Assembly: GCA_017504625.1 (NCBI GenBank)
Contig: JAFVQU010000018.1
Coordinates: forward strand, 1 to 42,629
Length of the DNA: 42,629 bases
Origin: Clostridia bacterium
Lineage (GTDB): Bacteria > Bacillota > Clostridia > Oscillospirales > CAG-272
Direction of reading: 5' to 3'
Positions 1 through 42,629 of the stretch are shown here, piece after piece. The notes under the pieces were generated by a model. It had not been told where the DNA came from and searched no databases. It saw only the letters and a list, made by a program, of their open reading frames with translations. The position numbers and the translations under genes were made by a program. Each line of letters begins with the position of its first letter. Position 1 is the stretch's first letter.

Positions 1-83
1 TTGCCCTTTTCAACACCTGCGTTATATATAAGCTGCTCGTTCCTCGCAATCCGCTCAAGCTTGTCTGCTATTGAGTTATTCAT
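1..83 (-). CDS. Tail-cassette B third gene, 5' fragment (cut by window edge)
   Basis: Only the first 27 codons are present, beginning MNNSIADKLERIARNEQ. The ATG at 83 overlaps the TAA of the upstream 136-aa gene (ATGAATAA), giving translational coupling. The visible sequence is identical to the gene starting at 42547 at the other end. The motif 'ADKLERIA.NEQ..YNAG' is common at the start of Firmicutes phage tail-region and surface-repeat proteins (family knowledge). Function cannot be set from the fragment; a shared structural or adhesin component is the likeliest role from position. Confidence 0.7.
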   Translation of the reverse strand, partial: MNNSIADKLERIARNEQLIYNAGVEKG

Positions 84-141
84 AAACTACCTCCTCAAGC
101 TCGTTTATGCGGTCACGCCAGAGCTGTCTTTGCGCTTTCAT
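1..141. repeat. Left arm of exact terminal inverted repeat
   Basis: Bases 1-141 are the exact reverse complement of 42489-42629; the first mismatch is at 142. The arm covers the 3' end of the 136-aa gene and the start of the MNNSIAD gene. Similarity continues inward at a lower level through the rest of the 136-aa gene, so this is the most conserved part of a larger inverted duplication. Both ends of the window therefore run outward into the same sequence. An exact 141-base shared end looks like a de Bruijn assembly k-mer boundary (inference), so the true repeat probably continues beyond the window. Confidence 0.95.
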
Positions 142-486
142 ATCGGAGTATTCCTCCTCGGAAAGAACTCCCTCGGCATACTTGATAGCCTGATAGTCAG
201 TCGCCGCAAGCTTGGCTTTAAGCTCCGCTATCTCCTCCTCGGGAGTAATAACAGGCTCGGGAATACTCGCAATATAAGCCTCAAGAGCTTCCTCGTTGAC
301 CGCCATGCCAACGACCACATCGTCTTCGACCTCAATATTTACAAATCCCGCAGGAGTTGTAGAGTAAAACACAGCGTAAAGCTCGTCTGGGCATATGGCG
401 TAGCCTTCTGGGAGAGTAGGCTTATTCCAAGTCTGAATCGGCGGTCTTGCGCCGTTCTCTTTTGCTTTTATTTTGATAATATACAT
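76..486 (-). CDS. Phage tail-cassette accessory protein, copy B
   Basis: A 136-residue protein with a short beta-rich N-terminal half (MYIIKIKAKENGARPPIQ, then a PPEGYAICPDE-type segment) and a charged helical, probably coiled-coil C-terminal half (about residues 85-136). Its paralogue lies at 42144-42554. The C-terminal halves are nearly identical (YAEGVLSEEEY, RQLWRDRINELEE) while the middle (residues 50-80) differs. It starts 12 bases after the adhesin stop with a strong AAGGAGG site and overlaps the next gene by 8 bases, so all three genes form one leftward operon. Small proteins of this type follow adhesin genes in many Clostridia phages; an accessory or chaperone role is inferred from position only. 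Confidence 0.75.
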   Translation of the reverse strand: MYIIKIKAKENGARPPIQTWNKPTLPEGYAICPDELYAVFYSTTPAGFVNIEVEDDVVVGMAVNEEALEAYIASIPEPVITPEEEIAELKAKLAATDYQAIKYAEGVLSEEEYSDMKAQRQLWRDRINELEEVVYE

Positions 487-498
487 AAACCTACCTCC

Positions 499-1779
499 TT
501 AACTGAAAGCATAATACCAATAGCCGTAGCCGTCTTCTTCTTTGTAAGGTATTTTTTGTGTATGAGCATTATTATAGTAAAATGACATTGTGTTGGCGCA
601 GGGAAATTCCACGTCCGTCCCGTTAACCATTACGTTTTCGTCCTTGACAAGCGAGCCACCTTCGTACATATACATCTCTAATTGGGGGAACACCCAACAG
701 CACTCAGTCTCCTCAACGTATGCGTTATTCTTATAATATCGAAGGTTTCCAAGAATAACGATGACCTTTGGTCTATAGGACAATTGCAGTTCAATATTGC
801 CTCGTCCGGTGCCGTTATAATATCCTCCCTCGATTTTGGTCATATTCTTCAGCATCTCTTTGAGCACCACACCCTGCGCCGCACTCAACGCCTTGTATGG
901 ATCATCGGTCTCAAGGTCGTTTGCAATAAGCAAGGTTTCATTGATAGCCCTGATGACTTCTTCCTTTGCAACGGGGGCTGCATCGCCGTTGAGAATTTTC
1001 TGCTGTATGTCAATTATTTCATTTACCGAACCTTCAATATCACCCAAGAATTTATTTCTGTCAAGCTCAGCATTCTTACGCTCGTTTTCGGCAAGAACTC
1101 GTTTACTCTCCGCGCTGACTCTGAGCGCCTCGGCATCATCTCTTGCTCTATCGGAAGCATCCCTTGATTCATCCGCTAAGACGCGGGATGCCTCTGCATT
1201 TTCTCTTGCAAGCTCCGCTTTTTTGCGCATATCCTCAGCGTATTTTCTTACATACTCGTTGTCTTCTCTCTTGTTTTCGGCCGTTACTCTGCTATTCTCG
1301 GCATATGATCTGCTTACCTCTGCTTCGTGTCTTGCGCGCTCGACCACGTTGATTTTAGATATCTCGGACATAAGGGCGGTTAGCATTGAATAGTCCTTAT
1401 CCTCGGTTATATCCTCACCGATATATAGCGCAATTTCTACGTCAAGATAGAAGTCAGCGCTGGTAAGCTTTTTTTCATCATCAGAAAAAATTGAAAGAGA
1501 GCATTTTACTTCTCCAACAACCGAAAGCGGCCATCCGCCAAGGACGATCGATACGCTTCCGTCATCCTCGATCTGACCCGCGAATGCACCGCTCTCCCCG
1601 TCGGGACGAGCAAAATTAAATATGGCAACGTTAGTTTTTTCAACCTTGAAGGGTACTCCTCCGTCGGTCAGATTAACAACTATCCGTCGGCTGTTAAAAT
1701 CGTTTTGTCTTGCAAAAATGAGTCTTACGTTTCCTCGTCTTGCAAGATCCACGGTAATTTTTCTTGTAATTTCCGTCAT
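499..1779 (-). CDS. BppU-like phage tail adhesin (receptor-binding cassette B)
   Basis: A 426-residue protein in three parts. Residues 1-125 are a beta-rich domain resembling the N-terminal domain of baseplate upper proteins (BppU/DUF2479), which docks the adhesin to the virion. Residues 140-245 are a long alpha-helical stalk of R-x-x-A-E/D repeats (RVLADESRD, ALRVSAESKR), predicted trimeric coiled coil. Residues 255-426 hold a conserved neck (ILNGDA, AKEEVIRAINET), a variable receptor-binding region, and the closing motif EEDGYGYWYYAFS. The paralogue at 40914-42131 keeps the neck and the closing motif, but its docking domain and variable region differ. Start ATG with AAAGGAAAAA upstream. It faces away from the recombinase at 2038, with no structural gene upstream on its strand. 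Confidence 0.85.
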   Translation of the reverse strand: MTEITRKITVDLARRGNVRLIFARQNDFNSRRIVVNLTDGGVPFKVEKTNVAIFNFARPDGESGAFAGQIEDDGSVSIVLGGWPLSVVGEVKCSLSIFSDDEKKLTSADFYLDVEIALYIGEDITEDKDYSMLTALMSEISKINVVERARHEAEVSRSYAENSRVTAENKREDNEYVRKYAEDMRKKAELARENAEASRVLADESRDASDRARDDAEALRVSAESKRVLAENERKNAELDRNKFLGDIEGSVNEIIDIQQKILNGDAAPVAKEEVIRAINETLLIANDLETDDPYKALSAAQGVVLKEMLKNMTKIEGGYYNGTGRGNIELQLSYRPKVIVILGNLRYYKNNAYVEETECCWVFPQLEMYMYEGGSLVKDENVMVNGTDVEFPCANTMSFYYNNAHTQKIPYKEEDGYGYWYYAFS

Positions 1780-2037
1780 TTTTCCTTTTTCTTTTCAATA
1801 TGGAAACAGGATCTCCCCATCTCTGCTCCCATACGCGAAAAGCCTTTCGTTAAGTTTGCTTAACTATCACGTAGATTATACACCACAAGTCAAAAACAGT
1901 AAACCCCCATCTTGAGCCATTCTCCCTTTTTGACAAAAATTCGCACTGAAGATTGTGAAAAACGAACAAAAGTATCAAATTAACACTTCTGACAGCATAG
2001 AAATATACTGTCAAAAACCAAAACGGAGTGTGACAGT
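1780..2037. promoter_or_regulatory. Divergent intergenic region between adhesin B and serine recombinase 1
   Basis: This 258-base AT-rich region separates two divergently transcribed genes and must hold the promoter of each. A possible -35 (TTGACA) lies near 1929-1934 for the rightward gene, but no good -10 at the right spacing is convincing. The clearest structure is the set of three TGACAG half-sites at 1990-2040, listed separately. No gene is visible here. Confidence 0.4.
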
Positions 2038-2040
2038 ATG
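1990..2040. promoter_or_regulatory. Three copies of 10-mer TGACAGYATR: operator or recombinase site
   Basis: TGACAGCATA (1990-1999) and TGACAGTATA (reverse strand, 2004-2013) form an imperfect 24-bp dyad. A third copy, TGACAGTATG (2031-2040), overlaps the recombinase start codon. The pattern fits an autoregulatory operator or a binding/crossover site for the adjacent serine recombinase. The ribosome binding site GGAG (2025-2028) lies between copies, so occupancy would affect its expression. Confidence 0.55.
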
Positions 2041-2886
2041 CAAAAAGCAGCAGCGTATATCAGAGTGTCCGACGAACGTCAGGATGAATTCAGCCCCGAC
2101 AGTCAGCTTAAATTAATTCGCCAATATTGTGCTGACAACAACCTTGAAATAACGGACGAACATGTTTTCTACGATGATGGAATATCGGCTAAGAGCGTTG
2201 AACGACGTAAGGAATTTTGCCGCATGATCGAGCTTGCAAAATCAAAGGAGCATCCATTTGACGCCGTCGTAGTATGGAAATATTCGAGATTCGCGCGCAA
2301 TCAAGAAGAATCTATAATCTATAAGTCACTTTTACGAAAGCATGGAGTCAGAGTTATTTCGGTGTCGGAGCCGTCAAGCGATGATCCCTTCTCTTCTCTC
2401 GTCGAGCGAATTATCGAGTGGATGGATGAATACTACGTTATACGCTTGTCGGGCGAGGTCAAAAGAGGAATGATAGAAAAAGCACTTCGCGGTCAGATCA
2501 ACGGCCCTGCGCCGATAGGTTACGTGCTAAAGGATAAAAAGCTTGTCGTGCAAGAAAAAGAAGCGATAGTCATACGGCTTATATTCGATATGTTCAACTC
2601 CGGACTTAATGCCCCCGAGGTTGCGAGAAGACTTAACACGCAAGGACATAGAACGCGCAACGGCAAGCTCTTTGAAGGCCGTACCGTGCGTTACATATTG
2701 CAAAACCCCATATACGTCGGGTATACGCGCTGGTCAAAGGACGGAAGAATGGCATCCAATCGCCACTTTGACAGTGAAAGCTTCATAACTGTTAAGGGCG
2801 AGCACGAGCCTATAATAAGTGAACACGAATTTAATATCGCACAAAAAAGGCTCTCTTGCCCTAAGAAAGCCGCCAGGAGGTCCTGA
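2038..2886 (+). CDS. Serine recombinase 1, apparently truncated at its 3' end
   Basis: A 282-residue member of the large serine recombinase superfamily. Residues 1-145 are the resolvase catalytic domain (AAAYIRVSDERQ, nucleophile Ser11, Arg9; second arginine motif KYSRFARN). Residues 160-270 match the 'Recombinase' DNA-binding domain (ALRGQINGPAPIGY, EVARRLNTQGHRTRNGK, ILQNPIYVGYTRW). The zinc ribbon and coiled coil that normally follow are absent; the frame ends AQKRLSCPKKAARRS just where host cotJC-like sequence begins at 2876. Full-length relatives are about 450-550 residues, so this is probably a broken integrase or invertase, although the catalytic core is intact. ATG start with GGAG upstream. 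It converges on recombinase 2, and its 5' side faces adhesin cassette B. Confidence 0.85.
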   Translation: MQKAAAYIRVSDERQDEFSPDSQLKLIRQYCADNNLEITDEHVFYDDGISAKSVERRKEFCRMIELAKSKEHPFDAVVVWKYSRFARNQEESIIYKSLLRKHGVRVISVSEPSSDDPFSSLVERIIEWMDEYYVIRLSGEVKRGMIEKALRGQINGPAPIGYVLKDKKLVVQEKEAIVIRLIFDMFNSGLNAPEVARRLNTQGHRTRNGKLFEGRTVRYILQNPIYVGYTRWSKDGRMASNRHFDSESFITVKGEHEPIISEHEFNIAQKRLSCPKKAARRS

Positions 2887-2992
2887 CGGCGAGCTCGCCG
2901 CATCAATGCGCTATCTGCACCAGCGCTATTCTATGCCATACAACGAGGTCGTCGGAATACTGACCGATGTAGGCACCGAGGAACGTGCGCAC
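2876..2992 (+). pseudogene. cotJC: 117-bp fragment of a host CotJC/manganese-catalase gene; candidate attachment region
   Basis: Translation of 2876-2992 gives GGPDGELAASMRYL followed by TDVGTEE and AH, the signature of manganese-catalase/CotJC spore-coat proteins. The metal-ligand pattern is kept: Glu in GGPDGE, then Glu and His in GTEExAH, about 30 and 33 residues later, as in the family. Neither start nor end of the gene is present. The left edge is fused to recombinase 1; the right edge runs into unrelated bases and the terminator of recombinase 2. Because it abuts two serine recombinase genes it is likely an integration-site relic, an attP that carries host sequence, or host DNA trapped between two insertions. 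The frame can be read to 3007 but is not a functional gene. Confidence 0.75.
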
Positions 2993-3009
2993 AAATGTTG
3001 TATGTAAGA

Positions 3010-3035
3010 AAAGGTGTAAAAAAAATTACACCTTT
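3010..3035. terminator. Bidirectional intrinsic terminator between recombinases
   Basis: AAAGGTGTAA (3010-3019) and TTACACCTTT (3026-3035) form a perfect 10-bp stem with an A6 loop. T-rich tracts follow on both strands. The stem includes the stop codon of recombinase 2 (3026-3028), so it ends leftward transcription of the lysogeny operon. Confidence 0.75.
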
Positions 3036-4672
3036 AATTTTATATCGATATTGATGGGCTTTACGTCCCAATGGCCGCCTGCGGTCTTTATTGTTGTTCC
3101 CGGCGCCTCGCCCGGTGCGCGTCTTGATCGGGTTGCTTTTTCGCGGCTATAGTCTATTCTTGCAATGCAGTCCTTTAGGAGCTTATTTTTTATGCCTGCA
3201 TCTAACTCGGGATCGTTCAAGGCGTCTAAGGCTTTTTGGAAACGGACTTTTTTCTCTCCAAAATCTTCAACGGTGGGCATTGTATTTCGCGCGTTCTTTA
3301 TTGCCTCTTTTACCTCGTCCTTTTCCTTCAGAAGCTTTTCGTTGAGCATCTTAAAGATGTGTGGTGGCATTCTCTGCGATTCGTCGGGGTGAGATTGCGC
3401 TTCCCATTGCGATATTTCCCTTGCCTCAATATCCTGCAGTTTTTTCTCAAGACTCTTTAACAGCTTTTCGTGATATTTGATTGCGTCGTCGGTAGTGCTA
3501 TCGATCCTGCGCTCAAAGTCGCTTATGCTATCGGATAGGACCTTTTTAACAATGTCGATCATTTCGCTGTAAAGACACGAGCTTACATGACAGTGTTCTT
3601 GACCGTCACACAAGAGCCTCGGCGCGTTTCTCTCTCCGCCGTTCTTATCTTTATATATGCGAAGTGACATTGCCCTGCCGCATTGACAATACAAAAGACC
3701 TGCGAGGGGATTTCTTACTCCCATATTCTTGCGTAGCTTAGGGTGCTTATTAAGCTTTTCTTGTGTAGCGTAGAAAAGCTCCTCCGTAATAATGGCTTCG
3801 TGCTTTCCCTCAAACACAAGATAGTCGCCCATCTTGGACGTTGGTCGTGTCTTTCTGATCTCGCCGTCCTCGACCACGGTGGCAGTCTTTCGACAATTCC
3901 ATTTGATCTTGCCGATATAATGTATATTCGAGAGCATATTTCGGATTGCATAACTTGACCAATGGTCACCCTTCGGAGCTTTGATGCCCAACTCGTCGAG
4001 GCGATGACCAATGTTGATTGCTCCCATATTTTGATTCGTATGGAGATCGAAGATCATACGGACGACGTTTGCCTGTTCCTCATTGATAGCAAGCGTGGGA
4101 CATTTGCGCTTGCCTTCCGTGATCCACACTCGATCATATCCATACGGTGCAATAGAGCCTAAGTAGTTGCCTTCGCTTACCGAGCGCAGCGTGCCTCGAT
4201 TCATTATGTGCTTGGTATACTCAAGATACTCGTTTCCGCGTTTTAATTCCCTCTCAAAACCGTCTCTGTTATGCTCCTCTTGGAGATCAAATATCCATTG
4301 AGGAGTGATAACGAGGGTATTCGTATAACGGAACAGCTTCATAAGCCTACCCGCGTCCTCAAGGTCGCCTCGCGATAATCTTGGGACCTCAACGACGAGC
4401 ACCGCTTTGAATCTTGGCGACTCTATCAATCGGAGCAGTTTTTGCACTTCGGGGCGATCTGCGATAGTCTCGCCTGATACGACCTCTCTGAACTTGTTAT
4501 CCTCGGGCACTCTTGCACCGAGGTTTTTTTCTGCCCATTCGTCGAGAATTGACTCGTGTCTTGATAATACCTCTTCAACGGTCAAAAGCGGATCGTCGGC
4601 TCTTGACTTACGAAGATAGACGAGAACGTCGTCCGGGCAGAGATTATATTCGCTTATGTAGTTTCGGTACAA
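3026..4672 (-). CDS. int: Large serine recombinase 2, probable phage integrase
   Basis: A full-length 548-residue large serine integrase. Residues 15-150 are the resolvase domain (VLVYLRKSRADD, nucleophile Ser23, Arg21; EVPRLSRG). Residues 175-290 are the Recombinase domain (GNYLGSIAPYGYDR, IRNMLSNIHYIGKIKW). A zinc ribbon follows at about 325-370 (LLYCQCGRAMS, LLCDGQEHC, SSC), then a coiled coil at 395-500. It would join attP to a host attB; the adjacent cotJC fragment points to a spore-coat gene as target. The start is TTG at 4672, chosen because AGGAGG lies 7 bases upstream. It is the last gene of a leftward operon behind the repressor and a 53-aa membrane protein, the usual lysogeny-module layout. 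Confidence 0.93.
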   Translation of the reverse strand: MYRNYISEYNLCPDDVLVYLRKSRADDPLLTVEEVLSRHESILDEWAEKNLGARVPEDNKFREVVSGETIADRPEVQKLLRLIESPRFKAVLVVEVPRLSRGDLEDAGRLMKLFRYTNTLVITPQWIFDLQEEHNRDGFERELKRGNEYLEYTKHIMNRGTLRSVSEGNYLGSIAPYGYDRVWITEGKRKCPTLAINEEQANVVRMIFDLHTNQNMGAINIGHRLDELGIKAPKGDHWSSYAIRNMLSNIHYIGKIKWNCRKTATVVEDGEIRKTRPTSKMGDYLVFEGKHEAIITEELFYATQEKLNKHPKLRKNMGVRNPLAGLLYCQCGRAMSLRIYKDKNGGERNAPRLLCDGQEHCHVSSCLYSEMIDIVKKVLSDSISDFERRIDSTTDDAIKYHEKLLKSLEKKLQDIEAREISQWEAQSHPDESQRMPPHIFKMLNEKLLKEKDEVKEAIKNARNTMPTVEDFGEKKVRFQKALDALNDPELDAGIKNKLLKDCIARIDYSREKATRSRRAPGEAPGTTIKTAGGHWDVKPINIDIKLKV

Positions 4673-4685
4673 TGATAGTCCTCCT

Positions 4686-4847
4686 TTATTTTTTATTTTG
4701 GTGATTTAAATCTATAAAGCAAAAGAATGCCAAGCACAAACCAAAAAAGATTATGAGGTTCGCTATCTGATGAAGCGATACTATATTTAGTATAAGTCCA
4801 ATCAAAATAAGTGCAAATCCAATCTTTGCTAATAATGCCTTATTCAT
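4686..4847 (-). CDS. 53-aa two-helix membrane protein in the lysogeny operon
   Basis: The frame runs ATG (4847) to TAA (4686) and encodes MNKALLAKIGFALILIGLIL, then a second hydrophobic stretch (LIIFFGLCLAFFCF) and a polar tail (DLNHQNKK). Two transmembrane helices are expected with a short loop. It begins 13 bases after the repressor stop and ends 14 bases before the integrase start, so it should be co-expressed with both in the lysogen. Small membrane proteins in this position often act in superinfection exclusion, but no family is recognised and the role is inferred. Confidence 0.7.
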   Translation of the reverse strand: MNKALLAKIGFALILIGLILNIVSLHQIANLIIFFGLCLAFFCFIDLNHQNKK

Positions 4848-4860
4848 CTTATCACCTATA

Positions 4861-5646
4861 TTATATTTTATACTGACCGAAAACGACCTTGCCGAGAATG
4901 CGGATATTATTGAGCTCCTCGCCCTGATAACGCATAGGCTTATAGGTGGGGTTTTCGGGAACGAGTGTCAGAATGCTATCTTCCTTATTATAATATACGC
5001 GCTTGACGGTGGCTTCGTCCTCGATCAGAACGACTGCGATCTCGCCGTCCTCTACGGTGGGTTGGCTCTTGACAAAGAGAATATCACCGTCGAATATGCG
5101 GGCGTTTATCATACTGTCGCCTTTGGCGGTGAGGCAGAAATCAGCTCCAAAATCGCTGTCTACGTCAATATATGTGTTTCTCTGCTCATCGGCAAATATA
5201 GGCTCGCCGCAAGCTACGTTGCCAAGCACGGGGAGTCGCTTCGTAGAGATTGGACGAATAATATTTGAAGAATCAAGCACCTTTAGCCGTTCCAACTCCG
5301 CCTTTAGCTCTTCCTGAGAAAACGTGTCAAGATAGTCATAGATGTCAAGTAATACAGGGTTATCAGAATCAGTATCGTAGTTTACTATTGCTTGATTTGG
5401 TTTCCTGCGTATAGGCGTACTATATCCTAACAGCCAAGATTCTTGAACATTTAAAGCTTTTGCTAAAACGCTAAGTCTATCCGCTTTAGGAACAAAGGCG
5501 CCACTAAGATATTGGCTCATTGCCGATTTAGGTATGTTTGTTATCCTTACCAACTCGGTTTGGGTGATACCCATTCTGTTCATCGCTTCTTTTAATCTGT
5601 CCTTGAATTGTGCCTGTCGTCTGTTAATAATACTTCCAACTTTCAT
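4861..5646 (-). CDS. LexA/CI-type phage repressor (HTH plus S24 peptidase)
   Basis: A 261-residue lysogeny repressor. Residues 12-70 form an XRE helix-turn-helix (MGITQTELVRITNIPKSAMS). Residues 135-261 are a peptidase S24 domain with the self-cleavage region VACGEPI (probable cut at Cys146-Gly147), nucleophile Ser178 in KGDSMINAR and general-base Lys215 in ATVKRVYY. It should bind the GTTTAGA half-sites between 5682 and 5794, repress the rightward early promoter, and be inactivated through RecA-stimulated self-cleavage on DNA damage. It is transcribed leftward with the 53-aa membrane protein and the integrase. RBS AGAGGTGA precedes the ATG. Confidence 0.93.
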   Translation of the reverse strand: MKVGSIINRRQAQFKDRLKEAMNRMGITQTELVRITNIPKSAMSQYLSGAFVPKADRLSVLAKALNVQESWLLGYSTPIRRKPNQAIVNYDTDSDNPVLLDIYDYLDTFSQEELKAELERLKVLDSSNIIRPISTKRLPVLGNVACGEPIFADEQRNTYIDVDSDFGADFCLTAKGDSMINARIFDGDILFVKSQPTVEDGEIAVVLIEDEATVKRVYYNKEDSILTLVPENPTYKPMRYQGEELNNIRILGKVVFGQYKI

Positions 5647-5667
5647 AAGATCACCTCTTTCTACCTT

Positions 5668-5696
5668 ATTCTATCATATAAGTTTAGAAAAATCAA
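5668..5696 (-). promoter_or_regulatory. Leftward repressor promoter
   Basis: On the minus strand, TTGATT (5691-5696) and TAGAAT (5668-5673) are separated by 17 bases. A GTTTAGA operator half-site (5682-5688) lies inside the spacer, consistent with autoregulation. The repressor start codon is 22 bases downstream. Confidence 0.7.
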
Positions 5697-5794
5697 TACT
5701 GTTTTTAAAAAAATCTCAAAAAAGTTTAGAAAATATAAAAAATTCTATTGACAACCATAAAAAGATGTGATAGAATGAGTTTAGAAATCTAAAC
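5682..5794. promoter_or_regulatory. Operator cluster of GTTTAGA half-sites
   Basis: A perfect dyad GTTTAGAAATCTAAAC lies at 5779-5794. Two further single half-sites, GTTTAGAAA at 5682-5690 and GTTTAGAAA at 5724-5732, lie in the same orientation between the divergent promoters. The layout matches a CI/Cro genetic switch with one strong and two weaker sites. Confidence 0.75.
5748..5776 (+). promoter_or_regulatory. Rightward early (Cro) promoter
   Basis: A near-consensus sigma-A promoter: TTGACA at 5748-5753, 17-base spacer, TAGAAT at 5771-5776. The palindromic operator at 5779-5794 covers the expected transcription start, so repressor binding should block this promoter. Confidence 0.85.
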
Positions 5795-5810
5795 AAAGGA
5801 GGTGAGAACG

Positions 5811-6044
5811 ATGTTTAATTACTCAAAGCTTTTGGGGAAGATTAAAGAACGAGGTTTTACGCAAACAGATTTTGCGCAAAAAATTGGAATGTCTCCCACC
5901 ACATTAAGCCTTAAGTTATCAAACAAGGCTTCATTTAAGCAAGAAGAAATGAAAAAGGCCAGCGAGTTGTTGAATATAGATACAACTGAAATTGGCACAT
6001 ATTTTTTTTGCGAAGATGGTTCAGAAAATCTGAACAGTGCGTAA
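5811..6044 (+). CDS. Cro-like XRE/DUF739 phage regulator
   Basis: A 77-residue protein, first gene of the rightward early operon. Residues 1-60 are a helix-turn-helix: LLGKIKERGFTQTDFAQKIG then MSPTTLSLKLSN, with FKQEEMKKASELLNI following. This matches the DUF739-type Cro proteins of Firmicutes phages, which end in a YFFC-type motif as here (TYFFCEDG). It probably competes with the repressor for the GTTTAGA operators to favour lytic growth. ATG 5811 is chosen over an upstream in-frame GTG at 5802 because AAAGGAGGTGA (5795-5805) is ideally spaced for it. Confidence 0.85.
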   Translation: MFNYSKLLGKIKERGFTQTDFAQKIGMSPTTLSLKLSNKASFKQEEMKKASELLNIDTTEIGTYFFCEDGSENLNSA

Positions 6045-6232
6045 AAAAAAGACCGCCGCGCCGGGCAGGGCGCAACGGTCAAAAGAGTGCAGAAAGTATT
6101 GTGAATCTACTGCATCTCTATTTTATCACAAATTATGGGGAAAGTCAACCCCACGGGAAAGGAGGACAGTGACGTTTCCGTTTTTCATAACATATCTTTC
6201 ATAATAAATATGATGACGGTGAGGCAATAGAT
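6045..6232. promoter_or_regulatory. Early leader region with two hairpins
   Basis: No gene of convincing length lies here. GACCG (6051-6055) pairs with CGGTC (6076-6080) around an inner GCGCC/GGCGC stem. It is preceded, not followed, by an A8 run, so the terminator-like hairpin plus T tract is on the minus strand. A second hairpin, TGGGG (6136-6140) with CCCCA (6149-6153), precedes an AAAGGAGG sequence at 6158-6165 and a possible 11-codon GTG leader. Antitermination, attenuation or blocking of antisense transcription are all possible. Confidence 0.45.
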
Positions 6233-6415
6233 ATGGGTATAAAAGATACATACAAGGAAGTCAGAGTAATAGAGCTTCCAAACGCTACGGTGCGGGTACA
6301 CATACCCGACATAACGCCCGAGGAGAGAGCGCGGCGACTTGACAGGATCGCATACAGCGCGGCGTTGCTTCTCTTCCCCGAGTTGCAAGGTAAAAATTTT
6401 AAAATAGGAGAGTAA
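6233..6415 (+). CDS. Small conserved phage early protein
   Basis: A 60-residue protein with a short beta hairpin (VRVIELPNATVRVHIPDIT) followed by a helix (PEERARRLDRIAYSAALLLF). Short proteins with this 'v.v.ipd.t.eER.rR' pattern recur next to regulators in Clostridia phages and integrative elements (family knowledge, no function assigned). The start codon follows GGTGAGG. It sits 4 bases upstream of the next gene, in one operon. Confidence 0.65.
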   Translation: MGIKDTYKEVRVIELPNATVRVHIPDITPEERARRLDRIAYSAALLLFPELQGKNFKIGE

Positions 6416-6419
6416 AAGA

Positions 6420-6740
6420 ATGTTAGATTTTGAAAAAGATGCAATTAATGATGAAGCAAAAAGGGCTGCAGAGCGTGAACTCGCTCAAATGATTTCAAGA
6501 ATAATACTCCAATCAAATGCCCCCGAAAGCCACAAAGCAAGTATACGACTTTTGGATGCGGCAAGCAATCTTGACGAAACAGTTCATAAGATATTATCCC
6601 GTGACATATTAACACCAGAATATATTGATGTTGAAAACGCGGCAAAGTTTGCAACATTTCTTGTAACAGTTTCCGAACAGATAAAGTTTTTTGCTATCAA
6701 CAATCCTTTAATTAAGAAGGAGAATAACGGCAATGTTTAA
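6420..6740 (+). CDS. Hypothetical helical protein
   Basis: A 106-residue, mostly alpha-helical, soluble protein without a recognised domain. The N-terminus is charged (MLDFEKDAINDEAKRAAERE) and the C-terminus ends IKKENNGNV. ATAGGAGAG precedes its ATG. The last codons overlap the start of the 44-aa gene (ATG 6733), implying coupled translation. Confidence 0.6.
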   Translation: MLDFEKDAINDEAKRAAERELAQMISRIILQSNAPESHKASIRLLDAASNLDETVHKILSRDILTPEYIDVENAAKFATFLVTVSEQIKFFAINNPLIKKENNGNV

Positions 6741-6867
6741 AAAGATTATTCGTTGGATAAAAAAATGGTGGATTTGGCTCTTTAACAGGCGTGTCGGACA
6801 AGCCATTAATAGTGACGCTACATACGAGGAAGTATGCGCAATCGTGGAGGAGGAGATAAACAAATGA
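6733..6867 (+). CDS. 44-aa basic, tryptophan-rich small protein
   Basis: The frame reads MFKKIIRWIKKWWIWLFNRR then an acidic helix (YEEVCAIVEEEINK). AAGGAGAA lies 7 bases upstream of the ATG. It overlaps the previous gene's stop by 8 bases and the next gene's start by ATGA, which strongly supports real translation. The N-terminal 20 residues form a cationic amphipathic, membrane-seeking helix with four tryptophans. Function unknown. Confidence 0.55.
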   Translation: MFKKIIRWIKKWWIWLFNRRVGQAINSDATYEEVCAIVEEEINK

Positions 6868-8801
6868 CGAGTATCAGAATTAAGAGACTTACGCTTGAAA
6901 ACTTCAAGTGTCATCGCAATTTGACGTTGGATCTTGCGGGCAATAATGCTTCGATCTATGGCGACAACGCTACGGGTAAGACGAGTATATACGACGCGCT
7001 GACGTGGTTGCTTTTCGGTAAGGACAGTCAGGGCAACGGAGAGAAGAACATTGAGATCAAACCGCTTAACATTCTCGGCGAGGTCAAGGACCATGAGGCG
7101 ATAACGTCGGTTGAAGCGGTGCTTCTCGTGAACGGCGAGGAGATCGCGCTCAAGCGCACATATCAGGAGGTATGGTCTACCAAGAGAGGAAGCCTTGAGG
7201 CGACCTTTGACGGCAACACGAGTGAGTATTATATCGACGGCGTTCCGTGTAAAAAATATCTTTTTTCAGAGAAAGTCAACGAGCTTGTTGACGAGGAGAC
7301 CTTCAGGCTGCTTACGAGTGTCAGTCACTTCGCGGACGGTATCTCTTGGCAGGACAGACGCGCGGTGCTATTCAAGGTTGCGGGAGTAATGGACGACGCG
7401 CAGATCATGGCGACGGACGAGAGATTTAAGCCGTTAGCGGACAGCTTAGGACGCCTGAGCCTTGATGACTATAAGAAGAAGCTGACTTCCGAGAAGCGCG
7501 GATTTATGGGAACAAAGACCGAGATCCCCGCGCGCATCAGCGAGTGCGAAAAAACGATAGCGGATATTGAGGTCATTGACTTTGACAAGGCTCGCGCAGA
7601 AGTCGAAATTTTGAACACAAGACGCGAAAGCATTGAGGCGGAGCTTGTAGCTGTTGAGCACAACAATGCGGCGGAGCGCAAGCGCATCGAGATCAGAGAG
7701 GCACAGCTTGAGCTTACCGCCCTTGAAAACGAGAACAGGGCTTACAGGGCAAGTCAGACGGCGGGTGCGCCCGATATATCGGGTATGAAGGCTGATCTTG
7801 CGAAAGTGCAGATGCAGCACGCCGCGAAGATGAGGACTTTGGGCAACGAGGCGGACTACGTTAAGAGGCTTGAGGGTGAGATAGCCGCGTCCCGCGAACG
7901 TTGGATCGCGACAAATAGCGAGACCTTCACGGGAGGCAGTTGCCCCACTTGCGGACAAGCTCTCCCTGCGGCACAGCTCAAGGCGGCGACCGACTCCTTT
8001 GAGGCGCAGAAGGCAAAGCGCCTTCACGAGATCGAGCAGACTGCCAACGCGAGCAAGGCGGCAAAGGCTGCGGCCATTGAGCGCATTACGGCTATGGAGG
8101 AAGAAATAGCCGCACTTGAAAACGAAGCGACGAAAAAAGCGGGCATTCTTATGTCGGCAGAGTCGTCGGTTATCGAGCCTACCGATCTTTCAGAATATAA
8201 GGAGAAGAAGGCGGCTATCAACAATAAGATCACTTCCCTTTCGGGCGCTCTTGCGGATCTTATGTCTGACACGGCGGCGGCAAGACAGGATATTCAAAAG
8301 AAGATCACCGAGGTCAAGGCGCAGATCTCCGAGCAGATGGCTATTATAAGCCGCGAATCGCTCTTGGAGTATTCACGTAAGAGAGTAGAGGAGCTGAAGG
8401 AGGACGCGAGGAACGCGGCGCATTGTCTTGAGGCTATCGAGGGTATGTTATTCCTCGTTGAAGAATACACCCGATACAAAACCAAGTTTGTTGAGGATAG
8501 CATCAACGGACTGTTCCGCATAGCGCGTTTTAGGCTTTTCCGCGAGCAAGCAAACGGCGGCATTGAGGACAGATGCGACGTAGTTTACGACGGTGTGCCT
8601 TACATCTGCCTGAACAACGGCGCAAAGATAAACGTAGGTATTGACATTATCAATACTCTATCGAGGGCATACGGTGTGACCGTGCCGTTATTCGTTGACA
8701 ACGCCGAGAGCGTTACAAAAATAGAGCCGAGCGACACGCAGATCATTCGCTTGGTAGTTTCAGAGAAGGATAAGGAGTTGAGAGTAAGCTATGAAAATTA
8801 A
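6864..8801 (+). CDS. Rad50/SbcC-like AAA ATPase
   Basis: A 645-residue SMC/Rad50-type ATPase, probably acting on DNA ends in phage recombination. Residues 1-60 hold the N-terminal fold (MTSIRIKRLTLENFKCH) and Walker A GDNATGKT at 33-40. Two coiled-coil arms (about 200-300 and 380-520) flank a zinc-hook motif CPTCGQ (Cys360, Cys363). The C-terminal lobe carries a Walker-B-like segment VPLFVDNAES (Asp612). The start ATG 6864 is preferred to an upstream in-frame start at 6834 because of the GGAGGAGGAG site and the ATGA overlap with the 44-aa gene. No SbcD nuclease is adjacent; the MBL protein two genes downstream is a candidate partner. It is shorter than cellular SbcC (about 1000 residues), typical for phage versions. 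Confidence 0.88.
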   Translation: MTSIRIKRLTLENFKCHRNLTLDLAGNNASIYGDNATGKTSIYDALTWLLFGKDSQGNGEKNIEIKPLNILGEVKDHEAITSVEAVLLVNGEEIALKRTYQEVWSTKRGSLEATFDGNTSEYYIDGVPCKKYLFSEKVNELVDEETFRLLTSVSHFADGISWQDRRAVLFKVAGVMDDAQIMATDERFKPLADSLGRLSLDDYKKKLTSEKRGFMGTKTEIPARISECEKTIADIEVIDFDKARAEVEILNTRRESIEAELVAVEHNNAAERKRIEIREAQLELTALENENRAYRASQTAGAPDISGMKADLAKVQMQHAAKMRTLGNEADYVKRLEGEIAASRERWIATNSETFTGGSCPTCGQALPAAQLKAATDSFEAQKAKRLHEIEQTANASKAAKAAAIERITAMEEEIAALENEATKKAGILMSAESSVIEPTDLSEYKEKKAAINNKITSLSGALADLMSDTAAARQDIQKKITEVKAQISEQMAIISRESLLEYSRKRVEELKEDARNAAHCLEAIEGMLFLVEEYTRYKTKFVEDSINGLFRIARFRLFREQANGGIEDRCDVVYDGVPYICLNNGAKINVGIDIINTLSRAYGVTVPLFVDNAESVTKIEPSDTQIIRLVVSEKDKELRVSYEN

Positions 8802-9381
8802 GGACAGAGCCAAGCCAAAGGCGCCACCCGTTGAGCCGGGCGTTTATATGGCGGTATGTATCGGATTTATTGATCTTGGCGAACAGTATTCCGAAATGTT
8901 TAAGTCACATTCCAACAAGGGTATGTACATATGGGAGCTTATCGGTGAGACGATTGAGATAGACGGCGAGCAGAAGCCCCGTCAGCTCTCAAAGGAGTTC
9001 ACTATTTCAAGTTCAAATAAGAGTAACCTGCGCAAATTCATTGAATCGTGGAACGGTAAGAGCTATTCAGACGACGAATTTCTTGAGTTTGATCTCTTTG
9101 ATCAGATCGGCAAGCCTTGTCAGCTTAACGTGGTGCTATCCGAGTCGAAGGAATACAGCAACGTCGATAATCTTATGCCTATTCCGAGAGGCTTTCCCGT
9201 TCCTACCACGGATACAAAGCCTATTCGTTGGGATATGGACGCGTGGAGCGATGACGTATTCAAGGAGCTCCCCGAGTGGATTCAGGAGAAGATCAAGAAA
9301 TCGACGCAGTATCAGACCGACCACGCGCCGACAACGACTATTGAGGTCAAGGCGGCAGGTGAGGAGGCGTGTCCTATATGA
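8791..9381 (+). CDS. Conserved phage recombination/replication-module protein
   Basis: A 196-residue protein that overlaps the ATPase gene by 11 bases. It begins MKIKDRAKPKAPPVEPGVYM and has a compact beta-rich core (IWELIGETIEI, RQLSKEFTIS, SNLRKFIESWNGKSY) followed by a conserved helical tail (LPEWIQEKIKKSTQYQ). Homologues with this layout accompany phage ATPase and SSB genes in Clostridia; an OB-fold-like or DUF669-like DNA-binding role is possible, but the family assignment is uncertain. Confidence 0.7.
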   Translation: MKIKDRAKPKAPPVEPGVYMAVCIGFIDLGEQYSEMFKSHSNKGMYIWELIGETIEIDGEQKPRQLSKEFTISSSNKSNLRKFIESWNGKSYSDDEFLEFDLFDQIGKPCQLNVVLSESKEYSNVDNLMPIPRGFPVPTTDTKPIRWDMDAWSDDVFKELPEWIQEKIKKSTQYQTDHAPTTTIEVKAAGEEACPI

Positions 9382-10076
9382 TATTCAAGTCGTTAGCGTC
9401 GTCCTCCCACGGCAACGCCTACGTTGTCAGCGACCGTGATACCCGCATACTGATCGAGTGTGGGATCTCGCACAAGAAGCTGCAGAAACTCTCGGGCTTC
9501 TCGCTCTCGGAGTTTAAGGCTTGCCTTGTATCTCACGAGCACAACGACCACGCCAAGAGCGTCAAGGAGCTTATTGAGCGCGGTATGGACGTTTATATGA
9601 GCTTCGGGACGGCTGAGGCAATTGACGCGCCTCACGCGCAAATTATCGAGGCTATGGAGCAATTCAACGTGGGCAGCCTTGATATAGTTCCCTTCACCAC
9701 CTTTCACGACGCAAAGGAGCCGCTCGGCTTTCTTATAAAGAGCCGTGTGGACGGCGACGTGCTCGCCTTTGCCACCGATACGGTAAATCTCAGATACAAG
9801 TTCCCCGGTCTTAACATATTGGCTATTGAGGCGAATTACGACAAGGCGGTGCTTGAGAGGAGCGAAAAGCTCCCCGAAAAGACAAAGAAACGTATCACCA
9901 AGACGCATATGGAGATAGAGACGCTTTGCGACTATCTCAAATCTCTCGATCTCTCCGAGTGCCGAGAGATACAGCTCTTACATTTGTCGGACGCTATGAG
10001 CCGAGAATACGAATTTATATATAAGGTAAAAAAGTCAGTTCCCGAGACCGTTAAGGTCACGGCTTGCGAAAAATAG
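9378..10076 (+). CDS. MBL-fold metallohydrolase (WalJ/YycJ-like nuclease)
   Basis: A 232-residue metallo-beta-lactamase-fold enzyme. The N-terminus MIFKSLASSSHGNAYVV matches the WalJ/YycJ group, and the metal-binding motif HEHNDH is at residues 53-58; further ligands are likely in FATDT (about 136-140) and LLHLSDAMS. WalJ-type proteins are linked to 5'-3' DNA exonuclease activity (family knowledge). ATG 9378 is chosen over GTG 9369 because GAGGAGG (9361-9367) is correctly spaced only for the former; it overlaps the upstream stop as ATGA. In this operon it may serve as the nuclease paired with the Rad50-like ATPase (inference). Confidence 0.85.
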   Translation: MIFKSLASSSHGNAYVVSDRDTRILIECGISHKKLQKLSGFSLSEFKACLVSHEHNDHAKSVKELIERGMDVYMSFGTAEAIDAPHAQIIEAMEQFNVGSLDIVPFTTFHDAKEPLGFLIKSRVDGDVLAFATDTVNLRYKFPGLNILAIEANYDKAVLERSEKLPEKTKKRITKTHMEIETLCDYLKSLDLSECREIQLLHLSDAMSREYEFIYKVKKSVPETVKVTACEK

Positions 10077-10086
10077 GAGGTTTATT

Positions 10087-10659
10087 ATGAAGATCAAAAA
10101 AATTGTTGATATGTGCCGCCGCGAAGGTACGGTTAAGATATTCGTTGACGAGAGTGGAGTGCAATGGCTCGGCAACGGATACGCTTGTTATCCTTTATAC
10201 GACATACCAACGCTGACAGAGGACGAATTTTACACGATATTCGACTTTACACCTAAGCAGAGAAACGAGACCGTTTTCACTCGCTCACCGTTCCCCGACT
10301 CGCTTTGTAACGACGATATTCACCCCACCGATCAGCATTGCGACAGACTTTCACAGTATATCCCCTTTGGATCGCGCCTTCTTATTCCCTTTTCTACAGC
10401 AGTTGGCATTAAGTTCCTTGACGACGAATACCTCGCGCCTCTTGTTGGAGAGACCGACAAGGTTGAGGTCTTTGAGAGGACGTCAAAGAACGGCGAGTCC
10501 TATTTTGCTGTCAAGGTCGGTATGACCTTACGCGCTATCATAATGCCCTTCAACGCGATAAACAAATCCTTCGTTGACAATATCGGTGAGATATATTCGC
10601 TTTGCAAGAACGCTCTGATAAATAAGGACGCAGAGCAGATCAGCGCTTTTGACAATTAA
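10087..10659 (+). CDS. Conserved phage protein of unknown function
   Basis: A 190-residue soluble protein with mixed alpha/beta pattern. It starts MKIKKIVDMCRREGTVKIFV, followed by QWLGNGYACYPLYDIPTLTE and a C-terminal region with VEVFERTSKNGESYFAVKVG and MPFNAINKSFV. Similar proteins are common between recombination and replication genes of Clostridia phages, without assigned activity. It is preceded by AGGAGGTTTATT and lies 10 bases after the MBL gene. Confidence 0.7.
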   Translation: MKIKKIVDMCRREGTVKIFVDESGVQWLGNGYACYPLYDIPTLTEDEFYTIFDFTPKQRNETVFTRSPFPDSLCNDDIHPTDQHCDRLSQYIPFGSRLLIPFSTAVGIKFLDDEYLAPLVGETDKVEVFERTSKNGESYFAVKVGMTLRAIIMPFNAINKSFVDNIGEIYSLCKNALINKDAEQISAFDN

Positions 10660-10668
10660 GGAGGCTTT

Positions 10669-11481
10669 ATGGCGGAGGTCGAATGGATTAAGATCTCAAC
10701 GGGTATGTTTGAGGTCAGCCGCAAGATAAAGCAGATAGAGCTGATGAAGGACGGTGACAGAATCCTTATAATTTGGTTTAAACTGCTTATCCTTGCGGGC
10801 AGAGTCAACGACGGCGGCGCTATATACATAACCGAGGACCGTCCTTATGACGTTGAATCTCTCGCAGGTGAGCTCCGCCGCCCTATTCCGCTCGTAAAGC
10901 GCGCTCTTGAGGTATTTCAGGACTATAAGATGATAGAGATCGAGGATAAATTCATCTATCTTTCAAATTGGGAGAAATATCAGAGCGCGGACAAGCTTGA
11001 GATCATCAGAGAGCAGACGCGTATGAGAGTTAAAAAATGCAGGCAGAAAAAGAACGCTACTGTAACGCAAGGTAACGCTACAAGTAACGCTACTGTAACG
11101 CAAGGTAACGCTATAGAAGAAGAGGAAGAAGGAGATACAGAAAATTCATTCATTCACTCTATAGCGCGCGCGAATGATGATGAGGAAAAATATCTTCAAA
11201 AAAAAGTTGCTGAGTCGGGGCTTGAGGGAGACGATGCTGAGGAATACAAAAACTCTGTAAAAGAAAACCTCAAGATGAAGGTGTTACATGGAACTCTCGG
11301 CGGAGGTGTTGTTATGATCTCCAATGAGCAAATGGATAGTCTTTTGGAGGAGATCTCTTTAGATGAGTTTGAAAAGTACATAAGTATCGTAAGAGATTGC
11401 GAAAAAAACGGTCAGCACTATAGGAAAAAGACTCATTATCAAGCCATTTTGGACATGGTGAAAAAAGATAGAAAGAGTTAA
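10669..11481 (+). CDS. Phage replisome organizer / replication initiator
   Basis: A 270-residue protein with an N-terminal winged-helix domain of the phage replisome organizer type (residues 1-125: EWIKISTGMFEVSRKIKQIE, LAGRVNDGGAIYIT, LSNWEKYQSADKL). A basic helix (RMRVKKCRQKK) and a repetitive linker NATVTQGNAT encoded by iterons follow, then an acidic stretch and a helical C-terminal domain (190-270). Such proteins bind origin repeats lying inside their own gene and load the host helicase. The iterons at 11053-11113 fit that model. GGAGG precedes the ATG. Confidence 0.87.
   Translation: MAEVEWIKISTGMFEVSRKIKQIELMKDGDRILIIWFKLLILAGRVNDGGAIYITEDRPYDVESLAGELRRPIPLVKRALEVFQDYKMIEIEDKFIYLSNWEKYQSADKLEIIREQTRMRVKKCRQKKNATVTQGNATSNATVTQGNAIEEEEEGDTENSFIHSIARANDDEEKYLQKKVAESGLEGDDAEEYKNSVKENLKMKVLHGTLGGGVVMISNEQMDSLLEEISLDEFEKYISIVRDCEKNGQHYRKKTHYQAILDMVKKDRKS
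11053..11113 (+). other. Candidate phage replication origin: iterons inside the initiator gene
   Basis: GTAACGC occurs five times, starting at 11062, 11072, 11084, 11095 and 11105, that is, every 10-12 bases or about one helical turn. The array is built from a 28-base unit (11053-11080) repeated exactly at 11086-11113. It lies between the DNA-binding and C-terminal domain codons of the replisome organizer, the usual place for origins in related phages. The AT-rich stretch 11115-11160 directly downstream could be the unwinding element. Confidence 0.7.
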
Positions 11482-11497
11482 GGGGGCGAGATTAATT

Positions 11498-11728
11498 GTG
11501 TCAGATTTTAGAGATAAATACGCAGTCTGCCCCTTTTATATCACGCAAGACTCGAAAAAGGTACATTGCGCAGGCTTCTCCGACGACTGTCACGTTCACG
11601 TCTCTTTCCCTGCTCAACGGTTGAAGGAGGCGCACATAGAGAAATACTGCAACTGCATTTTCGGATATTTAAAATGTCCTCTATACTCTTGCTTGGCAAG
11701 GAGATTTGAGGAGGAAAGGAAAAAATGA
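11498..11728 (+). CDS. Small cysteine-rich phage protein
   Basis: A 76-residue protein with eight cysteines and several histidines (YAVCPFYI, VHCAGFSDDCHVHV, KYCNCIFGYLKCPLYSC), suggesting zinc binding. It starts with GTG at 11498 and overlaps the next gene by ATGA. No specific function is known; short proteins of this type lie near phage replication genes in Clostridia. Confidence 0.65.
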   Translation: MSDFRDKYAVCPFYITQDSKKVHCAGFSDDCHVHVSFPAQRLKEAHIEKYCNCIFGYLKCPLYSCLARRFEEERKK

Positions 11729-11904
11729 AATACGAGGTTTCAAAGGAAAAGGGCGGGCAGTATTACGCTCACCCACAGGGAGAGCCCACGAATGCCGTCA
11801 AGGGCAGCTTTGGTGATAAGAAAAAGGCTATCAAGGTTGCCGCACGGCTCTGCGGGGTATCCGCTAAGGAATATACAAAGCTGAAAGCAAAGGAGGGTGT
11901 GTAG
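11725..11904 (+). CDS. 59-aa hypothetical protein
   Basis: The frame from ATG 11725 to TAG 11902-11904 encodes MKYEVSKEKGGQYYAHPQGE, then a basic helix (DKKKAIKVAARLCGVSAKEY). It overlaps both neighbours (ATGA with the gene before, TAGTG with the gene after) and has GAGGAAAGGA upstream, which supports real translation. Possibly a small nucleic-acid-binding protein; unproven. Confidence 0.6.
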   Translation: MKYEVSKEKGGQYYAHPQGEPTNAVKGSFGDKKKAIKVAARLCGVSAKEYTKLKAKEGV

Positions 11905-12095
11905 TGAGATACGTTGTATTTGAATGCCGCAAATGCGGACACAACCTTTACGTTGAGAACACAGAAGACTTATTCAAAAAGATAGGTAGAGTCAGCAACT
12001 ATGATTGCCCAGCTTGTGGCGAAGAGCCTGACGGTAATTGGGTGTTGCTTGGCTTGAAAAAAGAATTTCCTGTGCAGGAAGGCGGTGCGGAATGA
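11904..12095 (+). CDS. Small zinc-ribbon protein
   Basis: A 63-residue protein with two CxxC knuckles (FECRKCGHN and YDCPACGEE), about 33 residues apart, forming one zinc ribbon. GTG start overlapping the upstream TAG, with AGGAGG ahead of it. Role unknown; probably a phage-encoded nucleic-acid or protein adaptor. Confidence 0.65.
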   Translation: MRYVVFECRKCGHNLYVENTEDLFKKIGRVSNYDCPACGEEPDGNWVLLGLKKEFPVQEGGAE

Positions 12096-12280
12096 AAGAA
12101 CGACAAAATTATATGCTCTGTTGTGATTGCGGTTTTGCGGTCAAAGAAAAAACAATGTTCAAGAAAATATACAAGAATACCGCTATCTGCTTATGCCGCA
12201 AATGCGCTTTAAAGTTAGGCAGAGAAATAGTAAATACCGTTGAAAATCAAATGCTAAACGAAATGAAAGGCGGTGAGTGA
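12092..12280 (+). CDS. Second small zinc-ribbon protein
   Basis: A 62-residue protein with paired cysteines MLCCDCGFAV and CLCRKCALKL, another probable zinc ribbon, followed by a helix (EIVNTVENQMLNEM). The start ATG 12092 overlaps the previous stop as ATGA; a longer in-frame reading from 12038 would overlap the preceding gene by 58 bases and is less likely. Function unknown. Confidence 0.6.
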   Translation: MKERQNYMLCCDCGFAVKEKTMFKKIYKNTAICLCRKCALKLGREIVNTVENQMLNEMKGGE

Positions 12281-12281
12281 T

Positions 12282-13166
12282 ATGCGAGAGATTTTGTTTA
12301 GAGGAAAATCAAAAGTGCAAGGATCGAGGTGGTTATATGGTGATGTTTTGATTTATGAAAATTCAGCACAAATATGGGAAACTATCGACAACAGAAAGTA
12401 TAATAGTGTTGTTTCCCTTGAAACCGTCGGTCAATACACAGGATTGACCGACAAAAACGGAAAGCGGATTTTTGAGGGGGATATCGTCAAGATGCTTTAT
12501 AAAGATGATATTGCCGAGATCGGTCCAATAATGTGGTCAGATGTTGGTTTAAGATATAAGTTTGCCTCTTCTGATGGCGCGTCGTATAGCTTTGACTGCA
12601 CGGCAACGCTTGAGGTCATCGGCAACATACACGACAATCCCGAGCTTTTGAAAGGAAAATATATGGCAGAAATTAAAAAATTGGAATTGACTTCGGAAGA
12701 TGTTATTTCAGATACGACAAAAAGTCTTGTGGACTTTATAGCAGAGGCGAAAAAAACTGCTATTAAGGAAAACATAATTGCAAATACCGTTATTATAAAC
12801 GAGACCTTCGCAAAAACTAACGACATAGGTATCGTCTTTGGAAGGAGTATTTTACATATCCCGCCAATGATATGCGGACTTGAGGTACATATCTCCGACG
12901 AACTCCCTGACGGATATGATTTCGCTGTTGTCAGAGCTCCCGAAACCGAAAGAGAACGTATTATTAAACAAGCTAATAAAAAGCTTGCCGAGGAGATCTT
13001 TGAGGAGATCGAGAAGGTTATCGGAGATAAATATAATCATTACGTTTTCGGCAACAACTATCTCGACAGCATTGAGCAAGACGCCATAATAAACTTTAGC
13101 GACGAGCTCTCAGATTGCTTCGAAGAAATAAAAAAGAAATACACGGAGGAAAAAGAAAATGATTGA
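12282..13166 (+). CDS. YopX-family protein fused to an unrelated C-terminal domain
   Basis: Residues 1-127 are a complete YopX domain (MREILFRGKSK, WLYGDVLIY, VGQYTGLTDKNGKRIFEGDI, VIGNIHDNPELLKG). YopX proteins normally end there; here the frame continues for about 167 residues with a separate alpha/beta domain beginning near MAEIKKLELTSED (codon at 12663) and ending in a charged helix (FEEIKKKYTEEKEND). The ATG at 12282 is preferred to GTG 12273 because the family begins MREI.FRGK. YopX is widespread in Firmicutes phages, function unknown. An internal start at 12663 with AAAGGA upstream might also yield the C-terminal domain alone. Confidence 0.78.
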   Translation: MREILFRGKSKVQGSRWLYGDVLIYENSAQIWETIDNRKYNSVVSLETVGQYTGLTDKNGKRIFEGDIVKMLYKDDIAEIGPIMWSDVGLRYKFASSDGASYSFDCTATLEVIGNIHDNPELLKGKYMAEIKKLELTSEDVISDTTKSLVDFIAEAKKTAIKENIIANTVIINETFAKTNDIGIVFGRSILHIPPMICGLEVHISDELPDGYDFAVVRAPETERERIIKQANKKLAEEIFEEIEKVIGDKYNHYVFGNNYLDSIEQDAIINFSDELSDCFEEIKKKYTEEKEND

Positions 13167-13386
13167 ATATGTAGTTTTGGCGCTTATGTGCCTTGTGATG
13201 TTAATAGTTATCGCTTATACGGTGATCGCGGCAATTTGTGCTATAAAGCAGCACAAGGTGCAGATGAGAATAAGCAGGGGTTTCGCCGAGGCGGTGGAAA
13301 GACAGCTTATTAAGCTTGACGACGGCGCGGAGGAAGACACGGCTCAGGATAACGCAGGTCAGGAGGACGTGAATGGCGAACTTTAA
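13159..13386 (+). CDS. Small single-pass membrane protein
   Basis: A 75-residue protein with one N-terminal transmembrane helix (YVVLALMCLVMLIVIAYTVI), a basic amphipathic segment (KQHKVQMRISRGFAEAVERQ) and an acidic tail. It overlaps YopX upstream by 8 bases and SSB downstream by 14 bases. Unknown role; possibly an inner-membrane phage protein expressed early. Confidence 0.6.
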   Translation: MIEYVVLALMCLVMLIVIAYTVIAAICAIKQHKVQMRISRGFAEAVERQLIKLDDGAEEDTAQDNAGQEDVNGEL

Positions 13387-13795
13387 TTTTAACAAGGTAA
13401 TGATAGGTGGTAGGCTTACTGCCGATCCCGAGGTCAAGACGACGCAGAGCGGGATCTCGGTGGTATCCTTCAGCGTTGCGGTCAATAGAAGACAGCGACA
13501 GGGTGAGCCACAGAAGGCTGATTTCTTCAGCGTTACCGCTTGGCGACAGACTGCTGATTTTGTGGCAAGGTATTTCCGCAAGGGATCTTCTATCTGTATC
13601 GTCGGCAATCTTCAAAATGGCGATTGGACCGATCAGAACGGTCAGAAGCATTACAGGACGGATATAGTAGCGGAGGAGGTCTTATTCGTTGACAGCAAGG
13701 GCGACAATGACAATGGGCAGGCTGCTCCCCGCTTCAATACAACACCAACGCCGAATTTCCAAGATTTGTCTGCGGACGATGACTTGCCGTTCTGA
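13373..13795 (+). CDS. ssb: Single-stranded DNA-binding protein
   Basis: A 140-residue SSB. Residues 1-108 form the OB fold (NKVMIGGRLTADPEVKTTQS, SFSVAVNRR, ADFFSVTAWRQTADFVARYF, GSSICIVGNLQ). A flexible linker ends in the acidic tip DDDLPF, which docks partner replication and repair proteins. It coats phage ssDNA during replication and recombination. Size and tip are typical of Firmicutes phage SSBs. Confidence 0.95.
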   Translation: MANFNFNKVMIGGRLTADPEVKTTQSGISVVSFSVAVNRRQRQGEPQKADFFSVTAWRQTADFVARYFRKGSSICIVGNLQNGDWTDQNGQKHYRTDIVAEEVLFVDSKGDNDNGQAAPRFNTTPTPNFQDLSADDDLPF

Positions 13796-13806
13796 GAGGT
13801 GGGAGT

Positions 13807-15732
13807 ATGTATCAATACGGATTTTTTGACGAGTGCTTTGTGGATAGCTTTGCCGGGGGCGGTGGAGCTTCCACGGGCATTGAAATGGCGACGGGACACC
13901 CCGTTGACGTTGCCATAAATCACAACGAGGCGGCGATCATGATGCACCGCCGAAATCACCCGTTTACCGAGCATTACATAGAGGACATTTGGCAGGTCGA
14001 TCCAAAGACTGCCGTGCGTGGCAGGCACGTTCGCCTTGCGTGGTTTTCTCCCGACTGCAAGCATTTTTCACGAGCTAAGGGTGCGGCTCTCGTTGACAAG
14101 AAGATTCGCGGGCTTGCTTGGGTAGTACTCAAATGGGCGGCAGAGGTACGCCCCGACGTTATAATGCTTGAGAACGTTCCCGAATTTGTAACGTGGGGAC
14201 CTGTACGCAAGGGCAAGCCCATAAAAAGCAAGGCGGGGCAAACCTATAAAAAGTGGCTTTCTCAGCTTGAGGCTCTTGGGTATAAGGTGGAAACAAAGAA
14301 AATATGCGCGGCAGACCACGGCGCGCCCACGATACGCACTCGCTTTCATCTGATCGCGCGTTGCGACGGCAGACCTATCGTATTTCCCGAGAGATCTCAC
14401 GCGCCAAGAGATAGCGACGAGGTAAAGGTGGGCAAGCTGAAGGCTTGGAGATCCGCGGCGGAGATAATTGATTTTTCTCTCCCCTGCCCGTCGATATTTG
14501 CAAGCAAGACGGAGATCAAGGAGCAATACGGCATTAACGCTATGAGACCGCTCAAGGAAAACACTCTCCGACGCATAGCGAGAGGTCTTGACAAATTCGT
14601 TATTAAGAGCGCAGAGCCGTTTATAGTTCCCGTTGGATATGGAGAGAATAAAGGGCAAAAGCCTCGTATTCACGATATAAACGAGCCGCTTTCAACGGTG
14701 GTATCGAGTACAAAGCAATACGTTTGCGATCCACTCATGACGCCTTATCATATGCACAATCACTCAAACGCAAGTGGCACGGATATGAACGCGCCCGTGA
14801 ATACTGTTACGGGAGTTGGGGCGCAGATGGTCGTAGAGCCTGTAGCAACTCCCTATATCGTGTGCAATAATGCGGGAAATGCGCCGCACGACATAAGCGA
14901 TCCCGTACCTACGGTGACTACGGGAGGCAGAAACATTCTCGCCGCTCCTACCCTTATACAGTATCACACCGAGCAGAGCGCGAAGGAGGTACGCGGGCAG
15001 AAATTGGACGAGCCTATACAGACGGTCGATGCGGCAAACAGATATGGCGTCAGCGCGGCGTGGCTTACTCAATATTTCGGGGGTGAGGGACATTATCACT
15101 CCACGGAAAAGCCTCTTGCGACTATCACAACTATGGAACGCGAGGGCGTAACGTCAGCCTTCCTGTCAAAATTCTTTACGGGTGTTGACGGCGCCGAGCT
15201 TAATGAGCCTACGCCCACGGTTACGGCGGTTGATCATAATTCGATAGTATTGTCGCACCTTGCGCATTTCAAGGGCAAGGACAAGGGACAGCACCCCGCA
15301 GAGCCTCTTATGACGATAACGTCAAAGGAAGCCTTTGCCGATATGCGCACTACCGTTGTAAAGTGGGACGGTCAGACCGAGCTTGGCTATTGGAACGAGG
15401 TCAGAAAGATGCTCAACGAATATTGCGGATATAATATTGCGGACGACGAGATCCTTTTGCTTAATATTCGCGGCTGTTGGTATTTTATATCCGATATTGG
15501 ACTCAGAATGCTGACTCCTCGCGAGCTTTACGACGCGATGGGATTCCCGCACGATTACATTATCGACAAAGACGTGGACGGAAAACCTATCACGAGAGCC
15601 GATCAGGTCGCCCGCTGCGGTAACGCGGTATGTCCTGCGGTTGCCGAGGCGCTTGTGAGGGCTAATCTGCCCGAGTGCTGTAAGGTTCGTATCGAGGATA
15701 TGGAGCAACTCCATCAGATTATGACGGGGTAA
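13807..15732 (+). CDS. DNA C5-cytosine methyltransferase with repeat-bearing target region
   Basis: A 641-residue C5-cytosine methyltransferase. Motif I is DSFAGGGGASTGIE (13-26). The catalytic Cys84 lies in FSPDCKHFS, a variant of the usual PPCQ loop found in phage enzymes. ENV of motif VI is at 122-124, and C-terminal motifs IX-X include RCGNAVCPAVAEALV. Between them, residues 290-505 hold seven P-x-x-T-(V/I) repeats about 32-37 residues apart (NEPLSTVVSS, NAPVNTVTGV, SDPVPTVTTG, DEPIQTVDAA, EKPLATITTM, NEPTPTVTAV, AEPLMTITSK). It likely modifies phage DNA against host restriction. It is the last early gene, 11 bases after SSB, and is followed by a terminator. Confidence 0.92.
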   Translation: MYQYGFFDECFVDSFAGGGGASTGIEMATGHPVDVAINHNEAAIMMHRRNHPFTEHYIEDIWQVDPKTAVRGRHVRLAWFSPDCKHFSRAKGAALVDKKIRGLAWVVLKWAAEVRPDVIMLENVPEFVTWGPVRKGKPIKSKAGQTYKKWLSQLEALGYKVETKKICAADHGAPTIRTRFHLIARCDGRPIVFPERSHAPRDSDEVKVGKLKAWRSAAEIIDFSLPCPSIFASKTEIKEQYGINAMRPLKENTLRRIARGLDKFVIKSAEPFIVPVGYGENKGQKPRIHDINEPLSTVVSSTKQYVCDPLMTPYHMHNHSNASGTDMNAPVNTVTGVGAQMVVEPVATPYIVCNNAGNAPHDISDPVPTVTTGGRNILAAPTLIQYHTEQSAKEVRGQKLDEPIQTVDAANRYGVSAAWLTQYFGGEGHYHSTEKPLATITTMEREGVTSAFLSKFFTGVDGAELNEPTPTVTAVDHNSIVLSHLAHFKGKDKGQHPAEPLMTITSKEAFADMRTTVVKWDGQTELGYWNEVRKMLNEYCGYNIADDEILLLNIRGCWYFISDIGLRMLTPRELYDAMGFPHDYIIDKDVDGKPITRADQVARCGNAVCPAVAEALVRANLPECCKVRIEDMEQLHQIMTG

Positions 15733-15743
15733 ATAATAGCTTT

Positions 15744-15770
15744 GAGGAGGGATTATTCCCTCCTCTTTTT
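15744..15770 (+). terminator. Intrinsic terminator after the early operon
   Basis: GAGGAGGG (15744-15751) pairs perfectly with CCCTCCTC (15758-15765) over a 6-base loop and is followed by TTTTT and a further T-rich stretch. It separates the methyltransferase from the late genes. Confidence 0.85.
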
Positions 15771-15785
15771 GCTTTTTGTGGGGTG

Positions 15786-15814
15786 TTACATCTTTTTTTA
15801 GAATTTTATATCAT
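15786..15814 (+). promoter_or_regulatory. Possible late promoter
   Basis: TTACAT (15786-15791) and TATCAT (15809-15814) are 17 bases apart, just after the early terminator and 30 bases before the small terminase start. The match is weak, and late transcription may instead need a phage activator that is not identified here. Confidence 0.35.
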
Positions 15815-15843
15815 TATGTCAGGACTAAGAAAGGAGGCTTTCT

Positions 15844-16347
15844 GTGAGTTGTGTAGATTGGAACAAGATCAAGGCAGAGTATATAGCTGGCGGCATAAGC
15901 TACAGAAAGCTTGCCGATAAGTACGGAATATCAAGGAGTAAGCTACAGGCTCGCGCAACGAGCGAAGGGTGGGTTGATCTCAAAAGCCAAGCTCAAGCCA
16001 AAACCGAGGCAAAATTGGTTGACTCAATAAGCGACCAATCGGCTAAAACGACGGTCACTATTTATTCGGTTGCGGAAGAGCTACTCGGCAAGATATCGTC
16101 TATGCTTGCGCGCGGCTCATATAACACGAAGGATATAAAAAACCTTACCTCTGCCGTTAAGGATATCAAGGAGATCACGGGATTAAAGTCCGATGCGGAT
16201 ATGCGCGAGCAGGAGGCGAGGATCAAGAGGCTTCAGAAGGATCTGAGAGCTACGGAAGACGAGGGTAAGCCCTGCGGTGTCGTACTGCTTCCACCTATTG
16301 CAGACGATCTTATACCGCCGTGTACAGAGGAGGAGAACGATGGATAA
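15844..16347 (+). CDS. terS: Terminase small subunit
   Basis: A 167-residue protein with an N-terminal helix-turn-helix (YRKLADKYGISRSKLQARA), central helices for oligomerisation (about 60-105) and a C-terminal segment EARIKRLQKDLRATED that would contact the large subunit. It binds the pac/cos site to start packaging. The start is GTG with AAAGGAGG upstream. It overlaps the large terminase gene by 8 bases. Confidence 0.85.
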   Translation: MSCVDWNKIKAEYIAGGISYRKLADKYGISRSKLQARATSEGWVDLKSQAQAKTEAKLVDSISDQSAKTTVTIYSVAEELLGKISSMLARGSYNTKDIKNLTSAVKDIKEITGLKSDADMREQEARIKRLQKDLRATEDEGKPCGVVLLPPIADDLIPPCTEEENDG

Positions 16348-17806
16348 TACAAACATTGTTTGGCAACCTCAGCCGCGACAAATAGATTTTATGACACGCC
16401 CCGAATATGAAGCTATGTACGGCGGCGCGGCAGGCGGCGGAAAGTCTGATTCGTTGGTAATGGAAGCGACAAGGCAGGTACACATTCCATACTACAAAGG
16501 ACTTATCATTCGTAAGACCTTCCCACAGCTCTCGGAGCTTATTGAAAAATCACAGAGATATTATTCCGTCGCGTTTCCTGATGCGACGTATAACGATTCC
16601 AAGCACACTTGGACATTCCCAAGCGGCGCAAAGATAGTTTTCGGCTCAATGCAGCACTCAAACGACAAATTCAACTATCAGGGAAAGGCTTACGATTTTA
16701 TTGGATTTGACGAGCTAACTCACTTTACCTACGACGAATATATCTACCTCAAATCGAGAAACAGACCGAACGGACCGGGTACACGATGTTATATCAGAAG
16801 CACGGCCAATCCGGGCGGAGTTGGTCACGGCTGGGTAAAGGACAGATTTATCACACCCGCTCAACCTATGACGACTATTTGGGAAAAGGTCAAGATTGAC
16901 TTTCCTGATGGAAGAACAGAGGAAAGGTGGGAGTCACGTATATTCGTTCCCTCCTCTGTCTTTGACAATCAAATCCTACTTAATAACGATCCAAGCTACC
17001 TAACTAAACTCGCGGCTTTGCCTGAGGCAGAGCGCAAGGCTTTGCTTTACGGTGATTGGGATAGTTTCTCAGGACAATTCTTTACAGAATGGCGTGATAC
17101 ACCCGATATTAAGCTTTGCCAAAAGGCAGGCATCACACCCGAGGAAGCACGCAGGCAGCACAGATTCACCCACGTTATAGAGCCCTTTGAGATCCCGAGA
17201 GGTTGGAATATAATGCGTTCTTACGACTTCGGATACAACAAGCCCTTTTCTCTTGGATATTGGGCTATTGACTACGACGGCGTACTTTATCGCTTTATGG
17301 AGCTGTACGGCTGCACCAAGACACCCGACGAGGGAGTTAGGTGGACTCCTGACGAGCAATTCAAACGGATTGCAGAGCTTGAAAGGACACACCCTTGGCT
17401 TGAAGGACGAAAGATCATTGACGGCGTTGCCGATCCGTCTATATGGGATTGCTCAAGAGGAGAAAGTACCGCAGAGGTCGCTGAAAGGTACGGTATTTAC
17501 TTTACACCCGGCGACAATAAGAGGATACCCGGTTGGATGCAGGTACATTATCGCCTTCAATTCGACGAAAAAGGCTTCCCAAGAATGTATGCTTTTAGCA
17601 ACTGCGCGGCGATACGACGGACAATGCCTCTTATGTTATATTCAGAAACAAACCCCGAGGACATTGACACGAAGCTTGAGGATCACTGTCCCGACGAGGT
17701 CAGATATATGTGTATGTCACGACCTATCAAGCCTATTATTAAGGCTGAACAAAAGCCTATTCTGTCTGATCCCTTAAATCAGTTTACGGACAGACGATAT
17801 TATTAA
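16340..17806 (+). CDS. terL: Terminase large subunit (packaging ATPase/nuclease)
   Basis: A 488-residue motor protein. Walker A GGAAGGGKS is at residues 28-36, Walker B FIGFDELTHF near 119-128, and the coupling motif TANPGG near 154-159. The C-terminal RNase-H-like nuclease begins near YDFGYNKPFSLGYWAID (about 295) and includes VADPSIWD (about 363). ATG 16340 is chosen because AGGAGAACG precedes it; an upstream in-frame extension overlaps terS too far. It translocates DNA through the portal encoded next. Confidence 0.95.
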   Translation: MDNTNIVWQPQPRQIDFMTRPEYEAMYGGAAGGGKSDSLVMEATRQVHIPYYKGLIIRKTFPQLSELIEKSQRYYSVAFPDATYNDSKHTWTFPSGAKIVFGSMQHSNDKFNYQGKAYDFIGFDELTHFTYDEYIYLKSRNRPNGPGTRCYIRSTANPGGVGHGWVKDRFITPAQPMTTIWEKVKIDFPDGRTEERWESRIFVPSSVFDNQILLNNDPSYLTKLAALPEAERKALLYGDWDSFSGQFFTEWRDTPDIKLCQKAGITPEEARRQHRFTHVIEPFEIPRGWNIMRSYDFGYNKPFSLGYWAIDYDGVLYRFMELYGCTKTPDEGVRWTPDEQFKRIAELERTHPWLEGRKIIDGVADPSIWDCSRGESTAEVAERYGIYFTPGDNKRIPGWMQVHYRLQFDEKGFPRMYAFSNCAAIRRTMPLMLYSETNPEDIDTKLEDHCPDEVRYMCMSRPIKPIIKAEQKPILSDPLNQFTDRRYY

Positions 17807-17825
17807 CTAACAGAGAGGAGATCAT

Positions 17826-19823
17826 ATGATACCACCTGTGAATAAACCTATGGAAAGCAGTCTGATCGCGGAGAACGCCGATCAGATCAAGGCTGTTGAG
17901 GCTATGGACGAGGAGAATATCGCTCCCGTTGGTACTGAACAGATAAAGAAGTTTATGCAGATTCTCCGCAAATATAAGACGGGTAAGTCGCGCACCGAGC
18001 AGCGTATCGTCGCATCGGAGAATTGGTGGAAGCTTCGCAACACGACCGAGGAGCAGAAGACTACCGCAATCGGCAAGGACGGTGGCTTTACAAGTAAATC
18101 GGCGTGGCTTCACAACGTAATCGTCTCAAAACACGCTGACGCTATGGAGGCGTATCCCGAGCCGAACATTTTGCCGAGAGAGCTTAGCGACAGGGCTGAG
18201 GCGAGGAGGCTTTCAGCTATCGTTCCCTGCATTCTTGAGCAAAACAAATTCAAGAACACCTACAGCACTGCTATGTGGCAGAAGATGAAGACGGGCACGT
18301 GCGTTTATAAAGTGATTTGGGACGCTAAAAAGCTGAACGGACTCGGCGACATCAGCGTTGAATGCGTCAATCTGCTCAATCTCTATTGGGAGCCGGGCGT
18401 GACCGATATACAGAAGTCTCGCTATTTCTTCCACACGGAGCTTTGCGACAAGGATATTCTTGAGCAACGCTATCCCGACAAGATAAAGAACGGGCTCAAG
18501 GGGCAGACCTTCACGAGCACTAAGTTCCTTTACGACGATCACGTGGACACCGAAAACAAGATAACCGTGGTTGAGGTCTACTACCATAAGTACGTACAGG
18601 GCAAGAACACCCTTCAATACTGCAAATTCGTTAATGACATCGTGCTTTACGCGACGGAAAACGAGGTATCTCCCGCCGTAAACGAGCTTGGCGAGGTCAT
18701 CGCTCCGCCTATGGCTATGGTCGGTCTTTACGATCACGGTAAATATCCTTACGTATTTGACGCACTGTATCCCGTGGAGGGCTCTCCCTGCGGTTACGGC
18801 TACGTTGACCTTTGCAACAATCCGCAGACCGAGATCGACCTTATGAAAACAAGCTTTATCAAGAGCGCAATGGTCGGCTCAACACCGAGATACTTGTCTC
18901 GCGGTGACAGCGGTATCAACGAGGCTGAATTTCTTGACCTGTCAAAGCCTATCGTTAAGGCTAATGGCGTTGGCGAAGATACTCTCAAGCCTATCGTCTT
19001 CTCTCCCCTTGACGGCAACTACATAAACGTCCTTGACAGGACCATTCAGGAGCTACGCGAGACGAGCGGCAACACCGAGACGAGCACGGGCAACATAAGC
19101 TCGGGCGTAACTGCCGCGTCTGCTATTGCGGCGCTTCAGGAGGCAAGCGGCAAGGGCTCAAGAGATAGCACCGAGATGTCCTACGAGTCTTATTCGCAGG
19201 TCGTTGAGATGTGTATTGAGCTTATCCGTCAGTTCTACAGTATGCCGAGAAGCTTCAGAATACTCGGGCAATACGGTACGGAGCAATATATAAGCTACAC
19301 CAACAAGGGCTTGCAGATGAAGCATCAAGGCACCGATTTCGGCGCTGATCAGGGCTTCAGACTCCCCGTGTTTGATATAACCATCTCGGCGCAAAAGAAA
19401 AACGTCTACACCAAGGTGGCGCAGAACGAGCTTTCATTACAGTTCTTCAAGTCTGGATTCTTTGATCCTCGCCTTGCGGATCAGGTGCTTTTGTGTCTTG
19501 AGATTATGGACTTTGACGGCAAGGACGAGATTATGCAGAAGATCTCCAAGAACGCCACGCTTTATAAGCGACTTTTGCAATATATGGAGCTTGCTCTTGC
19601 GTTGGCGCAGGTGGCTCGCCCCGACATAGTTGAGCAGATCGCGCAGGACTATATGCAGACTATAGGGCGGGAGGGCGCACCCTCGGGCTCGGGCAATGTT
19701 CAAATGCCGCAGAGTGACAATATTGCGGGACTCAATAAAAACGAGCCTAAAATCGTTGAAAACTCCCGAGCGAGAGCCGCCGAGGCTTCTCAACCTAACA
19801 GCGCAAAGGGGGGCAAGAAATGA
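17826..19823 (+). CDS. Portal protein (P22-like)
   Basis: A 665-residue portal of the P22-like family, larger than the roughly 450-residue portals of long-tailed Firmicutes phages. Visible segments are ENWWKLRNTTEE (about 61), NLYWEPGVTDIQKSRYFFHT (about 180), the glycine/serine-rich crown region NTETSTGNISSGVTAASAI (about 417) and a polar C-terminal tail rich in N, G and K. It forms the dodecameric DNA gate and the site where the short tail attaches. AGAGAGGAG precedes the ATG. The 3' end overlaps the protease gene by 4 bases. Confidence 0.88.
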   Translation: MIPPVNKPMESSLIAENADQIKAVEAMDEENIAPVGTEQIKKFMQILRKYKTGKSRTEQRIVASENWWKLRNTTEEQKTTAIGKDGGFTSKSAWLHNVIVSKHADAMEAYPEPNILPRELSDRAEARRLSAIVPCILEQNKFKNTYSTAMWQKMKTGTCVYKVIWDAKKLNGLGDISVECVNLLNLYWEPGVTDIQKSRYFFHTELCDKDILEQRYPDKIKNGLKGQTFTSTKFLYDDHVDTENKITVVEVYYHKYVQGKNTLQYCKFVNDIVLYATENEVSPAVNELGEVIAPPMAMVGLYDHGKYPYVFDALYPVEGSPCGYGYVDLCNNPQTEIDLMKTSFIKSAMVGSTPRYLSRGDSGINEAEFLDLSKPIVKANGVGEDTLKPIVFSPLDGNYINVLDRTIQELRETSGNTETSTGNISSGVTAASAIAALQEASGKGSRDSTEMSYESYSQVVEMCIELIRQFYSMPRSFRILGQYGTEQYISYTNKGLQMKHQGTDFGADQGFRLPVFDITISAQKKNVYTKVAQNELSLQFFKSGFFDPRLADQVLLCLEIMDFDGKDEIMQKISKNATLYKRLLQYMELALALAQVARPDIVEQIAQDYMQTIGREGAPSGSGNVQMPQSDNIAGLNKNEPKIVENSRARAAEASQPNSAKGGKK

Positions 19824-20158
19824 TAAAGGTCACTTATTACCGAGACGATAACCGCGTCATTATGGAAGGACACGCAGGGAGCGCGCCTATTGGGCAGGAC
19901 CTTGTGTGCGCTTCGGCGTCTATCCTCATACAGACGCTTGCCTTATTCGTTTGCAATATGGCAGAGGCGAGACAGACCAAATGCCCTATCGTCAAGTTGT
20001 CAGAGGGGCACGCTTTTATAGATTGCAAGGCTCCGACGAGGTACAAAAGCGTCGTTACGCTCGCTTTTGACACTATCTGCGCGGGCTTTGGTCTGCTCGC
20101 GCACGACTATCCCGATAATATCTCTTACGAGATCAGGGATATTAAACAAAGTATATAA
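19820..20158 (+). CDS. Prp-type cysteine protease for capsid maturation
   Basis: A 112-residue homologue of the ribosomal-processing cysteine protease Prp. The motif GHAGSAPIGQDLVCASAS has the catalytic pair His18 and Cys30 with the family spacing. Cellular Prp removes the N-terminus of ribosomal protein L27 at a LNLQFFA-type sequence, and phage scaffold and capsid proteins with this motif are cut by Prp in staphylococci (established). Here both downstream proteins begin with LNLQLFA, so this enzyme almost certainly processes them during head assembly. Position between portal and scaffold is the normal prohead-protease slot. Confidence 0.9.
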   Translation: MIKVTYYRDDNRVIMEGHAGSAPIGQDLVCASASILIQTLALFVCNMAEARQTKCPIVKLSEGHAFIDCKAPTRYKSVVTLAFDTICAGFGLLAHDYPDNISYEIRDIKQSI

Positions 20159-20219
20159 GCCTTACGGCTACATATAGGACTCGCCGCCCAAGCGGCAGAA
20201 TAAATCGGAGGATATACTC

Positions 20220-21260
20220 ATGTTAAAAGAAAAATGGCTTAATCTTCAGCTTTTCGCGGGCGAGGGCGCAGGTGGCGCAGGTAACGCAGGCGGAGAAGGC
20301 GGTGGAGAGAGTGCCGCAACGGGAGAAAACGCTGTTAACCCCGAACAGCAACGTCTGCTTGAATTGGGAGTTCCTGCAGATAAGTTAAGAAATCGGGCGC
20401 AGAAGTCCTCTGCCAAGACTCAGCCAAGTGCGGCCAAGGTTGCAACGGCTACGGAATCGGCAAATAAGACTGACGGGCAGGTCGCCGCTGCTGATACACC
20501 CACAGAAGAAGGAAAAAACGCTAAGACTGCACGTATGAGTTGGGAAGAGATAATGTCTGATCCCGAGTACAACAAGCAGATGCAGAGTACTATTCAATCG
20601 AGGCTTAAATCTGCCAAGGCGGCAGAGGAAAACCTTAATAAGCTTACTCCTGCGCTTGAATTGCTCGCGAGAAAGCACAATCTTGATCCCGCGAATATGG
20701 ATTACGATGCTCTTGCTAAGGCTATCAACGAGGACAGAGACTACTATGAGGACAAGGCTCTTGAGATGGGCGTTCCTGTAGAAACTGCCATGAAGATTGA
20801 CCAAGATGAGCGAGAAAAGGCAAGAAACAAGGCACAGGCCGAAAGGACTCTTCAGGAGCAGAAATATGCGGAGCACTTCGACAGACTTGAGCGCGAAGGC
20901 GAGGAGCTTAAAAAGGTATTCCCTTCCTTTGACCTCCGCACAGAGCTTAAAAATCCCGTATTTGCACGTATGACCGCGCCCGGCAAGGGCGTTATGAGCG
21001 TGGAAGATGCTTATCACGCAGTACACCGCAAAGAAATTCAGGCGGCAGCTATGCAGGTCACGGCGCAGAAGACGGCGCAGAAGATCTCCAATGCTATCCA
21101 AGCAGGCAGCAGACGACCTGATGAATCAGGCACGTCGAGTCAGGCTCCTTCTTCACTTTCATTCAGCTATCGCAACGCGAGCACGCAGGACAGAAATGCG
21201 CTTAAGAAGCGTATTCGCGACGCCGCGGCGCGAGGGGAGAAAGTGTATCCCGGACAGTAA
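20220..21260 (+). CDS. Capsid scaffold protein with N-terminal Prp site
   Basis: A 346-residue, highly charged, largely helical protein. It opens MLKEKWLNLQLFAGEG, the Prp cleavage signature, then a Gly/Ala-rich linker, helices (about 100-230, including SRLKSAKAAEENLNKLTP), and a C-terminal basic segment (DRNALKKRIRDAAARGEK) that would contact the capsid protein. Scaffolds guide procapsid assembly and are then removed. A small hairpin (20183-20196) and TCGGAGG precede the start. Confidence 0.85.
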   Translation: MLKEKWLNLQLFAGEGAGGAGNAGGEGGGESAATGENAVNPEQQRLLELGVPADKLRNRAQKSSAKTQPSAAKVATATESANKTDGQVAAADTPTEEGKNAKTARMSWEEIMSDPEYNKQMQSTIQSRLKSAKAAEENLNKLTPALELLARKHNLDPANMDYDALAKAINEDRDYYEDKALEMGVPVETAMKIDQDEREKARNKAQAERTLQEQKYAEHFDRLEREGEELKKVFPSFDLRTELKNPVFARMTAPGKGVMSVEDAYHAVHRKEIQAAAMQVTAQKTAQKISNAIQAGSRRPDESGTSSQAPSSLSFSYRNASTQDRNALKKRIRDAAARGEKVYPGQ

Positions 21261-21315
21261 CCGCGCACACGTTTCTCCTCGAAAACAAATCACATTTTTT
21301 GAAGGAGAAAAAACA

Positions 21316-22407
21316 ATGAAAAGACTTATCTATTTCATTCTTAATCTTCAGCTTTTTGCTGATGCAGGCTCGCTCGTCAACGCGACGGGCAATTACGTCA
21401 ACGCATACGATGGAAACACCACGGCGTTTGACGGTACTAATACACTTTCGGGTGAGCTTAAGGAATTCTACGACACCGAGCTTCTGGAGAACGCTCGTAT
21501 CGAGATGTACTACGCGCAGTTCGCAAAGACTCAGAAGCTCCCCGCCAACCACGGCACGAGCGTTGAGTGGAGAAAATGGAACACCTTCGCAAAGGCGGAC
21601 AAGCTTCAGGAGGGTGTTATTCCTACAGGTCAGAAGTTCGGTATGAGCACCAAGATGGGCTCTATCGATCAGTACGGTACTTACGCCGCTATCTCTGACA
21701 GGCTTGAGCTCCGTGCATACGACGACATTATTCTCGGTGCTACCGAGGAAATGGGCGCGTCTGCGGCAGAAACTCAGGAAACGCTTATCCGTGACGCTCT
21801 GCTCGTCAATATGAACGTCCTTTACTGCGACAATATCACTCTCGCAACGGGCGCGGTAGGCACTACACCCACGAGCCCCGCAGAGATGGAGGCAAGCGCA
21901 ACAGTTATCTCGCTTCTTACTCCTAAGATGGTCGCCAAGGCTGTCACAAAGATGAAGAAGGACAGAGTTCCTACCATCAACGGCAAGTATTACGCCGTTG
22001 TTCACCCCTCCGTTGCTCACGACCTTCGTAATGACGATGCTTGGATCGAGGCACACAAGTACGCTTCGGTTGAAGAGATCAAGAACGGCGAGATCGGCGA
22101 GCTTCACGGCTGTCGTTTCATCGAAAACACCTTCGCTCCCGTTCTCGGCGGCGAGTATAAGAACAAGGCTTCTACCGTTACATACGCTACGTATTTCTTC
22201 GGTAAGGACGCTTTCGGCATCATAGATCCCGAGGGTGGCGCGCTTGAAATGATCGTTAAGGACAAGGAGCAGGTCGGCGGACCTCTTAATCAGTTCTCGA
22301 CCGTGGGCTACAAGTTTGAGACCAACGGCGCGACTATCCTCTATCCCGAGAGAGTCCTTCGTGTAATGAGCTGTTCTTCTTACAGCGCTATCGACGAGGA
22401 AAACTAA
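21316..22407 (+). CDS. Major capsid protein (N4-gp56 family)
   Basis: A 363-residue HK97-fold capsid subunit of the N4-gp56 family: GELKEFYDTELLENARIE, TSVEWRKWNTFAKADKL, GQKFGMSTKMGSIDQYGTYA, and a C-terminal PLNQFSTVGYKFETNGATIL. The N-terminus carries LNLQLFADAG, so Prp should remove about the first 15 residues. The ATG at 21316 is chosen for its GGAG site 10 bases upstream and the exposed motif. This family is found in N4-like and many gut phages. A hairpin follows the gene. Confidence 0.93.
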   Translation: MKRLIYFILNLQLFADAGSLVNATGNYVNAYDGNTTAFDGTNTLSGELKEFYDTELLENARIEMYYAQFAKTQKLPANHGTSVEWRKWNTFAKADKLQEGVIPTGQKFGMSTKMGSIDQYGTYAAISDRLELRAYDDIILGATEEMGASAAETQETLIRDALLVNMNVLYCDNITLATGAVGTTPTSPAEMEASATVISLLTPKMVAKAVTKMKKDRVPTINGKYYAVVHPSVAHDLRNDDAWIEAHKYASVEEIKNGEIGELHGCRFIENTFAPVLGGEYKNKASTVTYATYFFGKDAFGIIDPEGGALEMIVKDKEQVGGPLNQFSTVGYKFETNGATILYPERVLRVMSCSSYSAIDEEN

Positions 22408-22412
22408 AATAT

Positions 22413-22437
22413 GGGGCGGAGTAATTCGCTCTGCCCC
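22413..22437 (+). terminator. Hairpin after the capsid gene
   Basis: GGGGCGGAG pairs with CTCTGCCCC with one mismatch. No T tract follows, so it may stabilise the abundant capsid transcript or act as a partial terminator rather than a complete stop. Confidence 0.5.
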
Positions 22438-22460
22438 TCATAAAAACACAGGAGGCTATT

Positions 22461-22715
22461 ATGGCTACGGAAAATAAAGAAAAAAAGGAAGACTACGTTG
22501 AGCTGTACATCGATTCCGGGCACAACGCCAAGGACGATCCCAACGAGTTTATCAGCATCAACGGCAAAAACTACATATTGCCCAAGGGTGAGATCTCAAT
22601 GGTCCCCCCTTGCGTAAAGGCTGAATACGAACGCTCGCGCAGAGCCGCAAGTGCTCAGAGAAAGAGCGCGAAAGAGCTGCTTGCTAAAGCCAAGCAGCCT
22701 ATAAACGCAACATAA
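22461..22715 (+). CDS. Small head protein
   Basis: An 84-residue charged protein: YVELYIDSGHNAKDDPNEF, NGKNYILPKGEISMVPPC, then a basic helix RRAASAQRKSAKELLAKAKQ. Its position between capsid and connector genes and its size fit a minor head, decoration or head-completion protein. No catalytic motif. AGGAGG precedes the ATG. Confidence 0.65.
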   Translation: MATENKEKKEDYVELYIDSGHNAKDDPNEFISINGKNYILPKGEISMVPPCVKAEYERSRRAASAQRKSAKELLAKAKQPINAT

Positions 22716-22723
22716 AAAATACT

Positions 22724-22750
22724 AATGGGGAGATACATTGTCTCCCCATT
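22724..22750 (+). terminator. Perfect hairpin between head genes
   Basis: AATGGGGAGA (22724-22733) and TCTCCCCATT (22741-22750) form a 10-bp perfect stem. Only a weak TTTG run follows. Likely a processing or partial-termination signal that sets expression levels of the genes downstream. Confidence 0.55.
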
Positions 22751-22770
22751 TGTTGAAAAAGGAGTTTAAT

Positions 22771-23145
22771 ATGACAATACTTGAAGCAATTAACGGTATT
22801 GACACGATCAAGCCCAACAGATACACGCAGAGCGAAAAGATAGCGTGGTTATCAACGCTTGACGGCTCAATAAAAAAGGAAATAATCGATACTCATTGCG
22901 GCGGAGAGGATGTCGTTTTCGAGGGATACGACGACCGTACGAGCGTTAGCACAAATCTTCTCGTCCCCGCTCCTTACGACTCAATATATTTCCGATGGCT
23001 TGAGGCAAGAATCGATTACGCCAACGGTGAATACGGCAAATACAACAATAGCGCCATTGCTTATAATGCCGCTTACAATGATTTTGCGCAGTATTATATC
23101 AGGCATCACGCGCCGATCCATAATGCAAAAAGGTTTATCTTTTAA
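22771..23145 (+). CDS. Head-tail connector/adaptor-like protein
   Basis: A 124-residue helical protein (MTILEAINGIDTIKPNRYTQ, KIAWLSTLDGSIKKEIIDTH, VPAPYDSIYFRWLEARIDYA, NNSAIAYNAAYNDFAQYYIR). The layout matches connector-type proteins found next to capsid genes in Clostridia phages. The start ATG 22771 has AAGGAG upstream; a longer in-frame reading would begin inside the hairpin. Exact role inferred from place and fold pattern. Confidence 0.68.
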   Translation: MTILEAINGIDTIKPNRYTQSEKIAWLSTLDGSIKKEIIDTHCGGEDVVFEGYDDRTSVSTNLLVPAPYDSIYFRWLEARIDYANGEYGKYNNSAIAYNAAYNDFAQYYIRHHAPIHNAKRFIF

Positions 23146-23157
23146 GGAGGTATGTAA

Positions 23158-24888
23158 ATGAAGCTTCCTATATTAAGTGAGATCGAGAGCTCGCGCGAGA
23201 TGATAGACGTTTTCGGCGGATATAATCACAATTTGCGAATAAGCAACGGCGAGTTTTACAATATGAAAAACCTCTCTTCCTCGGATTATCCTGTTCTCTC
23301 CCCGAGAAAGAGGCGCGGGATTTACGCCACTCCCGAAAAGCCTCAAGGTCTTTTGGCTAAGGATTCCCTTTGCTACGTTGACGGAGAGAATTTTATAATC
23401 AACGGCAAGACGATACCGTTAGGACTTACTGACGGCGACAAAACTTTGATTTCAATGGGCGCTTACGTTATTATAATGCCCGATAAAAAATATATAAATA
23501 CCACCGACACAAGCGACTGCGGCTCTATTGAATCAAAGGTGACGAGCACGGGAACGGTCACCTTTTCGCTTTGCAGGATCGACGGCGACACGTATGAAAA
23601 TTATACAATAAGCTCCTCCGCTCCGCGTTATCCCGCGAATTTGGCTTTATGGCTTGACACCTCAAGCGTGCCGCATACCTTAAAGCAGTATTCAACAACT
23701 AATGCCGTATGGACGGCTATTGCTACGACCTACATAAAAATATCTGCTACGGGTATTGGCAAGAGCTTCTCCGAAAACGACGGTGTTTCAATATCGGGGT
23801 GCGTTGGCGACGCGGTTGCCGATCTCAACAGTACGGCTATAATTTGGGCGCGAGGTGACGATTATATCGTCGTGACGGGTGTTCTTGACAAGGTCACTAC
23901 GCAGACCGCTCCTATCACTATAGCGCGACAGATGCCGAATATGGATTTTGTTATCGAGTCAGGCAATAGGCTATGGGGTTGCAGATACGGCGCGTCAGTC
24001 GGTGGCGTTACGGTTAACGAGATATACGCCTCAAAGCTTGGTGATTTCAAAAATTGGAACAGCTTTCTCGGCATATCTACCGACTCCTACGCCGCAACTG
24101 TGGGTACGGACGGCGAATTTACGGGAGCGGTCACACATCTCGGTTATCCGATCTTCTTCAAGGAAAACTGTATGCACAAGGTATACGGCAACTATCCCTC
24201 CAATTATCAGATACAGACCACCACCTGCAGAGGCGTACAGAAGGGGTGCGAGCGCAGTCTTGCAACGGTCAACGAGGTGCTTTACTACAAAGCACGGTCG
24301 GGCGTCTGCATTTACGACGGTTCCCTTCCTACAGAAATCTCGTCAGCCTTTGGTGAAGAAGCCTACGGAAACGCGGTGGCGGGCTCTCTCGGCAATAAAT
24401 ACTATATCTCTATGCAGGACACGGACAGGCTTTGGCATCTTTTCGTTTACGACGCAAAAAGAGGTATGTGGCACAGAGAGGACGACACGCAGGCAACCGC
24501 CTTTTGCAGCTGTAACGGCGACCTTTATTTCATAGACTACGCGGACAAGCTTATCAAATCGGTAAACGGCTCGGGGGTTTCTGAGGGTGACGTGCATTGG
24601 ATGGCGGAAACGGGTATCATCGGCACAGACTCGCCAGACAAGAAATACGTATCAAGGATAGACGTGCGCCTTTCTCTTACGGTGGGCACTCGCGTACACT
24701 TCAACGTTCAATACGATTCTGACGGCGGGTGGGAGCATTTATTCACTATGACGGGAACGTCGCTACGCAGCTTTGCCGTGCCTATAAGACCGCGAAGATG
24801 CGATCATCTGCGCTTGCGCATTGAGGGTGACGGCGAGGCGAAGATTTATTCTATTTGCAAAACTATTGAGCAAGGAAGTGATATGTAA
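23158..24888 (+). CDS. Structural tail-hub/nozzle-like protein (beta-propeller pattern)
   Basis: A 576-residue beta-rich protein. It begins MKLPILSEIESSREMIDVFG and contains repeated blade-like segments (SYAATVGTDGEFTGAVTHLG, YPIFFKENCMHKVYGNYPS, VLYYKARSGVCIYDGSLP, YYISMQDTDRLWHLFVYDAK, FCSCNGDLYFIDY), the pattern of a propeller. Short-tailed phages use propeller-type nozzle proteins beneath the portal, so that role is the best fit (inference). AAGGAGG precedes the ATG, and the gene abuts the next one. Confidence 0.65.
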   Translation: MKLPILSEIESSREMIDVFGGYNHNLRISNGEFYNMKNLSSSDYPVLSPRKRRGIYATPEKPQGLLAKDSLCYVDGENFIINGKTIPLGLTDGDKTLISMGAYVIIMPDKKYINTTDTSDCGSIESKVTSTGTVTFSLCRIDGDTYENYTISSSAPRYPANLALWLDTSSVPHTLKQYSTTNAVWTAIATTYIKISATGIGKSFSENDGVSISGCVGDAVADLNSTAIIWARGDDYIVVTGVLDKVTTQTAPITIARQMPNMDFVIESGNRLWGCRYGASVGGVTVNEIYASKLGDFKNWNSFLGISTDSYAATVGTDGEFTGAVTHLGYPIFFKENCMHKVYGNYPSNYQIQTTTCRGVQKGCERSLATVNEVLYYKARSGVCIYDGSLPTEISSAFGEEAYGNAVAGSLGNKYYISMQDTDRLWHLFVYDAKRGMWHREDDTQATAFCSCNGDLYFIDYADKLIKSVNGSGVSEGDVHWMAETGIIGTDSPDKKYVSRIDVRLSLTVGTRVHFNVQYDSDGGWEHLFTMTGTSLRSFAVPIRPRRCDHLRLRIEGDGEAKIYSICKTIEQGSDM

Positions 24889-25503
24889 ATGGCGCTAAGA
24901 TTACCAAAAATTACGGGAGCTTCGGAGCGCGAGCAGATAGCCGAGATCAAAAGCTATCTGTATTATCTCGTGGAGGAGCTTGAATACTCTCTCAATAATA
25001 AAGACGCGGGGAGAAGTGGCTCGGCAACGGGCAGCGCGGTATCTACCGCCTCGCAGGCATACGCTACGTTTGAGTTGATCAAGCCGTATATTCTGAAATC
25101 CGAGGATATAGTCACCGCCTTCGGCGATATTATAAGCGAAAAAGAGGGCGGCGCGTGGACTGATTTGGAGCTTTTGCAGGAGCTCTCTGAGGTGTCGGTC
25201 GGAAGGACTGAGACGGGGTGCTTCTACCGTGTTTGCGACGGCGGCAAGCACGTTTACATATCCTTCAACTGCTCTTTTGAATACGAGGGCGAGGCGTTGA
25301 AGGTCAATAAAACGCTTATTCCCGAGGAATACCGACCGAAAAGAGATGTTTTTTCTTTATGTCCTACGGGCGACGGCTCTTTTGCAAGGGTGATAGCAGG
25401 CACGGACGGACAAGTGCTTATTGACTCGGCACAATCCCCGACAGTTGATTGGATTGACGGATACATTGATTATTGGATAGAGGAGGAAAAAGAAAATGAT
25501 TAA
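24889..25503 (+). CDS. Structural protein with helical N-terminus and beta C-terminus
   Basis: A 204-residue protein. Residues 1-45 form an amphipathic helix (EREQIAEIKSYLYYLVEELE), then a flexible linker and a beta-sandwich-like domain at 100-204 (ETGCFYRVCDGGKHVYISFN, LIPEEYRPKRDVFSLCP, WIDGYIDYWIEEEKEND). The modular form resembles small tail adhesin or head-fibre proteins. It starts directly after the previous stop and overlaps the next gene by 8 bases. Confidence 0.6.
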   Translation: MALRLPKITGASEREQIAEIKSYLYYLVEELEYSLNNKDAGRSGSATGSAVSTASQAYATFELIKPYILKSEDIVTAFGDIISEKEGGAWTDLELLQELSEVSVGRTETGCFYRVCDGGKHVYISFNCSFEYEGEALKVNKTLIPEEYRPKRDVFSLCPTGDGSFARVIAGTDGQVLIDSAQSPTVDWIDGYIDYWIEEEKEND

Positions 25504-26800
25504 AGACTTTAAAATTGCAATGACGGACGACGGCGGGAGCGGATCTTCTGCGAATCCGAATGCAAATCTAAAAGCAATAAATAACACGCCGTATTTTGGC
25601 GACAAGGCAACGGCGCCTCTCAAGCACTATCAGTCATTAATTGCGAATGGCAAGGTCAATAATGACACGCGGATATCAAACCGAGGCGACGCTACCAATA
25701 CAACGGGGGGAGAGACAGAAGGCGGAGACGGTGAAACCGTTGTCACGGAGCAGTCTGGCGGATACGTCAACGTCGAATTAAGTAATAAGATCGACGATAT
25801 TATGGATAAGATCGTCAACAGAGAGGAATTTTCCTACGATCTGAACGAGGACGCGCTCTACGAGCAATACAAGGACAGCTTTATTCAGCAGGGCAAGCTT
25901 GCTATGCAGGATACCATGGGACAAGCTGCGGCTATGACGGGCGGCTTCGGCAATTCCTACGCTGCCACGGTGGGTAATCAGGCGTATCAGTCATCCCTTC
26001 AGGAGCTTAACGACGTTGTGCCCGAGCTTTATCAGATGGCGCTCGATCAGTATAATCGCGAGGGAGATTATCTTCTCAATAAATACGGCGTTGTGTCTGA
26101 CAGAGACGATACTCTTTACGGCAGACACAGAGATACCGTTGCCGACTCTCAATGGCAGGCAGAATTTGACGAGGGCGTAAGGCGGTATGATGAGTCCTTA
26201 GCGGAGGATAAGCGACAGTTTGATTCTTCAACGAATGGAAAAACAACCTCGTATGAAGATTGGCTTAATTCCTATCTGTCGGGCGGAGATAACACAGGCG
26301 GTACGGTTGTAGGCGATACGGGTAATACGGGTGCAGGCGACACAGGCTTTATTGGAAACACAAACCCTGTATATACGGGAATTACGGATGAAATAAGGGC
26401 AAAAGCAGAGACCTATACGAGCAATACCGCGCTTGCCTCCTATCTTGACGGTCTTGTTGACGCAGGCACTATCACCGAGGAAGAAAGCGACTCGATTTAT
26501 GCGCAATACGTTGACGACAACGAATCGTATGTTACAAAGGAAGATGGATCTACCGCGGCGTCTTACAAAGATATGATTAACAGCGCATCGGGTTGGTCTG
26601 TCGTGGAAAATGGCGGCGGCAATCTTTGGGGTATTGATGCCGACGCTATCGTTAAAGCTCCAAACGGAGAGCAGATGACGCTCAATAACCTCAGAGATAA
26701 GCTGATCAAAGAGGGCATGAAGCACGGTGAGGCAACTGAGGCGATCAAGCAACTGCAGCAGGATATGGGTATTTCGTCCAATTGGATGTTCGGTTGGTAA
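25496..26800 (+). CDS. Internal-virion/ejection-like protein
   Basis: A 434-residue protein. A disordered polar N-terminus (to about 95) is followed by a helical core (YEQYKDSFIQQGKLAMQDTM, GQAAAMTGGFGNSYAATVGN), which recurs in short-tailed Clostridia phages next to the portal module. A low-complexity Gly/Thr segment (about 262-295) and a helical C-terminus (NNLRDKLIKEGMKHGEATEA) follow. The core and position directly before the giant polyvalent protein suggest a DNA-ejection component; this is inference from context and composition. Confidence 0.6.
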   Translation: MIKDFKIAMTDDGGSGSSANPNANLKAINNTPYFGDKATAPLKHYQSLIANGKVNNDTRISNRGDATNTTGGETEGGDGETVVTEQSGGYVNVELSNKIDDIMDKIVNREEFSYDLNEDALYEQYKDSFIQQGKLAMQDTMGQAAAMTGGFGNSYAATVGNQAYQSSLQELNDVVPELYQMALDQYNREGDYLLNKYGVVSDRDDTLYGRHRDTVADSQWQAEFDEGVRRYDESLAEDKRQFDSSTNGKTTSYEDWLNSYLSGGDNTGGTVVGDTGNTGAGDTGFIGNTNPVYTGITDEIRAKAETYTSNTALASYLDGLVDAGTITEEESDSIYAQYVDDNESYVTKEDGSTAASYKDMINSASGWSVVENGGGNLWGIDADAIVKAPNGEQMTLNNLRDKLIKEGMKHGEATEAIKQLQQDMGISSNWMFGW

Positions 26801-26813
26801 GGAGGTATAATCT

Positions 26814-29800
26814 ATGGGCGTAATGGACAGATATAACGAGAGAAAGAAAAAGACCGAAGAAGGCACGGAGGAGTCCTCCGCTTCCTCGGGCGGCGTTATG
26901 CAACGATATGAGACGAGGAAATATTATAGTTCCCTGCCGACTGAGAGCGTTGACGAGAATTATATTAACACCTTTGTTTCAGATGCGAATAAATTTCTTG
27001 GTACGACCAAATTGGATAATAGCAGCTACGGAACGTGGAAAGACCTTAGCACAAGAGCTGACACTATAAGCGGTTGGCTTTATAAAAACAACGGCAGCAT
27101 AAACGCTGAGGTCTACAACAGTATTGCTGACGCTATCAATAAGTTTAATACGGCTACAAAGGATTTTACACAGTTTAAGACTGAGGACGATTATATAAGA
27201 AATCGTATTGGTTGGCTCAATGACGAAGCCAAGACCGATCAGGAAACGGCGGCAGCGAGGCAGACCTATTCTGACAGTCAATCCTCTCGTGTAAGTGAAA
27301 TCGACGAAAGCTTGCCGTGGTACGCTAAGTCTTGGGTACCTAATTTCGTAGAAAATTGGTTTCTTACCGAGGAGCAGGAATCATTGCGTGATGAGGCTGA
27401 AAGGCTTGAGGCAGAAAACACTATCTATAAGCGCGAGCAAGGCAAATTGGACTCTTACTACATACCCGAAACAGATGAGTTTAAGCAGGTAGCTTCAAAC
27501 AGAAATTTTGTGAATCCTACAAGAGAGGAATTATCTGCATACGACTCTTCCATATCGCAAGGTAGCGTTGCACTTAACAGCGGCGGTTATTTTGACGATG
27601 AAGGCAATATAAGGGATAAAGACGGCAATATCGTTCAGTATGCAGAATCTCCAATTGCTGACAAGCTTGGGCTATATCATTCCGCAACCGACACAGATAT
27701 TGCAGATGCTTATAATTTAGTTACGGGTGCAATGGGCGCTTATTCTACCACTTGGGCGGAAACGATTGTGGAAGGCGATCAGAACGAGTGGCGAGAGCTT
27801 ACGGACTATGAAATAGATCTTTACTACTACTATCTCAATACCGAGGGCAAGGAAAAGGCGTTTAAATTCCTTGACGATTTAGCTCCTACATTAACCAAAA
27901 GGGCAACGCAAAAGCGCACCGAGGCAATAAATAATACGGGTGGCTTCGGTCAGGTAGCTTTGAATATTGCTTCCGTTCCCTCTAATATTTTTGGCGGAGC
28001 GATTGCGTTCGCCGATGACGTTGCAAATCTGCTTGGAGGAAATGAAGTAAATCCTTATTCAAGAGCGCATATGCTCAGCAACGTTGCAACCGATATTCGT
28101 ACAAAAACGGCGGCGGATCTCGACGCTTGGACGGGCGGCGCGTCTATTCCGTGGCTTGATTTTAGCCTTGGCGACGCATATCAGGCGGGAATGTCGGGCA
28201 TTGACTCTCTCGTAGGCGCATATCTGCTCGGCGGAACGGGCTACGGTGTGCTTATGGGCATGGGCGCCGCATCTAACGAAATGAAGGCACTTTACGAAAA
28301 GGGCGCATCAACCGAGCAAATGCTGATAGGCGGTGTCCTTGCGGGTGCTGCCGAAATGGTATTTGAAAAATATTCGATAGACAAATTCCTTGAGGCAGGC
28401 GACGCGAAATCTATTAAGGATATTGTCGTTAACATTTTGAAACAGGGCGGCGTTGAGGCTTCCGAAGAAGCGTTTACAGAGATCGCCAACACCATTACGG
28501 ACGTTATTGTTATGGGTAGTCAATCCGATTGGGTAGACGCGGAAACCTTTATCAAGAACGTAGTTAACGCAGGCGTAGGCGGCTTTATAAGCGGCGGCGG
28601 TATGGGTGGCGTTGGCTCTACCGTAAGTTATGCTCAGTATCAAAATCAGGTCAACAAATACGGCCAGAGTATTATTGATAAGGGCGGCGTTGATTCATTG
28701 CGCGCACAAGCTTCTGAAATGTCTGACAATAAGGCAATATCAAGGCTTGCGGGTAAAGTTGCAAAAAATACTACGGCGAGGAACGTGGGACGCCTCGCTA
28801 CGACCATTCAGAACGTAACCAACGCTAAAGACCGCTCCTCTATTGCTACCGATTTGAAAAGCAAGGGCTTGACTAAGAAGGAAGCGCAGAAGGTCGCCGA
28901 TTTTACGGTTAAGGTGTCACAGGGATATAACCCTACCTCCGAAGAAATTACCGAAATTGAGCAAATAACCGACAAGCTCCCCGACGTTGCCGACGCTCTT
29001 GCAGATGATGTTTCCGACACAGACGTCGTTGAGGCTGAGGCAGAGGGCTCGCAGGGCGTTGAATCCCCTGCCCTTGCTACGCAGGCTTCGGCACAGCAAG
29101 CGGAAAAGGTTGACGTGACCGAGAACGTGTCTACCGACGAAAACGCGGCAGAAGGCAAAATTTCGGGTTCTGTTGAGGGCGCGGAAAGAGCTCCGAGTGA
29201 AAGCGCGGTCACGCTTGAAAGCGCTTCGGAAAAGTACGGTGCGCAGGCGCAGGCTATGATCCACACCTACGCCGAAGGTCAGGACGTGGAAGAATACGAC
29301 AACGCTTACAATATTGCCTATAATATGGGTATGAGCGGCGTTTCCCTCTCCTATGCTATGAACAGCAAGGGCACGGCTTATCTTTCCGAGAAACAGAGAG
29401 AGCTTGCATACGAGGCAGGACGCGCGGCGGCAGAGTCCAACGCTCGCGATCAGGACACGAAAAACAAGAACGGCGCTAACGGCAATACCGGGCGCAGACG
29501 CGGAGTCGTGCGCGGTGAGGGCGTGACGATTGCCGACCTCAAGAAAGCGTTTAGCGACACGCAGAACACGGCGTACAAGCTTCTTTGCTTCTACGCAGAG
29601 GCGACGGGCATTGAGATTGTGCTTTACAAATCCGAGGCAGGTGCGGACGGTAGATTTATCGGCTCACAGGGTAAATTCAAGTGGAGCGAGGACACGATCT
29701 ACATTGACGTTAACGCGGGACTTGCCAATATCAAGGACGTAAACGAGCTTGCAAAGTATGCCATGCTTCGCACTTTTTCACACGAATTTACACATTTTAT

Positions 29801-32800
29801 TGAAAAATGGAATCCTATATGGTATAATGAGTTCAGAAAAGCCGTGTTTGACGAGCTTTCCGCGCGTGGCGAGGACGTTGACGACCTCATTATAGCAAAG
29901 CAAAATCTTGACGGCGACAAGCCTTTGTCCTACGAAAAGGCAAGCCGCGAGGTAGTTGCCGAGGCTATGACAGATATTCTCCCTGATGCTAACTTTGTTG
30001 AAACGCTTGTCACAAAGCATAAGAACATCTTTGAAGCGTTGCTTCAAAAGCTCAAGGAGTTCCTTGCGGATCTCAAGGCGTATTTCAACACTCTCGGACA
30101 TAACCCTTCAAGAGAGGCAAATGCACTCAAGGAGCAGATCGACGGCGCTGTGCGATACGTGGATAGCATCGTAAAGCTCTTTGACAAGGTAGCGCTTGAG
30201 GCTGTGGAAAACTATCAGGCTACCGTGGCGACGGAAACAGAAAACAATAATAATACTTACGGAGGTGTAGTACATGAAGCAGAACGCGCAGAACAGACCG
30301 TCGAAAGAAGATCAAATCAAACAATTGCAAAAGGCAATGACGGATCACCGCAGAAAGAGAGAGACGGACGAGAAATATCGAAAGAAGTCAGACAACAATC
30401 AGAAGATGCTAAGAGAGACGATTCTGCCTCTTCTGAACGACACCGAGAATTAAATCACACAGATACAGCGTTTTCTAAAGATGCATATATTACACCTCGT
30501 AAAGGTTCGGTTGAAGAGACCGAAGGCAAAATTCTTGACGAGTACGGCGTTGAGTGGCATCTAATCAATAAGGAAAAATGGGATAGAATTTATATTGCTT
30601 TTGCAAAAGCAGGTGTAGTTTATCTAAGAGAAGCACTCCCCGAAAAGTTTCGAGGTGCTGTTGCTCGCCACGAAGCTACCCACATTATGAAACATCTGAA
30701 ATATCAACCGTATTTGGATTTTATTGAGCGTACTCCTAAAATGCTGAATATGTCTGCGAGTGGCGTAATGGATTTGATCACAACGATAGCCGAGCGACGT
30801 GACATTGATCTATTAAACATTGATGAACAATCATGTCAAACGATATATGATGAAATAAATGCGACTATCTACGGACAAGTTAATATATCAGAAAAAAAAG
30901 AAGCATATCTCGAATTTATCAACGAGGTTTTTTATGACTATGATAGGTATATAAAAGAACTTGATGCTATACACGATCAGTTTAAAAGAGAAAATGCGCC
31001 GAAGAAATCAGAATCAATAACTACCGAGCAGGAAACACACACAGAAACAGCGCCGGCAGAAACCAATGATTACGGTAATTTCACTATTACCGACAACGCC
31101 GAATATGGCACTCTTGAAATCAAGTTTGACGGTAAGCCTTCCGAGGCTGTCCGTGATGTGCTGAAGGAAAACAAATTCCGTTGGCACAAAGTAAAGGGCG
31201 TTTGGTATGGCAAGGGTGAGCGCACGGATATTGTCAAGGCTTTGAGAGATGCTTATACCGAGGAAGAAAACACCGCCACCAATATTATTGAGGAGGAAAA
31301 ACCTAATGTCGAAGCAGAAAATGCTGATAACGAACGACCAATATTGGAGCCTGACACCGATAGGCAAGGAGCTCCACGATCATTGGATGAACAACAAGCC
31401 GACGATGTACGCGGAGCTTCATCAGAACGGGACTCTGTGGGAGATACTCGACAGCGAGAATCACAGACTCGACGAGATGGTGATCGAGCTGACACAGCAG
31501 ATAGGCTTGGCAGGAGCGATGGAAATAGCGAGAGCGGAGATTCACGAGAGCTAACCGAAAAAGAAACTCAGGCGAAAGCTGAGGAGCTTGCCGAGACGGT
31601 TGAGCGAGAGATCGAGCAGAAATCTACCGAAAATCCCAAGGGTAACAACTTTATAATAGGCGATAGCCTTCACCTTCCCGATGGAGAAAAGGCAAGATAC
31701 CGCGCCAACGTTGATGCTATAAGGCTTATAAAGCAGCTTGAGAGCGAGGGCAGACGCGCGACGGTGGCTGAGCAGGAGATCCTTTCTAAATACGTTGGTT
31801 GGGGTGGACTGCCAAATGCTTTTGGAGAATATAGATACAACCGAGATACGCGCAGAAGCGAAATGACTGCAAAGGACGGTTGGGAAAAGGAATTTGCGGA
31901 GCTTCGTTCGCTTGTTGACGAGGGTATTATTACCGAGCAAGAATACAAGGATATGTCCGCGAGCACCAAGAACGCGCACTATACCTCTATTGAGGTTATC
32001 AAGGCTATGTACGACGGGCTTGCAAGTCTCGGCTTTATCGGCGGTCGTATGCTTGAGCCCTCCTCGGGCGTTGGTAATTTCGTAGGCGCTATGCCTGTTG
32101 AGATGAGCGCAAAGGTCAACAGTTGGACGATGGTGGAGCTTGACCGCATTACAGGCTTGATCGCAAAGTACCTCTATCCTAACGCTGACGTGCGTATTCA
32201 GGGATTTGAGACTGCTAACATTCCCGACAACTATATAGACGTTGCTATCGATAACGTTCCCTTCGGTAACTTTGGCGTGGTTGACAGGAGCTATCCCAAA
32301 CGCATTACGAAATCAATACATAATTATTTCTTTGCAAAATCAATAGACAAGGTGCGCCCAGGAGGAATCGTGATGTTTATCACGTCCTCGTTTACGATGG
32401 ATTCCAACGACAACGGCGTGCGTCAGTACATTATGGATCGCGCTGATCTTCTCGGTGCTATCAGACTTCCGAACACCGCCTTCAAGGGTAACGCGGGAAC
32501 GGAGGTAGTGACTGACATTCTCGTTCTTAAAAAGCGCGAGGACGGCACGGAATACGCGGGCGAGGATTTCCTTGAGGCTGAGTATGATTATAATTACCAT
32601 ACTTATATAAGCAATTATTTCAAAAATCATCCCGAAATGGTGCTTGGTAAGCCCGCCGTCAAGAGAGGTATGTATAACGCAAGCTCTCTTACCTACGATC
32701 CGTTAACCGACAAGGTCACTATTGACGAGCAGATAAGAGAAGCCTTTAAGAATATTAAGGGCAAAATGGATTATCCCACAAAGCCCTCTCCCGAAAAAAC

Positions 32801-35800
32801 TAATTTTGCGGTTGAGAAGGAATCAAAGAAAACGAAATCGGGCGGTTTCGTTGTGCATTCTGACGGTAGCATTTCAAGAAATGAGAACGGTCAGCTTGTA
32901 AAATACGACACCGACGAAAAGACCGCCAAGAGAATTGCGGGAATCCTCTCTATACGCGACGCCTACAGAACGCTTGCAAACTATTTGCAGCAGGGCGTTG
33001 AGACAAAGTATATCAAGAAGGCGAGGGCGGAGCTTAACAAGGCTTACGACGCTTTCGTCAAGGAATACGGTTATCTTAACTCTCCCGCAAATAAAAAAGC
33101 AATAGAAGGAGATCCCGACAGATATTCGATTCTCTCTCTTGAGAATTACGATGCGCAGAAAAAGACCGCCAAGAAGGCTGACATCTTTACAAAGGATACC
33201 ATCAGCGCAAACAAGACGGTCAATCACGTTGACAGCGTTACAGAGGGCGTTATTGCTTCGATCAATCTTACGGGCGGAGTTGACGTGTCGCTTATATCCA
33301 AGCTTACGGACAAGGGCGCAGACGCCGTGACGCGCGAGATAATTGATTCTCGCTTGGCATTTAAGACGAGAGACGGCTCTCTCGTAGCTCGCGAGGCTTA
33401 TCTTTCGGGCAACGTAAGAGCAAAGCTGCGCGAGGCGGAAGCGCTTGCACCCTACGACAGCGATTTTAATAACAACGTTGAGGAATTGCGCAAGGTTATC
33501 CCTGCGGATATTCCATACAATGAAATTTATATCACACCCGGTGCGACCTTTATTCCCAACGAGATATACGCCGACTTTATAGCGCATATGCTTGGCGGCA
33601 GAAATAATCAGAGCTACGGAAGCCCTGACGTTGAGGTGGGACGCACGTCGAGCGGTGAATTTAAGATCGTTGTCAATAATAAGCGTCTTAAGGGAAGCTA
33701 TTATAACAATCAGACTTGGGGAACGGCACGCAAGTCATTCCTTGAGCTTATCGACGCCATGATGTCAAGCCGCACGGTAAAGGTAAACGACATTATAGAA
33801 AACGGCGACGGAAAGAAGATAGCCGTTGTAAACGAAGCCGAGACCGAGGCGGCAAACGAAAAGGTTAAGGCTATACAAAAGGAATTTGAAGATTGGATAT
33901 GGAAGGACGAGGACCGCAGGATTCTGCTTGCGCGTCTTTATAACGAGATCTTCAACGCCCTTGTAAATCCAAAATATGACGGCTCGCATCTAAGCGTAAA
34001 CGGAATAAACGCCGACTACTCCCTCCGTCCTCATCAGGCGGACGCGGTACACCGCATTATCGCATCAGGCGGTAATACCCTGCTTGCTCACCGAGTGGGC
34101 GCGGGAAAGACGCTTGAAATGGCTGCGGCGGCGATGAAGATGCGCGAGCTTGGCGTTATCAAAAAGCCCGTGTTCGTCGTTCCCAAATCGGTAGTGGCAC
34201 AATGGGGCGTGGAATTTCACAATTACTTCCCTGCCGCACGACTTTTGGTTGCCGACGACAAGAGCTTTACTCCCTCAAACAGAAAGGTCTTTACCAACAG
34301 GATCGCCAACGGTGATTATGACGCGATCATTCTCTCCTACGAGCAGTTTGAAAAAATACCTATGTCGGTAGAATATCAGCAGAGCTTTTACGAGGAGCAG
34401 ATAAACGAGATTATCGCGGCTATTGCCGAGGAAAAGGCGGAGAGCCGAGACGGCAAGGGATTGACCGTTAAGGAGATGGAAAAGAAAAAGGCTCAGCTTG
34501 AAAAGAAGCTGAAGGAGCTTACCTCAAAGCCCAAGGACGAGGACAACGTTGATTTTGAGATGCTTGGAATTGACAGCTTGTTCGTTGACGAAGCGCACAA
34601 TTTCAAAAACCTTGAATACGTTTCCAAAATGACTAACGTTGCGGGACTTGGAAGCACGAAGGGGGCGCAGAGATCCTTTGACCTTTACACAAAAATACGC
34701 TACCTTCAGGGGCTTAACGGCGGACGCGGCATAGTATTTGCCACCGCAACGCCCGTTATGAACTCTATGGTAGAGCTTTATATTATGCAAAGATACCTGC
34801 AGCCCGACGTTCTCGATCAGTTAGGGCTTAAGACATTTGACGCATGGGCAAAGCAGTTTGGCGAGGTCGTCAACAAGTGGGAGATCAACCCGAGCGGAAC
34901 GGGTATGAGGCAGAAGCAGGTATTTGCGAATTTCCGAAATCTTAACGAGCTTCAACTGCTTTTCCGTAGCTTTGCCGACGTTCTGACCGACGTGCCGGGG
35001 CTTAAAATTCCCAAGATGAAGGGCGGCGCGGTAAAGATCGTTGAGTGTGAGCCGGGAGAATTCCAAAAGGAATTTATGCAAGAGCTTCAGAAGAGAGCGG
35101 AAAACGTGAAAGACGTTGATCCTTCTGTGGACAATATGCTCAAGATCACGAGCGACGGCAGAAAGGTCTCTTATACTCAACGTATGATAGATCCCACTCT
35201 TCCCTACGAGCCCGAGTGCAAGATATTCAAAGCGGCGGGAAATATCGTAAAGGAATACAACGACAGCGCTGATATCAAAGGCACGCAGATAGTATTCTTG
35301 GATATGGCGACTCCCAAGGGCACCGACAAGAGCAAGGCGGACACAAACACCGAGGTGAACGCGGACGACGGATACGACGAGGAGAGCGCAAGGCTTTACG
35401 ACGATATGCGCGATTACCTTGTGAAAAAGGGTATTCCCAAGCGAGAGATTGCATTTATTCACGAAGCCGACTCCGACGCAAAGAGAAAACAGCTCTTTGA
35501 GGACGTAAACAACGGTAAGGTGCGCGTGCTTATCGGCTCTACGGGCAAAATGGGCGTTGGTATGAATGCGCAAAAGCGCGTCGTTGCTATACATCACCTT
35601 GACGCGCCGTGGAGACCGGGCGACGTTGAACAGCGCGACGGACGAGCCTTCAGGCAGAAGAATATTAACGACGAGGTTTCCAAATACGTTTACGTTACCA
35701 AAGGAAGCTTTGACTCTCGTTTGTGGGATATTCTCGACCGCAAGCAGCACTTTATAAATCAGATAATGAACGGCGAGGACGTCGGTCGTACCGCTGAGGA

Positions 35801-38800
35801 CACGGGAGAGGTCACGCTTTCCGCCGCAGAGGTCAAGGCGTTGGCGTCGGGCAATCCTCTAATTGAGGAGCAGACCAAGCTTACCGATGCGATTAAGAAG
35901 CTTGAGAATTTGCAGAAGGCTTATAATTCGAGCATTGTTTTGGCAAGAACAAAGCTCTCGGACGACGAGACGAAGATTGCAAATTATACAAGCCGCATAT
36001 CAAGAATACGCGAGGATATAAAGGTCAGAGTTGACACCTATTCCGAGGGTAAATTCTCTATGACGGTTGGCAAGCAGACCTTTACCGACAAAAAGGAAGC
36101 GGGCGCGGCGCTTGCGGCGGCAATAGTTGCAAATGCTAACGCCGATTCTTACGTGACGGTCGGTAGTTTTGCGGGCTTTGAGCTCAGAGTTATCAAGAAC
36201 GGCGCGGAGTATAACGGTCTTATTCACGGTAAGGAAGGCTATAAATTCAACGTCTATTTGAATAACACCACAAGAATGGCAAATCACATAGGCGAAATTA
36301 TAGCAGGCTTTGAAAACATCATTAAGAATGCCGAGCAGATGATTGCAGAGCTTTCGGCTGACCGTGACGCGCAGAGGGATATACTTACAAAGCCCTTTGA
36401 AAAGCAGGACGAGCTCAACCAAAAGCGAGCGCGATTCAATGAGGTTATGGAACTTCTTGCGCCGAAAACCGAGGAACAGCTTGGCAAGATGGACGAGGAT
36501 ACCGTTCAGGAGCAAAGCAGAGATTATCTCGACTACACAGTTCAAGAATCCCATAGCCAAGCTGCACTTGAGAAGTTCGGCACAACTACCGACTACGAGA
36601 TAGCAGGATTTGTGCTTGAGGACGGCAAGATGATTAAGCTTGGTGTTAAGGGTATTGGCGTTAATCACAGCAAGATAGAGCAAGTGTTTGACGATAGGAA
36701 AGGCTCTGATGCAATCAATAGCTTTATCCAAGAGGGCAACGTGCGAATCAAAGCAAGTTCCCCCGGTATTGAGATAAGTGCAGACGCTCCCCTTACTGTC
36801 AGTCAGTTTAATACTCTCTCTCGATTTATGTCGAGCAGTTTGAGGGGCAGAGGTTATTTCTACCTTGATATTACCGATGCTGACGGAAACGAGATAGGTA
36901 CAAAGACTTACTACGATGATTCTACTGCCGAGGATATCAAGTACGATATCAAGAAATATTACCGTGACGGCACTATTCCAAAGGATGACATCTATTTCCA
37001 ACAGCGTACCGACACCTTGACAGACCGCGAGGTGCTTGAGCTTGCGGCGAACGAGATCAAGGTCAGTGATCTTACAGATGCGGAAAACGACGCTTTGACT
37101 ATCTTCCGAGACCGCCTTTCCAAGCTGAAGGATCTTCAGAGCGAGAGAGCCGAGCAGGGCAAGCTTTACAAGGAGCAGCAGTTTGGCGAGAAGGTGGACA
37201 GAAAAGCCGCTGAGGAAACGCTTAACCGTATGCACGTGCTTGACGGTCAGATAAAGAAGGCTACGGCTGAGGTATTGACCGTTGAGGAAAAGGAGGTACT
37301 CAAGCGAGTGCTTTCAAAGGCTCGCAAGGTGGTTGAGGCGCAGGAGCGAGAGCACGGACGGGAAATTCTCAACCGTTGGCGCGATCGCAGAGATAACGCG
37401 GCGGCTATCAAGAAATACCGTGATCGTTTGCGCGCTGACGTTAGCGAGCTCTCGGAGTGGATATTGCACCCCGATAATAAGGATACGGTGAAGCATATTC
37501 CCGACGTTCTTAAAAATTCGGTAATTCCCTTCCTCACGAGTATTGATTTTACAAGCAAGCGCGCGCTTAAGGGTGGCGAGGCTACGAAGGCTGACGCGGC
37601 GTTCGTGGATAGGCTCAAAAAGCTTAACGCCGCTATCAAGTCAAATATAGACGCACACGGGCTGTATTCGGGATATAACGATCTTCCCCCGAGCTTTATG
37701 GAGAATTTGCAGAAATTTATCGATTCTGCGGAGGAGCTTATAAAGTCTAATAGCGGAGATTTCGTTATAAATAAAATGACGAGCGAGGAGCTTCGCGATC
37801 TGTCGCAGATAGTGCGGACTCTCAAAAAGTATATAACGCAGATCAACCGTTTCCACTATAACGCTATGTACGAGCACGTTTACGAGGCGGGAGAAAACTC
37901 TATTGAGCATCTTTTAGAGCTTGGTAATGCGGAAAATACGGGAGCTGTTTCAAACTTTTTGCTATGGCAGCAGATGCGCCCTGCGTACGCTTTTGAGAGA
38001 TTCGGTGACGGTGGCGTGGCGATCTACGACGGACTCAGGCGCGGACAGGCACAGCTTGCCTTTAACACAAAGGAAATACAGGCGTTTACCGAGCAGGCGT
38101 ATACCGAAAAAGAGGTCAAGGCTTGGGAAGATGAAATCAAGACCTTCAATCTTGGCAATGACGTTGTAAAAATGCCCGTGTCCTATATAATGGCGTTCTA
38201 CGAGCTGAGCCGAGATCCCGAGGCGCTTGTGCATATACGTGGCGAGGGTATCAGAGTCGCAACGTACACTCACAAGGGTAAGAAAATATCCGACGTGGGA
38301 CATATTCTCACGGAGGGTGAATTTAACGAGATCATAGGCTCACTTACCGAGAGACAGAAGGAGGTTGCCGACGCGCTTCAGAAATATATGGCGGAGCAAG
38401 GCGGCAAGTGGGGTAATTTCGTTTCGGTGGCACGTTTCGGCGAAGAAATGTTTACCAATAAAAATTACTTCCCTATCAACTCTGACGGACGTCACCTTCA
38501 GGCAAATACCGACGAGCATCCGAGCGCGGCTTCACTCTACGCTCTGCTCAATATGAGCTTTACTAAATCACGACAGGAGGGCGCGAATAACCGTATCGTT
38601 ATTTACAGCATTTTTGACGTATTTGCTAACCATATGGCAAGTATGGCACAGTATAACGCTATGGCGCTTCCCGTTCTTGATGCTATTAAGTGGTTTAACT
38701 ATAAGCAGGTGTTTGTTGACGATGACGGCAACAAGACCGTAGGAGATAGCGTAAGAGAGCAGATGGACCGTGCTTACGGCGTACCCGAGGAAACGCGCCC

Positions 38801-40838
38801 CGGCAGAGGTAAGAACGGCTACGCTCAGGATTTCGTTATGAACATCATCAAGGCGTTTAACGGAACGGAGGCGCAGGGCTCGCAGTTTGATTCTCTTGCG
38901 CTTAAATCCCTACACCTATACAACATCGCGCAGATAGCGTATAACCTCCGCGTCGTAATGCAGCAGCCTTTGGCTATCACGAGGGCGGGTATGCTTATAG
39001 ACTATTCCTCTATTATCCGAGGAACGAAGCTCAGCCCCTCCGCGATCAATAAGAATATAGAGGAGATGCAGAAGCACAGCGGCATCGCGGCTTGGAAATC
39101 TCTCGGCTTCTACGACGTTAACATATCAAGAGGACTTGCGCAGATAATCAAGCACGATTCCTCGGTTATGGATAAGATAAGCGACGTTGGTATGTGGGGA
39201 GCGGAAAAGGCAGACCTGCTCACTTGGGCGGCTATTTGGAGCGCGTGCAAGGAGGAAGTTATAAAGAAACAACATCTTTCTCCCTCAAGCGACGGCTTCT
39301 TTGAAGCGGTTACAAAGCTCTTTGAGGACGTTATCTACAAGACGCAGGTCGTTGACAGCATACTGACCAAAAACGAGTTTATGCGAGATAAGGGCACTTT
39401 TGCAAGACTTGTCGGCTCGTTTATGTCTGAGCCTACCACTAACGCGAGTATGCTGATAGATGCTTATGACAAATACGCTCGTGATATTCAGCGCGGTATG
39501 ACGCGTCAGCAGGCGTGGAAGAAAAACGGCGCGATGATTGGTCGCAGGCTTTACGTATACGCCGTTGGAGCGGTTCTCTTGGCCGCAATACAGGCTGTTG
39601 CAGATGCTTGGCGTGATGACGACGATTATGAGGAATGGGGAGAAAAATGGCTTGATGCGTTCGGCGGAAACCTTATTGACGAGCTTATGCCTTTTAATAA
39701 GCTGCCGATCATGAGCGATCTTTATGATCTTGCAAAGGACTTATTGTCAATCTTTGGAGCGGATACCTACGGCAATCCTCCTCAGTTCGTACTTTTTCAA
39801 TGGTGGGACAGTCTTATCAAGGGTACGGAGATCCTCTATCAAAAGATTTCGGGCGAGGACACAAATTACACTTGGTACGGCGGTATATACAAGCTTTTAC
39901 AGGCTGCCTCGGGTATATCAGGTCTGCCTTTGGGATCTGTGACGAGAGAGATCGTGACGGCTTGGAACAATACTGTCGGAGCTATGGCGCCGAGTCTCAA
40001 GATCAAGGACTACGAGCCCAAGGAGATCACGCAGATTCGCTACGCTTACGAGGACGGCTATCTTACCGCAGAAGAAGCGACGGCACAGTTGCTTGAGCAA
40101 GGTCTTGTTGATAACGAGAACGAGGCGTATTTCACCATTCAAGGTTGGAACGCAGGCGACGGATATTCTAAATACGACAAAATATACGATGCGGTTCGCA
40201 ACGGCGCGAGCATTGACGAGACTATGGCAGAGCTTACATCGCACGGATATACCGAGGAGGACGCACTCAGTCAAGTCAAGTCTGAGATCGGCAAGTGGTA
40301 TCGCGGCGGTGAAATATCCAAGCAGCAGGCGACGAGTATGCTCACTAAATATTCAGATATGACCAACGAGGAAATATCTGCTATAGTGAACAAGTGGAGC
40401 TGTGAGGTCGTTACGGGTATTAAGTACGATGAGATCGCCGACAAATACAAAAATGGCGAGATCACTGCCTCAAGAGCGATAGATATGTATACTCGATACG
40501 GCAGTATGACGCGGGAAAAAGCGACGGAAAAGGTCACGGTTTTGGAATTTGTCAAGCAAAATCCTTCAACTGAGGGTATTTCCTACGCGGCAATCAAGGG
40601 CTACAATACTTATTGTAAGTCTTGCGGCGTTTCTGCAAGCACGTATTACAGCGTTTGGAAATATAGTTCCGAGGCAACGGCAGCGGTCGATGCAAAGGGC
40701 AACGCTATCTCAGGCAGTAAAAAATTTAAAGTCCTTTCGTATATTAATTCTCTCAATCTTACAACAAAGCAAAAGGACAGCTTGTATTTAGCATTGGGCT
40801 ACGCGACAAGTAATCTTTACGATACTCCGTGGCACTAA
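26814..40838 (+). CDS. Giant polyvalent protein: metallopeptidases, N6-methylase and SNF2-like helicase (DarB-like)
   Basis: A single 4674-residue frame, one third of the window. In order: hydrophilic N-terminus (1-380); Gly/Ala-rich membrane-seeking segments (about 385-620, e.g. YLLGGTGYGVLMGMGAA); acidic linker (725-800); metallopeptidase-like site HEFTH (990-994); charged linker (1154-1213); second site HEATH (1286-1290); small domain (about 1417-1480); linker (1498-1581); N6-methylase-like domain with EPSSGVGNF (1748) and DNVPFG (1813); SNF2-type helicase with GAGKT (2429), DEAH (2592), ATATP (2643) and QRDGRAFRQ (2940); coiled coil; a polyvalent-protein-associated domain (about 3260-3400); helical C-terminus with a hydrophobic helix near 4250 and tandem helical repeats (4405-4600). 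Methylase-helicase fusions resemble DarB, which enters with phage DNA and blocks type I restriction. Packaging in the virion is inferred. AAGGAGG precedes the ATG. Confidence 0.88.
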   Translation: MGVMDRYNERKKKTEEGTEESSASSGGVMQRYETRKYYSSLPTESVDENYINTFVSDANKFLGTTKLDNSSYGTWKDLSTRADTISGWLYKNNGSINAEVYNSIADAINKFNTATKDFTQFKTEDDYIRNRIGWLNDEAKTDQETAAARQTYSDSQSSRVSEIDESLPWYAKSWVPNFVENWFLTEEQESLRDEAERLEAENTIYKREQGKLDSYYIPETDEFKQVASNRNFVNPTREELSAYDSSISQGSVALNSGGYFDDEGNIRDKDGNIVQYAESPIADKLGLYHSATDTDIADAYNLVTGAMGAYSTTWAETIVEGDQNEWRELTDYEIDLYYYYLNTEGKEKAFKFLDDLAPTLTKRATQKRTEAINNTGGFGQVALNIASVPSNIFGGAIAFADDVANLLGGNEVNPYSRAHMLSNVATDIRTKTAADLDAWTGGASIPWLDFSLGDAYQAGMSGIDSLVGAYLLGGTGYGVLMGMGAASNEMKALYEKGASTEQMLIGGVLAGAAEMVFEKYSIDKFLEAGDAKSIKDIVVNILKQGGVEASEEAFTEIANTITDVIVMGSQSDWVDAETFIKNVVNAGVGGFISGGGMGGVGSTVSYAQYQNQVNKYGQSIIDKGGVDSLRAQASEMSDNKAISRLAGKVAKNTTARNVGRLATTIQNVTNAKDRSSIATDLKSKGLTKKEAQKVADFTVKVSQGYNPTSEEITEIEQITDKLPDVADALADDVSDTDVVEAEAEGSQGVESPALATQASAQQAEKVDVTENVSTDENAAEGKISGSVEGAERAPSESAVTLESASEKYGAQAQAMIHTYAEGQDVEEYDNAYNIAYNMGMSGVSLSYAMNSKGTAYLSEKQRELAYEAGRAAAESNARDQDTKNKNGANGNTGRRRGVVRGEGVTIADLKKAFSDTQNTAYKLLCFYAEATGIEIVLYKSEAGADGRFIGSQGKFKWSEDTIYIDVNAGLANIKDVNELAKYAMLRTFSHEFTHFIEKWNPIWYNEFRKAVFDELSARGEDVDDLIIAKQNLDGDKPLSYEKASREVVAEAMTDILPDANFVETLVTKHKNIFEALLQKLKEFLADLKAYFNTLGHNPSREANALKEQIDGAVRYVDSIVKLFDKVALEAVENYQATVATETENNNNTYGGVVHEAERAEQTVERRSNQTIAKGNDGSPQKERDGREISKEVRQQSEDAKRDDSASSERHRELNHTDTAFSKDAYITPRKGSVEETEGKILDEYGVEWHLINKEKWDRIYIAFAKAGVVYLREALPEKFRGAVARHEATHIMKHLKYQPYLDFIERTPKMLNMSASGVMDLITTIAERRDIDLLNIDEQSCQTIYDEINATIYGQVNISEKKEAYLEFINEVFYDYDRYIKELDAIHDQFKRENAPKKSESITTEQETHTETAPAETNDYGNFTITDNAEYGTLEIKFDGKPSEAVRDVLKENKFRWHKVKGVWYGKGERTDIVKALRDAYTEEENTATNIIEEEKPNVEAENADNERPILEPDTDRQGAPRSLDEQQADDVRGASSERDSVGDTRQRESQTRRDGDRADTADRLGRSDGNSESGDSRELTEKETQAKAEELAETVEREIEQKSTENPKGNNFIIGDSLHLPDGEKARYRANVDAIRLIKQLESEGRRATVAEQEILSKYVGWGGLPNAFGEYRYNRDTRRSEMTAKDGWEKEFAELRSLVDEGIITEQEYKDMSASTKNAHYTSIEVIKAMYDGLASLGFIGGRMLEPSSGVGNFVGAMPVEMSAKVNSWTMVELDRITGLIAKYLYPNADVRIQGFETANIPDNYIDVAIDNVPFGNFGVVDRSYPKRITKSIHNYFFAKSIDKVRPGGIVMFITSSFTMDSNDNGVRQYIMDRADLLGAIRLPNTAFKGNAGTEVVTDILVLKKREDGTEYAGEDFLEAEYDYNYHTYISNYFKNHPEMVLGKPAVKRGMYNASSLTYDPLTDKVTIDEQIREAFKNIKGKMDYPTKPSPEKTNFAVEKESKKTKSGGFVVHSDGSISRNENGQLVKYDTDEKTAKRIAGILSIRDAYRTLANYLQQGVETKYIKKARAELNKAYDAFVKEYGYLNSPANKKAIEGDPDRYSILSLENYDAQKKTAKKADIFTKDTISANKTVNHVDSVTEGVIASINLTGGVDVSLISKLTDKGADAVTREIIDSRLAFKTRDGSLVAREAYLSGNVRAKLREAEALAPYDSDFNNNVEELRKVIPADIPYNEIYITPGATFIPNEIYADFIAHMLGGRNNQSYGSPDVEVGRTSSGEFKIVVNNKRLKGSYYNNQTWGTARKSFLELIDAMMSSRTVKVNDIIENGDGKKIAVVNEAETEAANEKVKAIQKEFEDWIWKDEDRRILLARLYNEIFNALVNPKYDGSHLSVNGINADYSLRPHQADAVHRIIASGGNTLLAHRVGAGKTLEMAAAAMKMRELGVIKKPVFVVPKSVVAQWGVEFHNYFPAARLLVADDKSFTPSNRKVFTNRIANGDYDAIILSYEQFEKIPMSVEYQQSFYEEQINEIIAAIAEEKAESRDGKGLTVKEMEKKKAQLEKKLKELTSKPKDEDNVDFEMLGIDSLFVDEAHNFKNLEYVSKMTNVAGLGSTKGAQRSFDLYTKIRYLQGLNGGRGIVFATATPVMNSMVELYIMQRYLQPDVLDQLGLKTFDAWAKQFGEVVNKWEINPSGTGMRQKQVFANFRNLNELQLLFRSFADVLTDVPGLKIPKMKGGAVKIVECEPGEFQKEFMQELQKRAENVKDVDPSVDNMLKITSDGRKVSYTQRMIDPTLPYEPECKIFKAAGNIVKEYNDSADIKGTQIVFLDMATPKGTDKSKADTNTEVNADDGYDEESARLYDDMRDYLVKKGIPKREIAFIHEADSDAKRKQLFEDVNNGKVRVLIGSTGKMGVGMNAQKRVVAIHHLDAPWRPGDVEQRDGRAFRQKNINDEVSKYVYVTKGSFDSRLWDILDRKQHFINQIMNGEDVGRTAEDTGEVTLSAAEVKALASGNPLIEEQTKLTDAIKKLENLQKAYNSSIVLARTKLSDDETKIANYTSRISRIREDIKVRVDTYSEGKFSMTVGKQTFTDKKEAGAALAAAIVANANADSYVTVGSFAGFELRVIKNGAEYNGLIHGKEGYKFNVYLNNTTRMANHIGEIIAGFENIIKNAEQMIAELSADRDAQRDILTKPFEKQDELNQKRARFNEVMELLAPKTEEQLGKMDEDTVQEQSRDYLDYTVQESHSQAALEKFGTTTDYEIAGFVLEDGKMIKLGVKGIGVNHSKIEQVFDDRKGSDAINSFIQEGNVRIKASSPGIEISADAPLTVSQFNTLSRFMSSSLRGRGYFYLDITDADGNEIGTKTYYDDSTAEDIKYDIKKYYRDGTIPKDDIYFQQRTDTLTDREVLELAANEIKVSDLTDAENDALTIFRDRLSKLKDLQSERAEQGKLYKEQQFGEKVDRKAAEETLNRMHVLDGQIKKATAEVLTVEEKEVLKRVLSKARKVVEAQEREHGREILNRWRDRRDNAAAIKKYRDRLRADVSELSEWILHPDNKDTVKHIPDVLKNSVIPFLTSIDFTSKRALKGGEATKADAAFVDRLKKLNAAIKSNIDAHGLYSGYNDLPPSFMENLQKFIDSAEELIKSNSGDFVINKMTSEELRDLSQIVRTLKKYITQINRFHYNAMYEHVYEAGENSIEHLLELGNAENTGAVSNFLLWQQMRPAYAFERFGDGGVAIYDGLRRGQAQLAFNTKEIQAFTEQAYTEKEVKAWEDEIKTFNLGNDVVKMPVSYIMAFYELSRDPEALVHIRGEGIRVATYTHKGKKISDVGHILTEGEFNEIIGSLTERQKEVADALQKYMAEQGGKWGNFVSVARFGEEMFTNKNYFPINSDGRHLQANTDEHPSAASLYALLNMSFTKSRQEGANNRIVIYSIFDVFANHMASMAQYNAMALPVLDAIKWFNYKQVFVDDDGNKTVGDSVREQMDRAYGVPEETRPGRGKNGYAQDFVMNIIKAFNGTEAQGSQFDSLALKSLHLYNIAQIAYNLRVVMQQPLAITRAGMLIDYSSIIRGTKLSPSAINKNIEEMQKHSGIAAWKSLGFYDVNISRGLAQIIKHDSSVMDKISDVGMWGAEKADLLTWAAIWSACKEEVIKKQHLSPSSDGFFEAVTKLFEDVIYKTQVVDSILTKNEFMRDKGTFARLVGSFMSEPTTNASMLIDAYDKYARDIQRGMTRQQAWKKNGAMIGRRLYVYAVGAVLLAAIQAVADAWRDDDDYEEWGEKWLDAFGGNLIDELMPFNKLPIMSDLYDLAKDLLSIFGADTYGNPPQFVLFQWWDSLIKGTEILYQKISGEDTNYTWYGGIYKLLQAASGISGLPLGSVTREIVTAWNNTVGAMAPSLKIKDYEPKEITQIRYAYEDGYLTAEEATAQLLEQGLVDNENEAYFTIQGWNAGDGYSKYDKIYDAVRNGASIDETMAELTSHGYTEEDALSQVKSEIGKWYRGGEISKQQATSMLTKYSDMTNEEISAIVNKWSCEVVTGIKYDEIADKYKNGEITASRAIDMYTRYGSMTREKATEKVTVLEFVKQNPSTEGISYAAIKGYNTYCKSCGVSASTYYSVWKYSSEATAAVDAKGNAISGSKKFKVLSYINSLNLTTKQKDSLYLALGYATSNLYDTPWH
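30274..30453 (+). CDS. Nested small gene 1 in the +1 frame of the giant gene
   Basis: The frame ATG 30274 to TAA 30451-30453 encodes 59 residues: MKQNAQNRPSKEDQIKQLQK, then a basic helical segment and LRETILPLLNDTEN. A strong GGAGGTG site lies 6 bases upstream. The composition is that of an ordinary small coiled-coil protein, whereas the giant-frame reading of the same bases (about residues 1154-1213) is a featureless charged linker. It sits exactly between the first and second metallopeptidase domains. Either it is expressed from within the giant mRNA, or it is a relic of a once-separate gene. Confidence 0.5.
   Translation: MKQNAQNRPSKEDQIKQLQKAMTDHRRKRETDEKYRKKSDNNQKMLRETILPLLNDTEN
31306..31554 (+). 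CDS. Nested small gene 2 in the +1 frame: TnpV-like protein
   Basis: The frame from ATG 31306 to TAA 31552-31554 encodes 82 residues with a well-formed helical pattern (TPIGKELHDHWMNNKPTMYA, HQNGTLWEILDSENHRLDEM, AMEIARAEIHES). It resembles the TnpV family of small transposon and mobile-element proteins, which share an 'iGk...r..hrp.lY..ll..G.L...L..id' pattern. GAGGAGG lies 9 bases upstream. The giant-frame reading of the same bases (residues 1498-1581) is polar low complexity (ENADNERPILEPDTDRQGA). It lies at the seam between the small domain and the methylase domain. Confidence 0.6.
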   Translation: MSKQKMLITNDQYWSLTPIGKELHDHWMNNKPTMYAELHQNGTLWEILDSENHRLDEMVIELTQQIGLAGAMEIARAEIHES

Positions 40839-40850
40839 ATAATAAATTTA

Positions 40851-40876
40851 GGGGTGTTTAATTACACCCCTTTTTT
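40851..40876 (+). terminator. Intrinsic terminator after the giant gene
   Basis: GGGGTGT (40851-40857) pairs with ACACCCC (40864-40870) across a 6-base loop and is followed by T6. It separates the giant gene from adhesin cassette A, so the cassette needs its own promoter or partial read-through. Confidence 0.88.
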
Positions 40877-40913
40877 ATGTTAAAATCAAAAAAAATTCAA
40901 GAGAGGAGCATAT

Positions 40914-42131
40914 ATGAATTATTCAGATTACAGATTTACGCTCGACGTTCAGGTGCATCAGGCACAGGTGTCCGTTCCTGTAATGTTGGGCGATACGGCA
41001 AGAAGGCTTTTTATAAGCTTGTCTGACGGTAGAAAGCATTATTATATCGCTGACGGTTGCCGCGCGGTATTGGTAGCGCAAAAGCCTGACGGTACGTCTA
41101 TATTCAACGATTGTATTATTGAGAACAATTCAACTATCGTTTATCAGTTCACTCCCAACACCACGAGCGCAGAGGGTATCGTAAACTGTGAGATCAGACT
41201 TTACGGAGAAAACAGGCTCATCACAAGCGCCAAATTCATTATTGTTGTTGACGCAAAGGTTATTCGAGACGAGGAAATTCTTTCCGAGAGCGAGCGTACC
41301 ACGCTTGACAATATCATTATGTCGGAGAATGCGAGAGTTGGCGCAGAACGTGATAGAGCATCCGCAGAACTTGCAAGAGAAAAGGCAGAGGTCGTAAGAA
41401 GCGAAGCCGAGAAAGTAAGATTTACGGCAGAATCGGGGCGTTGTGATAACGAGACCACAAGAGCTGAAGCCGAGGCATTGAGAGTCACGGCTGAAAATGC
41501 AAGAGCTAATTCCGAGGCATTGAGAGTTATAGCCGATGAAAAGAGAGACGATTTTTTGGGCGATCTTGAAGCGGCTGTGGATAAGATAGTTGAGACTCAG
41601 GAAGAGATACTTAACGGCGATGCGGAGCTTATTGCCAAGGAAGAAGTGATCAAGGCTATCAATGAGACGATGCTTATAGCCAATGACTTTGATACCTATG
41701 ATCCCCACAAGGCGTTGAGTGCTTTTCGTGGTGCTGAATTGAGGGATATAGTTACTGATAACCATGATGAAACAGCTAAGTATGCTGATGGATATTACAA
41801 CGGAACGGGCGATGGCAATAAAGAGATAACATTTTTCTTTGTGCCGAAGATTATATTCCTTGTTCAATATACAAGGCAGATGGCAAGAACTAACGAGGTT
41901 ACGACGCAAAGTGCTCTGCACGTTATTTTTCCGACAAGCGGTAAATCGTACAGTTCGAAAAGCAGCACGGGAGCCGTTGTCACCACGAGCAAAGTTAACG
42001 GCTCTACTGTAACGCTTGCTCATAATGTTATGTCTTACGTCTACGATACAGAGTTGGACTATAATGCCAAAGTTCCAATACCTGACAAAGAAGCAGACGG
42101 CTACGGATATTGGTTTTATGCTTTTGGATAA
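40914..42131 (+). CDS. BppU-like phage tail adhesin (receptor-binding cassette A)
   Basis: A 405-residue paralogue of the adhesin at 499-1779. Residues 1-120 form a BppU-like beta docking domain (TLDVQVHQAQVSVPVMLGDT, RLFISLSDGRKHYYIADGCR) that differs from that of cassette B. Residues 135-225 are an R-x-x-A-E repeat coiled-coil stalk (AELAREKAEVVRSEAEKVRF). The neck (ILNGDAELIAKEEVIKAINE) and terminal motif (EADGYGYWFYAFG) match cassette B, while the receptor-binding region between them differs. It likely determines host receptor choice. GAGAGGAG precedes the ATG; the gene follows a terminator after 37 bases. Confidence 0.85.
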   Translation: MNYSDYRFTLDVQVHQAQVSVPVMLGDTARRLFISLSDGRKHYYIADGCRAVLVAQKPDGTSIFNDCIIENNSTIVYQFTPNTTSAEGIVNCEIRLYGENRLITSAKFIIVVDAKVIRDEEILSESERTTLDNIIMSENARVGAERDRASAELAREKAEVVRSEAEKVRFTAESGRCDNETTRAEAEALRVTAENARANSEALRVIADEKRDDFLGDLEAAVDKIVETQEEILNGDAELIAKEEVIKAINETMLIANDFDTYDPHKALSAFRGAELRDIVTDNHDETAKYADGYYNGTGDGNKEITFFFVPKIIFLVQYTRQMARTNEVTTQSALHVIFPTSGKSYSSKSSTGAVVTTSKVNGSTVTLAHNVMSYVYDTELDYNAKVPIPDKEADGYGYWFYAFG

Positions 42132-42143
42132 GGAGGTAAGGCT

Positions 42144-42554
42144 ATGTATATTATCAAAATAAAAGAAAACGAGAACGGCGCAAGACCTGCGCTTCATACA
42201 TGGAATAAGCCTAAGCTCCCCGAAGGCTACGCTATATGTCCCGATGAGTTCTACGGAGTGTTCTACTCGACCACCCCTGCGGGATTTGTAAATATCGCGG
42301 TCGAGAACGATACCGTAGTTGAAATGACGGTCAACGATGCGGCTCTTGAGGCTTATATTGCGAGTATTCCAGAGCCTGTTATCACTCCCGAGGAGGAGAT
42401 AGCGGAGCTTAAAGCCAAGCTTGCGGCGACCGACTATCAGGCGATAAAGTATGCCGAGGGAGTTCTTTCTGAGGAGGAATACGCCGAGATGAAAGCGCAA
42501 AGACAGCTCTGGCGTGACCGCATAAACGAGCTTGAGGAGGTAGTTTATGAATAA
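42144..42554 (+). CDS. Phage tail-cassette accessory protein, copy A
   Basis: A 136-residue paralogue of 76-486, with the same length and the same helical C-terminal half (YAEGVLSEEEYAEMKAQRQL). Differences cluster at residues 50-80 (VENDTVVEMTVNDAALEAY here). AAGGAGG precedes the ATG, and the stop overlaps the next start by 8 bases. Accessory or assembly role for the adhesin is inferred from the conserved gene pair in both cassettes. Confidence 0.75.
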   Translation: MYIIKIKENENGARPALHTWNKPKLPEGYAICPDEFYGVFYSTTPAGFVNIAVENDTVVEMTVNDAALEAYIASIPEPVITPEEEIAELKAKLAATDYQAIKYAEGVLSEEEYAEMKAQRQLWRDRINELEEVVYE

Positions 42555-42629
42555 CTCAATAGCAGACAAGCTTGAGCGGATTGCGAGGAACGAGCAGCTT
42601 ATATATAACGCAGGTGTTGAAAAGGGCAA
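42489..42629. repeat. Right arm of exact terminal inverted repeat
   Basis: Exact reverse complement of 1-141. It covers the conserved 3' end of the 136-aa gene and the start of the MNNSIAD gene. Identity falls off just inside the arm, so the two cassettes differ upstream and converge here. Confidence 0.95.
42547..42629 (+). CDS. Tail-cassette A third gene, 5' fragment (cut by window edge)
   Basis: The first 27 codons (MNNSIADKLERIARNEQ, then LIYNAGVEKG) are identical at nucleotide level to the leftward fragment ending at base 1. The gene continues beyond the window. Because both cassettes lead into the same sequence, it may be one shared gene joined to alternative upstream adhesins, or two identical copies. 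Confidence 0.7.
   Translation, partial: MNNSIADKLERIARNEQLIYNAGVEKG

Follow-up and report, generated by a model that had tools for sequence, protein, structure and literature searches.

How did two short genes come to lie out of frame at the domain seams of a giant phage gene that reads straight through them? The question is raised by a 42,629-nt contig of a Clostridia bacterium (Oscillospirales, CAG-272; GCA_017504625.1, JAFVQU010000018.1), analysed in its entirety (hereafter 'the window') and belonging to a 1.96-Mb assembly. Phage portal, head, and internal virion protein genes are present in the window, the portal and head genes adjoining the giant gene. A preliminary description of this DNA proposed a read-through fusion of an ancestral operon: three long genes with two small genes between them would have fused when stop codons were lost, the long frame then crossing the small genes in another frame.

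Polyvalent proteins of phages and conjugative elements are likewise giant and multidomain, with peptidase-like parts and a methylase–helicase pair (Iyer et al. 2017, PMC5512222); in the available text of that article, 'TnpV' and 'overlapping' occur 0 times and an out-of-frame gene is not described. The rpn genes-within-genes likewise yield a small protein translated inside a longer gene, but their small product is, in the sections available, an in-frame C-terminal part of the long one (PMC10327210), whereas the second nested gene here (ORF2) uses another frame and is related to a free-standing family, TnpV (PF14198). For TnpV of Tn4451, a role in excision has only been postulated, from homology with lambda Xis, in an article whose accessible part describes no nesting (PMC3158075). 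Elements that bear TnpV are reported to be inserted in the snf2 gene of S. suis elements, TnpV there being called a transposase (the accessible part of PMC9815147), which is a different thing from a frame nested in a helicase gene. Within the accessible literature on TnpV and polyvalent proteins, which includes few subscription journals, a gene nested in a helicase gene is not described.

The giant gene and its nested genes

The giant gene (Table 1) runs through a HExxH domain, ORF1, a second HExxH domain, a small domain, ORF2, and a methylase, in that order. It joins several conflict-type domains in one phage polypeptide, as polyvalent proteins do, with SNF2-rel_dom (E 3.3e-13, aa 2418–2601) and Helicase_C (E 4.7e-7, aa 2867–2948) assigned through Pfam, the methylase through homology (tblastn) to phage genes named DarB-like, and the peptidase parts through HExxH only, neither of them reaching any Pfam family cut-off.

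Table 1. Positions of the giant gene, its domains, and the nested genes in the window.
Feature	Position	Strand	Description
Giant polyvalent gene	26814..40838	+	4674 aa, continuous ORF; core is methylase and SNF2 helicase
Peptidase-like domain 1	29574..30236	+	HExxH motif, by eye
Shine–Dalgarno (SD) of ORF1	30261..30267	+	ggaggtg, read from sequence
Nested ORF1	30274..30453	+	ATG start, 59 aa, frame +1 of giant
Peptidase-like domain 2	30468..31001	+	HExxH motif, by eye; kept in 7/7 aligned
Small domain	31062..31259	+	After peptidase 2 in the window
Shine–Dalgarno (SD) of ORF2	31290..31296	+	gaggagg, read from sequence
Nested ORF2, TnpV-like	31306..31554	+	ATG start, 82 aa, frame +1 of giant
Methylase and SNF2 helicase region	31650..36200	+	Query for relatives; methylase from about 31650

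Both small genes lie at domain seams, as had been claimed, each with an SD site and an ATG. Four out-of-frame SD–ATG starts were found in the giant gene with a simple SD pattern followed by ATG, opening 59, 6, 4, and 82 codons, and ORF1 and ORF2 are the only ones to open more than six. The ORF2 frame is open already from 31249.

It is very improbable that the two ORFs are not genes at all but by-products of base composition, arising in a frame where long open stretches come easily. Their lengths are unremarkable, since frame +1 of the giant contains open stretches of up to 134 aa without a start signal. They stand out because they are the sole long SD–ATG starts, because conservation falls on the small frame of ORF2 and not on the giant frame, and because both recur at these seams in relatives. 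For ORF2 above all, the SD site, the kinship with a named family, the purifying selection seen in its frame, and a place conserved over wide distances argue against such an origin. As a separate observation, long open runs (134 aa in +1 and 122 aa in +2) lie at 39728–40360, near the 3' end of the giant gene, without an SD–ATG start.

The small gene in phage relatives

Used alone as queries, the small proteins gave no match in IMG/VR, phages, or plasmids, and among 146 genomes found only the window's own. Relatives were reached through the methylase instead: the first two IMG/VR contigs, at 86% identity, were mutually identical over a shared 8.5 kb, and 80 loci were obtained later. With an iterated profile, 63 of 79 IMG/VR loci (near copies included) proved to have an ORF2-like gene no more than 600 nt upstream of the methylase, in frame +1 in all 63, of which 18 were profile seeds and 59 are distinct. 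The phages that share this joint infect very different bacteria. Strong SD sites stand upstream of 43 of these 63 genes; at 1580 randomly drawn +1 places the fraction is 0.05.

The common frame carries less weight than it might seem to, since long out-of-frame ORFs in these genes favour +1 anyway. In a profile-free scan of 75 distinct giants, SD–ATG ORFs of at least 45 aa numbered 41 in +1 versus 1 in +2 in the pre-methylase zone, and 42 and 1 in the rest of the whole gene; downstream of the methylase, long out-of-frame ORFs numbered 19 in +1 and 1 in +2.

The other 16 IMG/VR loci, in which the profile threshold admitted no ORF2-like gene upstream of the methylase, are heterogeneous. TnpV is nested farther upstream in five (L243, L252, L253, L270, L271); the methylases of L247 and L279, both partial contigs, match those of loci of this farther-upstream type; another SD-started +1 ORF occupies the place in L231, L233, L277, L278, L280, and L283; L233 and L293 pass at a laxer threshold; and in L244 and L255 nothing was seen before the methylase. 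The ORFs of L277 (7618–7959), L278 (3288–3629), and L283 (7618–7959) resemble one another and differ from ORF2, and may represent replacement of the small gene by another. Further protein-like, SD-started +1 ORFs lie upstream of the methylase in L235 (6667–6825), L269 (6007–6168), L284 (510–659), L288 (6199–6345), L286 (6631–6801), and L032 (6222–6407), and a second hidden gene may be common in phage giants.

Among named phages, the small gene has no annotation of its own in any of the five in which it was found (VvAW1, SopranoGao, BcepMigl, Atu_ph08, and PBC5). In a Monoglobus plasmid, the gene table, which is known to be incomplete, includes TnpV but shows no helicase gene where the match lies. 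It was not found in phage P1 darB, nor in Komagataeibacter (L308), Rhodococcus (L309), or Bacteroides phage BKO1-TP3 (L317). PBC5 (L314) was considered as an ancestral split, its ORF2-like stretch being in frame with an upstream ORF, but its relative Atu_ph08 is continuous, and we take the PBC5 arrangement as a frame break.

Kinship with TnpV

By profile comparison, the phage ORF2 family is homologous to TnpV (hhalign 97.5%, E 7.7e-12; score 55.9 versus a maximum of 17.0 in 100 column shuffles). ORF2 of the window itself scores 15.2 bits, below the curated cut-off of 27, and it differs from TnpV as usually met in being nested in another gene; among its relatives, L289 (56.9) and L294 (30.9) pass the cut-off and L222 (23.3) fails. 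On these profile scores, ORF2 is classed as a remote TnpV homologue. TnpV copies nested in the giants of L024, L025, L027, and L029–L031 score 122 to 147 bits against the same cut-off, and in related mobile elements the nested TnpV lies farther upstream of the methylase than in phages.

Of the 196 genomes from the window's family, 112 contain TnpV. When named genomes were scanned with one nested TnpV as query, 66 of 80 loci were nested in a long ORF (66/66 in frame +1), 1 was nested at a contig end, and 13 were not nested. A second family sample, with 30 places picked by the tool and 60 picked from the TnpV list blind to context, gave 92 TnpV hits: 79 not nested, 10 at an edge, 1 briefly covered, and 2 nested, the nested share being lowered by omission of places already taken beside a methylase and of several near contig ends. 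The two samples together indicate that nesting is not general for TnpV and accompanies the giant gene. Among TnpV loci with a non-nested copy, the only ones with giant parts are L023, which is cut by the end of the stretch, and L026 and L153, each of which holds a second, nested copy. L038 was considered as an unfused gene and rejected: homology to the N domain continues in both of its ORFs, which places a frame break inside that domain.

Constraint on the two frames

Of the 91 pairs formed by 14 phage ORF2 genes, 88 show pN below pS when read in the small frame, compared with 11 when read in the giant frame and 63 when read in the third; the alignments were built on the small protein, which favours the small frame. 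For nested TnpV pairs of equal length, the corresponding counts were 260, 26, and 86 of 260, and for TnpV outside giants they were 116, 10 (giant-type frame), and 41 of 116. Comparison of nested and outside TnpV indicates that the giant frame is, at the protein level, no more constrained than an unused frame. By these substitution patterns, the small frame of ORF2 is under purifying selection, as in true overlapping genes.

What is kept in the giant frame is its openness. An earlier comparison (74/74 nested open versus 0/86 non-nested) defined nesting by the open frame and was true by construction; the stop test was therefore repeated with context set by homology of the flanks. On that basis, the giant frame is stop-free in all TnpV loci flanked on both sides by giant parts (71/71) and in all those flanked by the N part only (3/3); where neither part is present, it is open in 1 of 96. 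The frequency of T at third positions follows the same classes (0.079, 0.073, and 0.223, respectively). When synonymous codons are shuffled, the fraction in which the giant frame stays open is 0.145 in nested TnpV, 0.0033 in the other copies, and about 0.01 in either ORF of the window. Frame +1 suits such an overlap, since it acquires a stop only if AA, AG, or GA follows a small-gene codon whose last base is T, and most third bases can be replaced without altering the small protein.

The linker encoded across the small gene has a disordered composition in each of the 63 phage giants, as does the giant protein across both ORFs of the window; the linker's hydrophobic fraction is 0.10 versus 0.32 in the methylase, and is the lower of the two in all 63 phage giants. 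Judged by composition and stop avoidance, the giant frame across ORF2 is a disordered linker, kept open, with little else evident. The open-frame counts (71/71 versus 1/96) make the small gene look older than the linker that crosses it.

That order of events is the reverse of overprinting, in which the small genes would have been born inside the linkers of the giant. The linkers have low complexity, which makes new frames cheap, and several of the upstream +1 ORFs appear lineage-specific; even so, with many TnpV copies outside giants, the giant-type frame closed in 95 of 96 of them, and the small frame as the conserved one, we regard overprinting as improbable.

Unfused and possibly intermediate forms

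The family DUF1896 (PF08989; solved structure 2apl) offers a comparison in which the small gene is free. In three Bacteroidetes plasmids, it is a small gene directly upstream of the methylase–helicase gene, as ORF2 is directly upstream of that region, but it is a separate gene that overlaps the helicase gene by 11 nt; the helicase gene begins at the methylase, and its frame is closed upstream. One of these, a Bacteroides plasmid, has the order zincin (ArdcN and MPTase-PolyVal), DUF1896 preceded by DUF4116, methylase–helicase. The DUF1896 gene further differs from ORF2 in its greater length (145 aa in L310) and in lying in frame +2 of the helicase, the nested genes lying in +1. In a Prevotella DUF1896 locus, the 6.4 kb examined contain no helicase, and the IMG/VR search returned no DUF1896. 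In locus L307 (3112–3606), the annotated helicase start (3606) falls inside the methylase homology, which starts at 3501, and was probably annotated too late.

DUF1896 is probably, though not certainly, kin to ORF2 and TnpV. Compared with the ORF2 profile by hhalign, it gave 31.7% with 25 rows and 85.4% (score 33.3) with 64 rows, and 0 of 200 column shuffles of the 64-row comparison scored as high; compared with TnpV itself it gave 0.7%, and ORF2 of the window has no Pfam match to PF08989.

Plasmids of Salmonella, Arthrobacter, and C. jejuni look like a middle step. In each, an open helicase frame spans a small +1 ORF close to the helicase's own start; this ORF matches the ORF2 profile in Salmonella (E 4e-4) and TnpV in Arthrobacter (E 7e-4 with the in-house profile, 0.05 with Pfam), and neither of the two in C. 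jejuni. The three states—small gene separate, under an N-terminal tail of the helicase, and between fused domains—fit a gene that grew, although the Bacteroidetes forms may instead have arisen by fission.

These forms bear on the proposed read-through in two ways. Its core is upheld to the extent that the small genes are real, that ORF2 looks older than the linker, and that free-standing relatives and an unfused order in Bacteroidetes plasmids exist; relatives are not all continuous giants with seams devoid of small frames, the pattern that would have spoken against it. Stop loss as the sole cause of the nested frame, on the other hand, would not suffice: with the Bacteroidetes small gene in +2 and the nested genes in +1, an indel would be needed too.

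Methylase tree and order of events

An unrooted tree of 121 methylase domains, obtained by quick search and subject to a long-branch warning (L320, L306, L032, L317, and others), places the separate type on one side of a starred branch. A starred set of 37 rows comprises 29 with TnpV farther upstream, 7 with none, and 1 with the gene near the methylase, and the remaining rows mostly have the gene nested before the methylase (69 rows in all). Class labels were in part set by hand: C. jejuni L306 was placed in the 'tail' class (+1 ORF with SD, no profile hit), L310, L318, and L320 were labelled individually, and PBC5 is in the 'tail' class only through its broken frame. Omitted from the tree were L215, L221, L232, L241, and L253 (copies or partial), L026 (broken frame), and L033 (too short).

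The overlap with ORF2 is spread over most of the 121-row tree, which implies that it is ancient and long predates this phage. The label 'nested before methylase' requires 11 changes, 7 of them forced by starred branches, so moves or losses of the small gene must also have occurred.

In a different history, a mobile TnpV-type gene would have entered the linker of an already fused giant and been kept since the frame stayed open. In its favour, TnpV is common outside giants (79 of 92 hits not nested, in the sample omitting places beside the methylase), its distance from the methylase differs between phages and other elements, and ORF1 with peptidase 2 comes and goes. We nevertheless consider insertion rather unlikely, though the least so of the alternatives, because the pre-methylase place is kept across much of the tree, even where the upstream part is very short (L311), and because rows without the small gene are a minority (17 of 121), some of them carrying TnpV (L044, L037) or being partial contigs.

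The first seam

ORF1 behaves differently from ORF2. It lies directly upstream of every full-length peptidase 2 found (7/7 distinct loci); in L225, it is gone together with the first part of peptidase 2, and in L219, L223, and L224 neither was seen. Among the 27 loci to which the peptidase 1 scan extended, peptidase 1 was matched in L004, L216–L226, and, weakly, L228, that is, in nearer relatives, and peptidase 2 in fewer. From this distribution, the joint between ORF2 and the methylase is older than the peptidase joints. The small domain, moreover, precedes ORF1 in L004 and L226, in contrast to its place in the window.

The constant company of ORF1 and peptidase 2, together with a small domain that moves, looks like cassette shuffling, and the first seam looks like a travelling pair rather than a relic of three neighbours. 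A simple local fusion of three genes is hard to support, given how old the overlap with ORF2 is, how ORF1 moves in company with peptidase 2, and how the small domain shifts position. Nor did relatives with the window's three long genes apart, which that proposal had led us to seek, appear among the 27 scanned loci, the 79 IMG/VR loci, or ten peptidase 2 loci.

A search of 391 genomes of the class matched peptidase 2 in a single one, the window's own, and ORF1 in two: the window's own and one with an ORF outside any giant. The latter (L332, genome G542, 1435–1788, minus strand) encodes 118 aa with the ORF1 motif and a cysteine-rich tail. ORF1 may have been born inside a linker, although this ORF outside any giant can be set against that.

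A proposed history and its implications

We think it probable, on the sequence comparisons presented above, that an old gene of the TnpV kind lay beside a methylase–SNF2 helicase gene, that the helicase frame ran across it and joined upstream domains, and that cassettes came later. ORF2 would descend from that once-free small gene. In an ancestor of the phage and mobile-element proteins, the helicase frame would have become continuous across it in another frame, linking upstream domains to the helicase, while the small gene would have kept both its protein and its ribosome-binding site. Read in the giant frame, this stretch would then have turned into a disordered linker whose main constraint is the absence of stops. 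ORF1 with peptidase 2, and the small domain, would have been added or moved at the same joints later. Ribosomes presumably start at the internal SD on the giant's message, so that the small protein would be made beside the giant one.

As a guess from its constant place adjoining the methylase–helicase, the small protein may be a helper or regulator of that enzyme; the occurrence of TnpV in elements without a helicase nearby argues for a wider role.

More tentatively, and with the chances of being right and wrong nearly balanced, we suggest that TnpV, ORF2, and DUF1896 form a hidden family that is the standing partner of methylase–SNF2 polyvalent proteins, and that the giants grew as a frame carried back through this partner captured upstream genes, the overlapped gene being left at the joint as a fossil of the operon. 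If the proposed history is true, it provides a traceable route to giant multidomain proteins, in which an interdomain linker is the out-of-frame reading of an older gene, and it means that a conserved small gene has been missed by gene finders in many phages. A named family without an assigned function would also gain a strong context, beside an anti-restriction type methylase–helicase, in which its function becomes testable.

Elsewhere in the window, two recombinase genes lie on opposite strands (2038–2886, plus; 3026–4672, minus); their best NCBIfam matches, below the cut-off, are Ccr-type cassette recombinases.
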